Source: a virus
Length of the DNA: 47,918 nt
Direction: 5' to 3' (one strand)
Virus record (IMG/VR): IMGVR_UViG_3300006923_000037
Coordinates: 1 to 47,918 of that record
Notes under the pieces: model-generated
The model's database searches: none
What the model was told of the DNA's origin: nothing
What the model saw: the letters and a program-made list of their open reading frames with translations, nothing else
Translations under genes and position numbers: made by a program
In this document: positions 1 to 47,918 of the stretch, one piece after another
How the letters are laid out: the number at the start of each line of letters is the position of its first letter
Numbering within the stretch: position 1 is the first letter of the stretch

Positions 1-98
1 AGTACTTCCTTTAAACCCTGAAGGTGTGAAGCAGGACTGGCATTTTGAGTCCATTCTCCTAAGAGAAACTTTCTTGTCATGTTCATAAGATTGGGCAT
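1..98 (-). CDS. Partial CDS, N-terminus of a hypothetical protein (runs off the left edge)
   Basis: An open frame starts at an ATG at 98-96 and runs to the window edge without a stop, giving 32 residues that begin MPNLMNMTRKFLLGEW. The start lies 3 nt after the TAA of the upstream basic protein gene (102-488), the same tight spacing seen throughout this minus-strand operon, which supports a real gene. Two further in-frame ATGs (residues 5 and 7) are alternative starts. The fragment is too short to assign a family. Confidence 0.6.
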   Translation of the reverse strand, partial: MPNLMNMTRKFLLGEWTQNASPASHLQGLKEV

Positions 99-101
99 TA
101 T

Positions 102-488
102 TTATTCTTCACTCTCGACCTTTTTCGCAGTGGTCTTCTTAGCGACTTTCTTAGCGGCTTTGTTAGTTGTTTTAGTTTTTGTTTCTTCATCTAATCTGCG
201 AGCACTAGTGATTAGTGTCTCTCTCTCCTTTAATTCTTCTTCTGATTTCTGAATTTGCTGTCTAATTCTTTCTCGCTGGGCCTTATTGATTCTTTCTTCT
301 CTTTCTGTTTCAGCAGTTTCAGTATCCTCAACTGCTTGTTCAATTTGTACAGCTTTTACTGTTTCGTTGCTTTGAGCAGGTGTTTCAGCGACTACTGGTT
401 GTAGCCTAGCTTGTTTAGCTTGTTCTGCTGCTTGTTGCGCAGCAAGTCTTGCTGCCTTTCTTTCTCTTCTTTTTCTTGGACTAGCCAT
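102..488 (-). CDS. Lys/Ala-rich basic coiled-coil protein (hypothetical)
   Basis: The 128-aa product has a basic Arg/Lys/Ala-rich N-terminus (MASPRKRRERKAARLAAQQA), a central Glu/Gln/Arg-rich stretch (about residues 55-100) with heptad-like character, and an H1-histone-like tail of repeated Ala-Lys-Lys (about residues 105-125). Such composition suits nucleic-acid or scaffold binding, but no family is recognised. The ATG at 488 has a clear AAGGAG Shine-Dalgarno site about 8 nt upstream. The element ACTATTTATA (514-523) sits 25 nt before the start and probably makes this the first gene of its own late transcript. The next gene starts 3 nt downstream. A DNA-condensing or internal head protein is possible but is inference only. 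Confidence 0.75.
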   Translation of the reverse strand: MASPRKRRERKAARLAAQQAAEQAKQARLQPVVAETPAQSNETVKAVQIEQAVEDTETAETEREERINKAQRERIRQQIQKSEEELKERETLITSARRLDEETKTKTTNKAAKKVAKKTTAKKVESEE

Positions 489-513
489 AATTAACTCCTT
501 TTAGGTCTAATAC

Positions 514-523
514 TATAAATAGT
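514..523 (-). promoter_or_regulatory. Candidate phage late promoter element (ACTATTTATA)
   Basis: ACTATTTATA reads in the direction of the basic-protein gene and ends 25 nt before its ATG, inside a 77-nt intergenic gap. It is one of eight near-identical elements in the window, each placed upstream of a gene and oriented with it. It resembles the T4 late octamer TATAAATA except at the two central bases. Confidence 0.6.
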
Positions 524-565
524 TTGTTTTTTCGTTTATGGTATCAAATATTAAGGATTGGCTGC

Positions 566-1450
566 TCATGTGGCTGAAACAATGGTCGCGACTTGATCTT
601 CAGTCGAGGGAGATCCGCTGGGTGGATCTACCTCTATACCTGCAAGTTCTGTTTTAATAGCTGTTTTAATAGCTGTCGTTTTTGTCAAATAGGACAACTC
701 TTCTAGTTTATTAGATATTTGAGTCAAAATAGCCTCGCTAAATGATAAGCTTGCCTTAATATCGTGATAAATTATTTTTCTATCTTTATTTCTAATAACT
801 TCTTGTAGTTTTACTTTGGTGTGTTTTGAATTGATTGTTGCCTCTGTTAGACTATGCTTGAGCTTATATATTTCTGGTTGTCTATCTTTTAGTTTGATAC
901 CTTCTTTCACTTCTCTAATATCTCTATCTTCTCTTGCATAAATACTTTCAGATTTTCTAATATTGGAAGATATTTTAGAAGATCCAACAAAGGGGATTGC
1001 TCTTCTTAAAGAAGTAGCTGATTCATGATTTACCAATTTGTGTGTATTTATTATAAAATTTGATTCTAATAGTGGGGGCTTATCTCCTTTATCAAACGGT
1101 TCTGGTTCAGTTATAATTAATTCTCTAGTGATAGTAGTTTCATTACCAGCGTTGTCTGAAGCAATATACGAGATAGTTTCTGGACCAATTATAGAAGTAT
1201 CAATATACTCCGGGAAAATTGATACTGAAACTACACCATCAACTGCATCCAATGCTGTAGCACCGGGATCATTCCAAGTTGAGTTTTGCTCTATTATTTC
1301 TGGATTATTACCATTAAGAGTTATTATTGGACCGTCTTCATCCGGTGGGATCACAGTATGTATCACCTCTAAAACTAATCCGTCTTGGTATGATAAACTT
1401 GGTGAATGAGTTACTTCTAAAACTAACCCGTCTTTTGTGCCTTGGTTCAT
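566..1450 (-). CDS. Ig-like (DUF5011-type) domain virion-associated protein
   Basis: The product is 294 aa. Residues about 38-115 match the bacterial Ig-like fold family DUF5011 (HYR/Cry22Aa-like): the pattern ITLNGNNP..., WNDPGATALDAVDGVVSV and YIASDNAGN is characteristic. These domains are common surface decorations of phage tails and heads. The N-terminus contains a short duplication, DGLVLEV(T/I)H, twice within about 30 residues. The C-terminal half is charged and helical (KLKDRQPEIYKLKHSLTEA) with no recognised domain. The ATG at 1450 has an AGGA site about 10 nt upstream. The gene lies 24 nt after a concanavalin-like protein gene, so both are probably displayed on the virion and bind a surface. 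Function is inferred from domain type and context. Confidence 0.75.
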   Translation of the reverse strand: MNQGTKDGLVLEVTHSPSLSYQDGLVLEVIHTVIPPDEDGPIITLNGNNPEIIEQNSTWNDPGATALDAVDGVVSVSIFPEYIDTSIIGPETISYIASDNAGNETTITRELIITEPEPFDKGDKPPLLESNFIINTHKLVNHESATSLRRAIPFVGSSKISSNIRKSESIYAREDRDIREVKEGIKLKDRQPEIYKLKHSLTEATINSKHTKVKLQEVIRNKDRKIIYHDIKASLSFSEAILTQISNKLEELSYLTKTTAIKTAIKTELAGIEVDPPSGSPSTEDQVATIVSAT

Positions 1451-1474
1451 ATTTTAAAATCCTAGTTTTTATTT

Positions 1475-2587
1475 TTAGTTTGGATCATCATCGATTAGAA
1501 AAGCTCCGTTAATTGCAACAGGTGTTTGATGAACCGCGTTTTGGGTAAATCCTGGATTTCCCACGATTGTATCAATTTCTGTAGAGGTTAATAATATATT
1601 TGTAAATTTGCCAGTACTTTGTAGAGAGGTGTATGTTGGCGCCTGTAAACCATTGACGCCATTGTTAACAGTTAGGTAAGAGGTTAATCTATTCAGATTT
1701 CCAGAACCTAGATTATAGGATATCTGATTAATCGCTATAACCTCGTCAAATGTCTCTACTGGAATATATAAAACTACCAAATCATTAGAACTAGTAGTTG
1801 TTTTCAAATAATTGTTGTCACCAACCTCATAAAGATCTTCGCCAGTAGCATCATTTCCATCCTTGTCTGTCCACCCGATGTTAAGTGTCGATGCGCCTGG
1901 TGCTGCCTTTAATCCGTGAATATATAACTCTCTGTCGCCATCGTCAGATGCATCATTATAAACAAAGATGTGATCGTAGTATGTCTCATCTGATGCTGGA
2001 CTGCTGGGAGAACTAAATTCTATTGCTGAAATAGTATCGCCGCCAGTGCTGGGATCCCAAATTAGGAGCCCAGGCATGCCTGACGAGCATAATTGACCAT
2101 TATAATATATTTCAGTGATGGCGCCACCGTCTATCTTTATGGATATTCTGTGCCATACATCTTGTGTTAACAAGGCTATTGGATCTAATTGAGTTATTGT
2201 ACCATTAACATCTTTGATGTTTAATTGGGCAGTTGTAGTTTTCCCAGAACCGTTTTTATCAGTTGTTAAATAACACCCACCAAATTTAAAGAAATCTCCG
2301 CTGTGGTCATTCCAAAATTTACCTGTAAATTTCACATAAAATGAAATCCATCCGCCAGAGTGAATCTCAAAAAGTGACGGCTGTCCTGGTATATACGGAG
2401 TTTGAAAAGTTGTAGACCATTGCATTATTTTTAAACATCTTTCTCCGCCCCCAGTTCCGTTTAGTGGCTGCGCTGAGTCTAGATGCGAGGTATCAACAAA
2501 CGCAGAATTAGAAGATATCCACCCTGCATCTAAATAACTTTGCGTTGGAGCATTTATCTCCCATCCCCACGACCATACTAATGCCAT
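1475..2587 (-). CDS. Concanavalin A-like/LamG-like virion protein
   Basis: The 370-aa product has a beta-rich N-terminal domain (about residues 1-210) with the hallmarks of the ConA-like lectin/glucanase fold: GGWISFYVKFTG, a DVWHRISIKIDGG strand followed by ITEIYYNGQLC, and a closing YYDHIFVYND. This layout matches LamG/polysaccharide-lyase-like jelly rolls of phage structural proteins. The C-terminal part (about 215-370) is another beta-rich region with a strand such as LVVLYIPVETFDEV, possibly a second jelly roll. The ATG at 2587 has an AAGGAG site about 9 nt upstream. The neighbours are an HExxH peptidase upstream and an Ig-like protein downstream. Carbohydrate binding on the virion surface is likely; no catalytic residues can be assigned. 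Confidence 0.75.
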   Translation of the reverse strand: MALVWSWGWEINAPTQSYLDAGWISSNSAFVDTSHLDSAQPLNGTGGGERCLKIMQWSTTFQTPYIPGQPSLFEIHSGGWISFYVKFTGKFWNDHSGDFFKFGGCYLTTDKNGSGKTTTAQLNIKDVNGTITQLDPIALLTQDVWHRISIKIDGGAITEIYYNGQLCSSGMPGLLIWDPSTGGDTISAIEFSSPSSPASDETYYDHIFVYNDASDDGDRELYIHGLKAAPGASTLNIGWTDKDGNDATGEDLYEVGDNNYLKTTTSSNDLVVLYIPVETFDEVIAINQISYNLGSGNLNRLTSYLTVNNGVNGLQAPTYTSLQSTGKFTNILLTSTEIDTIVGNPGFTQNAVHQTPVAINGAFLIDDDPN

Positions 2588-2600
2588 TTTATATTTCTCC

Positions 2601-3086
2601 TTATCTAAGTAGTCTCTTCAATAGCCTATCATACAACCTGTCGCCTCTTCTGTTAAAGGCTTCTTGTAAACCTGTTGTTTTTTTCCTGTCTTCGAACTCT
2701 CGAAATATCATACAACCTTCTGTATATGCTTCTTTCTCCATTAAATTGAGATGCTCATCTTTCTGAGCGTATCCTTCACCCATTTCCATATCTCTACTGA
2801 ACTCTCCACGTTCATTCTGTACGTGATGTACGAGTTCGTGGGATATTGACTTTAAAATATCTTTTGGATGACGGTTTGTCACAAACACAGTAATGCTGCT
2901 GGATGCTGGATCATAATATGCTGTTTTCCCCAACATGTTTGATGCATTTTCAGCATCGTCTTGAAACGTTATATTCGAGGGATAATTTGAAAAGCCCATC
3001 TTTTCTTTTGCGAAAGGGCAGAACTCTTTTAGTAGTTCTTGTAATTCCTCGAATCTTTGCATATGTGAGTTATTTGTTATTTTCAT
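2601..3086 (-). CDS. HExxH zinc metallopeptidase (virion- or prohead-associated?)
   Basis: The 161-aa product carries the zinc motif HELVHH (residues 83-88), preceded by the helix DILKSIS, and a downstream MEKEAY stretch (about 116-121) whose Glu is a candidate third zinc ligand. This is the minimal layout of a small gluzincin-type peptidase. The C-terminus (RGDRLYDRLLKRLL, 147-160) resembles the C-terminus of the adjacent upstream gene product, which suggests a shared docking tail. The start overlaps the upstream stop as ATGA. A peptidase next to structural genes could act in prohead maturation or on host surface proteins; the sequence does not decide which. Confidence 0.8.
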   Translation of the reverse strand: MKITNNSHMQRFEELQELLKEFCPFAKEKMGFSNYPSNITFQDDAENASNMLGKTAYYDPASSSITVFVTNRHPKDILKSISHELVHHVQNERGEFSRDMEMGEGYAQKDEHLNLMEKEAYTEGCMIFREFEDRKKTTGLQEAFNRRGDRLYDRLLKRLLR

Positions 3087-3628
3087 TGGTTGTTTAATCT
3101 TTTCATTAACTTATTATATATTTCTTCATCTCTTTCTTTTTGATGAGATTCATGAAGGCGAGGTTGTGATGTGTTTTTCTTGGATTCTTCTTGCGCGCCC
3201 TGGTCCGATGCCTCTACTTCCTCTGTATCGTCGTCCTCGGGGGATTCCTCTGTCGGCTCCTGATCTTCTGAATTTTCCCCTGTTAATAGATCTCTTAATA
3301 AGGTTACTCCAGTTTCCAAAGCTTTTCGCGTGTCGCCGGGTGTTGCTTTTACCTTTTTTGCAACCACTCGAATCTTATCTGAAACTTCAAGTCCTTCCAC
3401 TTGTTTCTTTGCTTCTTCTGATGATGCACCATTTTCCTCAAAATGTTTTTTTGCATGCATCTCTAAAAAAGCTTCTATGGGGTCTTTTTTTGATGATGTT
3501 AATCCTTTCACTCTTTTAAAAGCAGGAGATATTTTATTAAAGAAATCTTTAATTCTTCCCTCTTCAAGTTCGTCTGTTCTTGCTTCTATGCTTTCTCTGA
3601 GAAGTTTTTTAAAATCTTGGTTATTCAT
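3083..3628 (-). CDS. Acidic hypothetical protein with conserved-looking terminal helices
   Basis: The 181-aa product starts MNNQDFKKLLRESIEARTDELEEG, an amphipathic helix of a type seen at the N-termini of several phage virion proteins. It has a helical middle (about 25-115) and then a very acidic, probably disordered linker (about 116-150, rich in Glu, Asp, Ser). It ends with RDEEIYNKLMKRLNNQ (166-181), similar to the tail of the downstream peptidase. The gene overlaps both neighbours by ATGA junctions. The architecture, two terminal recognition helices around an acidic linker, suits a scaffold or adaptor, but no family is recognised. Confidence 0.75.
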   Translation of the reverse strand: MNNQDFKKLLRESIEARTDELEEGRIKDFFNKISPAFKRVKGLTSSKKDPIEAFLEMHAKKHFEENGASSEEAKKQVEGLEVSDKIRVVAKKVKATPGDTRKALETGVTLLRDLLTGENSEDQEPTEESPEDDDTEEVEASDQGAQEESKKNTSQPRLHESHQKERDEEIYNKLMKRLNNQ

Positions 3629-3849
3629 GCTTCTTGTTCCTTAATACGCAGTACCTCTAATAAATAGTCTCTAGTAACTTTATCTTCGAATAGATAGATC
3701 GTTGCTGCTGGTAATAATTTGTTAGCCATTTTAGCATCGTATATTTTTAGAATAACTCCTGCTCCAAACTTATCCTTTATAAGAGGTTTTGTATATACTA
3801 TATCTCCCACTTTAAACTTTTCTTTTAATTCTTCTCCGATTAATTTCAT
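3625..3849 (-). CDS. Small SH3/KOW-like hypothetical protein
   Basis: The 74-aa product has the pattern KVGDIVYTKP...GAGVILKIYD...IYLFEDKVTRDYLLEVLRI, typical of a small SH3-like or KOW-like beta barrel. Such barrels bind proteins or nucleic acid; nothing more specific can be said. It overlaps the YkuK-like gene upstream and the acidic protein gene downstream by ATGA junctions, so all three are probably translationally coupled. Confidence 0.7.
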   Translation of the reverse strand: MKLIGEELKEKFKVGDIVYTKPLIKDKFGAGVILKIYDAKMANKLLPAATIYLFEDKVTRDYLLEVLRIKEQEA

Positions 3850-4307
3850 TTGGAGTGTTTATCCGCAACTGAAGAAGACGCCCAAGATTCGGGTTTGAGT
3901 TTATATTTAAATCCAGAGCCTCTGGTATACCCAACTAGCATATTAACAAACTTGTTGGTATATGCACCTTCTTTTGGGTTAATATCCAGATGTAACTCAA
4001 TGTTAATGTCTGGTATTTCTTCTGTAAGCAAATTTCCAAGTTCTATTGTCATTTCTACTTCGTGAAGAACACGAAGCATTATAGTTGGAAATTTATCTGC
4101 AAGTTTACTGTTTCGTTTGTAAAAGTAAATGCCGCCCGCTTGTTCTCTTGCTCCGTGTAAACAGATGCTGCTAGCAAACACACAGTCTGTCCTGCTTTTT
4201 TGGCTATCACACCCAATATATACATTAGCACCCTTTTTAGAATATTCTTTAGTGATACTAACAACTTCTTCAAATGATATCTTTTTCCCATTTCCAGTTA
4301 ACCACAT
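3846..4307 (-). CDS. YkuK/DUF458-family RNase H-like protein
   Basis: The 153-aa product fits the predicted RNase H-like family typified by Bacillus YkuK (DUF458). It has an N-terminal strand with an invariant-type aspartate (VYIGCDSQKS, about residues 29-38), a central LHLDINP strand with a second acidic residue (about 108-114), and a C-terminal signature, KPESWASSSVADKHSK (about 138-153), almost the same as the family's KPxSxAxSSVADKHT ending. The length also fits. By family, the fold suggests a metal-dependent nuclease, though the biological role of YkuK proteins is not established. Here it sits in a coupled operon, 2 nt after the upstream stop. Assignment to the family is confident; activity is not. 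Confidence 0.85.
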   Translation of the reverse strand: MWLTGNGKKISFEEVVSITKEYSKKGANVYIGCDSQKSRTDCVFASSICLHGAREQAGGIYFYKRNSKLADKFPTIMLRVLHEVEMTIELGNLLTEEIPDINIELHLDINPKEGAYTNKFVNMLVGYTRGSGFKYKLKPESWASSSVADKHSK

Positions 4308-4309
4308 CT

Positions 4310-4657
4310 TTATTCTTCATAAGGATTAAAATCCCGAGAATCTACATGCTTTACGCCTTGGGTTTTCATTGCATCTAACATTTGGTGAGTATATTGTACT
4401 TGCTGTGAAATGTTTGGCAGCACAGTAGTCATTATATATTCTAGTTGAATTTCTGAAACATTTCCTGCTTGGTAATCAGCTACAATATCTCTTTGTAGTT
4501 GCTGAAGAAGTTGGTATGTTTGGCTGCTATATTTATCAAACTTAGTTATGTCTTGTTTTATTTCGGCTGCCTGGGCATCACCGTATTGAGGATATCTTTC
4601 AGATAAGAGTTCCTGGTTTGCCTCAATAACTAATTCTTTAATTTGTTTTTTGTTCAT
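4310..4657 (-). CDS. Small helical hypothetical protein
   Basis: The 115-aa product starts MNKKQIKELVIEANQELL. The ATG at 4657 is preceded by a perfect GGAGG site with 5 nt spacing, so it is preferred over a TTG five codons upstream. The protein is almost entirely helical and Gln-rich (TYQLLQQLQRDIVADYQAG, then LPNISQQVQYTHQMLDAM) and is probably a coiled coil. The N-terminal helix resembles those of other virion-associated proteins in this operon. The gene ends 2 nt before the YkuK-like gene. No family is recognised. Confidence 0.75.
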   Translation of the reverse strand: MNKKQIKELVIEANQELLSERYPQYGDAQAAEIKQDITKFDKYSSQTYQLLQQLQRDIVADYQAGNVSEIQLEYIMTTVLPNISQQVQYTHQMLDAMKTQGVKHVDSRDFNPYEE

Positions 4658-4685
4658 TTGGGCCTCCAACAATAACTAGTCTTGT

Positions 4686-5009
4686 TTAGTTATAACCTAT
4701 CTGTTTAATATATTTTAAAGGAATCTCTGCATAGCCTCGTGGTATATTATCTGAAACTATTTTAACATATCCTTCTTCATCTGGAGCATCTGTTATTAAT
4801 ACCTCCATTCCTGTATAAATTCTTATCATTTTCTTGGTTGTATTATCCATAATCCATATTTCTTTTAAATCATCTGGTAAAATAATAATTTGATATGGAA
4901 TCGGAGGATCCGTCCCATCATTCATTGTTAAAACGTCTTTATAGAGTATTTCAACGTATTGTAATATAAAGTTCTGAATTTCTGGCTTTATTTTTGTACT
5001 CAAAATCAA
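4686..5009 (-). CDS. Hypothetical protein with a UUG start
   Basis: The 107-aa product has a helical N-terminus (EIQNFILQYVEILYKDVL) followed by a beta-rich C-terminal part (KKMIRIYTGMEVLITDAPDEEGYVKIVSDNIPRGYAEIP) that resembles a small SH3-like barrel. The start is TTG: AGGAGG lies 4 nt before the TTG at 5009 and 10 nt before another TTG at 5003, so either may be used. The region just upstream encodes a 20-codon frame that overlaps this start as TTGA. A -1 shift at its end would join the two into one longer protein. Confidence 0.65.
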   Translation of the reverse strand: MILSTKIKPEIQNFILQYVEILYKDVLTMNDGTDPPIPYQIIILPDDLKEIWIMDNTTKKMIRIYTGMEVLITDAPDEEGYVKIVSDNIPRGYAEIPLKYIKQIGYN

Positions 5010-5068
5010 GGCGCCTCCTCGACAAAGTAAGTAGGAGAAGGTGCATCGAATAGAGTTATTTTATCCAT
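5006..5068 (-). CDS. 20-codon coupled mini-gene or frameshifted N-terminus of the next gene
   Basis: An ATG at 5068-5066 overlaps the stop of the upstream gene as TAATG and opens a 20-residue frame starting MDKITLFDAPSPTYF. It ends with a TGA (5008-5006) that overlaps the next gene's TTG start as TTGA. The two overlaps make it look translated. Its last codons contain the AGGAGG site of the next gene. It may be a true mini-protein, a coupling leader, or the displaced N-terminus of the next protein after a -1 shift (programmed or an assembly error). Confidence 0.45.
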   Translation of the reverse strand: MDKITLFDAPSPTYFVEEAP

Positions 5069-5286
5069 TAAATGATTTCTGCTCTTCTTGTCGCCTCGTC
5101 TAGAGCCTCAATATGAGTCTCATAATACTCTGAAATTTCTTTATTACGATATTTCTTGTAATACCACTTTCCCTTATTAGGGCCTATCTTAACTTTTTTA
5201 ACAACCAATTTTGGTTCTAAGTTAAGACTTTCAAAGTGATTTGCGTTTTTGTATTTCCAGCTAGGGTATGTATCTTTTTCTTCCAT
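5068..5286 (-). CDS. Small basic hypothetical protein (possibly leaderless)
   Basis: The 72-aa product starts MEEKDTYPSWKYKNANHF and contains KIGPNKGKWYYKKYRNKEISEYYETHIEALDEATRRAE, a Tyr/Lys-rich beta-hairpin-plus-helix layout that suggests a small nucleic-acid-binding protein, without a known family. An earlier in-frame ATG at 5304 lies between the -35 and -10 boxes of a strong sigma70 promoter, so it cannot be used from that promoter. The ATG at 5286 coincides with the expected transcription start. No Shine-Dalgarno site precedes it, so the mRNA may be leaderless. Its stop overlaps the 20-codon frame downstream. Confidence 0.65.
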   Translation of the reverse strand: MEEKDTYPSWKYKNANHFESLNLEPKLVVKKVKIGPNKGKWYYKKYRNKEISEYYETHIEALDEATRRAEII

Positions 5287-5292
5287 GTATAT

Positions 5293-5321
5293 AATATAAC
5301 ACATATATTGTAAAAAGTCAA
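5293..5321 (-). promoter_or_regulatory. Sigma70-type promoter
   Basis: TTGACT (5321-5316) and TATATT (5298-5293) are separated by 17 nt on the minus strand, each one mismatch from consensus. Transcription would start at about 5286, on or beside the ATG of the small basic protein. This is one of three near-consensus host-type promoters in the window. Confidence 0.75.
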
Positions 5322-5346
5322 GAAAATAAACATATTTTCAATAAAA

Positions 5347-5642
5347 TGGTGGAGGTGACAGGACTCGAACCTGCAATCTTCTGCATGCCTACTAACTATA
5401 AATTTCTTTACCAACATTGTTGTTTGTAGTCTGGACTTTCTCTCAACCATATCATAATGACTTAGGCTATTCCCGTCAAGTCTCTACACCTGCCTTATAT
5501 AAGGATTGGCTCGGGATTGCCATCAGCTTCATCTGTTAAGGTTTCCCCGAATTTGAGAATATATGCAACATAACATTTCTATTATGAGGCTCGCATTTTA
5601 GTTGGTTTAAGGCAGATGCTTCCCCGATTAAGCTACACCCCC
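5347..5642 (-). tRNA. tRNA-Ala(UGC), split by a group I intron
   Basis: The 5' exon is 5642-5609 and the 3' exon 5388-5347. Joined, they give a 76-nt tRNA with encoded CCA. The acceptor GGGGGUG pairs with CACCUCC and includes the G3-U70 wobble recognised by alanyl-tRNA synthetase, and the discriminator is A73. The D stem is GCUU/AAGC. The anticodon stem UCUGC/GCAGA encloses loop CUUGCAU, giving anticodon UGC. The variable loop is AGAUU, and the T stem GCAGG/CCUGU encloses UUCGAGU. The intron lies between U34 and G35 of the anticodon. Without the intron the gene is intact and should be functional; it would read GCA and related alanine codons. A late-promoter-like element (5662-5671) lies 19 nt upstream. 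Confidence 0.95.
5389..5608 (-). other. Group I intron (IC3-like), 220 nt, in the tRNA-Ala anticodon loop
   Basis: The 5' exon ends in U and the intron ends in G, as group I splicing needs. The internal guide AUGCGAG (5596-5590) pairs GAG with the exon's CUU (P1, with the U-G wobble at the splice site) and AUGC with the 3' exon's GCAU (P10), which fixes both splice sites. P3 is AUUCUC (5560-5555)/GGGAAU (5474-5469). P4 is UCGGG (5550-5546)/CCCGA (5515-5511). P7 is GACU (5482-5479)/AGUC (5437-5434). Hairpins CAUAA/UUAUG (P2), CCUUA/UAAGG (5504-5493) and CAAC/GUUG (P9) are also present. Core strings such as GUGUAGAGACU..GACGGG and GGCAAUCCCGAGCC resemble bacterial tRNA introns (Anabaena tRNA-Leu, Azoarcus tRNA-Ile) as I recall them. 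It encodes no protein. Confidence 0.93.
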
Positions 5643-5650
5643 TTTAAGTG

Positions 5651-6193
5651 TCAAGCTTGTTTATAAATAGTGTTAATAAAACCAGAAACATATAAATTAA
5701 TTTTTTCTTCTATTAGCATTTTATAACGACTATGAATATATCCATGGTGAGTTGGACATAGTGGTACCAAATTGCTTGGTATATTATTGTGATGGTTTAA
5801 ATCATAATGATGTACCGCTACAATTAAATTTTCTTTACATATTATACATTCTTTTTTATGATATTTGAAACATATAGCTCTATAGTGTTTTGTTGTATCA
5901 TAATGAAAAGGTTGTATTTCTTTAATGCCTCCTATTTTTTGTGATATATCCTTACACTTTCTTTCACAAAAGAAAAGGCCACTTTTTGACGCTCTTTTTT
6001 TAGATTCAGACTTGTAAAATAATTTATCACAGTTTGCGCATTTAACATTTGGTTCTTTTAATTTTTTGTTTTTACTTCTCCATTCTCCAAAACATTTTCT
6101 TCCACAATATTTTCCATAACCTCTCCTCGCTTCTTTTAATAATACTTCAAATTCTTTTTCACAATTTTGGCATTTTTTAATCATTGTTAGCAT
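5651..6193 (-). CDS. HNH homing-type endonuclease
   Basis: The 180-aa product has two N-terminal Cys-pair modules (CQNCEKEF...YCGRKC and CANCDKLF...FCERKC, about residues 8-80), likely zinc-binding DNA-recognition units. The C-terminal HNH nuclease contains CIICKEN, VHHYDLNHHNNIPSNLVPLC and THHGYIHS (about 115-155): the first His pair, central Asn and final His match the beta-beta-alpha-metal active site. The architecture is that of free-standing phage homing endonucleases. The gene ends 8 nt before the intron-containing tRNA on the same strand. It may therefore cut intronless tRNA-Ala genes and drive spread of the intron and itself. A second in-frame ATG at 6184 is an alternative start; neither has a strong ribosome site. 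ACTATTTATA lies 26 nt upstream. Confidence 0.85.
   Translation of the reverse strand: MLTMIKKCQNCEKEFEVLLKEARRGYGKYCGRKCFGEWRSKNKKLKEPNVKCANCDKLFYKSESKKRASKSGLFFCERKCKDISQKIGGIKEIQPFHYDTTKHYRAICFKYHKKECIICKENLIVAVHHYDLNHHNNIPSNLVPLCPTHHGYIHSRYKMLIEEKINLYVSGFINTIYKQA
5662..5671 (-). promoter_or_regulatory. Candidate late promoter element for the tRNA-Ala/intron
   Basis: ACTATTTATA on the minus strand lies inside the last codons of the HNH gene and ends 19 nt before the first base of the tRNA. It has the orientation and spacing of the other seven elements, so the tRNA may have its own late start. Confidence 0.5.
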
Positions 6194-6219
6194 TTAAAAT
6201 TAATCCTATATTCTAATAT

Positions 6220-6229
6220 TATAAATAGT
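6220..6229 (-). promoter_or_regulatory. Candidate late promoter element for the HNH gene
   Basis: ACTATTTATA on the minus strand ends 26 nt before the HNH gene's first ATG, in the 150-nt divergent gap between the minus-strand operon and the PIN-PhoH gene. The rest of this gap (6194-6343) holds the PhoH ribosome site and no further gene I can support. Confidence 0.55.
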
Positions 6230-6343
6230 TCAGTGGAACATATTTTCCTTGCGCAAAATAATAATATTTCCTTAATATTAAACAGTAACTCGTAAAGCAG
6301 ACAACTACTTACATCGAAACATTAAACCTCGGAGGTACCAAAC

Positions 6344-7651
6344 TTGAAAAAAACTTACATACTTGATACTAGTGTTTATTTAACAGATGCAGAATCCATT
6401 TTCCAGTTCGAAGATAATAATATTGTTATACCCATAAAGGTTTTAGAAGAACTGGATAAACATAAAAATAGACAAGATGGAGTCGGCCTCCAAGCAAGAA
6501 AACTAATTCGAACTCTGGATGATCTAAGAAATGTAGGATCGCTTAGAGAGGGTGTTGTTTTGAATGAATATCAAGGAATTGTAAAAGTTATGGCTCACAG
6601 TCCTGAATTATTACCAAAGGATTTAGATCTTAAGCATGCTGATCATCTTATAATGTCGACGGCGCTAGCGGCGCAGAAAGAAACAAGTGAAGAAGTTGTA
6701 GTTGTGACTTGCGATATTAATATGAGAGTTATCAGCGATAGTTTGGGACTTAAAGTCGAAGAATACACTGCTAACAGAGTAATAGATAAAAGAGATAACC
6801 TCTATAGTGGATATTCTGAGATTATTGTCGATGCAGATATCATCGATGGTTTTTATGCTGGAGAAGAAGTCTTTTTAGATCTCGAAGATTGTAAACCAAA
6901 TGAGTTCTTAATTTTAGTATGTTCTTCGGATGAAAAGAAAAGTGCATTAGCAAGATATACTAACCCACACACTCCTTTAAGAAGGCTTCCAACGGACCTT
7001 AAAAAAGGAATATGGGGAGTATGTCCGAGAAACAAAGAACAGATGTTTGCTATGGATTTATTATTGGATCCAAATATTAAAGTTGTATCACTGGTAGGTG
7101 CACCAGGAGCAGGCAAAACTCTTATTGCTTCCGCCGCTGGATTAGAACAAACTCTAACGCTTGGTACGGGATCTTATAAGAAAATACTTATTTCTCGACC
7201 TGTTCAGCCCGTAGGAAAAGATATTGGTTTTCTTCCTGGTACATTAGAAGAAAAAATGCTTCCCTGGCTTAAACCAATTCAAGATAATCTTCAATATTTA
7301 CTTGGTTCTGATGAAGCAACCCTAGAGATGTATATGGATAAGAAAACAATTGAGATTGAGGCAATCAGCTTCATTCGCGGACGAAGTATTCCAGATTCTT
7401 TTATTATTATTGATGAGTGTCAAAACATTACTCCTCATGAAGTAAAAACTATTTTAACAAGAGTTGGAGAGAACTCAAAAATAGTATTAACTGGAGATAT
7501 TGAGCAGATTGATAATATTTATATTAATGAACTTACAAATGGATTAACTCATGCTGTTGAGCAGTTCAAGGAATACGGAATTGCTGGACACGTCACTCTC
7601 AAAAAGGGAGAAAGATCAGAAGTTGCAACCCTTGCAGCGAAGATCTTGTAA
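6344..7651 (+). CDS. PIN domain-PhoH ATPase
   Basis: The 435-aa product has an N-terminal PIN nuclease domain (about residues 1-150; ILDTSVY with Asp8, VLEELDKH with Glu35/36, ADHLIMSTAL and TCDINMR) and a C-terminal PhoH-type P-loop ATPase. Walker A is GAPGAGKT (252-259) and Walker B FIIIDECQN with Asp357/Glu358; TRVGENSKIVLTGDIEQID is the sensor region. This is the full PhoH2/YlaK-type architecture, proposed by family to couple RNA unwinding with RNase activity. The start is TTG at 6344, with a GGAGG site 8 nt upstream, and matches the usual N-terminus of the family. It is the first rightward gene. PhoH proteins are frequent in marine phages, but their role in infection is unsettled. Confidence 0.93.
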   Translation: MKKTYILDTSVYLTDAESIFQFEDNNIVIPIKVLEELDKHKNRQDGVGLQARKLIRTLDDLRNVGSLREGVVLNEYQGIVKVMAHSPELLPKDLDLKHADHLIMSTALAAQKETSEEVVVVTCDINMRVISDSLGLKVEEYTANRVIDKRDNLYSGYSEIIVDADIIDGFYAGEEVFLDLEDCKPNEFLILVCSSDEKKSALARYTNPHTPLRRLPTDLKKGIWGVCPRNKEQMFAMDLLLDPNIKVVSLVGAPGAGKTLIASAAGLEQTLTLGTGSYKKILISRPVQPVGKDIGFLPGTLEEKMLPWLKPIQDNLQYLLGSDEATLEMYMDKKTIEIEAISFIRGRSIPDSFIIIDECQNITPHEVKTILTRVGENSKIVLTGDIEQIDNIYINELTNGLTHAVEQFKEYGIAGHVTLKKGERSEVATLAAKIL

Positions 7652-7654
7652 AAT

Positions 7655-7676
7655 GTTGTCAAAAGAATTTGACAAC
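7655..7676. promoter_or_regulatory. Perfect 9-bp dyad overlapping the -35 box
   Basis: GTTGTCAAA (7655-7663) and TTTGACAAC (7668-7676) form a perfect inverted repeat with a 4-nt AGAA loop. The right arm contains the TTGACA -35 box of the next promoter. It could be an operator, or the stem of a weak terminator for the PhoH gene; no T-run follows it. Confidence 0.6.
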
Positions 7677-7697
7677 GGGCAAAAAGGATGCTATACT
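7669..7697 (+). promoter_or_regulatory. Sigma70-type promoter for the metallopeptidase gene
   Basis: A consensus -35 TTGACA (7669-7674), a 17-nt spacer and TATACT (7692-7697) predict transcription from about 7704. An ATG follows at 7705, and a better ribosome site (GGAG, 7769-7772) precedes an ATG at 7780. Confidence 0.8.
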
Positions 7698-7779
7698 ATA
7701 TAAGATGTTTAATAAGAAGATTAAGATAGATGGTAATGTTTATCATTTAGAATACTTAAAATACTCTTGGAGAAATAAT

Positions 7780-8427
7780 ATGACAGAGAATAAAGAATAT
7801 AAGTTAAATAATATTAATATTTATATAAAAGATAATTTTAAAAATAAGATTGATCTTAATAATGTAATTGATCAGTTGAAAACAACTTTACCAGACAGTA
7901 TGTTTGAAGAAATAGATTCAATGTATATTGGAGAGTTTGAGATGTTAATCAATCATGATTTGAATGCTCTTTATAAAGATGGAGCAATATATATCAGTAA
8001 TGTTCAAGATAATGAATCAGATTTATTAGATGATATCATTCATGAAACTGCTCATTCTTTAGAAACAAAGTATTCTTTTCTAATTTATGGAGATAGCAAG
8101 ATAGAAGATGAATTCATAAGAAAAAGAGTTAAGTTAATGAAGATTTTAGAAGAAATGGGTTTTAAAACAAATCAAGCTTTATTCATTGATTCAGAATACT
8201 CAAAGGAATTAGATGAATTTCTTTATAAAGATATCGGTTATGAATTATTGAATGTAATTTTCTCACAACAAGGTATTTTTACTTCTCCTTATGCAGCAAC
8301 CTCTATAAGAGAATATTTTGCTACTGGATTTGAATATTACTTCTTAGATGAAAGAAAATACCTCAAACAAATTAGTCCAGCCCTATTTACTAAAATAGGG
8401 GAAATTCATAAAGAATGTACAATATAA
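7780..8427 (+). CDS. HExxH metallopeptidase, lethal-factor-like (ATLF-type) active site
   Basis: The 215-aa product has the zinc motif HETAH (residues 88-92) followed about 85 residues later by SIREYFATGFEYYFL, where Glu178 or Glu185 would be the third ligand. This spacing and the E(Y/F)FA...YY pattern recall the anthrax-lethal-factor-like (ATLF) peptidase fold; that family call is tentative. The ATG at 7780 is chosen because a GGAG site lies 7 nt upstream. A frame-matched ATG at 7705, directly at the predicted transcription start, would add 25 residues (starting MFNKKIKIDGNVYHLEY) by leaderless translation. The strong promoter suggests early or middle expression, so host proteins are plausible targets. 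The next gene starts inside its last codons. Confidence 0.75.
   Translation: MTENKEYKLNNINIYIKDNFKNKIDLNNVIDQLKTTLPDSMFEEIDSMYIGEFEMLINHDLNALYKDGAIYISNVQDNESDLLDDIIHETAHSLETKYSFLIYGDSKIEDEFIRKRVKLMKILEEMGFKTNQALFIDSEYSKELDEFLYKDIGYELLNVIFSQQGIFTSPYAATSIREYFATGFEYYFLDERKYLKQISPALFTKIGEIHKECTI
8381..8400 (+). promoter_or_regulatory. 8-bp hairpin next to a gene start
   Basis: CCCTATTT (8381-8388) and AAATAGGG (8393-8400) pair perfectly around a 4-nt loop near the end of the metallopeptidase gene, 14 nt before the next ATG. The right arm holds the only G-rich sequence (AGGGG) before that ATG. Folding could hide the ribosome site unless ribosomes translate the upstream gene. Confidence 0.4.
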
Positions 8428-8849
8428 TAATTAAAGAATCTTATAAGAGAATAAGTTCTGAAACAGTAAATGAAACAGTTCTAGTAACAGTTGAAATGGC
8501 ACCATACGAAAAAAACTATCAACCAGTCAGGATGTCATGTACAAAGAGTGAAGTCTCTCAATGGTTAAGAGATAATAATATTGAAGTTGGTAAAATGACT
8601 TATGGGCACAACTTAAATAATGTTAATAAAGGCTTGTGTGCTGGAAGATTTGAATTTAATTTACCAGAAAAAGAAATAATTATTGAAAAACCACTTGACA
8701 AACCAGCAAAAGATGTTATATTATATAATGAACAAGAACAAGTAGAGATCACAATTGACAACAACAAAAAGTCAAAACGTAAATCAAAAAAATCTTCAAA
8801 GTCAAAAAAGAAAGCACATAAGCTTCTCAGAAATGAGAATTTGGTCTGA
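8415..8849 (+). CDS. Hypothetical protein with a Lys/Ser-rich tail
   Basis: The 144-aa product has a folded-looking N-terminal part (about residues 1-90; ETVLVTVEMAPYEKNYQPVRMSC, then EVSQWLRDNNIEVGKM) and a short linker. The tail (about 115-136) consists mostly of Lys and Ser and is very basic. No family is recognised; a basic tail of this sort may bind nucleic acid. Its start overlaps the metallopeptidase gene by 13 nt, and its 3' end overlaps the nuclease gene by 95 nt in the +1 frame. The long overlap is unusual here. It may reflect coupled expression, or a split of one longer protein. Confidence 0.65.
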   Translation: MYNIIIKESYKRISSETVNETVLVTVEMAPYEKNYQPVRMSCTKSEVSQWLRDNNIEVGKMTYGHNLNNVNKGLCAGRFEFNLPEKEIIIEKPLDKPAKDVILYNEQEQVEITIDNNKKSKRKSKKSSKSKKKAHKLLRNENLV

Positions 8850-9576
8850 ATGTGCTTATAAACATAAACTTATATATCTAGATAAAATTAAAGAATTTAA
8901 GGGTAATGAATTCACAGCCTTTGGTACTGCGGTTCATACTGTTTGTGAAAGTCTTCTATTAACAGAAGATATTAATACAGAAGTTCTGTTTGAAAAAGAA
9001 TTTGAAAGAGAGTTAATTTCTTTACCCTCTGATCTTGAATTAAGAGAAGATTTAATTCGTCAAATGGAAACACAGGGAAGAGACATCCTACCAGAAGTAC
9101 TCCCAGCAGTTAAAGAGTACTTTGGAGAATACGAAGTAGTTAATACAGAAGAAGAACTCTATGAACTCATCGAAGCCTTCGGAGACGATAACAACTTCAA
9201 AGGCTTTATTGATTTAGTAGTTAAAACCGCAGATGGCAAATACCACATTATTGATTGGAAAACATGTAGCTGGGGTTGGAATCTTCAAAAACGAACTGAT
9301 AAACTTATCACTTATCAGTTGACGCTTTACAAGCATTTCTTTGCTAAAAAGCACAACATTGATACAAAATTAATAGAAACTCATTTTGCACTTCTTAAGA
9401 GAACCTCTAAAAAAGAAAGAGTAGAAATTTTCAGAGTAACCAGTGGTGAAAAGAAAACTGATAATGCTATGGCTCTCTTAGAAAAAGCAGTTAATAATAT
9501 TCAGAGAAACAGACATATTAAAAACCGCTTATCATGTGCAAAATGTGAGTTTCATAAAACTAAACATTGCCCATAG
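8755..9576 (+). CDS. Cas4/RecB-like PD-(D/E)XK nuclease with an Fe-S cluster motif
   Basis: The 273-aa product has the RecB/Cas4 nuclease order: an N-terminal ISFSEMRIWSECAYKHKL segment with Cys33, the motif AVHTVCE with His61, Asp153 in GFIDLVV, and Asp167-x-Lys169 in IIDWKT. It ends with three cysteines (261, 264, 272). One N-terminal and three C-terminal cysteines are the signature of the 4Fe-4S cluster of Cas4/AddB-type nucleases. By family it would cut or resect DNA. No CRISPR array or other cas gene is present, so a phage recombination or DNA-processing role is more likely than adaptation. The only plausible start is TTG at 8755, because the first ATG (8833) would remove conserved residues; the ribosome site is weak. 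A GT gene follows after 12 nt. Confidence 0.85.
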   Translation: MTTTKSQNVNQKNLQSQKRKHISFSEMRIWSECAYKHKLIYLDKIKEFKGNEFTAFGTAVHTVCESLLLTEDINTEVLFEKEFERELISLPSDLELREDLIRQMETQGRDILPEVLPAVKEYFGEYEVVNTEEELYELIEAFGDDNNFKGFIDLVVKTADGKYHIIDWKTCSWGWNLQKRTDKLITYQLTLYKHFFAKKHNIDTKLIETHFALLKRTSKKERVEIFRVTSGEKKTDNAMALLEKAVNNIQRNRHIKNRLSCAKCEFHKTKHCP

Positions 9577-9588
9577 GATAAACAATAA

Positions 9589-10860
9589 ATGTCAGAGAAT
9601 AAGAAAATAAAAATACTAATGTTAGGAGATTCTCCTTTCGCACCTTCTGGAGTTGGAACACAATTAAAATATATTTGTGAAGCCCTCCTTAAAACAGGTA
9701 AGTTTTCAATCATTAACCTCGGAGGAGCACTTAAGCACGCTAGTTATAAGCCTCAGAGAACAGAAGAATACGGAGAAGACTGGACAGTCATTCCAGTAGA
9801 CGGATACGGAACACAAGAAATGATTCGTTCTGCTATTTGGACAGAGAAACCAGATCTATTATTCTTTATGACCGACCCAAGATACTGGGCTTGGTTATGG
9901 GAAATTGAAAACGAGGTCCGACCCCACATTCCGATGGTTTATTATCACGTTTGGGATAACTATCCATATCCACATTATAATAATAAATTTTATCAGTCTA
10001 CAGATGTTGTGTTTAACATCTCGAAAGTAACTCACGATATTGTTACAACGGTATCTCCAAACGTAGAAGCACATTATTTACCACACGCGGTTAACTCAGA
10101 AGTCTTCCAAGCTTTCCCAGAAGAAACAGTACAGGAACTTAAAGAACAACACTTTGAAGATGATCAGAGATTTACATTCTTTTGGAATAACAGAAATGCA
10201 CGACGCAAGATGAGTGGAAGTCTTGTTCATTGGTTTAACGAATTCGCAGAACAAGTTGGACCAGAGAACGTAAGACTCATTATGCATACTGATCCAAAAG
10301 ATAAGCATGGCCAAGACTTAGCTCACATTATTAATCATCTTGAAGCAGATGATGGCAGAATCATGTTATCAACTAAAAAGATTCCACCCGAGGCCCTAGC
10401 TGTAATGTATAATATTTCAGATTGTACAATCAATATTTCAGATGCAGAAGGGTTTGGTTTGGCGACACTGGAGTCTTTGTCCTGTGGTACTCCAATCATT
10501 GTGAGTATGACTGGTGGACTTCAAGAACAGGTTACAGATGGCAAGAAGTGGTTTGGGATTGGTATTGAACCAGCATCAAAAGCAATTATCGGATCACAGT
10601 CCGTTCCATACATTTATGAAGATCGTGTTTCGAAAGAAGATTTTATTAATGCTTTAAGAGAAATGTATAAGATGTCCAAAACAAAAAGAAAGAAAATGAT
10701 TTCTCAAGGAAGAAAACACGTTGCTAAAAACTATAATTTTGAAGACTTCACTAAACGATGGGTTGATGAAATCACATCTATCCACGAACGTCACGGCTCT
10801 TGGGAAACAAGAGAAGGCTATGAAGCTTGGGAAATTAAGGAGGTAGGAAATGTCAATTAA
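9589..10860 (+). CDS. GT4-family glycosyltransferase
   Basis: The 423-aa product has the GT-B fold layout. The N-terminal Rossmann domain begins with a strand and Gly-rich turn (ILMLGDSPFAPSGVGTQL). The C-terminal nucleotide-sugar-binding domain carries DAEGFGLATLESLSCGTPII (Asp285, Glu287), the E-x7-E type motif of retaining GT4 enzymes. It would transfer a sugar from an NDP-sugar to an unknown acceptor in the host cytoplasm. The gene is the first of the glycosylation island, starts 12 nt after the nuclease gene, and overlaps the next GT gene by 11 nt. Acceptor and sugar cannot be read from the sequence. Confidence 0.88.
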   Translation: MSENKKIKILMLGDSPFAPSGVGTQLKYICEALLKTGKFSIINLGGALKHASYKPQRTEEYGEDWTVIPVDGYGTQEMIRSAIWTEKPDLLFFMTDPRYWAWLWEIENEVRPHIPMVYYHVWDNYPYPHYNNKFYQSTDVVFNISKVTHDIVTTVSPNVEAHYLPHAVNSEVFQAFPEETVQELKEQHFEDDQRFTFFWNNRNARRKMSGSLVHWFNEFAEQVGPENVRLIMHTDPKDKHGQDLAHIINHLEADDGRIMLSTKKIPPEALAVMYNISDCTINISDAEGFGLATLESLSCGTPIIVSMTGGLQEQVTDGKKWFGIGIEPASKAIIGSQSVPYIYEDRVSKEDFINALREMYKMSKTKRKKMISQGRKHVAKNYNFEDFTKRWVDEITSIHERHGSWETREGYEAWEIKEVGNVN

Positions 10861-12106
10861 GAGAATTTTAATCAGAGGTCCAATTTTAACATCTTCGGGA
10901 TATGGAGTACACGCTAGAACAGTATATCGTTCACTGGCCAAACGTCCAGACTTATTCAAATTGTATGTGGTACCAGTTAACTGGGGTCAAACTGGCTGGA
11001 TTTCAGAAGACACACAAGAGCGCAAAGATCTAGATAAGATTATTGCGGAGACTCAAATAGCCATCAATAATAAAGAACACTTTGATATTTCACTACAAGT
11101 CACAATCCCAAATGAATGGGAAAGGCTAGCTCCAGTTAATATTGGTATTACAGCGGGAATTGAAACAACAAAGGTTGCACCAGAGTGGCTACAAAAAGCA
11201 AATGAGATGGATAAAGTGATCACCATCTCAGAACACTCAAAGAATGTATTCGAGGATACAGTTTATACAGGTCAACATCCAGAAACTGGTGAAACTGTAA
11301 CTCTAAGCTTAAATACCCCCATCGAGGTAGTAGGATATCCAGTAAAAGAACATGAAGTAATTGATCTTGGATTCAAACTAGACTATGATTTCAATTATCT
11401 AACAGTTTGTCAGATGGGCCCTCGAAAGAATCTTGGTACACTTATCCAATGGTTCTGCGAGGAGAACTTCGATCAAGAGGTTGGACTAGTTGTTAAAACC
11501 TCGATTAAGAAGAATAATAGAATCGATAGAGAACATACAGAAGAAATGTTGGAGGTTGTATTAAATAACTTCCCAAATAGAAAGTGTAAGGTATATCTCT
11601 TACACGGAAATATGAATGAACAAGAAATGAATTCTCTATATAATCACCCTCAGATTAAATGCTATACAAGCACAAGCCATGGAGAAGGCTTCGGGCTTCC
11701 TATCTTTGAAGCAGTATACAATGCAATGCCTGTAATCGTTCCAGGATGGTCGGGACAATGTGACTTTCTTTATGTTCCAGATCCAAAGAATAAGAAGAGA
11801 AATAAACCCATGTTCGCAAGCGTAGAATACGATTTACAGCCTATTCAAAAGGAAGCTGTTTGGGATGGTGTTCTAGTGGCCGATTCTATGTGGTCTTTCG
11901 CCCGAGAAGGGTCCTTTAAGCGACGTTTACGAGAAGTCCGCACTGGGTATGGGAATTGGAAGAAGAAGGCTCAGAAACTACAAAAATGGGTAAAGAAAGA
12001 ATTCAGTGAAGAAGTGATTGATGAGAAATATATGAGTGGGGTTTATAATCCAGATCCGGATGTTGAGGAGTTGTTTAAAAGTATATCAGAGATGGAAGGA
12101 CTATAA
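10850..12106 (+). CDS. GT4-family glycosyltransferase
   Basis: The 418-aa product is a second GT-B glycosyltransferase. It has an N-terminal ILIRGPILTSSGYGVHARTV turn, the CQMGPRKNLGTLIQWF segment that starts the C-terminal domain, and SHGEGFGLPIFEA (Glu279 to Glu287 region) followed by MPVIVPGWSG. It resembles its upstream neighbour in layout, so the two may have arisen by duplication or act one after the other on the same glycan. The ATG has a good AAGGAGG site about 7 nt upstream inside the previous gene, and the genes overlap by 11 nt. Confidence 0.87.
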   Translation: MSIKRILIRGPILTSSGYGVHARTVYRSLAKRPDLFKLYVVPVNWGQTGWISEDTQERKDLDKIIAETQIAINNKEHFDISLQVTIPNEWERLAPVNIGITAGIETTKVAPEWLQKANEMDKVITISEHSKNVFEDTVYTGQHPETGETVTLSLNTPIEVVGYPVKEHEVIDLGFKLDYDFNYLTVCQMGPRKNLGTLIQWFCEENFDQEVGLVVKTSIKKNNRIDREHTEEMLEVVLNNFPNRKCKVYLLHGNMNEQEMNSLYNHPQIKCYTSTSHGEGFGLPIFEAVYNAMPVIVPGWSGQCDFLYVPDPKNKKRNKPMFASVEYDLQPIQKEAVWDGVLVADSMWSFAREGSFKRRLREVRTGYGNWKKKAQKLQKWVKKEFSEEVIDEKYMSGVYNPDPDVEELFKSISEMEGL

Positions 12107-12113
12107 GTTTATA

Positions 12114-13748
12114 ATGAAAAGTATTATTTTTGTATCTGATCTTTTCAAGGAAGATTATCCGGGTGGCGCCGAATTAACAACTGAAGCTATTATGGAAGGG
12201 TGTTTCTTTCCTTTAGTTAAAATAAAATCACAACAAGTAACACCGACTTTATTACAAAAATTTAAAAATAATTTTTGGATATTTGGGAATATAGCAGACT
12301 TATCAGATGAAACTCTTTTATATATTTCTCAAAATTTAAATTATTCTGTGGTGGAATATGATTACAAATTTTGTTCCTTCAGATCTCCAGAAAAACACGA
12401 GCAAGCTCAAAAGTCTTGCAATTGTCAACACACCCGCCACGGAAAAATAGTTTCTATCTTTTTTGCTCAGGCCACTAATCTTTGGTTTATGTCGGAGAGA
12501 CAAAGAGATTTTTATTATGAATTATATCCTTTTTTGAAGAAAAAGAGCACGATTGTTTTGAGTTCTGTCTTCAGTAAATCAACTTTAGATTATATTGAAA
12601 ATTTAAATACTAAAGAAAAAAATGATATTTGGTTAATCCAAAAATCCTCCTCTTGGATAAAGGGAACTGAAAATTCAATTTCATTTGCTAAAGATTCTAA
12701 TATGAAATATGAAATTTTCCATGATCTTTCTTATTATGATATATTACATAAATTTGCACAATCTAAAGGATTTATCACTCTTCCGAGAGGTAAAGATACC
12801 TGTCCCAGAACAACAATTGAGGCCAAATTATTAGGCTGCGAAATTGAATCTAACGAGAATGTTCAACATAAATATGAAGATTGGTTTAGTGGATCCACTC
12901 AGAAAGCTTTGAAATATTTAAGGTCTCGGGCCGAATATTTTTGGAAAATAACACTCCCGCAAACAAATATAGAAGTCCCGACCTACACTGGGAAAAGCGA
13001 GAATAACATTCATTTTAAGGTTATTATACCTGTTTATAATTCAGAATTGTGGATAAAGAAATCTATTCAAAGTGTGTTAGAACAAAAATATGATAATTAT
13101 GAATGTATTATTTGTGATGATATGTCTACCGACGAAACTTATAGTATTTGTAAATCTCTTATATTAAATGAATCTAAATTTCGACTTATTAAAAATACAG
13201 AAAAGAAATTTGCTTTGAAAAATATTTATGATTCCATTCAAATTTCCGATGCCAAAGAGGAAGATGTGATCGTAATTTTGGATGGAGATGATTGGTTATC
13301 TACTCGCTATGTATTATCTCATTTAAATAAATTTTATGAAAAAGAGAATTGTTTATTAACTTTTGGTAGTTTTATTGAGTCTCCCACAGGCCACCTCGGA
13401 GCAGAATCTAGTAACTACCCTTCAGAAATTGTAAAAAATAACTTATTCCGAGAAGATTCCTGGAGAGCTTCTCATTTGAAAACGTTTAAGGCTTTATTAT
13501 GGAATAATATAAAGATTGGTGATTTTTTGGACGAAGACGGGAAATTTTATGAAATGACTTACGATCAGGCTATAATGCTTCCGATGTTGGAAATGAGCGG
13601 CGAAAGAGCTAAATATATTCCGCAAATTAATTATGTTTATAATATCTCCAACCCCGCCGCAGTTAATAAAACAAAAGCCCGTAAACAACATGAGTTGATG
13701 TTAAAAATAAGGGAAAAACCTAAATATAGGAGGCTAGAGAATGCATAA
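12114..13748 (+). CDS. Two-domain glycosyltransferase (GT-B-like plus GT2)
   Basis: The 544-aa product joins two glycosyltransferase-like halves. The N-terminal part (about residues 1-300) starts MKSIIFVSDLFKEDYPGGAE, like a GT-B enzyme, and contains the GT4-like stretch FITLPRGKDTCPRTTIEAKLLGCEI. The C-terminal part (about 310-520) is a GT2-type GT-A domain: FKVIIPVYNSELWIKKSIQS, ICDDMSTDET, and the metal-binding DGDDW. The N-terminal half lacks an obvious EGFG motif and may be non-catalytic. The ATG at 12114 is preferred because upstream codons in this frame overlap the previous gene. Base use is strongly AT-rich compared with the two GT genes before it. The next gene overlaps its 3' end by 8 nt. 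Confidence 0.82.
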   Translation: MKSIIFVSDLFKEDYPGGAELTTEAIMEGCFFPLVKIKSQQVTPTLLQKFKNNFWIFGNIADLSDETLLYISQNLNYSVVEYDYKFCSFRSPEKHEQAQKSCNCQHTRHGKIVSIFFAQATNLWFMSERQRDFYYELYPFLKKKSTIVLSSVFSKSTLDYIENLNTKEKNDIWLIQKSSSWIKGTENSISFAKDSNMKYEIFHDLSYYDILHKFAQSKGFITLPRGKDTCPRTTIEAKLLGCEIESNENVQHKYEDWFSGSTQKALKYLRSRAEYFWKITLPQTNIEVPTYTGKSENNIHFKVIIPVYNSELWIKKSIQSVLEQKYDNYECIICDDMSTDETYSICKSLILNESKFRLIKNTEKKFALKNIYDSIQISDAKEEDVIVILDGDDWLSTRYVLSHLNKFYEKENCLLTFGSFIESPTGHLGAESSNYPSEIVKNNLFREDSWRASHLKTFKALLWNNIKIGDFLDEDGKFYEMTYDQAIMLPMLEMSGERAKYIPQINYVYNISNPAAVNKTKARKQHELMLKIREKPKYRRLENA

Positions 13749-14724
13749 AAGCTTAAAAAACTTGGAAAAATTAATTCAAATTTACAATCTTGATCCAGCT
13801 GGAATTTCCGATTCTACTTCGACTCATCTTATTAATGGAGATACAAAATTAAATCAATCAGAAATTGTTTTATACATGTTATTGAATTATATGAACAATA
13901 TTAACGATATTGATTCTATTAATTTGGATCCTAAAATATTTGATTCTACTATTATTAAAGATTTTCATATAACCAAAGAGCAACTGAATTCAGCGTGGAA
14001 AAAAATTGATATTAAGTCCTCTCCGAGTAGAAAAATGGGAGATATTTTTTGGTCTACGCTACCTTATGAAGAATTTGGTGAAATTAATATATTGGATATC
14101 GGTTGCGGAAAGGGAGATTATTCTAAAAAATTATGGGAGTGGTCGAATAAACGAATGGTTTCATATACTGGATTGGATATCTTTCCTACCTCTTGCTGGC
14201 AAACCAATGAAGAGTGGGGAAAATCCAACAATGTAAAAATTAATTTTAGAAAAATTAATATAGATGAAGATAATTTTCAACAAATTATTCCCCCAAATAC
14301 AAATTTTTTCATATCTCAATCTTCATTGGAACATATAAAATATGATTTAAAATATTTTAAAAATGTTAAAAAATATACTGATACCGCTGATTTTCCAGTA
14401 TATCAAGTACATTTATTCCCAGCTCCAGCTTCATTGAGACTTTTTTTGTTACATGGATATAGACAGTATGGATTAAATTCAATATCCAAAATTGTAGATA
14501 TTTTTCAAGATAGTTCAATTGAATTAATTAAATTGTGTGGAGATGAATGTAACAAAGTTCATTACGAGTATATAACAGCGCCTATTTATATGTCTGGTGT
14601 GGGGGATTTGAGAGAAACAAAAACTGAACAATATGACGCAGATTTATATAAAGCAGCTCTAAAAGATATGGAAAATTCTATATCAAATCCTGGTTTCTGG
14701 GCTTTGGTAATAAAGACGGACTAA
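13741..14724 (+). CDS. Class I SAM-dependent methyltransferase
   Basis: The 327-aa product has a helical N-terminal extension (about residues 1-105) and then a class I methyltransferase core: NILDIGCGKGDYSKKL (motif I, about 116-131), YTGLDIFP (acidic motif II) and FFISQSSLEHIKYD (motif IV, about 194-207). SAM binding is clear; the substrate is not. Between glycosyltransferases, O-methylation of a glycan or a chain-terminating methyl cap is plausible. The start overlaps the fused GT gene by 8 nt, with AGGAGG-like sequence (AGGAGGCTAGAGA) before the ATG. The gene is very AT-rich. Confidence 0.8.
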   Translation: MHKSLKNLEKLIQIYNLDPAGISDSTSTHLINGDTKLNQSEIVLYMLLNYMNNINDIDSINLDPKIFDSTIIKDFHITKEQLNSAWKKIDIKSSPSRKMGDIFWSTLPYEEFGEINILDIGCGKGDYSKKLWEWSNKRMVSYTGLDIFPTSCWQTNEEWGKSNNVKINFRKINIDEDNFQQIIPPNTNFFISQSSLEHIKYDLKYFKNVKKYTDTADFPVYQVHLFPAPASLRLFLLHGYRQYGLNSISKIVDIFQDSSIELIKLCGDECNKVHYEYITAPIYMSGVGDLRETKTEQYDADLYKAALKDMENSISNPGFWALVIKTD

Positions 14725-14730
14725 ATTAAA

Positions 14731-15618
14731 ATGAATATTTTTTTAGAGAATGTTAACTTAAAAAATAATAATGGTCCAAACTCTTTTGCTAATAAATTAG
14801 TTCCATATATCAAGAAATTGGGACACGAAATAGTTCCTCCACAATATGCAGACGTTAATTTGTGTTTCATAGAATCGAATAATCCGCACCGTAATATTCC
14901 TCGTGTTCAACGTTTGGATGGGATATATTTTAATACTGATTTTGATTATAATCTACAAAATAAAAATATAAAAAGAACATATGAAATTTCAAATGGTGTA
15001 ATTTTCCAATCTAATTTCAATAAAAAGTTGATCACAAAATATTTTGGAGAACATGAAAAAAATATTATAATTCATAACGGCGCTGATATAGAAACTATTC
15101 AAAAAACTCCATCTATGGAAAATATAGGTAATAATCTATGGTGTTGCGCCTCTTCTTGGAGACCACACAAGCGTCTTCAAGAAAATATTAGATATTTTTT
15201 AGAACATAAATTAGAAAATGATATTCTAATAGTAGCGGGTGACGTACCTCCCGAAAATCGGATATCGGATCCAAATATTCTTTATTTTGGAAATTTAACT
15301 CAATTACAATTATATTCTCTTTATAAGGGATGTAAATATTTTATTCACTTAGCATGGCTTGACCATTGTCCAAATGTGGTCGTGGATGCCCGTGCAAGTG
15401 GATGCCAAATTATTTGTTCTAATGCTGGGGGCACACAAGAAATTGCAGGCCCGGATGCTATTATAATTGAAGAAGAAGAGTGGAATTTTCAACCTATAGA
15501 ATTATATAGCCCACCTAAATTAAACTTTGAAAAAAAGATTGACAACTCCTATAATATAGGTTATAATATGGATATGGTTGCAAAAGAATACTCTGATTTT
15601 ATGGGGTCGTTTCTGTGA
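14731..15618 (+). CDS. GT4-like glycosyltransferase (short form)
   Basis: The 295-aa product is shorter than a typical GT4 enzyme but keeps its elements: an N-terminal Gly/Pro-rich turn (NNNGPNSFANKLVPYI), VIFQSNFNKKLI, NGADIE, the SSWRPHKRLQENIRYF segment that opens the donor-binding domain, and HLAWLDHCPNVVVDARASGC at the nucleotide-sugar site. In the last, Asp replaces the usual Glu-containing EGFG motif. It starts 6 nt after the methyltransferase gene. The N-terminal acceptor domain is reduced, suggesting a small acceptor or a partner. High AT content matches the preceding two genes. Confidence 0.8.
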   Translation: MNIFLENVNLKNNNGPNSFANKLVPYIKKLGHEIVPPQYADVNLCFIESNNPHRNIPRVQRLDGIYFNTDFDYNLQNKNIKRTYEISNGVIFQSNFNKKLITKYFGEHEKNIIIHNGADIETIQKTPSMENIGNNLWCCASSWRPHKRLQENIRYFLEHKLENDILIVAGDVPPENRISDPNILYFGNLTQLQLYSLYKGCKYFIHLAWLDHCPNVVVDARASGCQIICSNAGGTQEIAGPDAIIIEEEEWNFQPIELYSPPKLNFEKKIDNSYNIGYNMDMVAKEYSDFMGSFL

Positions 15619-15664
15619 AGATTACAATTCCGCATGCGACAACAATAAAAAGGAATGATGAAAT

Positions 15665-16252
15665 ATGAAGAAAGTAAGGAGCTATAAAAATTACGATAAA
15701 TATTTAGATCATCAAAAAGAAAAAACTCTGGATCCCCTGCGAAGAAAAAAATGGCAGAATGAAGAGTGGCAACTTAAGATTGATGGATTCAAGAAATCTT
15801 TATATCCCCACCAAAAGTATATCAATAAGTCAAAAGCTCTTTGTATCGGTGCAAGGACGGGGCAGGAAGTTGTTGCACTAAATCAAATGGGCGCCGAAGC
15901 CATCGGCATTGATATATGCCCATGTCTGCCCCATGTAATTAAAGGGGATATGCACGACCTCCCGTTTGAAGACGAAACTTTTGACTTTGTATTTTCCAAT
16001 GTTCTCGATCATTCTCTCTATCCAAAAAAGAAAATTAGTGAAATAGAGAGGGTTCTTAAGAAGGGAGGCAAATCAGTACTTCATCTGCAAGTGAATATAC
16101 CGTCCGATATTTATACAGAAACTGAGGTTGATAATGTTCATCTTGATATTCTCCCATTGTTTAGGAAATCTTTCTGCATAGGCCTGTTTGATATAAACAA
16201 TCCCGTTTTTGCGACAATGAATAGGGAGATTGTTATGGAAAAATCCAATTAA
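15665..16252 (+). CDS. Class I SAM-dependent methyltransferase (Methyltransf_11-like)
   Basis: The 195-aa product has motif I ALCIGARTGQEVVALNQMGA (about residues 58-77), acidic motif IGIDICP, then GDMHDLPFEDETFDFVFSNVLDHS, the standard Methyltransf_11 pattern around motif IV, and ERVLKKGGKSVLHLQV. SAM binding is well supported. The first glycine-rich loop reads CIGARTGQE rather than DxGxGxG, a known variation in sugar and lipid methyltransferases. It closes the glycosylation island. The 46-nt gap before it holds an AAGGA site but no promoter I can support. Its base composition is less AT-rich than its upstream neighbours. Confidence 0.85.
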   Translation: MKKVRSYKNYDKYLDHQKEKTLDPLRRKKWQNEEWQLKIDGFKKSLYPHQKYINKSKALCIGARTGQEVVALNQMGAEAIGIDICPCLPHVIKGDMHDLPFEDETFDFVFSNVLDHSLYPKKKISEIERVLKKGGKSVLHLQVNIPSDIYTETEVDNVHLDILPLFRKSFCIGLFDINNPVFATMNREIVMEKSN

Positions 16253-16283
16253 ATCTATAAGTTCGATTTATCAAGGAAAAAAC

Positions 16284-16312
16284 TTGACAAGTAAGATATA
16301 ACGGGCTATATT
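16284..16312 (+). promoter_or_regulatory. Sigma70-type promoter
   Basis: TTGACA (16284-16289), a 17-nt spacer and TATATT (16307-16312) predict a start at about 16319 and a leader of about 43 nt before the ATG at 16362. The leader ends with an AGGAAAGGA ribosome site. It probably drives the small operon that ends with the gp55-like sigma factor. Confidence 0.8.
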
Positions 16313-16361
16313 AGTTATAGGATGATTATAATCTTCTAAGACAATAGGAAAGGAAACAACA

Positions 16362-16583
16362 ATGAGTCAACAAGAAACAACAACGGAAACGACACTGAAA
16401 CTATCGAATCAAGCTCTGGGAGCAGTTATGATGGCGTTACAAAATAGCCTCTTAACACAAACGGATATAGTTCCGGTTCTACAGGGATTTGAGCTAGTTA
16501 ACACGAACGAAGGATTAGTCGTCAAAAATCCTCCAACAGTTAATACTGATTTACAAGTCGAGGACGAAGAAACTAGTGCCTAA
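16362..16583 (+). CDS. Small hypothetical protein
   Basis: The 73-aa product has a Thr/Glu-rich start, a central amphipathic helix (LSNQALGAVMMALQNSLL) followed by TDIVPVLQGFELVN, and an acidic tail. The helix-plus-strand layout is compact, but no family is recognised. It is the first gene after the sigma70 promoter and overlaps the zinc-ribbon gene by 8 nt, so it is probably an early or middle protein. Confidence 0.7.
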   Translation: MSQQETTTETTLKLSNQALGAVMMALQNSLLTQTDIVPVLQGFELVNTNEGLVVKNPPTVNTDLQVEDEETSA

Positions 16584-16833
16584 GTATACTTATTATTGTT
16601 CAGGATGTGAACAATATAATGAAACAAGGCATTCAATGAGCGAGACATTAAACACATGTCCCGCTTGCGAATTTGAAGATACTCTTACGAGAGTACCTTC
16701 GACACCCGTGTCCCTTTTAAATAAGGGCCAAGACATAGATCCACAAGCTGGTGATATTGTCAAAGAATACATTGAAGATAACAAACAGTCATTGAAAGAA
16801 ATGAAAAATGAATTAAGGAAAGAATATGAATGA
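16576..16833 (+). CDS. FmdB-like zinc-ribbon protein
   Basis: The 85-aa product starts MPKYTYYCSGCEQYNE and has two Cys pairs, Cys8/Cys11 and Cys28/Cys31, spaced as in the FmdB-type zinc ribbon. A helical charged tail follows (about residues 55-85). The family is linked to transcription or protein interactions without a defined mechanism. The start is GTG at 16576, supported by the fit to the family N-terminus and by overlap with the upstream gene. The stop overlaps the next ATG as ATGA. Confidence 0.75.
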   Translation: MPKYTYYCSGCEQYNETRHSMSETLNTCPACEFEDTLTRVPSTPVSLLNKGQDIDPQAGDIVKEYIEDNKQSLKEMKNELRKEYE

Positions 16834-17099
16834 GTAATTTATTAATTATGCTTATTATTATACTATCATTTTCAATAGCTGCTAATATATTTCTGTTTTG
16901 GTACTCGTTTAGAGCAGCCACTATGGTTCTCAGACTAAGCGAGAACCTAGAAGAAATGAAAGCAGTTATTGATAATTTTGCAGATCACGTAGATCAAGTC
17001 CATGAAATGGAAATGTTCTATGGTGACGAAACATTAGCTCATCTCTTAAGACATGCCAAGGAGTTATCAGAAGTGATAAGAGAATACTTAACCGAATAG
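16830..17099 (+). CDS. Single-pass membrane protein, hypothetical
   Basis: The 89-aa product has a strongly hydrophobic N-terminal segment (about residues 4-25; LLIMLIIILSFSIAANIFLF) that should span the inner membrane, with a mostly helical C-terminal part (ENLEEMKAVIDNFADHVDQV...) likely in the cytoplasm and perhaps coiled coil. Its position between a zinc-ribbon gene and the sigma gene gives no clear role. A small-molecule holin-like function is possible, but there is only one membrane segment and no lysis gene beside it. Confidence 0.7.
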   Translation: MSNLLIMLIIILSFSIAANIFLFWYSFRAATMVLRLSENLEEMKAVIDNFADHVDQVHEMEMFYGDETLAHLLRHAKELSEVIREYLTE

Positions 17100-17110
17100 G
17101 AGAAACAGGT

Positions 17111-17815
17111 TTGGCACGTAGAGCAAGAAGAACTAAGAGTAAGAGTAAAAAGAATCATTATTTTAGAGATGAACATGAGCAAGCAATAATTGATTATATT
17201 AAGTCTGATGATCGAGAAGAAAGAGAAAACTTATATGTAAAAATGATACAACCAGTATTCTCAGAGATGGTTGATAAAATTGTATTTCGTTTTAGATTTA
17301 CAGCCCTCCCAAACTCGCAAGAACTAAGAGAAGAATGTAAATCATGGCTTAATACAATCATTGATAAATATAATCCAGATAAGGGACATAGAGCTTTTGC
17401 ATACTTCTCAGTTATTACCAAGAACTGGTTCATCCAAAAAACAAAGAAGAACAAGAGAAGAAATTATACAGAAGTTGATATTAACGAAATGTCAAAAAAA
17501 GCAGAGATTGAATTCTGCTCTGTTCAAAATGAATATGAGAATGTGAGAGAAGCAGATGAGTTTATTTCTCTTCTCTGGAAAGAAATAGAAAATTGGGATG
17601 TAACAAAACTTAAGGCAAATGATAGAAAAGTAATCGAGGCCATCAAAATACTATTACATTCCTCTGATGATATAGAAATTTTCAACAAGAAAGCTATTTA
17701 CTTATACATGCGAGAGATCACCGGATTAAGCACAAAGCAGATTGTTAATTCGCTTAACAAGGTTCGTATAAAGTATAAGGTTTTTAAAGAAAAATGGGAC
17801 GTAGGACAAATTTAG
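17111..17815 (+). CDS. gp55-like late sigma factor
   Basis: The 234-aa product begins with a basic tail (MARRARRTKSKSKKN), then helices that align in character with sigma70 region 2: ELREECKSWLNTIIDKY, followed by NPDKGHRAFAYFSVITKNWFI (residues 88-108), the equivalent of the region 2.2-2.4 helix that binds core polymerase and the -10 element. A C-terminal part (about 165-230) with LYMREITGLSTKQIVNSLNKVR looks like a helix-turn-helix. It is somewhat longer than T4 gp55. By analogy it would direct host polymerase to phage late promoters, probably the ACTATTTATA sites found here. The start is TTG with AGGAG about 9 nt upstream. The gene overlaps the next by 22 nt. Confidence 0.8.
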   Translation: MARRARRTKSKSKKNHYFRDEHEQAIIDYIKSDDREERENLYVKMIQPVFSEMVDKIVFRFRFTALPNSQELREECKSWLNTIIDKYNPDKGHRAFAYFSVITKNWFIQKTKKNKRRNYTEVDINEMSKKAEIEFCSVQNEYENVREADEFISLLWKEIENWDVTKLKANDRKVIEAIKILLHSSDDIEIFNKKAIYLYMREITGLSTKQIVNSLNKVRIKYKVFKEKWDVGQI

Positions 17816-18114
17816 AGGAACTAGAAGATTATCTAGCAGAAGCAGTAGGAAACATCCGAGAAGACAGAGATACCACAAAACGTCTATTACAAGACGCTAT
17901 GGGCTATCTAGCACAAAATGAAGAACGGCACAAAGAAGTTGGTCTAATAGCAGCGAAATATGTAGAGACGCTACAAAGATCCAACGAACAGCTTGTTAAA
18001 ATATCCGCGTTAATGGCGAAGGGTTCAAAAGAGAACAACAACTTATCCGAAAAAGATAAGGATACTCTCTTTGACATGATCCAAGATAAAGTCGTTGATG
18101 AAAGGGAGGAATAG
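17794..18114 (+). CDS. Coiled-coil hypothetical protein
   Basis: The 106-aa product is helical throughout, with likely coiled coil at about residues 5-75 (LEDYLAEAVGNIREDRDTTK, then ERHKEVGLIAAKYVETLQRS) and an acidic C-terminus. It overlaps the gp55-like gene by 22 nt, so the two are co-translated. In T4-type phages a small co-activator (gp33) works with gp55; the position invites that comparison, but I see no sequence match and do not assign it. Confidence 0.65.
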   Translation: MGRRTNLEELEDYLAEAVGNIREDRDTTKRLLQDAMGYLAQNEERHKEVGLIAAKYVETLQRSNEQLVKISALMAKGSKENNNLSEKDKDTLFDMIQDKVVDEREE

Positions 18115-18116
18115 GA

Positions 18117-19730
18117 ATGGCATCAGATGAAGAACAAGAGATGCACTTATTAAATCCAGCACCCGGAGTATGTAATAAACTTCAGGGTGATATAAGCAGC
18201 AATGATTTTGGGCGATCAGCATCAAACACTCAGAGCGGCTTGGCCACAACACAAGAAAATAATTTAAAATCTAGAGAGGAAAATTTACTTTCAAACAAAC
18301 CTATACATGTTGCTCTGGTATTCTCCGTTGATAAGATTAGTTCAAAGCATATGCCGGGAATAACGCCAACAAATATAAAGTCCAATAATAATGATGTTAA
18401 AACATATACCATAATTCATGCAAGAGTTCCCCAATTCGATTCTGCGTTACCAATGCCTGAAGCTTTTAAAAAATTTATTCCTAACACCGGCCAAACTAAT
18501 TTTTACAAAGAAAATGTTCTATTAGATTCTTTTTTAATAAAGCAACATCCTTCTTTTATCTGGGCCCCCAACAATCCTGCTGTTACAACAGACTCCACAT
18601 TAGAAGAACCAGAACCAGGACCAGGGGATTATGTTAATGTTTATTATAATGATGCGCGCCGAAAAACTGGAATTTGTACTGGAATCTATAAGAAGGGATA
18701 TCCTATAGGCCAACCTCCCTCCATAGATATGAACAATCCGGCAAAACAATCAGGGAACCCTGCTGATGAATTTCCCCGCCCACTTAAAAACCTTCTTGAT
18801 AGTGATGAGGGCCCCCAAATAGCTTCGGATGGAGGACGGTCCCAAAACCCGTTAGATCCAGAAACTGAGGCAATAATCAGTGAGATTATGGTGAATGCTC
18901 TTCCTGGCCCGGTTATAAATGGCCACAATACAATATTAATGTTTAATATACCACAGAACGGCGCCGCCCAAGAGTCTTTTAAAACTCTTGAAGATTTTAC
19001 TAATTCTTCGAATTCTTTTAATCATCAGAAGCATACTTTTATGTTTTTAGAGTCAGGAGAAGTGTTGGAAGCTGCAATTAGATTCTTGCTAGCCGCGCAA
19101 CTTGAAGGAATAATACTTAATTTTAATTCTTCTTTTAGACCATCATATGAAGACTTAAAAATAAAAGATTTATTAGATATTAAAGATTTGTGGATCCCAG
19201 GCCAAACATATTTTAATTGGAATCGAGGAATTGATGAAAATTCTGGGATTATTGATGCAGCTAGTCTTAGAGCATTTATAGATGGATTACCTGAGAATAT
19301 GTCTTTAGCAACTTCTCAAACAAGATTAAGAGACATTTATAACTGCGAGGAAAAATCGAATCAATGTTATACAGTAGTACGGAAGGATAACGGTATTGAT
19401 GAACAAAAGCCTATCCAGGTTGCAAGAGTTGGAAATAGTCGTCATGAGTCGGGATTCGCAATAGATATAGAGATCGGGCCTTCTAATCCTAATAATCCTT
19501 CAGATGCTTATAAATGGCTTGTCAACAATATGTATAAATATGGCTTTTATAGAACAGCAAAAGATGAAAAGTGGCATTGGAGATTTAATAACGTCGACAA
19601 CGCTAGATCGAGCGTAAACACATTTTCTATCTTAAAGAGAAGTCATATAAGCTGGGATGGTTTGGGTCTTGGAGAAGCAACAGTTTCTCAAAATGTTAAT
19701 GACTTACCTCTCAAAGGATCAGATGGTTAA
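18117..19730 (+). CDS. Baseplate hub/spike protein with M15 (VanY-like) peptidase domain
   Basis: The 537-aa product ends in a D-Ala-D-Ala carboxypeptidase/endolysin-like M15 domain (about residues 375-510). SRHESGFAIDIEIG holds zinc ligands His443 and Asp450, and EKWHWRF gives the third ligand His487. The N-terminal part (about 100-210; GDYVNVYYNDARRKTGICTG) looks like an OB-fold, as at the start of T4 gp5. The order suggests a gp5 analogue in which a peptidase replaces lysozyme, cutting peptidoglycan peptides during DNA entry. It is the first gene of the tail module, 2 nt after the coiled-coil gene with a GGGAGG site. A free endolysin is less likely because of the long N-terminal part and the location. 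Confidence 0.82.
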   Translation: MASDEEQEMHLLNPAPGVCNKLQGDISSNDFGRSASNTQSGLATTQENNLKSREENLLSNKPIHVALVFSVDKISSKHMPGITPTNIKSNNNDVKTYTIIHARVPQFDSALPMPEAFKKFIPNTGQTNFYKENVLLDSFLIKQHPSFIWAPNNPAVTTDSTLEEPEPGPGDYVNVYYNDARRKTGICTGIYKKGYPIGQPPSIDMNNPAKQSGNPADEFPRPLKNLLDSDEGPQIASDGGRSQNPLDPETEAIISEIMVNALPGPVINGHNTILMFNIPQNGAAQESFKTLEDFTNSSNSFNHQKHTFMFLESGEVLEAAIRFLLAAQLEGIILNFNSSFRPSYEDLKIKDLLDIKDLWIPGQTYFNWNRGIDENSGIIDAASLRAFIDGLPENMSLATSQTRLRDIYNCEEKSNQCYTVVRKDNGIDEQKPIQVARVGNSRHESGFAIDIEIGPSNPNNPSDAYKWLVNNMYKYGFYRTAKDEKWHWRFNNVDNARSSVNTFSILKRSHISWDGLGLGEATVSQNVNDLPLKGSDG

Positions 19731-19759
19731 AAAACGTAATATATCAGGAAAATTAAAAT

Positions 19760-20725
19760 ATGTCAGATCAAGATGAAAAAATAACTAAAGAAAGAGACGA
19801 TTCAAATCTTAGCGAAGAGGAAGAGATTTCCAGAAATGTTAATTCATTACAAGGTCTAGACGGAACAAGAATGTTTGAGAAGTCTCCTACTTATGATAAA
19901 TCTCCTATTGAAAAAGTAATTTCAATTCCAGAAGATGCACATATAATAATGGGAAAAGAAGCAACCGCTTTGACTAACGCCTACAATAGATCTGGACAGA
20001 TAAGGTTGATAGCCGGCCTCGGAGCAACAAACTCCTCTAAATTAAAAAAGTTTGCACCAATTTCTGCAAATGCAACTCATGATGCGGCAACCGTATTAAT
20101 CTCTCAGAGAATTAACATTGATAAAGAGTGGAGTATACCAAAGGGAGCAGTAGGAAAATCGGGGAAAAGATCGGCAGTTGGTCTTAAGGCAGATAACATT
20201 AGAATTGAAGCTAGAGAGGGAATTAAAATAAGAGCACTTTCACCGAACACAGAAAAAAATTCATTATTTGGAAAAGTTGAAACAGTAAGGGGAATTGATT
20301 TGATGGCGGGAATATCAGTTGAGGGAACATTTAAAACAGCAGTTGGTAATCCCGAAGGCTATACTTCCAATAAGGGAAAGAAATTTAATTATTTACAGCC
20401 AATCGTAAAGGGGGACAATCTTGTAGCATTTTTAAGATGCCTGGTAAAAGAAATTCAAGATCTAGCAGAGGATATTAAGAACGCCCAAGGAGTCCAGATG
20501 GAGTTTAATACTTCAGTAAGAAATCACACTCATATCACTCCAACGGGTCCAGATAGCCCATCTTCAGTAACTATGATGTCGGCCCCAAAAGCTAACCAAA
20601 AATTAGGGAAGTATAAATATAAGAAAGGGAAGTTTAAAGATAATCTAGAACACCTAAAAGATATATACCTCGGTGATGGAGATAGAGAAACCGAGATTAG
20701 AAGTAAATCAGTGAGGTCAACATAG
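19760..20725 (+). CDS. Putative baseplate spike-associated structural protein
   Basis: The 321-aa product has an acidic, disordered N-terminus (about residues 1-50) and a beta-rich centre. The stretch SAVGLKADNIRIEAREGIKIRA is typical of repeated short strands in phage spike proteins. A C-terminal RNHTHITPTGPD segment contains a His-x-His that may bind metal, as at some spike tips. A basic tail follows (GKYKYKKGKFKDN). Its position between the M15 hub protein and a giant structural gene supports a central-spike or hub role. No closer family is recognised. The stop overlaps the next GTG by one base (TAGTG). Confidence 0.6.
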   Translation: MSDQDEKITKERDDSNLSEEEEISRNVNSLQGLDGTRMFEKSPTYDKSPIEKVISIPEDAHIIMGKEATALTNAYNRSGQIRLIAGLGATNSSKLKKFAPISANATHDAATVLISQRINIDKEWSIPKGAVGKSGKRSAVGLKADNIRIEAREGIKIRALSPNTEKNSLFGKVETVRGIDLMAGISVEGTFKTAVGNPEGYTSNKGKKFNYLQPIVKGDNLVAFLRCLVKEIQDLAEDIKNAQGVQMEFNTSVRNHTHITPTGPDSPSSVTMMSAPKANQKLGKYKYKKGKFKDNLEHLKDIYLGDGDRETEIRSKSVRST

Positions 20726-23700
20726 TGGCAAAATTAAAAGATACAATAATTGACATCACGACAGATGTTTGTGAGGTTATAATACCTCCACAAATTTGTC
20801 CATCATGTATACCAAATCCAAAAGCGATAGTTCCAGACTGGACAACCTTGGATCAAACTGAACCATTTTTAAATGAAAAAACTTGTGAATATTCGATAAC
20901 AGTAGAAACGAATTATAAAACAATTGAAGGCGATACGCAACTAGCAGTTATGTTAGCCGGGGCAGTCATCGAGGGAGTAACAAATTTAATAAGTTATTAT
21001 GATAAAAATCCGATTTATGAGGTAGAGCCAGGAATAAATGTTCATCAACTATTAATAGATAAAGCAACTCCAGCAGACATAACAAATTTAGAATTCTATG
21101 TTAATTCAAAGCACGTTCCAATAAAAGTCCTAATAACAATACCAGCAAGCATATTAGACTCTATACCCTCTATTTCAGAATTGCCGGAAGATGAGCAACC
21201 ATCCGACGAGGATCAGGATGACGAGGACACTTCTGAAGAAGCCTCTAAACCATTAGAAGTTTTTTATGATCCCAAAACACTAAGAGATGATATTGATACA
21301 CTTTTGAATGGTCTTCTATACTTATCATTTTTATTTGATAAGGCAAGAATTAAACAAAAAGCTGTGTTAAGGGTTTTTTCTTTGATAGAAAGTCATCATC
21401 ACATGAAGAAATATACTAATAACATTTTTGATTTCTTAAGAGATAACCTAATTGTAAATTTTGAAAAAGTAGATGGAATAAAAATTTATTACAAAGAAGA
21501 CTTTAGTAGAATAAAAAAGATAGAAGTAAAGAAGATCGGGTGTGATTATAAAGAAGTTAAGGGTAAGAAAATGACTTATCTAAATTCTTCTCCAATGACA
21601 AACTCAATAAATAATATATTATTTTCCCAAATGGAGCAAATGGTTTCATATTTTGAGACCTCCGGAGAAAAGTCTTCTTGGGAAGAATTTGTAACTAGGT
21701 TCTTACCACCAGAGATATCAGAAAATCTCGTGAAAGAGAGCCCAGCGGGAGAAAACAGCTTTAACTTTGAATCTTCCTCTATTCCAGATTCAGGAAGTTC
21801 CGATTCTAGCTCTTCTACAGATTGTAAAAATCTACAAAAGGTTAAAGACAAGGCGAAACAAGCATTTAAAAAAGTTGGAAGAAATGTTACAAATGAAATA
21901 ATTGCATACCCAGAAGCAGTTTGGAATGAGTTTACTGAAGAATTATGTGAATCATTAAGAAAGCCAAAAACCACAGAAGAATATCTTAAATTTAAAGCAG
22001 AACGCGAAAAGAGAAAACAAAACGTAGAAAAACGAGTTGAAAGATTAAAAGATGCTAAGTTAAGAGAACTGTGCGCAGATGACTCTTTACTCTCAGAATT
22101 AATTTTTAATTTGCTTGGAAAATATCTCACAAAACCTGGAGCAAAAGAAGAAGATAATGCTTGCGCCCAAATCTCATCAAATCAAAAAGCACAGAGTAAG
22201 CAAGATGATAAAACTAAAGTAACAAATTATAAAGAACTTAATAAAAACTTCTTATCAAAAATATCAGCTTGTACAGTTCTTGGAATTATAAAAGAATCTT
22301 TAGATTGTGTGGCGAAGGGCATGGGAGAGGATGATTTAATACTCTTGGGTTTGAAATCGATTATAAAAGCAATAGACGGAGAGGAAAAACTAAAACAAAT
22401 ATTAAATTCATTACCAGAAGAAATGGAAAATGGATTTCGTCAAGCGCTTGAACAGGCTAAGGGAAGCGGGATTTACCCATGGGAAACTGATTACAAGGGA
22501 GGAGGTTATGATCAAGGAAATTCAGGCCCTACCGGACTAATCCCAGAAGAAGAAATAAATTCAGAAGATGTCAATGAGGATAACTTTATTATTGGCGCCA
22601 ACGACAGACCACCTGGAAAGTTAATAATTCAGACCGAACAAGGGCCCTATCGAGTGGATACAACTCATAACGGAATTGTCAAGAATTTTGCATCAGCAGG
22701 AACATTGGGAATTTTAGCTGATGACCTTATAGATGTATTTGTTGACTATGCGCTGGGATGGCTAGACAGCGCAGCAAAAGAACAACTAAGCCAGCTTAAG
22801 GAATCTCTTAGTGGTACCGCAGCAGGACGCGCCGTATTCGAAATTTTAAATTTTGCCACCGCGCTTATTAAAGATAATGAGTGTGCTATACCTCCATTAT
22901 TTGATCCACCTTTGAAGGATCTCGCAAAAACCCTTACATATGATCCATGCACCAGGGAGCCTGCACACTGGACACCTCCCGTAAGAACAAAATATAAAAG
23001 TATTCAACCTTGGGATGATTTTTATCATAGCTTAAGAAAAACAGCACTCGACGCTGTAGAAGATTTGGCATTTGGCGCGTTTAAGCTTCTTTTGGGGAAG
23101 GCGTTATCAACCTCTGTAAATTTAGCATGTGAGGCGATATCATCAGCAACTGCAAACTTTATTATAGGAGGCTGTAATTTAAAATCACTTTTTCAAAAAT
23201 CACTATGTGGAGAAGAACCTGAAGAGGGCCCATACGGCGCCAACACAGACGACGAATCAATCGCAGCCGCAGCAAATGAAATAGCAGACGCTATAGGCGC
23301 CTGGGATGGAACGACAAAACCAACAAACGAGTGTATGCAGGAGTTCATTGATTCTATCTCCTCTGCCTTAACAAACGGAGAGATGAAGTCTTTATTAAAC
23401 GGAAATGCAACAACAGAAACTCTTAAAATGGTTTTTTCTTTAGCTAAAACACTTCCAGGAGATTGTAATATGATAAATATATTTTCATCTCCGGATCAAT
23501 TTGGAAGTTTATTCGCGGGGCTAGGAAATCTTATTGATGATGATCTTATCAACGAAGCTTTGTCTGGCGACCACCGGTCTCCATTTAACTCTGATCTTTG
23601 TAAAGATCCATCTAGTCTTAAAGATTTTGATGATCTTAGAAAACAAATATCAGAAAGAAAGGGCCTGACTCCAGAGCAAGCACAAAGACAGCTAGATCAA

Positions 23701-26565
23701 GCAAAACAAAGAAACTTTGATGCAGCTAGCGATCTATTAGACGCTCTGTTAAATCCAGATAATGTAATGGATCCCAGATCTTTAGACCCAAAATGTAAAA
23801 ATGAAGATGGAACAACACAAAATAATAAATTAAAGGATCTAATAGATGGAAAATCAGAAGAATCTCGCGAAGAGTTAACAAAAGATTTTAAAGAATTATT
23901 CGAGAGTGTTGAGATCTCGCTAATAGATGATACTTCTAAATATTTTGATTATGTTTTATCCTCGAAAGACGGCACCAGTTTTAAAAATGCAGTAAAGAAA
24001 CTAAAAAGAGATTTAACAGATAAAGAAACTGTAATTGAATTATTCAATTCAGAATCAATTTTTTCGCATATTATTGATAAGATGAAATATCAGCCCGGAC
24101 TGCTTGGTATAGAGGATCCTTCAAATACTTTTAGACAACAGATTTTTGATGATAATACAAGCTATAGCTCAAATTATTATCTGGCCAACAACGGCGCCGA
24201 CTGGAATATTTTGTCTACAGATGTTTCACCTCTTTCTATAAATTATGGAGCTAGTCCCATTGAAATTAATGTATATACTGAACCAATCGGCGCAACAGGC
24301 CTATACGAAACAAATAATTATTTAGAACATACAATCGATAATGCCAGTTCAAGTTCAAAAATTAAATTCAATTTTTTGAATAACAACCTTTACTCTCTTT
24401 ATATAAAAGAAGATACGAGTGAGTATAATTTGACTGGAACTTATGCACCAAATGTAAAATTAGAACAATATTTTCAAAGTTCCGAGATTTCAAACCCAGC
24501 AGAATTATTTGTTAATAAATCTCAATTAGATTTTGAAAGGTTTTTTCCTTCTCAATTTTTAAATGCTCAGTGGGAACCAATTATAAAAAGAATGTATCTT
24601 AATGTTCATAAAATTTTTGCAGGTGATGAAGCTTCAGATTTTTATTTACATGGATATCATCTTGGAGAGCCAAATACAGAAAATTATTCAGAAGCAGCAA
24701 TGGAAGTACTTGGGATTGGAACACCCTCTGACCCGGCGTTTTATTATAGTGGTGATTTCGCGGATAATTATGCAGGCTATTATAAAAATTATTTAAAGCT
24801 ATGCCCATCTCCAGAAATAGACTCTGAAGCTAAATTTTTTATGAATTATGATGATATAGCAGAAACTGCGTCAAATAATGTTGAAGAGTTCCCGGAAGAC
24901 GATAGATTGCAGGCCGAGGATCCTTCCTGTGTTATAGAGCCTCCGTATGGCTTAATAGCGGACTCATATGCCGCCGCCTCGACAGAAGCTTCGTTGAGAC
25001 TTACATTAAGAACAATTTTAACTGAACAGCTTATGAATATGCTTCATATAAACTCCATGACCATAATAGACTCACTTAACGATGGAATCTTAAATCATGT
25101 ATATACCTCCGCCTTGGTGGAGAAAGTAAAACAAGAATTAATAAGAATGGGTGACTTGAAAACTTATGGAAATTTTTATACCAAAAAGACATTTTATTAT
25201 AATTTTAAAGAACAAATAGTTCAAAGTTTTAGTAATAGACTTAAAATAGGAGAGTTAACTCCGACGCCCCAAGAACAAGCAGCTTTAGATATAATTAATG
25301 TAAAACAATCATTTTGGAAAGAACCGGCTTTATCTTCAAATAAATTTAATGTAAAGGCACAAAAATATAGTAGGTTTATGAATGAAACAGAAAAATACTC
25401 AGATATTATCTTGAGAAGATATATAGGAGAGGAGCTAAGTAAGGTTACTAAAGCATTTTCAAATAGATTAAATCCGGCAATAAAGAACATTCAATCTTTA
25501 TTTTTTGGTAATAAATCTCCAGATAGTCAATTTTTCCAGAATAAACACGATCCAACTAACTGGCCATGCAATGTTCCAAAAAATATAGAAGAAAGGTGGT
25601 ACAACGAATCTTATAATGCCACTGGAGCCTCCGAAAGCCCATTTATTCTAGAAAAATTTGTAAAGATTAATATAAAGAATCAAATCCCAGAACATGTTTC
25701 TTTAGAAGCAAAGGGTATTTTAAATAGTGAAAAAATGAAAGGAGTAATAAGCATAGAAAGCTTAAAAGATTTATCATCCTCCGGAGTCTTTAGTAACTAT
25801 TCTTTTGAAGATCTATTTGAATCTATTTCAATAGGTCTTAGAATAGTTATTTTATATAAGAGCGGCACTAATCCAGCCGCAAGCGATGAGTTAAAGAAAT
25901 ATTTAACACTAGACACAAAGCGTAGTGCTAGAAGAACAAAATCCATTTTGACTGGGTTTGATGATCCAGAGATAAGTGACGGCTCCGGAGCAATAGCCTC
26001 AAAAATTTTGTGTTCAACAGAAGTTATGCTGAATGAGTTAAAATCTTTTCCTGTAAACTTTATTTTTAATTTTGCCATTGATGATAACTATGAATCTCAA
26101 TTCCCGTGCTTGGTTAACAATCTCATGGAAACAGAGGATTATAAGCTAAATTTTGAATATTTCTTTCCAATAAAAACACTAGTATCACTAGCTATTATTT
26201 ATCATCAAAATTATTTTATGAGTTCACTTAGAAGAAAGAAAGAATCTGGTGATGTTTCAAATTTAAATAAACATTTCTTCTCTATTGATCGCGGCTTGTA
26301 CGAAAACACAAAGAAGGTTTGTAAAATTTTATTTGAAGGCTCATACTATTCTAAATATGAAAATACATACGATAAATATGTGAAAAAAGAAAATTCCAGT
26401 ATAAATGTTCTAAACATAAATAGTAATTTATTTTCCTCTTCAGATGAAACACAAAGTAACAGAACAGCACCACAAAAGGTTCTGAGAGCCCCAAAGGATA
26501 AAAAATTAATTTCTTTAGCAGTTCCTATTGTTTTGGGAGATACATATCCGACCGAGCCTATTTAA
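20725..26565 (+). CDS. Giant cysteine-containing virion structural protein (1946 aa)
   Basis: The product has a Cys-containing N-terminus (VCEVIIPPQICPSCIPNP) and an acidic linker (about residues 155-185). Helical, charged regions with further Cys residues follow (to about 1000), including Ala-rich, mildly hydrophobic helices near 680-860 (LAFGAFKLLLGKALSTSVNL). The C-terminal half mixes beta and helical parts with Tyr/Asn/Ser-rich sequence. No catalytic motif is seen. It sits between the spike genes and gp25, so it is almost certainly a tail or baseplate component. Alternatives are a tape-measure-like or an ejected protein; its hydrophobic helices allow either but do not prove it. The start is GTG at 20725, overlapping the upstream stop. 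Confidence 0.75.
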   Translation: MAKLKDTIIDITTDVCEVIIPPQICPSCIPNPKAIVPDWTTLDQTEPFLNEKTCEYSITVETNYKTIEGDTQLAVMLAGAVIEGVTNLISYYDKNPIYEVEPGINVHQLLIDKATPADITNLEFYVNSKHVPIKVLITIPASILDSIPSISELPEDEQPSDEDQDDEDTSEEASKPLEVFYDPKTLRDDIDTLLNGLLYLSFLFDKARIKQKAVLRVFSLIESHHHMKKYTNNIFDFLRDNLIVNFEKVDGIKIYYKEDFSRIKKIEVKKIGCDYKEVKGKKMTYLNSSPMTNSINNILFSQMEQMVSYFETSGEKSSWEEFVTRFLPPEISENLVKESPAGENSFNFESSSIPDSGSSDSSSSTDCKNLQKVKDKAKQAFKKVGRNVTNEIIAYPEAVWNEFTEELCESLRKPKTTEEYLKFKAEREKRKQNVEKRVERLKDAKLRELCADDSLLSELIFNLLGKYLTKPGAKEEDNACAQISSNQKAQSKQDDKTKVTNYKELNKNFLSKISACTVLGIIKESLDCVAKGMGEDDLILLGLKSIIKAIDGEEKLKQILNSLPEEMENGFRQALEQAKGSGIYPWETDYKGGGYDQGNSGPTGLIPEEEINSEDVNEDNFIIGANDRPPGKLIIQTEQGPYRVDTTHNGIVKNFASAGTLGILADDLIDVFVDYALGWLDSAAKEQLSQLKESLSGTAAGRAVFEILNFATALIKDNECAIPPLFDPPLKDLAKTLTYDPCTREPAHWTPPVRTKYKSIQPWDDFYHSLRKTALDAVEDLAFGAFKLLLGKALSTSVNLACEAISSATANFIIGGCNLKSLFQKSLCGEEPEEGPYGANTDDESIAAAANEIADAIGAWDGTTKPTNECMQEFIDSISSALTNGEMKSLLNGNATTETLKMVFSLAKTLPGDCNMINIFSSPDQFGSLFAGLGNLIDDDLINEALSGDHRSPFNSDLCKDPSSLKDFDDLRKQISERKGLTPEQAQRQLDQAKQRNFDAASDLLDALLNPDNVMDPRSLDPKCKNEDGTTQNNKLKDLIDGKSEESREELTKDFKELFESVEISLIDDTSKYFDYVLSSKDGTSFKNAVKKLKRDLTDKETVIELFNSESIFSHIIDKMKYQPGLLGIEDPSNTFRQQIFDDNTSYSSNYYLANNGADWNILSTDVSPLSINYGASPIEINVYTEPIGATGLYETNNYLEHTIDNASSSSKIKFNFLNNNLYSLYIKEDTSEYNLTGTYAPNVKLEQYFQSSEISNPAELFVNKSQLDFERFFPSQFLNAQWEPIIKRMYLNVHKIFAGDEASDFYLHGYHLGEPNTENYSEAAMEVLGIGTPSDPAFYYSGDFADNYAGYYKNYLKLCPSPEIDSEAKFFMNYDDIAETASNNVEEFPEDDRLQAEDPSCVIEPPYGLIADSYAAASTEASLRLTLRTILTEQLMNMLHINSMTIIDSLNDGILNHVYTSALVEKVKQELIRMGDLKTYGNFYTKKTFYYNFKEQIVQSFSNRLKIGELTPTPQEQAALDIINVKQSFWKEPALSSNKFNVKAQKYSRFMNETEKYSDIILRRYIGEELSKVTKAFSNRLNPAIKNIQSLFFGNKSPDSQFFQNKHDPTNWPCNVPKNIEERWYNESYNATGASESPFILEKFVKINIKNQIPEHVSLEAKGILNSEKMKGVISIESLKDLSSSGVFSNYSFEDLFESISIGLRIVILYKSGTNPAASDELKKYLTLDTKRSARRTKSILTGFDDPEISDGSGAIASKILCSTEVMLNELKSFPVNFIFNFAIDDNYESQFPCLVNNLMETEDYKLNFEYFFPIKTLVSLAIIYHQNYFMSSLRRKKESGDVSNLNKHFFSIDRGLYENTKKVCKILFEGSYYSKYENTYDKYVKKENSSINVLNINSNLFSSSDETQSNRTAPQKVLRAPKDKKLISLAVPIVLGDTYPTEPI

Positions 26566-26608
26566 ATACAAATTATATATTTAAAGCAAACATAAATGTT
26601 AAAGAAGT

Positions 26609-26618
26609 AGTATTTATA
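26609..26618 (+). promoter_or_regulatory. Candidate late promoter element for gp25
   Basis: AGTATTTATA, one base off the ACTATTTATA consensus, ends 15 nt before the gp25 ATG in a 68-nt gap. An AGGAG ribosome site follows it. Confidence 0.55.
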
Positions 26619-26633
26619 GATAGGAGAAATTAA

Positions 26634-27029
26634 ATGGCTTCTGGACTTTCACCAAAATTACCACTTACTCATTCTGACCGAGATGGTTTCTATACTCTCA
26701 CCAAAACTGTAAAAGAGATTGCATCTCAAAATTTAAAGATGTTAATATTAACAAACCCCGGCGAGAGGATAATGGATAGTGAGTTTGGAGTTGGAATAAG
26801 AACTTTTCTTTTTGAGAATAACACACCAGCTACCTACGAGTCTATCCGTGTTAGAATAATAGAACAAACTAAAGAATATTTGAATTATATTGATATAAGA
26901 GAAATCATTTTTAATGATAACTCTGAAAATGAAACACAGTTTGAAACAAACACAATAAATTTAAAAATAGTGTATGCCGTAAAGGGCTACGGGATCAAAG
27001 ATATTCTTTCATTACCTATTACGGTATAA
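26634..27029 (+). CDS. 25: gp25-like baseplate wedge protein
   Basis: The 131-aa product is a clear member of the gp25/lysozyme-like family of contractile tails and type VI secretion: SQNLKMLILTNPGERIMDSEFGVGIRTFLFEN (residues about 31-62, broken here by the PGER core motif) is the family signature, and the length fits. It docks the first sheath ring onto the baseplate. The ATG has an AGGAG site. ACTATTTATA-type element and the gp6 gene flank it, the usual gp25-gp6 pairing of T4-like phages. Confidence 0.93.
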   Translation: MASGLSPKLPLTHSDRDGFYTLTKTVKEIASQNLKMLILTNPGERIMDSEFGVGIRTFLFENNTPATYESIRVRIIEQTKEYLNYIDIREIIFNDNSENETQFETNTINLKIVYAVKGYGIKDILSLPITV

Positions 27030-27043
27030 AAGTTGTTTTAAAA

Positions 27044-27053
27044 TCTATTTATA
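27044..27053 (+). promoter_or_regulatory. Candidate late promoter element for gp6
   Basis: TCTATTTATA ends 25 nt before the gp6 ATG in the 49-nt gap after gp25. It matches the consensus at nine of ten bases. Confidence 0.55.
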
Positions 27054-27078
27054 TTACAGATGGGAGAAATAACAGTAA

Positions 27079-28878
27079 ATGGCAAATAACAAGAAAATTC
27101 CTATAAAGTACACCGCAAGAGATTTCGCAACAATCAAATCCGAATTAACTAATTATGTTAAAAGGTATTATCCAGAAACATATCGTGATTTTAATGAAGC
27201 TTCTTTTGGTTCACTTATGCTTGATACCGTATCTTATATTGGAGATGTTTTATCTTTTTATGTAGATTATCAAGCAAACGAATCATTTTTAGATACTGCG
27301 ATTGAATATAACAATGTCGTAAGATTAGCAAAACAACTTGGTTTTAAGTTAAGCACAAATCCTAGTTCAAGTGGAATTTTATCTTTCTATATTACTGTTC
27401 CCGCCAACAGTACGGGTCTTGGCCCAGATACCTCCTATCTTCCAATTCTAAAAAGGGGAAGTACATTCGAGTCTAGTGGTATAAAATTCATTCTAACTGA
27501 AGACATCAATTTTGCAAACATAAATAGTGAGATTGTAGTAGCCAGCACCAATGAAACAACGGGTATACCAACTAATTATGCTGTTCGATTAAAAGGAAAA
27601 GTAATTTCTGGAAACCTAATCAGGGACATAAAAGCAGTTGGGGATTTTACAAGATTTAGAAAATTAGGTTTATCTTCTGCAAATGTTTCAGAAGTTATTT
27701 CTGTTTTTGATTCTGATGGAAACGAATACTATCAAGTTGATTATCTCTCACAAGATGTCATCTATAAAGAGGTCAATAACAATAAATCTGATAAACTTAT
27801 CGTACCAAATGTGTTAAGACCATTCGCAGTTCCAAGGCGCTTCACTCTAGAATCGGTAGGTAATGAATATTACTTACAATTTGGATATGGCTCAGATGCA
27901 GAATCATCCGAACTACAAGCAGTCGAGCCAAGTAACACAGTGTTAGATATATACGGAAGGGGATACATTTCAGATTCTTCTTTTGATCCCTCTAAGCTTC
28001 TCGAAGGTGATAAGTTCGGAATATGTCCAGCGAATACAACTCTTACAATTGTATACAGGGTTAATAACGCAAGCAATGTTAACGCCCCTGCCGGCACACT
28101 AAACAAGGTTGTGGTTTCTAACTTTACCTTTGCAGACAGAACCTCGCTATCAACAGCAAAAGTAAATTCAGTAAAAAGATCTTTAGAAGTATTCAATGAA
28201 AATTCCATCACCGGTGATATTTCACTTCCCACTTCAGAAGAAATTAGAAACAGAACTTATCACTATTTCGCAACACAGAACAGGGCAGTCACAAAGCAAG
28301 ACTATGAAGCAATTCTATATTCAATGCCATCTAAGTTCGGCTCTGTAAAAAGGTGTACGATTATTAAAGATGAAGATTCTTTTCGCAGAAATCTAAATCT
28401 ATTTGTTCTCGGAGAAGACACAAGAGGAAAGCTTGATATAGCTTCCGAGACTCTAAAAGAAAATGTTAAAACATGGCTCAACCAGTATAAAATGATTAAC
28501 GACACAATCGACATTCTAGACGGATTTATCATAAATCTCGGAATTGACTTTAAAATAACAGTTGATAAAGACAAGAACAAGTTTGATGTTTTAAACTTAT
28601 GTCTAGAGAATGTTAAGAAGATGTTTGAAATTCCAATGGCATTTGGAGAATCCCTAAGAATCTCCGAGATCTACAAAACTCTAAATAACACAGTTGGTGT
28701 TGTTGACACGAAAGATGTAAAGATTAATTTCAAACAAGGAGGGAATTATTCTAATTCTTCCCAGTTCTTAACAATACAAGATCTTATATCGGCTGACGGC
28801 ACCTATCTCGCATCACCAAAGAACGTTGTTTTTGAAATCAAATTCCCAACTCAAGATATTAAAGGAGGAGTTGTATAA
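27079..28878 (+). CDS. 6: gp6/baseplate-J-like wedge protein
   Basis: The 599-aa product opens with the conserved gp6 N-terminus: YTARDFATIKSELTNYVKRY, then DFNEASFGSLMLDTVSYIGD and LSFYVDYQANESFLDTA (about residues 10-75). The central beta-rich and C-terminal Baseplate_J-like parts follow (TKQDYEAILYSMPSKFGSVK at about 402-421). It is slightly shorter than T4 gp6. It forms the hexagonal dimer ring of the baseplate wedge and rearranges during contraction. It overlaps the next gene as TAATG and follows gp25 after 49 nt. Confidence 0.93.
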   Translation: MANNKKIPIKYTARDFATIKSELTNYVKRYYPETYRDFNEASFGSLMLDTVSYIGDVLSFYVDYQANESFLDTAIEYNNVVRLAKQLGFKLSTNPSSSGILSFYITVPANSTGLGPDTSYLPILKRGSTFESSGIKFILTEDINFANINSEIVVASTNETTGIPTNYAVRLKGKVISGNLIRDIKAVGDFTRFRKLGLSSANVSEVISVFDSDGNEYYQVDYLSQDVIYKEVNNNKSDKLIVPNVLRPFAVPRRFTLESVGNEYYLQFGYGSDAESSELQAVEPSNTVLDIYGRGYISDSSFDPSKLLEGDKFGICPANTTLTIVYRVNNASNVNAPAGTLNKVVVSNFTFADRTSLSTAKVNSVKRSLEVFNENSITGDISLPTSEEIRNRTYHYFATQNRAVTKQDYEAILYSMPSKFGSVKRCTIIKDEDSFRRNLNLFVLGEDTRGKLDIASETLKENVKTWLNQYKMINDTIDILDGFIINLGIDFKITVDKDKNKFDVLNLCLENVKKMFEIPMAFGESLRISEIYKTLNNTVGVVDTKDVKINFKQGGNYSNSSQFLTIQDLISADGTYLASPKNVVFEIKFPTQDIKGGVV

Positions 28879-31100
28879 TGGCTATTAAAAGATATACAGC
28901 AAATTCAGACACCACCATCACAAACGCTTTTGAGAGCAACTTAACGAAGCGAGGCACCGAGGCAAATATGGGCGCCTCTGATATCCTTGAAATATTTTCA
29001 CTTTATGGTCAGAACGGAGGAACTTCTTCTGAACTAGAAAGAGCACTTATTAAATTCCCAGTTGATGAAATAATCTCCGATAGAGCAGCCGAGGATATTC
29101 CCGCTGTTGGAAAAGTCAACTTTTATCTTAAAATGCACAATGCTCCTCATTCACAAACTCTTCCAAGAAACTTCACACTATCTGCTAAGAAAGTAATAAC
29201 AGATTGGCAAGAAGGTATTGGTCTTGATATGGAAGAATACAAAGATAAGACATATGGCAATGCAGGCGCAACCTGGATTTCGGCATCAAACACCGCTGCT
29301 TGGGCTCGTATGGGCGGAGATTATGCGGAAACCGAATATAAACAAACCTTTGAAAAAGGTACCGAAGATTTAGAAATAGATATCACCACTCTAGTCGAAG
29401 ATTGGGTATTAAACGGAAGCAATTATGGCCTCGGCCTTCAATTGACTGCATCAGAAGAAGCCTATTACGCAGATTACTATCCAAGAGAAGCAGTTACTTT
29501 TGATCAACTAGCATGGCTTTCAGGTTCTGGAACAGATGTTAGTTCTTCTTCTGGAAAAGATACAATTTCCGCTTGGATTTATATACCACCATACCTCCCA
29601 GGGGGGAAAGGTATTATCAGTTGGACCACTCCTGCATCTCCTCCCGGCGTCTCCCGACGCCTTGCCAGAAATTATCAATCGAAGTTCAACTACTACAGAA
29701 AATGGACTTCTGGGGTTCTAGATGTCTTGACCGCTAATACTCTACAGGATGATGCCTGGACGCATATTACGATTACAGATGATACAACCAGCGAAACCAA
29801 CCTTCCAACCCTTTATATAAATGGAATTTCGCAATCTGTTTCAATAACAGATGGTCGCTCTCCATCAGACATTCCAATAGAAACATTAAATTTTTCAATG
29901 GGCGGAGAGAAGCCACACCTTTTTCCAAATTGGAGCGGCTCGATTGATGATGTCTCATATTATGATAGAATTTTAACATCAACAGAAATATTGGAGATTT
30001 ATAATAATGGATGCCCAACCAACCTTAAAGAGATTCATAGCAGCCAAGCCTCCCTTAAAAATTGGTGGATAAATGGAGATGATCCAAGAGATGTTATTCA
30101 TCTTGGAACACCACCACTTAGCGCAAGTATTTACGACCAAGTAGGAACATACAATTTATATGCAACAGGATCTGGAACAATGGCGATTACTGCCAGTGTT
30201 TGTGCTGGCGGAGGAGGTGTTTTGGCCCAAGACGCTGCCAGCGGTCAACTAATTAACGCCGAAGGCTCAAGTCTAAACTACTACACCAAGAAATTCTTCG
30301 CAAGATCCTCAGAATTCTTTTTCAAACGACCTGTGATTGAGGCACGATGGAATTCAAGTATCCAAGATGACCGAGGCGATTTCTACGCTAGCAGTTCTAT
30401 GGTCCCAGCAGCAGACAACCTAAATACTATCTATCTATACAACATCTCACGAGGCCAGTATGTCGATATACCCAATTACGATGCAGATTTAAACTTAAGA
30501 ATATATGCAACCCTCGGAGGATCAACAATCGGGTCATCTTCTATTGGTAGGGTCTCCGCTGGTATTTACTCAGCATCTTTTGCGCTAGATACAACAGCTA
30601 GTACTGTTTACGATGTCTGGTTTAGTGGTTCAGCAGAAACAAGAGTTAACTTCCACACGGGTACAATTGACGTTAAAACCCACGCGGGCTCGACTTCTCA
30701 ACCAAACACAGAATACTATAGTAACATCACAAATCTAAAGCCAATTTATTCCACAGATGAGAGCCCAAGGTTGCAACTTTATGTAAGACCAAAAGATTGG
30801 TCACCAACTATTTATACTGTAGCAAGTCAAGATATTGAAACAACACCAATTGAAAAGGCTGCTTATAAGGTTTATAGAGTTGTGGATGATTTGGAGGTGA
30901 TACCATACGGAACAGGAAGTGATAACCACACTATCATGTCATATGACGAGAAGGGAAATCACTTCAATCTAGATATGTCGTTACTACAGCCCGATTACGC
31001 TTATGGTATTAAAGTCGCCTTCTACAATCCTTCTACTAAATCTTATGTCGAACAAAGACAAGCTTGGAAATTCAGAGTAGAGGATTTAGATAGTCAATGA
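28878..31100 (+). CDS. LamG-containing baseplate/tail structural protein (740 aa)
   Basis: The N-terminal domain (about residues 1-200) reads like a DNRLRE/jelly-roll module: ASDILEIFSLYGQ, ERALIKFPVDEI, FYLKMHNA and LEIDITTLVEDWVLNGSNYG. A LamG domain follows (about 205-380): KDTISAWIYIPP, DDAWTHITITDDTT, LYINGISQS, and SIDDVSYYDRILTSTEILEI. The C-terminal part (about 460-740) has further beta domains. The LamG part resembles the second LamG in the next, giant protein. Placement after gp6 is where T4-like phages encode wedge/fibre-anchor proteins such as gp7. Probable roles are structural attachment and glycan binding. It is coupled to gp6 (TAATG) and to the next gene (ATGA). Confidence 0.8.
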   Translation: MAIKRYTANSDTTITNAFESNLTKRGTEANMGASDILEIFSLYGQNGGTSSELERALIKFPVDEIISDRAAEDIPAVGKVNFYLKMHNAPHSQTLPRNFTLSAKKVITDWQEGIGLDMEEYKDKTYGNAGATWISASNTAAWARMGGDYAETEYKQTFEKGTEDLEIDITTLVEDWVLNGSNYGLGLQLTASEEAYYADYYPREAVTFDQLAWLSGSGTDVSSSSGKDTISAWIYIPPYLPGGKGIISWTTPASPPGVSRRLARNYQSKFNYYRKWTSGVLDVLTANTLQDDAWTHITITDDTTSETNLPTLYINGISQSVSITDGRSPSDIPIETLNFSMGGEKPHLFPNWSGSIDDVSYYDRILTSTEILEIYNNGCPTNLKEIHSSQASLKNWWINGDDPRDVIHLGTPPLSASIYDQVGTYNLYATGSGTMAITASVCAGGGGVLAQDAASGQLINAEGSSLNYYTKKFFARSSEFFFKRPVIEARWNSSIQDDRGDFYASSSMVPAADNLNTIYLYNISRGQYVDIPNYDADLNLRIYATLGGSTIGSSSIGRVSAGIYSASFALDTTASTVYDVWFSGSAETRVNFHTGTIDVKTHAGSTSQPNTEYYSNITNLKPIYSTDESPRLQLYVRPKDWSPTIYTVASQDIETTPIEKAAYKVYRVVDDLEVIPYGTGSDNHTIMSYDEKGNHFNLDMSLLQPDYAYGIKVAFYNPSTKSYVEQRQAWKFRVEDLDSQ

Positions 31101-34100
31101 GTATAAAAGACCTATTCAATAAAGATATCCCAGAAAAGTTTTTGGACGCCAAAAGTCAAGAAGAGCGAGGCGCCGAAGCAGAATCTGATGGTAATATAAA
31201 AGCAGCCATTGCGGAAGACAATAGATTCATCCCTCAAGTTGATTTCTCTATTCCAGACAACTTCGCAAGATATGGCTCTGCGGAGCAATACTATAATGAC
31301 GCTATCGGCAGAGTCGTTAGCTCTTATCCCTATGATGGATCTCTAAAAGAAAGAACAGAGTTCCGCAATGAGTCAACTTATCTAGATTTATACATCCTAG
31401 ATAATCTCTATCCTCGAACAAATGGATATGTGACTTTTGATGGCAATAGTTATATAACTGTGAAGGGCGGACCAAATCAGGCGCCTCCCGAACACATTAA
31501 TAAAGAAACTCCAGAGAAATTTGATAAAGCAAATATCTATGATGTCGAGGACAATCGAGAATCAAACCTTGAAATGGATTTTGAATCTGGAATGACTGTA
31601 GAATTCTGGATGAAAAGAGAAGATGGAGCAGATTCAACAGTTTTTAAGTTAACAGGATCAAACGGCTTATTCCAGGTTGTATGTAAGGATAATTTAGAAC
31701 TTGATGTTATGCTTGAAAGCGCCTCCAACTCACACCCTTTCACCTTTGCCTCGCTTTCTCCACCGGCAGATGACTGGAATCACCTAGCATTTACAGTAAA
31801 ATCTAATGCAACAGAAACAACGGTTAAGCAATATCTAAATGGTAATTTAGTTTCCTCTAGTATCGATTCTGAATCTTTCAGCAAGGTAGTTTCTCCACAC
31901 TCGGCATTTCTGGCTCTTTCAGAATTCACGGGCTCTTTGGATGAATTCCGATTCTGGAAAACAGCCAGAACCTCAGAAGAGATTGGTCGCAACTGGTTTA
32001 CTCATATTGGCGGAGGAACAAACACAGACCTAGCAAACACAGATTTAGGAGTTTATTTCAAGTTTAATGAAGGCATCACAGGAAACTCCACAACCGACTC
32101 AACAATACTTGATTATTCTGGTAGATTCTCAAATGGAACGTGGACAGGATATGATGGTACAACAAACTTCAGAAGTACAGGGTCTGCAATGGTTGAAGCT
32201 TCAGCAGCAATCAGAGAGTTTGAAGATCCAATTATTTATGAGGAACATCCAGATATTGTTACTTTAAAAGCAAATCTTACCAGATCAGGTTCAGCACACG
32301 ACTTTCAAAACAACGCATCAATCTATCATACAATGCCAGATTGGATAATTGATGAAGACCGAGTGGAGAATGGAGATACATTATTAAAGTTAACTCAAGT
32401 AATGAGCAGCTACTTTGATACTCTCCATTTACAAATAGAAGCACTCCCAACAATAAAAGACATGAGCTATCCTCTGCTAGACAAAGATGAAAAGCCAAAT
32501 ATCCTCTCAAAGCACCTCTTAGAAGGCTACGGTATGATAACTCCCGAGATCTTCGCGAATGCAGATGTCATCAATACAATTTTAAACAGAGATGAAGATA
32601 GAAACTTTGATCTAGATCTAAACGATATTAAAAATACGATTTATAAAAACATCTACAACAACCTCCTATACATCTATAAAACAAAGGGCACTTCAAAAAC
32701 CTTCCGAAATCTCATAAGATGTTATGGTGTTGACGACAGCTTAGTCAGACTAAACCTATACGGGAATAATACACAAGTCGAGGTCAATGAAGATAAATTT
32801 AGAGTAGATACTGTAAAGAAGAAATATATAGATTTTAATGGCCCAGATAGATTTGATGGCTCAGTATACCAACAAACCTCCTCGGACGCAAACTCGATTT
32901 CCTTTATAAGCGCAAGCGACGATGCTAAATATACTTCTTTCACTCTAGAAAGCGAAGTAATTTTTCCAATAAAACTAGATCAAACTCATGAGAACTATTC
33001 TAGTACGAATTTTATAACTTCATCACTATTTGGATTTCACGGAGCAGATGCATCTGATGGAACTAACTTTACGTGGCAAGATCCAGATGTTAGAGTATAT
33101 GCAATCCGAGAGGAAGTTGAATCTAAAAATGTAAAGTTTGTTCTCACCAGTAGCCATGGCGCCATAAATTTAGAAACAGACACATATTTAGACACATACG
33201 AAAATGAAAAATGGAATTTTGCTATACGCTATAAGCCAGCCTACGGCGCAGGCGCAGTTGAAAGCGCAGATCTCCAAGACTATACTTTAGAATTTTATGG
33301 AGTCAACAGTGAGGCCGGAGTTAATAAAAATGAATTCCTTTTAACTGCATCATTACCTTCTTCCTCAGTTGGCCAATCATTTTTAACACAAGCAAAGAGA
33401 GTTTACGCTGGATCCCATGTTACAAATTTCACGGGCAGCAATATAAGTAAAACTGATGTTAAGATTTCGTCAGTTAGATACTGGGGTTCCTATCTCGATA
33501 ACGATGTAATAAAAACACACGCAAGAGATCCACAAAACTATGGAACCTTAAACCCCAGCAAAAATACTTATTTATGGCCCTCACAACTAGAAGATATTAG
33601 AATTCCAGAAGTTGAAACATTATTTCTAGATTGGGAGTTCAACCAAGTCTCCTCCTCTAACGCTGCCGGACAGTTCTCCGTTATTGATTTTTCCTCCGGT
33701 TCTTCATCCGACACCGATCGATATGGGTGGTATAGCGAAACATCTAAAAAGCTTCATACTGGTGTCGGAGACTTCTTTATAGAAAACGATAACAAAGTAG
33801 CAGACCTAAAATATATTTATGCAGGAAAGCAACTACCACCAGAACAAATCTCAGAAGCCGATCTTGTTAATATTATGTCGCAAGATGATAATACCTTCAC
33901 AAGACAAACGAGACCAATACAATATTATTATGCATTTGAGAAGAGCATGTATCAGGCGATTACTGACGAGATGCTAAATATCTTTGCGACCGTCACAGAC
34001 TTCAATAATCTTATTGGAGATCCCGTTAATAGATACAGACAAGAATATAAGTCAATGCAAAAGCTCAGAGCACTCTTTTTTGAAAGAGTCGGAGAAGGCG

Positions 34101-37100
34101 CAGATTTAGACAAATTCGTTGATTTCTATAAATGGATTGATGATTCACTTAACAAATTCCTAGAACAACTGATTCCAGCATCGGCAAACTTCTCTGACAG
34201 AATCCGCAATATGGTCGAGAGTCATGTCCTAGAAAGAAACAAATATTGGACAAAATTCCCAACATTAGAAATGAAGCAGGAAGATCCAGAAGCTGCATTA
34301 CGAGGAGTCAACGAGGTTTCCTATGATTGGAAGCATGGCCATGCGCCAATTCCAATGGTTGATAATAAAAACTGTTTGTGGCAAGACATAAAAAGAGTTC
34401 CAGAAAATGCGAATAGAACTAAAATATATCAAGCAAAGAAATCAATATTTGATAGAAAACTAAGCACTCCGTATCGCCTTATCCTTGATGAATCTCCAAC
34501 AATTCACGGAGGAGTTAACTATTCTCATAATAAAATTATGGATTATGTTAAGTCAACCATCAAATTTGGTTCTTCGGAAGGAGTTACTGTTGGTGATGTC
34601 ACACCCTTAAAAGATTGTGAAGATGTTTATAATCCTTGGAAAAAATCCAAATTAGGTTTTAAAGCAACCACAAATGATACAAGCTATATGTCTGGGAAGG
34701 GCGACGTATTCACTCCATTTAGCTTATATTCTTCATCACTATATAACGATGTAGCTCCTGGTACAAAAATAACAAATATACATACAGATACATACGGTAA
34801 CGATAAAGATGTTCCCATGCAAGGTCCAGCAACTTATGATCTTGTAGGCGGATTGCAATATCGCCACGTTGCACCACTTGCGACCAATAGAACCGAGGGG
34901 TGGAAATTTGAACAACCATCCAAAATTGAAATTGAAAATACGAAAGCCATGGCTTTCATTGCCAACAATAAGGACTACCTCCATATTGCAGATCCCTCAT
35001 GGTTTTCGGGATCAGCAGATGAACTCGGGATTTATAGCTATAGTCTCTGGTTTAAATATGAATCTGGAGATGAATGGCTCGGGTCATCACCGATGTTTTT
35101 TACCTTGGGCGTAAATACAGGAGGGGTAGGCTACACGAGGGTAGGGCCCCTCGTATATTCAGGAGGGCCTGGGGATGACCAAGAATATCTCAAGTTCGCG
35201 GAGGGCTGGGATGACGGAGGAATATTCAGACCTAGCTGGATATCCGACTATGGCGCCATCGTCACCGGATCATGGCAACATTTAGTATGGACTCACGACA
35301 CCACTTCCCCATCGAATGATCCAATTATTTATATCAACGGAGTTTCCTCTTCACTTACCAACGTCATACCACCAGCGGGAGTTTATGTGCCGCCGCAAGG
35401 CGCCTTTGGGGGCGCATTTATTGGATCCATGAACGGCACCGGCACTAACTACATCTCTGGATCGATTGACGAAGTAGCTGTATGGAGTAAGGTCTTATCT
35501 CAAGGGGAGGTTGATGAAATATATAACAGTGGTTGTGTAGCAGATCTTAGCGCTTCGACCGCCGGCCCATCTTTAATTTCTTGGTATCGTATGGGAGATA
35601 CTTCCGGAGATACAGACAACGGTGGAATTATTTATGATGTAATGGGTGTGGCGTCCAACAATGCCACAGGATCTGTCGGTACCTCGGGCACTGGCAATGG
35701 TCCCATGTTTACTACCTCGGTTGTTTCTGGCTGCATTCCTTCCCCCGCCGACTTTAAATTCACTTACCCCGATGTTCACGAGCCAAGAGGCGTTTATTAC
35801 CGAGAACCTCTAGCAAAAAGACCAGTAAATATACGAAACAAGAAAATCGCCTCTCTTGGCAACTATACCAAAGCCTTTGAGGTTGTTCACACAATGGGCC
35901 GTTATGAAAACAACGCTCACTTCGTGAAAAGCGAGGGTTTTGATTTAACAACAGACTATATCTCCTCCTCATTCCCAGGTTCCCCCCTTAGCGACGTTGA
36001 AAAGATTATCCGTGGTAGAACCGAGCATGTCTTCGTGAATCGCTTCTCGGCGCCAGGAGGCCCCTCTACGATGGGCGATTCAGATGGTGGCTGGGGATTA
36101 GACAGGTACTCAGGGGAATATTCGCCAAACAACGATATGAACTCTAGAAATCTAGATGTTAGAAGCGTCAATAATAGTATCTTATCTTCACACGTAAACC
36201 AGTTCGGATACTTCTCGGGTATAAATGTAAAGGAAGCTGCCGGCTCATCGGTAAACGCCTTGGACTACAGCGGAGTTGGTTCTCCCTATCAAGTTAATAG
36301 GAATGCAGAATATCATCCAACCTCCAATATTCCAGGATCCTCCTGCGGCACAAAATACGACAACTATTACGTTCAACACAATATCCCTCGCAACGATTAT
36401 CGATATGCTTGGATCACAGCATCAACGATTTCAGATCAATGCACAACTGCCTCCGCAGATATGGAGTTTGTTAGCGCAAGTGAACAATCTGAAGACTATC
36501 CTTGGCTAATGGGCTTTCAAAACTCCTCTTGGACACAGATACGCGGAGACCAGAATAGTTTAACAAGAGGATATAGGGCTAGCAACACAATAACAATTAA
36601 TCCTCCAAACAAAGATTACCTAACAACAATAAACGCTGGCACAACAGCGGTTCAATCCGATCTACTTCCTCTTGAGAGATATCAAGAAACGCCAGTATTA
36701 TCAAAATACAAAGATCTTACACTAGAAATAATAGTCGCAACATACGGAGATGCTGGAAAAGTAACAAATAACATCAGGCTAAGTCTCCCCTACGGAAATA
36801 ACTTATCCAGTTTCTCAAACGCTAGACTAGTTCAGCTAACAAACCTCATTAAAAACACAAAACAATCTTTCGACACACTAAAAGAGTATTATATAGGAGA
36901 CTCAATAGATCTCGATGCAAACCCAATCGATGCATTTGTATCACTAAAATACCCAGAAATAGTCTATCCCGCAGAAGCAAACTGGGCAACAGGAAAAATT
37001 CGTTCTAGAACACAGTTCGAATGTAAGTTCTGGAAAGATTCGAGAACAGATAGAAATCTAGTTAATTCCTCAACAAACTCTCAGAATATCCAAAGCGGAA

Positions 37101-40100
37101 CACTTGTCCTCGATTCAGCTTCTTTTGGAGGAGTTGGAACCGATGACGATATAACTTATCTAACTTGCTTCTCACAAAGCATGTGGCCACTAGACGCTCG
37201 TATGAACTTTGAAACAGCAGATACAGCATACGACTGGGTTACTACAGTTGGAACATCATCCAATAATACTTGCGGAAATGTCGGTGCATTTTATCCACAT
37301 TATCACGGAGGAGAGGGAGAACTTCAATCTCCTGCACCACAATTACACGGGCAGATGAATGTTGTGGATAATCCTCCTCAATCGCCCGTAACAGTCAATC
37401 GCCCGCTATTCTCCGGCCTACAATACGCCCGCCGCCAAACACTGCCGATGTCGGCATCAACTATGGCATTTAGCGGATATGGTAGGGGGTTTGATATCTT
37501 CGAAGGCTCTGTATCTTCAACTTCTGATGTAATCACCCCAACCTCTTCTATCTCTCGCATTTTTGGTGGAGACACAAAATGGGAAGCAGGAACACAATCT
37601 GGCAAAAACCCATTCTATTATAAGGACTATGATCATTATCTTGAAGATATGAAGGGAAAAACACACGGTTACTCCATACTTCCAGAATTTCGTATTTCCG
37701 AACATATGGAAAGATACATACAGGAAGATAACTTTTTATCAACTGGAAGTGGACTTTTTACAATCACTGGTTCGGACATAGAAACAAGCGGAGAAGAAGA
37801 CTTTTACAAAGTTTATAGTCACTCCGACTTTATGAAACACTTTGAAGTTCTCGATTCCGATCACAAATCAGAGGGAATAAAACTCAAGTGTCGAGCCCTA
37901 AAGAAATTCATTCCTTATGACGGGTTCTATCCAGCCAATAGGTGCATCCAGTTAGGAACACTCTTTTCTCAGTCTTATAGTAAGCATGTCAACAACTATA
38001 AAGACCTAGACGATTATCCCACCGCTGATACCACAACTGCCACCGGCACAGCACAGATGGACAATACACAGGCAAATGTTTGGAACACATACCTACAGCC
38101 ATTTATGAAGCCAGGAATTCTTTTCAATGCGATTAAATCAGGAGTAGCAGTCGACTATCCAATTTTTACAGGAAGTTTCAGCACTATTGATTTAGATGGA
38201 ACCATACCAGGGGGCACTGACGAAATACCGTACACAGGTTCTTTCATTAACGAACTGTTCTTCCACAAGAGAATTCCATTCGAGGCTCTTATAAATCCAG
38301 AATTTCATATGAAAAAAACACCGATTGTTAATATGGATCCCCATCCATCAGCAAGCACAAACACTACAGCGTCTTGGGATGGCCAAGGCAATGTTCTATA
38401 TAAGCGAGCTATGAATAACTTTTTAGCAGAAGTTCCGGAATTCTTCCTCAAGGGAAGCAACATGACAGCGTTTGTTTCGGCACCAGAAGAAGAGTTTGAT
38501 GTAGCAATATCCGGTAAAACCTACTCTGCTCTCGTAAAGCTAGAAAAATCAACTAAAACCCACGATCCCGTATATTATTCAACAGTTGACGATAAATGGT
38601 CCAAAGAAACCGGCGATTTTATAATAGATGATCCAATCTCTTACGCACCAGAAACTATCACGATGTATGACAGGCCCTCCGCATTTGGCCCACCATCAAC
38701 TGCCCAAATAGTCTCTTCTAGTGTCTATGGAGTAGATCTCGATCACGACGGCTCAGGATTGCTTAAAAATCACGGAGGCTCAAACAATGGATATAATATG
38801 CCCTTCACCCCACCCTACTATGATGGGAGCGCTTGGGCAATAATGTCTTTTACCACACCAGCAAGCTGGACAGAATCTAGAATCCCAACTGTTGACGACA
38901 TCACTAATAATTTAGATATTCAATATATTCGAGCGCTCACTGGCGCCAACGCTACTACACTAAAGGCAGATTACGTTACAAATAATTTTGAATATAACTT
39001 ATTCAATGTATCGAGGGTATATCCACACGATAACCTTATTCCTGCTTACGCCGGCGTCCTCGTCAAAAATTATTCTTTTATTACAGCCGCAGCCACAATA
39101 ACCATTTCGGTACCGGGATATGCGGATGTTGTTGGAACAGAAGGGGCTGACTGGATAGCGGCCACTAGCGATATTGCCACAGCCGAAAGTATATGCGACT
39201 GGATCAACGGACTTTCTCATCCACGTCTCGCCGGATCATACTATATACTCTCCCTAATGACCGACGCGACGGCAATTATTGTAGCAAATCCTGCGCCCGA
39301 CAGTGACGCGGGCGAAACTTTTCAAATAAGTTGTAGTTCTAGTACATTGGGAATGTGTGTTGTTGATGGTGTTCCAGGATTATCCCTAGCATGTACTGGG
39401 TCCGGCGATTCTGCGAACTTCTACAATGGCTCCGAAAACAACCTAGATTGTAGTACCTCTCCGACGAGGGAGGAAGTTTTATCATGGATTAAGCTTGGCG
39501 AGATCACTGATTCACCCCTCACTGGAAGTGAAATTGCATATATACACAACGGAGTCTATACGGAGAATATTTCTAACCCATATTATAACATGCTTTATGG
39601 TCCTCAAATGGGAGGAGTCCTAGTCTATTCCCCGGATAGTGCAGGCCATTATAATGTTTGTACATCATCCCTTGATATCATCAACCAAAACGCAATGCAA
39701 CTTTCTGCATCCGTTAATCTCCGTCAGAAAATTAGTACACCATCTACGGTATACAACGCACTAACCGGTGAGTCCCTAACTGTCGATGCTGATCCAAACA
39801 AGAAAACACAGCGATGGGCAATACAAACTAAGTTTGAAACACCAATTCTAAACTTCATTGACTCAGATATAACTCTACCAACTCACGGTTCAGAGTCTTG
39901 TGCAAGAGGAATGTGGCATCAATACGGGAGACTCCCAAATCAAACAGGAGAAAATCCAGAAGGAGTATTTCTTGAGATAAGTGATGTACCAGAAGCCCTA
40001 TATAACACTCTTGGTATTACCCAACCAGAATCTCTAGCAACTTTAGTTGGTTTTGAAACAGGAAAGTCTCCTCTTGGTCAAGTAGCAGAATCAAAAGAAA

Positions 40101-40870
40101 TTAGTGAAGCAGTTGTGGCTGTTCCTTTTATAATCAAAAATGGAAAGAAGAAGTTCTTTAAGCTTCCAAAAATTACAACACAGAAATACATCGCACAAGA
40201 TAAAAACAATAGCCTAATCCAAAGTGTGCCAAATACAGTTTCCAAAATGGTGAGAAAAATGGGTAACTACATGTTCCCGCCAACAATGGATTTCTATAAC
40301 AACGAAAGCATTGATCCATTTGCAATGTATATTTTTGAGTTCAAGCACACACTGTCTCAACAAGATCTAGCAGACATTTGGCAGAACCTACCACCAGAAA
40401 TAGGAACTAAGTTCGAGGAACAAGAAGTTTCTATTAGTCATCCTCTGTTATCATCACTATTATCACCACAAATGAAGCTACTATCTTCCACAAAACTCAA
40501 ACAAGGTAAGCTACGCTGGATGGTTTTCAAAGTTAAAAAGAAGGCAAAGAAAGATTATGGAAGCAAGGTGTTTGGAACAGAAACGATAGAAAGTCCAATT
40601 GGAACAGCCCCGGCACCATCAATATCTCTTGATGGAGACAATATAGTAAGCAAAAATAATGTCCCATCTTATAGTTATAACTGGCCTTATGACTATTTCT
40701 CCTTAATAGAACTAGCACAAATAGAAGAAGAAATAACCTTTGTTGAAAAGCCACCATTTCTATTATCGGAACCTGAATCAGCGCTTAACTCAACAAACTC
40801 AGATACTTCAGGTGTAGGTGGCACCGATGTTGATAACCTGAGCCCCCTAGAAGAAGAGGAAGAACTATAA
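31097..40870 (+). CDS. Giant LamG-containing tail/baseplate protein (3257 aa)
   Basis: This single 9.8-kb frame encodes the largest protein in the window. LamG 1 is at about residues 155-300 (MTVEFWMKRED, DWNHLAFTVKSN, SLDEFRFWKTARTSEEI). LamG 2 is at about 1310-1550 (YSYSLWFKYES, SWQHLVWTHDTT, IIYINGVSSS, SIDEVAVWSKVLSQGEVDEI). A separate Ala/Gly/Ser-rich domain lies at about 2650-2795 (KNYSFITAAATITISVPGYA). Helical wedge-like parts link them (LIRCYGVDDSLVRLNLYG, about 545-562). The C-terminus is acidic. LamG 2 and the third domain are coded by GC-richer DNA than the rest, which suggests inserted modules. By position and size it is a wedge/peripheral baseplate protein with glycan-binding decorations. 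It overlaps both neighbours. Confidence 0.82.
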   Translation: MSIKDLFNKDIPEKFLDAKSQEERGAEAESDGNIKAAIAEDNRFIPQVDFSIPDNFARYGSAEQYYNDAIGRVVSSYPYDGSLKERTEFRNESTYLDLYILDNLYPRTNGYVTFDGNSYITVKGGPNQAPPEHINKETPEKFDKANIYDVEDNRESNLEMDFESGMTVEFWMKREDGADSTVFKLTGSNGLFQVVCKDNLELDVMLESASNSHPFTFASLSPPADDWNHLAFTVKSNATETTVKQYLNGNLVSSSIDSESFSKVVSPHSAFLALSEFTGSLDEFRFWKTARTSEEIGRNWFTHIGGGTNTDLANTDLGVYFKFNEGITGNSTTDSTILDYSGRFSNGTWTGYDGTTNFRSTGSAMVEASAAIREFEDPIIYEEHPDIVTLKANLTRSGSAHDFQNNASIYHTMPDWIIDEDRVENGDTLLKLTQVMSSYFDTLHLQIEALPTIKDMSYPLLDKDEKPNILSKHLLEGYGMITPEIFANADVINTILNRDEDRNFDLDLNDIKNTIYKNIYNNLLYIYKTKGTSKTFRNLIRCYGVDDSLVRLNLYGNNTQVEVNEDKFRVDTVKKKYIDFNGPDRFDGSVYQQTSSDANSISFISASDDAKYTSFTLESEVIFPIKLDQTHENYSSTNFITSSLFGFHGADASDGTNFTWQDPDVRVYAIREEVESKNVKFVLTSSHGAINLETDTYLDTYENEKWNFAIRYKPAYGAGAVESADLQDYTLEFYGVNSEAGVNKNEFLLTASLPSSSVGQSFLTQAKRVYAGSHVTNFTGSNISKTDVKISSVRYWGSYLDNDVIKTHARDPQNYGTLNPSKNTYLWPSQLEDIRIPEVETLFLDWEFNQVSSSNAAGQFSVIDFSSGSSSDTDRYGWYSETSKKLHTGVGDFFIENDNKVADLKYIYAGKQLPPEQISEADLVNIMSQDDNTFTRQTRPIQYYYAFEKSMYQAITDEMLNIFATVTDFNNLIGDPVNRYRQEYKSMQKLRALFFERVGEGADLDKFVDFYKWIDDSLNKFLEQLIPASANFSDRIRNMVESHVLERNKYWTKFPTLEMKQEDPEAALRGVNEVSYDWKHGHAPIPMVDNKNCLWQDIKRVPENANRTKIYQAKKSIFDRKLSTPYRLILDESPTIHGGVNYSHNKIMDYVKSTIKFGSSEGVTVGDVTPLKDCEDVYNPWKKSKLGFKATTNDTSYMSGKGDVFTPFSLYSSSLYNDVAPGTKITNIHTDTYGNDKDVPMQGPATYDLVGGLQYRHVAPLATNRTEGWKFEQPSKIEIENTKAMAFIANNKDYLHIADPSWFSGSADELGIYSYSLWFKYESGDEWLGSSPMFFTLGVNTGGVGYTRVGPLVYSGGPGDDQEYLKFAEGWDDGGIFRPSWISDYGAIVTGSWQHLVWTHDTTSPSNDPIIYINGVSSSLTNVIPPAGVYVPPQGAFGGAFIGSMNGTGTNYISGSIDEVAVWSKVLSQGEVDEIYNSGCVADLSASTAGPSLISWYRMGDTSGDTDNGGIIYDVMGVASNNATGSVGTSGTGNGPMFTTSVVSGCIPSPADFKFTYPDVHEPRGVYYREPLAKRPVNIRNKKIASLGNYTKAFEVVHTMGRYENNAHFVKSEGFDLTTDYISSSFPGSPLSDVEKIIRGRTEHVFVNRFSAPGGPSTMGDSDGGWGLDRYSGEYSPNNDMNSRNLDVRSVNNSILSSHVNQFGYFSGINVKEAAGSSVNALDYSGVGSPYQVNRNAEYHPTSNIPGSSCGTKYDNYYVQHNIPRNDYRYAWITASTISDQCTTASADMEFVSASEQSEDYPWLMGFQNSSWTQIRGDQNSLTRGYRASNTITINPPNKDYLTTINAGTTAVQSDLLPLERYQETPVLSKYKDLTLEIIVATYGDAGKVTNNIRLSLPYGNNLSSFSNARLVQLTNLIKNTKQSFDTLKEYYIGDSIDLDANPIDAFVSLKYPEIVYPAEANWATGKIRSRTQFECKFWKDSRTDRNLVNSSTNSQNIQSGTLVLDSASFGGVGTDDDITYLTCFSQSMWPLDARMNFETADTAYDWVTTVGTSSNNTCGNVGAFYPHYHGGEGELQSPAPQLHGQMNVVDNPPQSPVTVNRPLFSGLQYARRQTLPMSASTMAFSGYGRGFDIFEGSVSSTSDVITPTSSISRIFGGDTKWEAGTQSGKNPFYYKDYDHYLEDMKGKTHGYSILPEFRISEHMERYIQEDNFLSTGSGLFTITGSDIETSGEEDFYKVYSHSDFMKHFEVLDSDHKSEGIKLKCRALKKFIPYDGFYPANRCIQLGTLFSQSYSKHVNNYKDLDDYPTADTTTATGTAQMDNTQANVWNTYLQPFMKPGILFNAIKSGVAVDYPIFTGSFSTIDLDGTIPGGTDEIPYTGSFINELFFHKRIPFEALINPEFHMKKTPIVNMDPHPSASTNTTASWDGQGNVLYKRAMNNFLAEVPEFFLKGSNMTAFVSAPEEEFDVAISGKTYSALVKLEKSTKTHDPVYYSTVDDKWSKETGDFIIDDPISYAPETITMYDRPSAFGPPSTAQIVSSSVYGVDLDHDGSGLLKNHGGSNNGYNMPFTPPYYDGSAWAIMSFTTPASWTESRIPTVDDITNNLDIQYIRALTGANATTLKADYVTNNFEYNLFNVSRVYPHDNLIPAYAGVLVKNYSFITAAATITISVPGYADVVGTEGADWIAATSDIATAESICDWINGLSHPRLAGSYYILSLMTDATAIIVANPAPDSDAGETFQISCSSSTLGMCVVDGVPGLSLACTGSGDSANFYNGSENNLDCSTSPTREEVLSWIKLGEITDSPLTGSEIAYIHNGVYTENISNPYYNMLYGPQMGGVLVYSPDSAGHYNVCTSSLDIINQNAMQLSASVNLRQKISTPSTVYNALTGESLTVDADPNKKTQRWAIQTKFETPILNFIDSDITLPTHGSESCARGMWHQYGRLPNQTGENPEGVFLEISDVPEALYNTLGITQPESLATLVGFETGKSPLGQVAESKEISEAVVAVPFIIKNGKKKFFKLPKITTQKYIAQDKNNSLIQSVPNTVSKMVRKMGNYMFPPTMDFYNNESIDPFAMYIFEFKHTLSQQDLADIWQNLPPEIGTKFEEQEVSISHPLLSSLLSPQMKLLSSTKLKQGKLRWMVFKVKKKAKKDYGSKVFGTETIESPIGTAPAPSISLDGDNIVSKNNVPSYSYNWPYDYFSLIELAQIEEEITFVEKPPFLLSEPESALNSTNSDTSGVGGTDVDNLSPLEEEEEL

Positions 40871-41940
40871 TGCAATTTTTTAATAAGAAAGAACAAGTCA
40901 TTGATTTACAACTTACACAATATGGAAAACACCTCCTCTCCGTAGGAAAACTAAAGCCAGTTTACTATGCGTTCTTTGACGACAATATTTTATACGACAT
41001 TACTTATGCAGATGGCTCAGAAGAACAAAACGATATAGAACCGAGAATACAAGAAAACACACCACAGATTATGACGCAACATGTCTTTAGTGGTCTCGAA
41101 ACAAGCTTTAAAAGATTTTATGATGAACAATTTGATTTAGGAACCTCCGAGAATAGAGAAGGAGATCCCAATACAAACGAAATGGATAGAATCCAGATTC
41201 CCCCAACAGAGGAAAAGCTATTCTCTTTAACTCAGCCACTAGGAACAACACAAGTATACAATGACAGAGCGCCCTCTTGGGATATCGCCATGTTGGAAAC
41301 AGAAATTAGCAGTTCGTCAGGAGTATTAGGCGGAGATTACCAAAATCAACATATCCCACAACTAGAAATAAATGCAGTTCATACTTGGAGATTATCAGAT
41401 ATAAAAAACCCATCTCCAGCAGACATTAGTTTAGCAGGAAACGATTATAGCTCTCTAGTACAAGCCGACGAATTAAACCAAGGCCTGACTTCTGATGGAA
41501 GATTTTATATTATTACACCAGAATTTGTCCTAGCCCAAGTCCTAGAAGAAAACAACGACTTTCAAACAGAGAATTTCGATATTGAAGTCTTTAAATATTC
41601 TGATGATGGAAAAGAACTTACGCCATTAAGTTTTAAAGCGAAAGAAGATAATATAAATTCTCAAGGAGTTTTGGAGATCCCGAAAGAAAAACCATTTGCC
41701 AATACCAGTGTAGATGATACTTATGTAGAATACTATTTTGATATTCTTGTGGATGGAGAAATAGATGAAAAGACCATTTGTGAAAGCGTTGGAAAACTTA
41801 AATCCCGAGGATTCTTAAGAGATGAGGCATTCAATTGTCAAGAGTTTATAACAAAACCAGTGAAACTAGATATCTACACAGATGGCACTCAAGCAAACGT
41901 TTGTTCTACCGATGATCCAGACAAGCCTCCTCAAGCATAG
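40870..41940 (+). CDS. Phage structural protein, hypothetical (356 aa)
   Basis: The product starts MQFFNKKEQVIDLQLTQYGK and continues LLSVGKLKPVYYAFFDDNILYD, an N-terminal pattern that I associate with hypothetical virion proteins of T4-like environmental phages. The rest is acidic and mixed alpha/beta with no domain I can name. The partial gene at the right edge starts with a similar pattern (IxLDxxLTxxG), so the two may be paralogues. The start overlaps the giant protein's stop (TAATG). A 57-nt gap with a late promoter element follows. Confidence 0.7.
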   Translation: MQFFNKKEQVIDLQLTQYGKHLLSVGKLKPVYYAFFDDNILYDITYADGSEEQNDIEPRIQENTPQIMTQHVFSGLETSFKRFYDEQFDLGTSENREGDPNTNEMDRIQIPPTEEKLFSLTQPLGTTQVYNDRAPSWDIAMLETEISSSSGVLGGDYQNQHIPQLEINAVHTWRLSDIKNPSPADISLAGNDYSSLVQADELNQGLTSDGRFYIITPEFVLAQVLEENNDFQTENFDIEVFKYSDDGKELTPLSFKAKEDNINSQGVLEIPKEKPFANTSVDDTYVEYYFDILVDGEIDEKTICESVGKLKSRGFLRDEAFNCQEFITKPVKLDIYTDGTQANVCSTDDPDKPPQA

Positions 41941-41969
41941 AATACTAGAAAACAAAACTCAGGGGCAGC

Positions 41970-41979
41970 ACTATTTATA
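41970..41979 (+). promoter_or_regulatory. Candidate late promoter element (ACTATTTATA)
   Basis: A perfect ACTATTTATA ends 18 nt before the ATG of the 1106-aa structural gene and is followed by a GAAGGAAAAGG ribosome site. It lies in a 57-nt intergenic gap. Confidence 0.6.
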
Positions 41980-41997
41980 AAGAAGGAAAAGGTTTTA

Positions 41998-44900
41998 ATG
42001 TCTGAAGTATCTGATAAAATTAATGAACAAGTTGGTGAATTTTTACCAAATGTCTATTTTAAGCAAATCAGAGTAGATAAAGTAGTTGATACAGATTATG
42101 CGAAAACAAATAATTATCAGAAGAGCAAAATTATCTCTTTTGACAGCGGTATTCTGAGAGTAGAAATAGATTATGTAATAAAAGATTACATTAATGCAGA
42201 TGGCGAAACAACTTGGTTTTATAATTCTGATGTAGTAAACCACATGAGAGTTCAGTTTGCTTGTTCAAAGTCAGAAACGGAAACACAAGAATTGTCCTTT
42301 TTGTCTGTAATAAAAAGCTGGACTTCTAACATAAGAAAAATAGTTCTAAGAGATAAAGCTAACATAGTTTCCAAACACAACCAAATAGTTATAGGAGAAC
42401 AGATTGCTCAACTAGAGGAATTTCTAGCAGATAACGAGTTTTATCAATCACGAGCACCAGGAACTGGGCTTAGGATAATCAATTCCGGTAGGTCTTCCCA
42501 CTTAAAAAATCTTGCAGAACTGGGATCTCAGTCTAGATCAACATACCTCAAAATTATTGAATCCATAAATTCTCGTGCAGATGCATATACAGATGATATA
42601 ACTGAAATAAATTCATACGACACCGACACCGATGACAAAGATCTATTCCCGAGAACCCTAATCGATGACGGCGAAGACATCTCGGATTATTTTATTAATA
42701 ATTCAAATGAAAGAAACAGATTTGTTAATATACAAAAAACATTAGTTCATACTATCTACATAGATAAATTAGGTGATTCACTTGAGCACTTATCTTACTT
42801 TGTATTCGTATATCTAGATCTGGACTCGATAGCAGCATCTTACGGAATAAGCTTAGAACCAGAGCAAACCGGAGTTTTTTCTAATATTAAGGGAGATGTC
42901 TCATCTTATAGCATTATTTCGGATGGCACCCTAAACTCAACAGAAAAGATCGTTGATAAAAGATATGTCTCAAAATCACCACTTCCTAACAACATAAGCT
43001 CTTACTGGCAATCCCCTGATCTAGAGTACGCCATGCAAAGCAGGGAAGCTGTGGATGAGGCAAATACCTTTTCCGTTCGAGGAGCAATAAGAAACAGCAG
43101 ATTAAAACCACAAGATATATTCGTTCAAATTCCAGAAAAGTATGTATCTGAATGTTATATCGCAATGCAAGAAGATCGAGAAGTAAACGGCTCTTTCTTC
43201 GTAGATTTCCGAGGTATTGTCACCAAAAACGCATTATTCGGAGGCCTCGTAAATATGGGCCTCCCGGCCTCAAAAGTTAACGAAATTTACGGATTATGTA
43301 AAATAAAAGAAATCAAAATAACCAGAGAAAGAGTTGAAGAATTAAGCAGCCTAAACCAACTTGGATCCAAAAATGTAGAAATCACAACTTACGAACCAAA
43401 CCTAAACTTGCCCACAACGATTGCTTTAGCAGGTGAAGTTGATGGAGTTTTAAAAGCATCTGATGGAAGCCCAGTTAACCTAAAACAAATATCAGGATCA
43501 AACTTTAAGTTATTGGGAAATACAAACCCAGCAATACAGAGTAGTGGTGTTAGGTTTTATACTTTCCAAGATAAAAGTACCAGAGGATTATCTTACGGAA
43601 AATATAGATACACGATTGAAATGACGATCCACGACGGAACTGTTGATTATTTAAACAATACTTTGAAAGACCTTAAAAGAGCAAAAGCGATAGCAAAAGA
43701 ATATTATGATACAGCCTCAACAGTTGGAGGTACTACGGGTTTCTATAATAAGAAAACTCTTCAATTTACAACAAAGCTATCTGATTATTATTCTTATAAG
43801 GATACCGACACTTATAAAGAGATAAAGCCATGGAATGAAACAGTTAGTTTATATCTGGGAGTCCTTACAGCAATTAATCCAGACTCCTCTTCTTCCGAAT
43901 TAGCCGACGCCAAGCAATCTATTTTATCTTCTATTAGACCCTCAACAGGAAACTTAAATGCTGTATCTGAATATTTAGAAGTTTTAAACAACCTCATCGA
44001 TGAAATGGAAGATGTGTTGGGCACTCGCCTACAATCAGATGACGAACAGAACTTTACTCAAAGATCCGCAAGTTCTAGTAATCGTGGAGACTCCTTAAGC
44101 ATGAAAGCTAAAAAAGCTTTTAAGACGATAATCGATGTCGATAAAACAAGCTCTGGCTATAATTTCCTCAACTTACCAGATGAAAACGAAAAAGGAATCC
44201 AGGCATACACTGTATCTGATTTTATGAAGCGAGCAAAAGATGAAATATTGACATATTGGACAAGCTCGGCGCCATCTTTCAGCTTCTCTTCAGAAGATAA
44301 ACCTTTTCTCACAGATTTAGAACAAAACAAATATATTTATTTTAGTCCATCAAGGATCATATTGAACAAAAATAAAGAAAGTATAGTTGAGCGCACCACA
44401 CCCGGCACCGAAGTCTTTAATGAAGATACATTTAATTTGGTTGGAGTTTCCTCCGAACTAGAAATGGGAGCCTCAACAGCCAAGAATAACATATTAGAGT
44501 TTGAAGGCGACGGAGAATCAACAAAAAGAATAACAATCTACGATAATTTTTTAAATACCTTTGGTGTTGAAATCAACGACAATAAGAGAAAAATCGATAC
44601 GAATAAAGCGCTAACACCCGCAAATATGTTCGACGAAGATACAGACCAACTTACAGATGATGAAATGCTAAGACAAGAGGCAAACATAGATATTCTAACG
44701 AACGAACAGCTTGGAAGTGATATTAATAAGGTCAAAAACATCGAATTAATTTATCAAGCAATCTCCAGTATTTTTGTGAAAGAAAGAAGAAAAGATAATA
44801 AATCCAATTTAAGCGCAGAAAGCTATGATCTGGAGAATGACCAGAATGTCATAAATAAGTTAATTCAACAAATGGAAATCGAGGTATTGGGTGGATCCCC

Positions 44901-45318
44901 CACATTCGGAGACCCCACAGCAGAACAAACAGCGTCAAAGCTTATCCCAAATCAAATAAAAAGCCTGATTTCAGATATGTCTGGGATGATTTCTTCAGAA
45001 TCTCTAAGAAAAAGTTGGAAATTAGAAGAAATTGATGTTGTTAATGACTTTAGATATAGCCAGGTATTTCGATATAGTTATGGAACTCTATGTAAAATAG
45101 AATATTTAAGCGGGTTTAGTAACTCTATCGTATCTATTTTTGGAAAGCCAACTTGGAAAACAATGGATTTTACTTTCCTAGACAGCACACTAAGCAAGGA
45201 TGATATTATTCTATGTAGAATATCTAGATATTCCAACTCAACTTTGGGCATTGGCTTAGACAGCGATAATCTTCCATTGTATAATCAATACTTTTTGTTA
45301 GAGAAGGAGGAAGCCTAA
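41998..45318 (+). CDS. Large virion structural protein (1106 aa)
   Basis: The acidic, soluble product has no membrane segment and no catalytic motif I can identify. It mixes beta-rich N-terminal sequence (FKQIRVDKVVDTDYAK, ISFDSGILRVEIDYVI) with long helical segments (DYLNNTLKDLKRAKAIAKEY; NKLIQQMEIEVL). The C-terminal part (about residues 1000-1106; RYSQVFRYSYGTLCKIEYLSG) is beta-rich. Position after wedge genes and its own late element make it a tail or neck component; the exact role is unknown. It is followed without a gap by the next structural gene. Confidence 0.72.
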   Translation: MSEVSDKINEQVGEFLPNVYFKQIRVDKVVDTDYAKTNNYQKSKIISFDSGILRVEIDYVIKDYINADGETTWFYNSDVVNHMRVQFACSKSETETQELSFLSVIKSWTSNIRKIVLRDKANIVSKHNQIVIGEQIAQLEEFLADNEFYQSRAPGTGLRIINSGRSSHLKNLAELGSQSRSTYLKIIESINSRADAYTDDITEINSYDTDTDDKDLFPRTLIDDGEDISDYFINNSNERNRFVNIQKTLVHTIYIDKLGDSLEHLSYFVFVYLDLDSIAASYGISLEPEQTGVFSNIKGDVSSYSIISDGTLNSTEKIVDKRYVSKSPLPNNISSYWQSPDLEYAMQSREAVDEANTFSVRGAIRNSRLKPQDIFVQIPEKYVSECYIAMQEDREVNGSFFVDFRGIVTKNALFGGLVNMGLPASKVNEIYGLCKIKEIKITRERVEELSSLNQLGSKNVEITTYEPNLNLPTTIALAGEVDGVLKASDGSPVNLKQISGSNFKLLGNTNPAIQSSGVRFYTFQDKSTRGLSYGKYRYTIEMTIHDGTVDYLNNTLKDLKRAKAIAKEYYDTASTVGGTTGFYNKKTLQFTTKLSDYYSYKDTDTYKEIKPWNETVSLYLGVLTAINPDSSSSELADAKQSILSSIRPSTGNLNAVSEYLEVLNNLIDEMEDVLGTRLQSDDEQNFTQRSASSSNRGDSLSMKAKKAFKTIIDVDKTSSGYNFLNLPDENEKGIQAYTVSDFMKRAKDEILTYWTSSAPSFSFSSEDKPFLTDLEQNKYIYFSPSRIILNKNKESIVERTTPGTEVFNEDTFNLVGVSSELEMGASTAKNNILEFEGDGESTKRITIYDNFLNTFGVEINDNKRKIDTNKALTPANMFDEDTDQLTDDEMLRQEANIDILTNEQLGSDINKVKNIELIYQAISSIFVKERRKDNKSNLSAESYDLENDQNVINKLIQQMEIEVLGGSPTFGDPTAEQTASKLIPNQIKSLISDMSGMISSESLRKSWKLEEIDVVNDFRYSQVFRYSYGTLCKIEYLSGFSNSIVSIFGKPTWKTMDFTFLDSTLSKDDIILCRISRYSNSTLGIGLDSDNLPLYNQYFLLEKEEA

Positions 45319-47805
45319 ATGGGAACTCTTGAGAAAGAGGGTGATGGTTCTAGCTCTGCCGGAGGCGGAATTGACGAAAAGATACCGGGAACTGATACCG
45401 GGAAGGGGTCAGGCCCGCTTGACGAGTATGAAACCGACCCCAAAGACGCACCACCAAGGATTGATTCTCCTACTCCTCCTGCTCCGAAAGAAGATACGGA
45501 AGAAGATATTGCATCTGTACCGTTCTATACTGGTCCGCCAAGTATTAAATATAACATAAGTTGGGAAGAACCAGAAATAGAAATTATTACACCGTCGAAA
45601 ATGCCATTTATTAAGGCAACTCAGATAGTTAATTATATACAAAGCAATACGACAACCGGCACACCAACCGCAAAACAATTTTATGAGAAAGTTGCATCTG
45701 ATACCGGCTTCGTTCTTAGTGGATCATGGGAAGATAGCGTAGGTGGCCACAAATATTTAAACAACAACCCAGAACAGTATTATTTCAACATTGACACCGA
45801 AAACGTAGAGCTTCTCACAAATAACACAAAATCAAATTTGGACTACTCTTCCTTTTATCTTAAGGCATTATTCGATTATAATTTTCTATCCAAGAAATAT
45901 GAGGAAGGCATCACGACAGTTTCAGAAAGATTGCTGCCGAATCAGTACGGCTTAATCTTGACAACTCTCGCAAATGATTCTAAAATTGAAATTTCCAGTT
46001 GGTTAAACAGTGCTTATAGAGATTTGGGCCTTTCTATTAGTCCATCAAAAAATGAAAAAACAGCAAATGATATTTTTGAGACCTATTATGAAAGATTACC
46101 AACTCTGTCTTCCCAGACCCGAGGAGTAACCACCCGTGACCTCACTCTCACCTTATCCAACCACATGAAAAACGTCATATTTCCAGCTAGCAGTAAGGGC
46201 ATCATGGAAGAGGGTATGATAGAACACTATTCTTTTCCGATGTCAACAAACATAGAATTTAATACAGATAGCTCAACTCAGTTCGCACAATCTCTACAAA
46301 ATGCAAAACTAGGATCCGCATTAATAAATTATGCTCAAGATGGATTTACTGATGAATCGGAAAGAGTAAACATTACAACAAGAAAAGAGACCGCCCTCGA
46401 TTCAAAGAACGATAAGGATAATCATCTTAATGGTAATTTTATTCAAGAAACAACCTCCTCGAAAAGAACAATAAGTATTTCTGATTGGTGGGAAAAAGAT
46501 TGGTTCGGCGGATCCCCAACTGGAATTAATTTTGATGATCAATTCTTTGTGGGATATAAATCTGAAGAAGATATCTCTGAGAACGATATTAGCAAAATAA
46601 CAAACAAGTTTGCAAAGATAATTTCTTGGATTGCCTTCGCAGGTGGCCTAAAACAAATAGTCAAAGATCATTTCATATCAAACATGTGCGATATTTTCGA
46701 GGCTAAAAAAACAACATATTCAGAAGATGTTATTTATAAAATAAGTAAGTTCGCAGGAATATCAACTGATGGAGAAGAACTACAGAACTTTTGGTTCTCC
46801 AATTCAAATGAAATCGATGTAATAAGATTTTTTGATACACAAGTTAAATTTAACACAGATTACACATATAGGCTAACAACATACAAAATGGCGATAGGAA
46901 CAAAATATGAAAGAAAGGAATTAATAGAGGTGGATTCGGTGGCACCTCCTCCCGGCGCCGCCCTTGCGCTAGAGGCACCTGGAATAGAAGACTATAAATT
47001 TAAAGCAAAAATAAAATATGAACTAGAACCAGATGTTCGCCTAATAGAAATCGACCAATTAACATTCGGAGGCAAAATAATAGATGATCCTCCAGTGGCA
47101 CCAGAAGTTAATTTTATTCCGTACAGAGGAGTCAACAACAAGGTGCTACTATCTCTTGACTCCGCAGTCGGAGAATATAACTTAGTTCCCATAACCTTTA
47201 ATGATTTAGAAAGAGATTTAATAAATCAAATAAGAATAGCACAAGCTAGACCAGATCCAAAAACCCCAATCAGGTTTTCGTCTGATGAAGGAACAAAATC
47301 GTTTGAGGTTTATAGAATGGAGGAGCCTCCACAAAACTACAACAGCTTCGCGAACAAGCTACTGTACACACTGTCAAGCCAGGATTATTCATCAGCCGAG
47401 ATTATAGACAATATAGAACCAAACAAGAAATACTATTATACATTTCGTTCAGTTGATTATCATAACAAAATCTCAAACCCCTCTGCGGTATTCGAATATA
47501 TTTTAATAGATGCAGATGGAGCAGTTTATCCAGAACTAAAAGTTTATGATTTCAATATTAAGTCACCAAAAGTAGCGACAAAGAGTATGAAAAAACTACT
47601 TAGAGTAGTACCAACCTTCGCACAGTCCGCCGTCAACTATGATAGCATGGACTTTGATTCGACACCAACTCTTGGAACTACCGGAGGCGAAAGCCTTTTT
47701 AGTTCAGAAAATAATCCTTCAAAATTCAAAATAAGGCTTACTTCGAAGAGATCGGGCAAACAAATAGACTTTAATGTTGGATTTATACTAAAAGAGAAGA
47801 AATGA
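45319..47805 (+). CDS. Virion structural protein with disordered N-terminus and FN3-like domain (828 aa)
   Basis: The N-terminal about 75 residues are Gly/Pro/Asp-rich and disordered (GSSSAGGGIDEKIPGTDTGK), encoded by GC-richer DNA than the rest. The middle is helical with aromatic patches (ISDWWEKDWFGGS). Near the C-terminus (about residues 640-740) the pattern KSFEVYRMEEPPQ...YSSAEIIDNIEPNKKYYYTFRSVDYHNKISNPS is typical of a fibronectin type III-like beta sandwich. A short C-terminal domain ends KFKIRLTSKRSGKQIDFNVG. The gene directly abuts the 1106-aa gene, so the two products may act together in the tail. No enzyme activity is suggested. Confidence 0.75.
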   Translation: MGTLEKEGDGSSSAGGGIDEKIPGTDTGKGSGPLDEYETDPKDAPPRIDSPTPPAPKEDTEEDIASVPFYTGPPSIKYNISWEEPEIEIITPSKMPFIKATQIVNYIQSNTTTGTPTAKQFYEKVASDTGFVLSGSWEDSVGGHKYLNNNPEQYYFNIDTENVELLTNNTKSNLDYSSFYLKALFDYNFLSKKYEEGITTVSERLLPNQYGLILTTLANDSKIEISSWLNSAYRDLGLSISPSKNEKTANDIFETYYERLPTLSSQTRGVTTRDLTLTLSNHMKNVIFPASSKGIMEEGMIEHYSFPMSTNIEFNTDSSTQFAQSLQNAKLGSALINYAQDGFTDESERVNITTRKETALDSKNDKDNHLNGNFIQETTSSKRTISISDWWEKDWFGGSPTGINFDDQFFVGYKSEEDISENDISKITNKFAKIISWIAFAGGLKQIVKDHFISNMCDIFEAKKTTYSEDVIYKISKFAGISTDGEELQNFWFSNSNEIDVIRFFDTQVKFNTDYTYRLTTYKMAIGTKYERKELIEVDSVAPPPGAALALEAPGIEDYKFKAKIKYELEPDVRLIEIDQLTFGGKIIDDPPVAPEVNFIPYRGVNNKVLLSLDSAVGEYNLVPITFNDLERDLINQIRIAQARPDPKTPIRFSSDEGTKSFEVYRMEEPPQNYNSFANKLLYTLSSQDYSSAEIIDNIEPNKKYYYTFRSVDYHNKISNPSAVFEYILIDADGAVYPELKVYDFNIKSPKVATKSMKKLLRVVPTFAQSAVNYDSMDFDSTPTLGTTGGESLFSSENNPSKFKIRLTSKRSGKQIDFNVGFILKEKK

Positions 47806-47818
47806 AAACAACAATAGA

Positions 47819-47844
47819 ACTATTTACTGATAATACTATTTACA
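47819..47844 (+). promoter_or_regulatory. Tandem late promoter elements
   Basis: ACTATTTACT (47819-47828) and ACTATTTACA (47835-47844) lie 6 nt apart in the 54-nt gap before the last, partial gene. The second ends 15 nt before the ATG, the usual spacing. Only this gap holds two copies. Confidence 0.5.
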
Positions 47845-47859
47845 TTAGGAGAGTTATAA

Positions 47860-47918
47860 ATGGGCTTTTTAGATAATTCAGGCGACATCATACTAGATGC
47901 CGTATTAACAGACACCGG
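47860..47918 (+). CDS. Partial CDS, N-terminus of a phage structural protein
   Basis: An ATG at 47860, with a TTAGGAGAG ribosome site about 9 nt upstream, opens a frame that leaves the window after 19 complete codons: MGFLDNSGDIILDAVLTDT, followed by an incomplete codon. The IILDAVLTDTG pattern resembles the start of the 356-aa protein at 40870 (VIDLQLTQYGK), which hints at a shared virion protein family. The right edge cuts the gene. Confidence 0.7.
   Translation, partial: MGFLDNSGDIILDAVLTDT

Follow-up and report, generated by a model that had tools for sequence, protein, structure and literature searches.

A phage tRNA-Ala(UGC) gene split after U34 by an IC3-like group I intron, one member of a class of intron-split phage tRNA genes

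Can the anticodon of a phage tRNA gene be split by a group I intron and, if so, how might the intron have come to be there? The question is raised by a viral record of IMG/VR (IMGVR_UViG_3300006923_000037; 47,918 nt, the whole of which is called the window here) in which ARAGORN with default settings found no tRNA anywhere along the 48 kb. When introns of 10-3000 nt were allowed, the program returned exactly one tRNA for the window, a tRNA-Ala(UGC) with an insertion between positions 34 and 35 (Table 1). On the minus strand, the 5' exon (5642-5609) reads GGGGGTGTAGCTTAATCGGGGAAGCATCTGCCTT and the 3' exon (5388-5347) reads GCATGCAGAAGATTGCAGGTTCGAGTCCTGTCACCTCCACCA; joined (34+42) and submitted again to ARAGORN, they give a 76-nt tRNA-Ala(UGC) with a complete cloverleaf, the UGC anticodon, the G3-U70 pair and an encoded CCA end. 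A preliminary description made from the sequence alone had proposed these same exons and this same spliced product, with its G3-U70 pair and CCA, and had warned that the gene might escape a standard tRNA search, and ARAGORN bears it out on both counts. Its interpretation of the locus, a tRNA-Ala(UGC) host gene interrupted by an intron of the group I class, is also supported by ARAGORN, by covariance models and by helix covariation, and the split gene at 5347-5642 on the minus strand is confirmed as real. The tRNA has a G at position 21, which in tRNAs is usually A, and its T stem opens with a G49-U65 wobble. Judging from G3-U70 and from codon use, the spliced tRNA would probably accept alanine and serve in translation: GCA accounts for 360 of the 754 alanine codons in the window and is the commonest alanine codon of the phage.

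Table 1. Coordinates of the split tRNA-Ala(UGC) gene, its intron and the adjacent nuclease gene in the window.
Feature	Position	Strand	Basis
Tract differing as a unit from L397: 5' part of 3' exon, intron, 5' exon, HNH gene, spacer	5375..6297	-	blastn
HNH endonuclease gene (180 aa), on the strand of the tRNA and 8 nt upstream of it	5651..6193	-	phrog_1271, E=4.9e-15
5' exon of tRNA-Ala(UGC), nt 1-34, 3' end C32 U33 U34	5609..5642	-	ARAGORN with introns; colinear with intronless allele of L397
Group I (IC3-like) intron, 220 nt, terminal G	5389..5608	-	RF00028; leave-window-out covariance model; covariation; missing from L397
Internal guide AUGCGAG: GAG with exon CUU as P1 (U34-G wobble), AUGC with exon GCAU as P10	5590..5596	-	
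P3, 5' strand	5555..5560	-	partner 5469-5474; 5/6 pairs covary
P4, 5' strand, UUCGGG	5546..5551	-	covariation alignment
P4, 3' strand, CCCGAG	5510..5515	-	covariation alignment
P6 hairpin	5493..5504	-	covariation alignment
P7, 5' strand, GACUU, guanosine-site helix	5478..5482	-	pair swaps across 50 introns
P3, 3' strand	5469..5474	-	covariation alignment
P8 hairpin	5445..5468	-	covariation alignment
P7, 3' strand, AAGUC	5434..5438	-	covariation alignment
3' exon of tRNA-Ala(UGC), nt 35-76 including encoded CCA	5347..5388	-	ARAGORN with introns; L397 blastn match begins at 5388

The class of the intron was approached with covariance models. At the Rfam gathering cut-off nothing in the window matched, and RF00028, aligned over its full length, scored the intron at 43.7 bits (E=4.3e-10), below its threshold of 50. 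The preliminary description had suggested this very search and would have taken the lack of any group I model hit as a refutation; there is such a hit, but it lies under the curated cut-off, and a default Rfam run would therefore have been read as the refutation. That cut-off is a screening threshold and no defining property of group I introns, and known cyanobacterial tRNA introns likewise score 46-49 bits with RF00028. When a covariance model was built from 30 other phage introns, with the window left out, the intron scored 162 bits (E=2e-45), and this phage-trained model also matched the cyanobacterial introns in tRNA-Leu (L280, E=9e-37), tRNA-Arg (L299, 3e-19) and tRNA-Met (L306, 3e-42). 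We regard the window intron as an IC3-like tRNA intron, homologous to the bacterial IC3 introns, with the subgroup set by resemblance and not by a subgroup model.

The intron has a group I core of P3, P4, P6, P7 and P8 with the P3/P7 pseudoknot, and its ends have the expected form, with the last U of the 5' exon paired to a guide G, a terminal intron G and a P10 with the 3' exon. In an alignment of 50 phage tRNA introns with the window as its first sequence, RNAalifold found 44 pairs, 35 of them compensatory; when P1 and P7 were added, 97.1% of cells were paired as against 75.8% in shuffles, a value reached by none of 500 shuffles. Both sides change in 39 of the 52 core pairs and all core helices covary, including P3, P4 and P7, which the preliminary description had seen only as pairable; shifting the partner by a single base as a control brings pairing in the same alignment down to ~40%. 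Across the 50 introns P7 occurs as GACUA/UAGUC, GACUU/AAGUC and GGCCA/UGGUC, and P1 as CUU/GAG, which accounts for 46, UGU/GCA and UCU/GGA.

The guide that had been proposed, AUGCGAG pairing with CUU and GCAU, is indeed found with both its helices, P1 (CUU/GAG) and P10 (GCAU/AUGC). The bases 5' of its GAG follow the host tRNA: AUGC faces GCAU in Ala, a U-rich stretch faces AAAA in Leu, UAG faces CUA in Arg, UAC faces GUA in Thr, and UUG faces CAA. In 82 distinct phage introns inserted after U34, these guide bases pair with host tRNA bases 35-37 in 198 of 246 cases, which was equalled in 0 of 10,000 permutations and again in 0 of 10,000 without the Leu class. The guide thus tracks the anticodon, and therefore the splice sites are fixed, both for the class and for the window. 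In the route that we envisage, the precursor tRNA would fold so that the guide pairs with CUU in P1 and GCAU in P10, the intron would excise itself with guanosine as cofactor, and a mature tRNA-Ala that reads GCA would be released; guanosine-initiated self-splicing in two steps is predicted for the intron.

An allele of the same locus that lacks the intron was found through a search with the neighbouring PhoH protein. This record (IMGVR_UViG_3300031861_000003, here L397) is 97.8% identical to the window over 6298-12077 and 95.9% over 3558-5388, and at the same place it has an uninterrupted 76-nt tRNA-Ala(UGC) that is colinear with the spliced exons of the window (34+42) without any indel. Removal of exactly these 220 nt from the window thus gives the empty allele seen in L397, whose 76-nt tRNA-Ala has no intron, and we consider this the decisive evidence for the intron. 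It also sets the boundaries independently of the guide, in agreement with the earlier placement of the splice sites at U34/G35: blastn homology between the two records stops at 5388, which is the predicted 3' splice site, and resumes at 6298. No HNH endonuclease gene is present at the tRNA-Ala locus of L397, whereas in the window one lies directly beside the tRNA.

The exons themselves also differ between the alleles, at ten places (tRNA positions 13, 15, 16, 17, 21, 22, 32, 38, 46 and 48), and from tRNA position 49 to the end and into the downstream flank the two records are nearly identical. The 13-22-46 and 15-48 contacts are established interactions of tRNA structure, and both are kept: C13-G22-G46 becomes U13-A22-A46 and U15-A48 becomes A15-U48. 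Bases that flank the intron on its two sides thus change together, as expected if they are joined in one tRNA. The distribution of the differences looks like an exon co-conversion tract, a mark of homing that has been described for phage introns (PMC2988022). The event would be a gain in the window or a loss in L397, its direction not being polarised by an outgroup. If the locus were instead a dead remnant, an unspliced intron in a tRNA pseudogene, G21 and the Rfam score under the cut-off would find a ready account; the core helices, however, are all intact with compensatory changes, the guide exactly matches its own exons, the exon substitutions preserve the pairs and triples of the tRNA, and the acceptor stem and CCA are undamaged, and we consider a remnant very improbable.

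How the intron reached the tRNA gene is a matter on which the adjacent gene may bear. The encoded protein has Cys pairs at its N-terminus and an H-N-H motif at its C-terminus (HHYDLN...NLVPLCPTHH). In unrelated phages (L392-L394), an intronless tRNA-Ala(UGC) has a homologue with 56% identity immediately upstream, and relatives of the HNH protein occur inside the tRNA arrays of the jumbo phages XbC2 (Xanthomonas), BF (Serratia) and pEa_SNUABM_12 (Erwinia). The phage Leu intron nearest to that of the window (L113) has a different HNH ORF 8 nt from its tRNA. Of the 72 ORFs that lie no more than 150 nt from an intron-split phage tRNA, 20 match phrog_1271, as compared with 2 of 72 or fewer for every HNH family among ORFs 2-4 kb away (Fisher ~2e-5 on these counts), a control that is unmatched for tRNA adjacency; an independent BLAST cluster yields 12/72 vs 5/246. 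Phage tRNA clusters in general often contain HNH genes. Since the control is unmatched and homing nucleases such as SegB are drawn to tRNA regions (PMC13096335), the enrichment supports collaborative homing and does not prove it. A conserved 156-aa HNH_2-type ORF was also seen 48-50 nt from a split tRNA-Arg(UCU) in five viral contigs (L039, L043, L094, L114 and L198) and in 0 control stretches; the L094 contig elsewhere resembles Synechococcus cyanophages.

Position and co-occurrence thus support a link between the nuclease and the intron, which could form a two-part mobile element. The HNH protein would cut the intronless tRNA-Ala in or near the anticodon arm, repair would copy intron and nuclease together, and the intron would protect the donor. 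The adjacent endonuclease, the joint absence of intron and nuclease from the empty allele and the co-conversion pattern are features of collaborative homing, seen here in one allele pair of unpolarised direction; the homologues beside intronless tRNA-Ala genes and in jumbo-phage arrays, the different HNH ORF at the L113 Leu intron and the phrog_1271 enrichment point the same way. On the other hand, the HNH genes at intron tRNAs belong to several unrelated subfamilies, and the pairing of intron and HNH is therefore no fixed unit; the enrichment controls have the weakness given above, and cleavage by the HNH protein is putative. Taken together, we see this account as evenly poised. Spread at the level of RNA, by reverse splicing into the anticodon-loop CUU followed by recombination and with the HNH gene as a passenger of tRNA-rich regions, would fit a P1 that requires only CUU, common to many U34 tRNAs (CUU/GAG in 46/50), the presence of one intron lineage at one position in four kinds of tRNA (see below), and the majority of intron tRNAs, which have no HNH gene within 150 nt. 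It leaves the exon co-conversion and the joint absence of intron and HNH gene from L397 unexplained, and appears to us unlikely.

The interrupted gene of the window does not stand alone: split tRNA genes form a class that is widespread in phages, and it belongs to that class. Two pattern scans of IMG/VR viral contigs, whose counts are lower bounds for the matches listed, recovered at least 129 intron-split tRNA genes, as compared with 0/243 in shuffled windows and 0/243 on antisense strands; as a positive control, cyanobacterial introns already known from Leu(UAA), Arg(CCU) and CAU tRNAs were found by the same route. Among the matches listed, after boundary refinement, there are about 92 Leu(UAA), including those called 'Tyr' by ARAGORN, 14 Arg(UCU), 5 Asn(GUU), 4 CAU, 3 Thr(UGU), 2 Lys(UUU), and single cases of Lys(CUU), Ala(UGC), UCA and a Glu-like UUC. 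ARAGORN also assigned introns to 'Tyr(AUA)', 'Phe' and 'Ser' tRNAs; most of these are Leu(UAA) introns whose boundary had slipped, and the three kinds were rejected. In other phages with intronless homologues of the Arg and Thr exons, the blastn match starts at or within one base of the predicted 3' exon. Several intron-core blastn matches were rejected since they fall between pieces of protein genes and not in tRNAs: those in HTVC120P (Pelagibacter), KM23-C739 (uncultured phage), Koomba-kaat_1 (Staphylococcus), BSTP8 (Bacillus), pYD6-A (Pseudoalteromonas) and crAss cr116_1 and cr111_1.

Three cultured phages carry an unannotated split tRNA. Agrobacterium phage Atu_ph07 (L311, NC_042013.1) has at 752-1113 a tRNA-Leu(UAA) with a 278-nt group I intron, the 3' part of which is annotated as a hypothetical protein; its genome paper gives 33 tRNAs by tRNAscan-SE and does not list the intron. 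Gordonia phage Daredevil (L310, NC_048021.1) has at 840-1151 a tRNA-Lys(UUU) with a 238-nt group I intron and an HNH gene ~450 nt away. In Klebsiella phage Muenster (L124, MT708547.1), a group I intron whose boundaries were placed by eye interrupts a CAU tRNA after U36 (~1400-1770); this tRNA lies in a gap that the annotation leaves in the tRNA array, and an HNH gene lies downstream. Apart from these, the model of phage tRNA introns matches twice in tandem, at 404-606 and 913-1114, in a 595-kb phage with no tRNA called (L314, LR756511.1), possibly as two introns in one gene, and the viral contig L054 has at 12900-13900 two split tRNAs, Arg(UCU) and Leu(UAA), ~600 nt apart, with introns from different branches.

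In a FastTree phylogeny of 107 introns, a short alignment in which the deeper branches are weak, the window intron groups with those of L219 (Arg), L113 (Leu), L183 (UCA), L254 (Leu) and L054 (Arg) with support of 0.99, and this clade contains no cellular intron. The UCA-anticodon tRNA of the clade (L183:14212-14526, plus strand), UGA-reading and suppressor- or SeC-like, contains a 226-nt group I intron. A clade that mixes Arg(UCU), Leu(UAA), UCA and Ala hosts argues that one intron lineage occupies four kinds of tRNA at the same position. Two Ala-directed patterns found no second Ala intron in viral contigs, a search from which records very near the window were possibly left out, and a pattern search of 84,980 species genomes found no tRNA-Ala intron in bacteria; its 43 matches were all intronless, and ARAGORN calls nearly all of them tRNA-Ala(GGC). 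These results bear on whether the contig could be cellular or plastid DNA misfiled as viral, in which case its intron would be of the usual bacterial tRNA kind. Bacterial tRNA genes are well known to contain IC3 introns (PMC3984707), but the window, an IMG/VR record, has genes for baseplate wedge subunits, a tail terminator, a tape-measure-like protein, a late sigma factor homologue, PhoH and glycosyltransferases, a content that fits a myovirus, its intron clusters with phage introns, and the pattern used found no tRNA-Ala intron in the species genomes; a non-phage source is almost certainly wrong.

We conclude, with a probability of roughly 0.9, that the tRNA-Ala(UGC) gene is interrupted after U34 by a mobile IC3-type group I intron that was acquired with the HNH gene. 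The intron lineage would have moved among phage Arg, Leu, UCA and Ala tRNA genes at the same U34 site, the guide being re-tuned to each new anticodon, and in the window the intron and the adjacent HNH gene would have arrived within a single recombination tract, with co-conversion of exon sequence; we read it as a mobile IC3 intron that passed from one phage tRNA species to another, possibly spread by the HNH nuclease next to it. More tentatively, and with rather more doubt than belief, we propose that phages carry a large and largely unannotated class of split tRNAs, in which IC3 introns hop between tRNA species, re-tune their guides and spread with tRNA-targeting free-standing HNH nucleases. 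It is pure speculation that a split between positions 34 and 35 of the anticodon might shield the precursor from tRNA-cutting defences.

Inferences on host range, codon adaptation and counter-defence draw on phage tRNA counts, and the tools behind these counts can miss split genes, as ARAGORN with default settings did in the window. The pair formed by the window and the empty site of L397, together with Atu_ph07, Daredevil and Muenster, makes splicing and homing of phage tRNA introns directly testable, and split phage tRNAs suggest where IC3 introns can still move between tRNA genes. The literature searched, which took in few subscription journals, nowhere describes a phage tRNA gene that contains a group I intron.

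Group I introns in the anticodon loops of bacterial tRNAs are textbook knowledge (PMC3984707). According to the same review, of 2014, every phage intron known at that time lay in a protein-coding gene, although phages have many tRNA genes (PMC3984707); the split tRNA genes of phage contigs and isolates described here provide a counterexample at scale. With the bacterial IC3 introns of cyanobacterial tRNA-Leu(UAA), Azoarcus tRNA-Ile, Agrobacterium tRNA-Arg(CCU) and Synechocystis tRNA-fMet, the window intron shares insertion in the anticodon loop, a length of ~200-300 nt and the helices, and with those of Leu(UAA) also the U34 site. It differs from them in its host, a phage tRNA-Ala(UGC), in its clade of phage introns, and in having an HNH gene outside the intron and beside the tRNA. 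The T4 td, nrdB and nrdD, Twort and SPO1 introns are also phage group I introns, with homing and exon co-conversion (PMC2988022), but are found in protein genes rather than in a tRNA gene. An ORF-less intron paired with a free-standing endonuclease that lies at or close to the insertion site has its closest parallels in F-CphI with the cyanophage psbA intron and T4 mobE with the nrdB intron (PMC2988022, PMC6083498); in contrast to the collaborative or trans homing of F-CphI and mobE, the target in the window would be a tRNA gene, and its cleavage is putative. Finally, SegB of T4 and T6 is, like the window HNH protein, a free-standing nuclease of phage tRNA clusters (PMC2988022, PMC13096335), but it is a GIY-YIG enzyme that acts without the involvement of an intron, whereas the nuclease gene of the window is of the HNH type.

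What the first reader, a model, noticed from the sequence alone, without database searches (positions are those of the whole stretch)
5347..6193. HNH endonuclease gene abuts the intron-split tRNA: candidate collaborative homing pair
The HNH gene ends 8 nt before the tRNA on the same strand and lies outside the 220-nt intron. A free-standing endonuclease next to an intron that lacks its own is the layout described for collaborative homing in cyanophage psbA, where the enzyme cuts intronless targets. Here the target would be a tRNA-Ala anticodon region in rival phages or in the host.
Basis: partly seen in the sequence, partly recalled or inferred. Interest (0 to 1): 0.75.

Follow-up and report, generated by a model that had tools for sequence, protein, structure and literature searches.

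The report
Phage tRNA intron with partner nuclease
In this phage a DNA-cutting gene sits right beside a tRNA gene that is interrupted by a self-splicing intron, and comparison with relatives suggests that the two travel together and that the intron (or, in other phages, rewriting of the tRNA gene) hides the tRNA gene from the cutter.

Summary
On the minus strand a 180-aa HNH gene (5651-6193) ends 8 nt before a tRNA-Ala(UGC) gene (5347-5642) split after U34 by a 220-nt ORF-less group I intron (5389-5608). Collaborative homing is better supported than expected, but cleavage is untested. (1) A sister contig (97.8% and 95.9% identical in flanks) has an intact tRNA-Ala and no HNH; intron, tRNA 5' half and HNH differ as one ~0.9-kb tract. 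(2) The HNH belongs to a phage family that sits beside tRNA genes (62 of 69 distinct proteins within 150 nt), in clades tied to Ala(UGC) or Pro(UGG); a second subfamily is tied to Leu(UAA). (3) Such HNH genes abut 17 of 69 intron-split phage tRNAs but 0 of 27 intact Leu(UAA) and 1 of 112 intact Ala(UGC). (4) Intact tRNA-Leu/Ala genes beside an HNH mostly lack the consensus anticodon arm; HNH-linked split tRNA-Leu genes keep it (14 of 14). This fails for Pro. New variant of a known kind.

The parts
5651..6193 (-). Free-standing HNH endonuclease gene, 180 aa
   Evidence: ORF; PHROG 1271 E 4.9e-15; residues C52 C55 C76 C80 C116 C119 H128 H129 N141 C146 H150 H154 invariant in an alignment of 8 family members
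5732..5848 (-). HNH core (residues 116-154: CxxC ... HH ... NL ... C...H...H)
   Evidence: invariant columns
5643..5650 (-). 8-nt spacer between HNH stop codon and tRNA G1
   Evidence: sequence
5609..5642 (-). tRNA-Ala(UGC) 5' exon (to U34)
   Evidence: ARAGORN with introns allowed; exon comparison
5389..5608 (-). 220-nt ORF-less group I intron in the anticodon loop (U34|G35)
   Evidence: RF00028 E 6.2e-10, 43.7 bits, below gathering 50; ARAGORN; consensus fold with covariation
5347..5388 (-). tRNA-Ala(UGC) 3' exon with encoded CCA
5375..6297 (.). Tract that differs from the sister contig L134: part of the tRNA 3' exon, intron, 5' exon, HNH and its upstream region; 70 nt (L134:5885-5954) stand in place of window 5389-6297
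   Evidence: BLAST blocks; exon differences at tRNA positions 13-48 only

Best explanation
A collaborative-homing-type pair at a tRNA gene. [quoted passage not shown] Its most likely target is the tRNA-Ala(UGC) gene around the anticodon arm of phages that lack it. The group I intron interrupts that site in the carrier's own gene, so the carrier is not cut, and splices out of the transcript so that a tRNA-Ala can still be made. When a carrier meets an intronless relative, the break is repaired from the carrier's copy and intron, HNH gene and tRNA 5' half are copied across as one tract. Shown here: gene layout, isotype linkage, joint presence/absence in a sister pair, enrichment of the HNH beside split tRNAs, altered anticodon arms in most intact carriers of two isotypes. 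Inferred: cleavage, cut position, splicing, protection by the intron, direction of transfer.
For: Sister L134: flanks 97.8% (window 6298-12077) and 95.9% (3558-5388) identical; intact tRNA-Ala(TGC); HNH absent from its whole 60-kb contig. The exons differ at 10 positions, all within tRNA 13-48, none in 49-76; P(>=10 of 36 at 2.2%) 4e-9. HNH family: a tRNA within 150 nt in 62 of 69 distinct proteins; labels Ala and Pro cluster on the tree (8 changes each against shuffled means 21.8 and 18.9, 0 of 500 shuffles as low). HNH within 200 nt: 17 of 69 split tRNAs; intact Leu(UAA) 0 of 27 in samples not chosen for Leu and 0 of 110 in a pattern sample; intact Ala(UGC) 1 of 112. Leu-type split 15 of 51 against 0 of 27: Fisher p 8e-4. 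Consensus anticodon arm RGACTT(|)AAAATCY: HNH+ split 14 of 14, HNH+ intact 5 of 29, HNH- intact 17 of 26 (last two p 4e-4); other isotypes in those loci show no shift (15 of 34 vs 63 of 147 canonical D arms). Ala: TG..CA stem in 2 of 25 HNH-Ala loci against 12 of 25 in control loci not chosen for Ala (p 0.004). The window keeps that stem and has the intron; L134, its predicted sensitive relative, keeps the stem without an intron.
Against: No cleavage or splicing data. Most HNH relatives sit beside intact tRNAs, and the window is the only Ala case with an intron. For tRNA-Pro the anticodon arms of HNH carriers do not differ from controls (p 0.30). Altered carrier tRNA-Ala genes are altered in the D arm too (canonical in 7 of 25), so the change is not confined to the anticodon arm. 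The intron needs its exon sequence, so arm conservation in split genes is partly expected anyway. Loci share ancestry, so Fisher p values are too small. Gain against loss in the sister pair is unresolved. The P1 helix of the window intron is short (CUU/GAG, read by eye).
Confidence: 0.6

Rival explanations
1. Passenger model: the HNH homes into tRNA-Ala loci by itself (intronless homing), cutting in or beside the tRNA gene, and this one intron merely rides along inside the converted tract without protecting anything.
For: The HNH-tRNA link is general and mostly without introns; the HNH lies on either side and in either orientation of the tRNA; SegB (GIY-YIG) shows that a free-standing enzyme can home at tRNA genes (PMC13096335 passages).
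Against: Split tRNAs are enriched for an abutting HNH in several isotypes and arrangements (17 of 69); intact carriers of the Leu and Ala types lack the consensus arm while split carriers keep it.
Confidence: 0.25
2. Coincidence: homing genes of many kinds accumulate in tRNA regions of large phages, the intron spreads by reverse splicing or ordinary recombination, and the two are neighbours by chance.
For: Phage tRNA introns mostly lack an adjacent HNH of these families (52 of 69); HNH genes are common in phage tRNA clusters.
Against: 1% or fewer of intact tRNA-Ala and tRNA-Leu genes have such an HNH; isotype-tied clades; a single shared tract in the sister pair.
Confidence: 0.08
3. Loss instead of gain: the pair is old in this lineage and L134 lost both by recombining with an ordinary tRNA-Ala gene; present-day homing is not implied. 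This does not exclude the best explanation for the origin of the pair.
For: Direction cannot be told from two genomes; the next relatives of the PhoH locus (L135, L136) carry other tRNAs there.
Against: The HNH gene has 26.7% GC against 36.1% for the window, fitting a recent arrival, weakly.
Confidence: 0.3
4. Weapon model: the nuclease mainly damages tRNA-Ala genes of competing phages or of the host, and homing is a by-product.
For: An intron-encoded endonuclease gives interference competition in phage PhiPA3 (PMC11620839, search listing with start of abstract only); the L134 anticodon arm is close to a bacterial consensus that I recalled, not looked up.
Against: No host genome was tested; nothing here shows action on host DNA.
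Confidence: 0.12

Closest known systems
Collaborative homing of F-CphI and the psbA intron, cyanophage S-PM2 (PMC6083498, passages)
   Same: ORF-less group I intron in the target gene, free-standing endonuclease gene next to it, an intronless relative as presumed target, intron as presumed shield
   Different: Target is a tRNA gene, not a protein gene; the enzyme is an HNH of PHROG 1271 type, F-CphI has an Endo VII motif; relatives without an intron appear to be shielded by changed tRNA sequence; cleavage not shown here
SegB of T4/T6 (PMC13096335, passages; T4 review PMC2988022, passages)
   Same: Free-standing homing endonuclease beside phage tRNA genes; reported to cut within tRNA sequences
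   Different: GIY-YIG fold, no isotype preference reported, no intron partner
tRNA-Leu(UAA) group I introns of cyanobacteria and plastids (search listing and abstract starts; reference titles)
   Same: Small group I intron in the tRNA anticodon loop; closest DNA match of the window intron is a tRNA-Leu(UAA) intron of a 735-kb phage (72.5% over 167 bases)
   Different: Here in phage tRNA-Ala(UGC), with a nuclease gene alongside
[quoted passage not shown] title seen in the reference list)
   Same: Homing endonuclease aimed at a tRNA anticodon region
   Different: That enzyme is intron-encoded (title); here the gene is free-standing
ICP1 terminase intron with adjacent T5orf172 gene (PMC10448857, passages)
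   Same: HEG outside and adjacent to the intron-split gene
   Different: Protein gene, other nuclease family

Membership tests
Collaborative homing pair | ORF-less group I intron interrupts the target gene | tested here: met
   220-nt intron without a nuclease ORF
Collaborative homing pair | Free-standing endonuclease gene adjacent to, and outside, the intron-split gene | tested here: met
   HNH 8 nt from the tRNA
Collaborative homing pair | Intron and endonuclease gene are gained or lost together | tested here: inconclusive
   One sister pair, one tract holding both, direction unknown
Collaborative homing pair | Enzyme cuts the intronless allele at the intron insertion site | not testable with these tools
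   Indirect only: arm changes in intact carriers of the Ala and Leu types; not for Pro
Collaborative homing pair | Intron blocks cutting of the carrier's own gene | not testable with these tools
   Indirect: 14 of 14 split carriers of Leu type keep the consensus arm
Group I intron | Conserved core and covariation (P3-P8 region) | tested here: met
   Rfam alignment; 43 pairs, 29 with compensatory changes in 18 sequences
Group I intron | Rfam curated score of RF00028 | tested here: inconclusive
   43.7 bits against gathering 50; E 6.2e-10
Group I intron | 5' exon ends in U, intron ends in G | tested here: met
HNH homing endonuclease | His-Asn-His catalytic motif and zinc-binding cysteines | tested here: met
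   invariant in relatives
HNH homing endonuclease | Recognised by curated family models | tested here: inconclusive
   PHROG 1271 E 4.9e-15; no Pfam HNH match at E<=0.01
SegB-type tRNA-region HEG | GIY-YIG domain | tested here: not met
   The protein matches HNH families only; works like it, not a member

The most novel reading that the evidence does not exclude
Phages carry a family of isotype-specific HNH nucleases aimed at tRNA genes (Ala-UGC, Leu-UAA, Pro-UGG and others). A carrier must hide its own tRNA gene and does so in one of two ways: by a group I intron in the anticodon loop, or by rewriting the tRNA gene. This would drive tRNA turnover, odd tRNA shapes and intron spread in phages, an arms race fought inside tRNA genes.
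Probability: 0.4. Interest if true: 0.85.

Novelty: new variant of a known kind. Interest (0 to 1): 0.7.

Why it matters
A 2014 review stated that all phage group I introns known then lay in protein genes despite many phage tRNA genes (PMC3984707, passages). Here such tRNA introns prove common in phage contigs and are often paired with a nuclease gene. If the nuclease cuts the tRNA gene, this gives a testable answer to how nuclease-less tRNA introns move, a reason why some phage tRNA genes are so divergent, and a set of isotype-specific DNA cutters.

Tried and rejected
Plain ARAGORN and gathering-level Rfam missed tRNA and intron. ARAGORN 'introns' beside HNH genes in L155, L160 (and three copies), L173 and L208 were rejected: no group I intron in Rfam at E<=0.05, and intact tRNA-Ala by eye in L155 and L160; L372 and L418 were rejected likewise because an intact tRNA was called at the same place. 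A motif hit in L033 was a false HNH. The HNH beside the tRNA-Met intron of Klebsiella phage Muenster is another family and not abutting. Single-strand folding gave no support (z -0.79). The tRNA-Pro anticodon-arm test was negative. The genome scan gave 12 loci, 9 of them weak and without tRNA.

Rows dropped before counts: L226-L234, L006, L011 (same contig as L207), L138 and L141 from the 69-protein count (69 distinct of 89 loci); one row of the 69 from the tree for length; L186, L194, L206 from the arm count; L024 and L054 (over-long intron calls) from the 69 split tRNAs. One search counted 70 distinct of 80. The 17 of 69 does not include the window; with 600-nt margins it is 15 of 56. The 0 of 110 intact-Leu control was chosen by a consensus-arm pattern that HNH+ intact genes do not match (0 of 29), so it is biased; the 0 of 27 sample is the fair one. 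The Leu HNH model was trained partly on HNHs found beside split tRNAs.

Full report
What is there. On the minus strand the window holds an HNH gene (5651-6193, 180 aa), an 8-nt gap, and a tRNA-Ala(UGC) gene (5347-5642) split after U34 by a 220-nt intron (5389-5608). Plain ARAGORN finds no tRNA in the window. Rfam scores the intron as group I with 43.7 bits, below the gathering score of 50 but with E 6.2e-10 in the 501 bases given. Aligned with 17 other phage tRNA introns it shares the core, and 29 of 43 consensus pairs have compensatory changes. The intron ends in G and the 5' exon in U. By inspection P1 is short (CUU/GAG). Single-strand folding of the whole gene is not more stable than shuffles.

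The sister phage. A PhoH search found contig IMGVR_UViG_3300031861_000003 (L134), 97.8% identical to window 6298-12077 and 95.9% to 3558-5388. There the tRNA-Ala(TGC) is uninterrupted and the HNH is absent from the whole 60-kb record. Window 5389-6297 corresponds to 70 nt in L134. The joined window exons and the L134 tRNA differ at 10 of 76 positions, all between 13 and 48, with identical T arm and 3' end. So HNH, tRNA 5' half and intron form one exchanged tract with an end inside the tRNA, the picture expected of homing with co-conversion. Gain and loss cannot be told apart with two genomes. The HNH gene has 26.7% GC against 36.1% for the window.

The HNH family. Searches with the protein and with a family alignment gave relatives in named phages, 80 IMG/VR loci (the best of 274 confirmed stretches) and 12 MAG loci. 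Of 69 distinct proteins (89 loci; dropped rows are listed in Tried and rejected), 62 have a tRNA gene within 150 nt at ARAGORN's default threshold: Ala(UGC) 25, Pro(UGG) 22, both 2, other isotypes 13, none 7 (the window's own split tRNA was entered by hand as Ala). On a tree of 68 rows the Ala and Pro labels need 8 changes each against shuffled means of 21.8 and 18.9, with 0 of 500 shuffles as low; the window lies in a supported set of 16 rows of which 13 are Ala. The HNH lies on either side and in either orientation of the tRNA. The nearest relatives, L143-L146, sit beside intact tRNA-Ala. In many Ala-linked relatives the HNH stop codon lies inside the first bases of the tRNA.

Does the layout recur? 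Of 100 distinct cores, 71 lie in a split tRNA by ARAGORN, mostly Leu(UAA). I read its 'Tyr(ata)' calls as Leu-type genes with a shifted splice point. A model-based check found an HNH of the two subfamilies within 200 nt of 17 of 69 split tRNAs (by ARAGORN's labels Leu 11, Tyr(ata) 3, Ser 2, Thr 1, some of which I regard as mis-set). The HNH lies on the 3' side on the same or opposite strand, or on the 5' side, so several independent arrangements exist. Intact tRNA-Leu(UAA) genes in samples not chosen for Leu: 0 of 27. Intact tRNA-Ala(UGC): 1 of 112. A further 110 intact tRNA-Leu genes gave 0, but their search pattern excludes the altered arms seen beside HNH genes, so this control is biased. 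Fisher p is 8e-4 for Leu against the fair control and 2e-8 for all split tRNAs against 1 of 139; shared ancestry makes these too small.

From the HNH side. A search with the Leu-linked HNH subfamily gave 80 loci, 70 distinct: 13 called split (2 of them rejected), 40 beside an intact tRNA, 17 without a tRNA.

Why that does not settle it. If the enzyme recognises the anticodon-arm region, a carrier must hide its own copy. In tRNA-Leu(UAA), the consensus arm RGACTT|AAAATCY is present in 14 of 14 split genes beside an HNH, 26 of 28 split genes without one, 17 of 26 intact genes without one, but only 5 of 29 intact genes beside one (p 4e-4 for the last two; 2 of 8 against 11 of 13 when the D arm is of normal Leu type, p 0.018; other isotypes in the same loci show no shift, 15 of 34 against 63 of 147). 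In tRNA-Ala, the TG..CA stem is present in 2 of 25 HNH-Ala loci against 12 of 25 in control loci not chosen for Ala (p 0.004) and in 58 of 95 of a T-arm-selected sample, against 3 of 31 HNH-linked genes. The window is the exception in its clade: it keeps the stem and has the intron. Results that do not fit so well: tRNA-Pro carriers show no shift (p 0.30); the altered tRNA-Ala genes also have odd D arms (7 of 25 canonical; against the same controls p 0.085), so the change is not confined to the anticodon arm; and the intron itself demands its exon sequence. Escape from host tRNA-cutting defences through anticodon-loop mutations has been proposed for phage tRNAs (PMC10264068, search listing and start of abstract) and could contribute, but would not explain the link to an HNH gene.

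What is known. Collaborative homing was named for F-CphI and the psbA intron, where the intron stops self-cleavage and the free-standing enzyme gives the intron mobility (PMC6083498, passages; also PMC3984707, PMC2988022 and PMC10448857, passages). SegB, of the GIY-YIG type, cuts in tRNA genes and is found near tRNAs without isotype preference (PMC13096335, passages). A 2014 review said phage introns lay only in protein genes. A 2017 phage paper claims the first interrupted phage tRNA, a 2.5-kb case that its authors call a possible artefact (PMC5746245, passages). A 2025 intron survey of Bastillevirinae shows nothing of this in the passages I saw (PMC11878797), nor do the passages seen of a mycobacteriophage intron paper (PMC3706429). 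My searches found no paper on group I introns of phage tRNA genes paired with HNH genes or on isotype-tied HNH families; the library lacks most subscription journals and preprints.

Verdict. Collaborative homing at a tRNA gene is the best explanation (0.6). The main rival is that the HNH homes into tRNA loci by itself and the intron is a passenger (0.25). Cleavage, splicing and a host target are untested.

Noticed in passing
L006:3906-4154 (Klebsiella phage Muenster, minus): Group I intron (104 bits) splitting a tRNA-Met(CAU) gene that the record does not annotate; near relatives KP13-7 and RCIP0023 match the same query stretch.
   Followed up: partly
L003:3991-4211 (LR756501, 735-kb phage): tRNA-Leu(UAA) split by a 205-nt group I intron, the closest DNA relative of the window intron found.
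   Followed up: partly
L154, L156, L160, L166, L167, L172, L178 at the HNH 3' end: HNH genes end in ..KWG with the stop codon lying inside the 5' end of the tRNA-Ala gene (overlap of 8 nt), so tRNA sequence supplies the stop codon.
   Followed up: partly
L158: An HNH gene flanked by a tRNA-Ala(TGC) call on both sides, perhaps a trace of insertion with duplication (relaxed ARAGORN threshold).
   Followed up: no
L361, L373, L377, L382, L388, L395, L400, L424, L433: tRNA-like genes with anticodon UAA but a short variable arm beside HNH genes; odd shape for tRNA-Leu.
   Followed up: no
L005:3949-4129 and 3240-3420 (Chosvirus KM23C739): Two group I introns near 'capsid protein' CDSs of a marine podovirus record.
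   Followed up: no
L003:7180-7950: GIY-YIG-like ORF (256 aa) next to two tRNA-Leu genes in the 735-kb phage (motif read by eye).
   Followed up: no
window 7669-8427: 252-aa protein with weak, below-cutoff matches to metallopeptidase-type Pfam families ATLF and M90.
   Followed up: no
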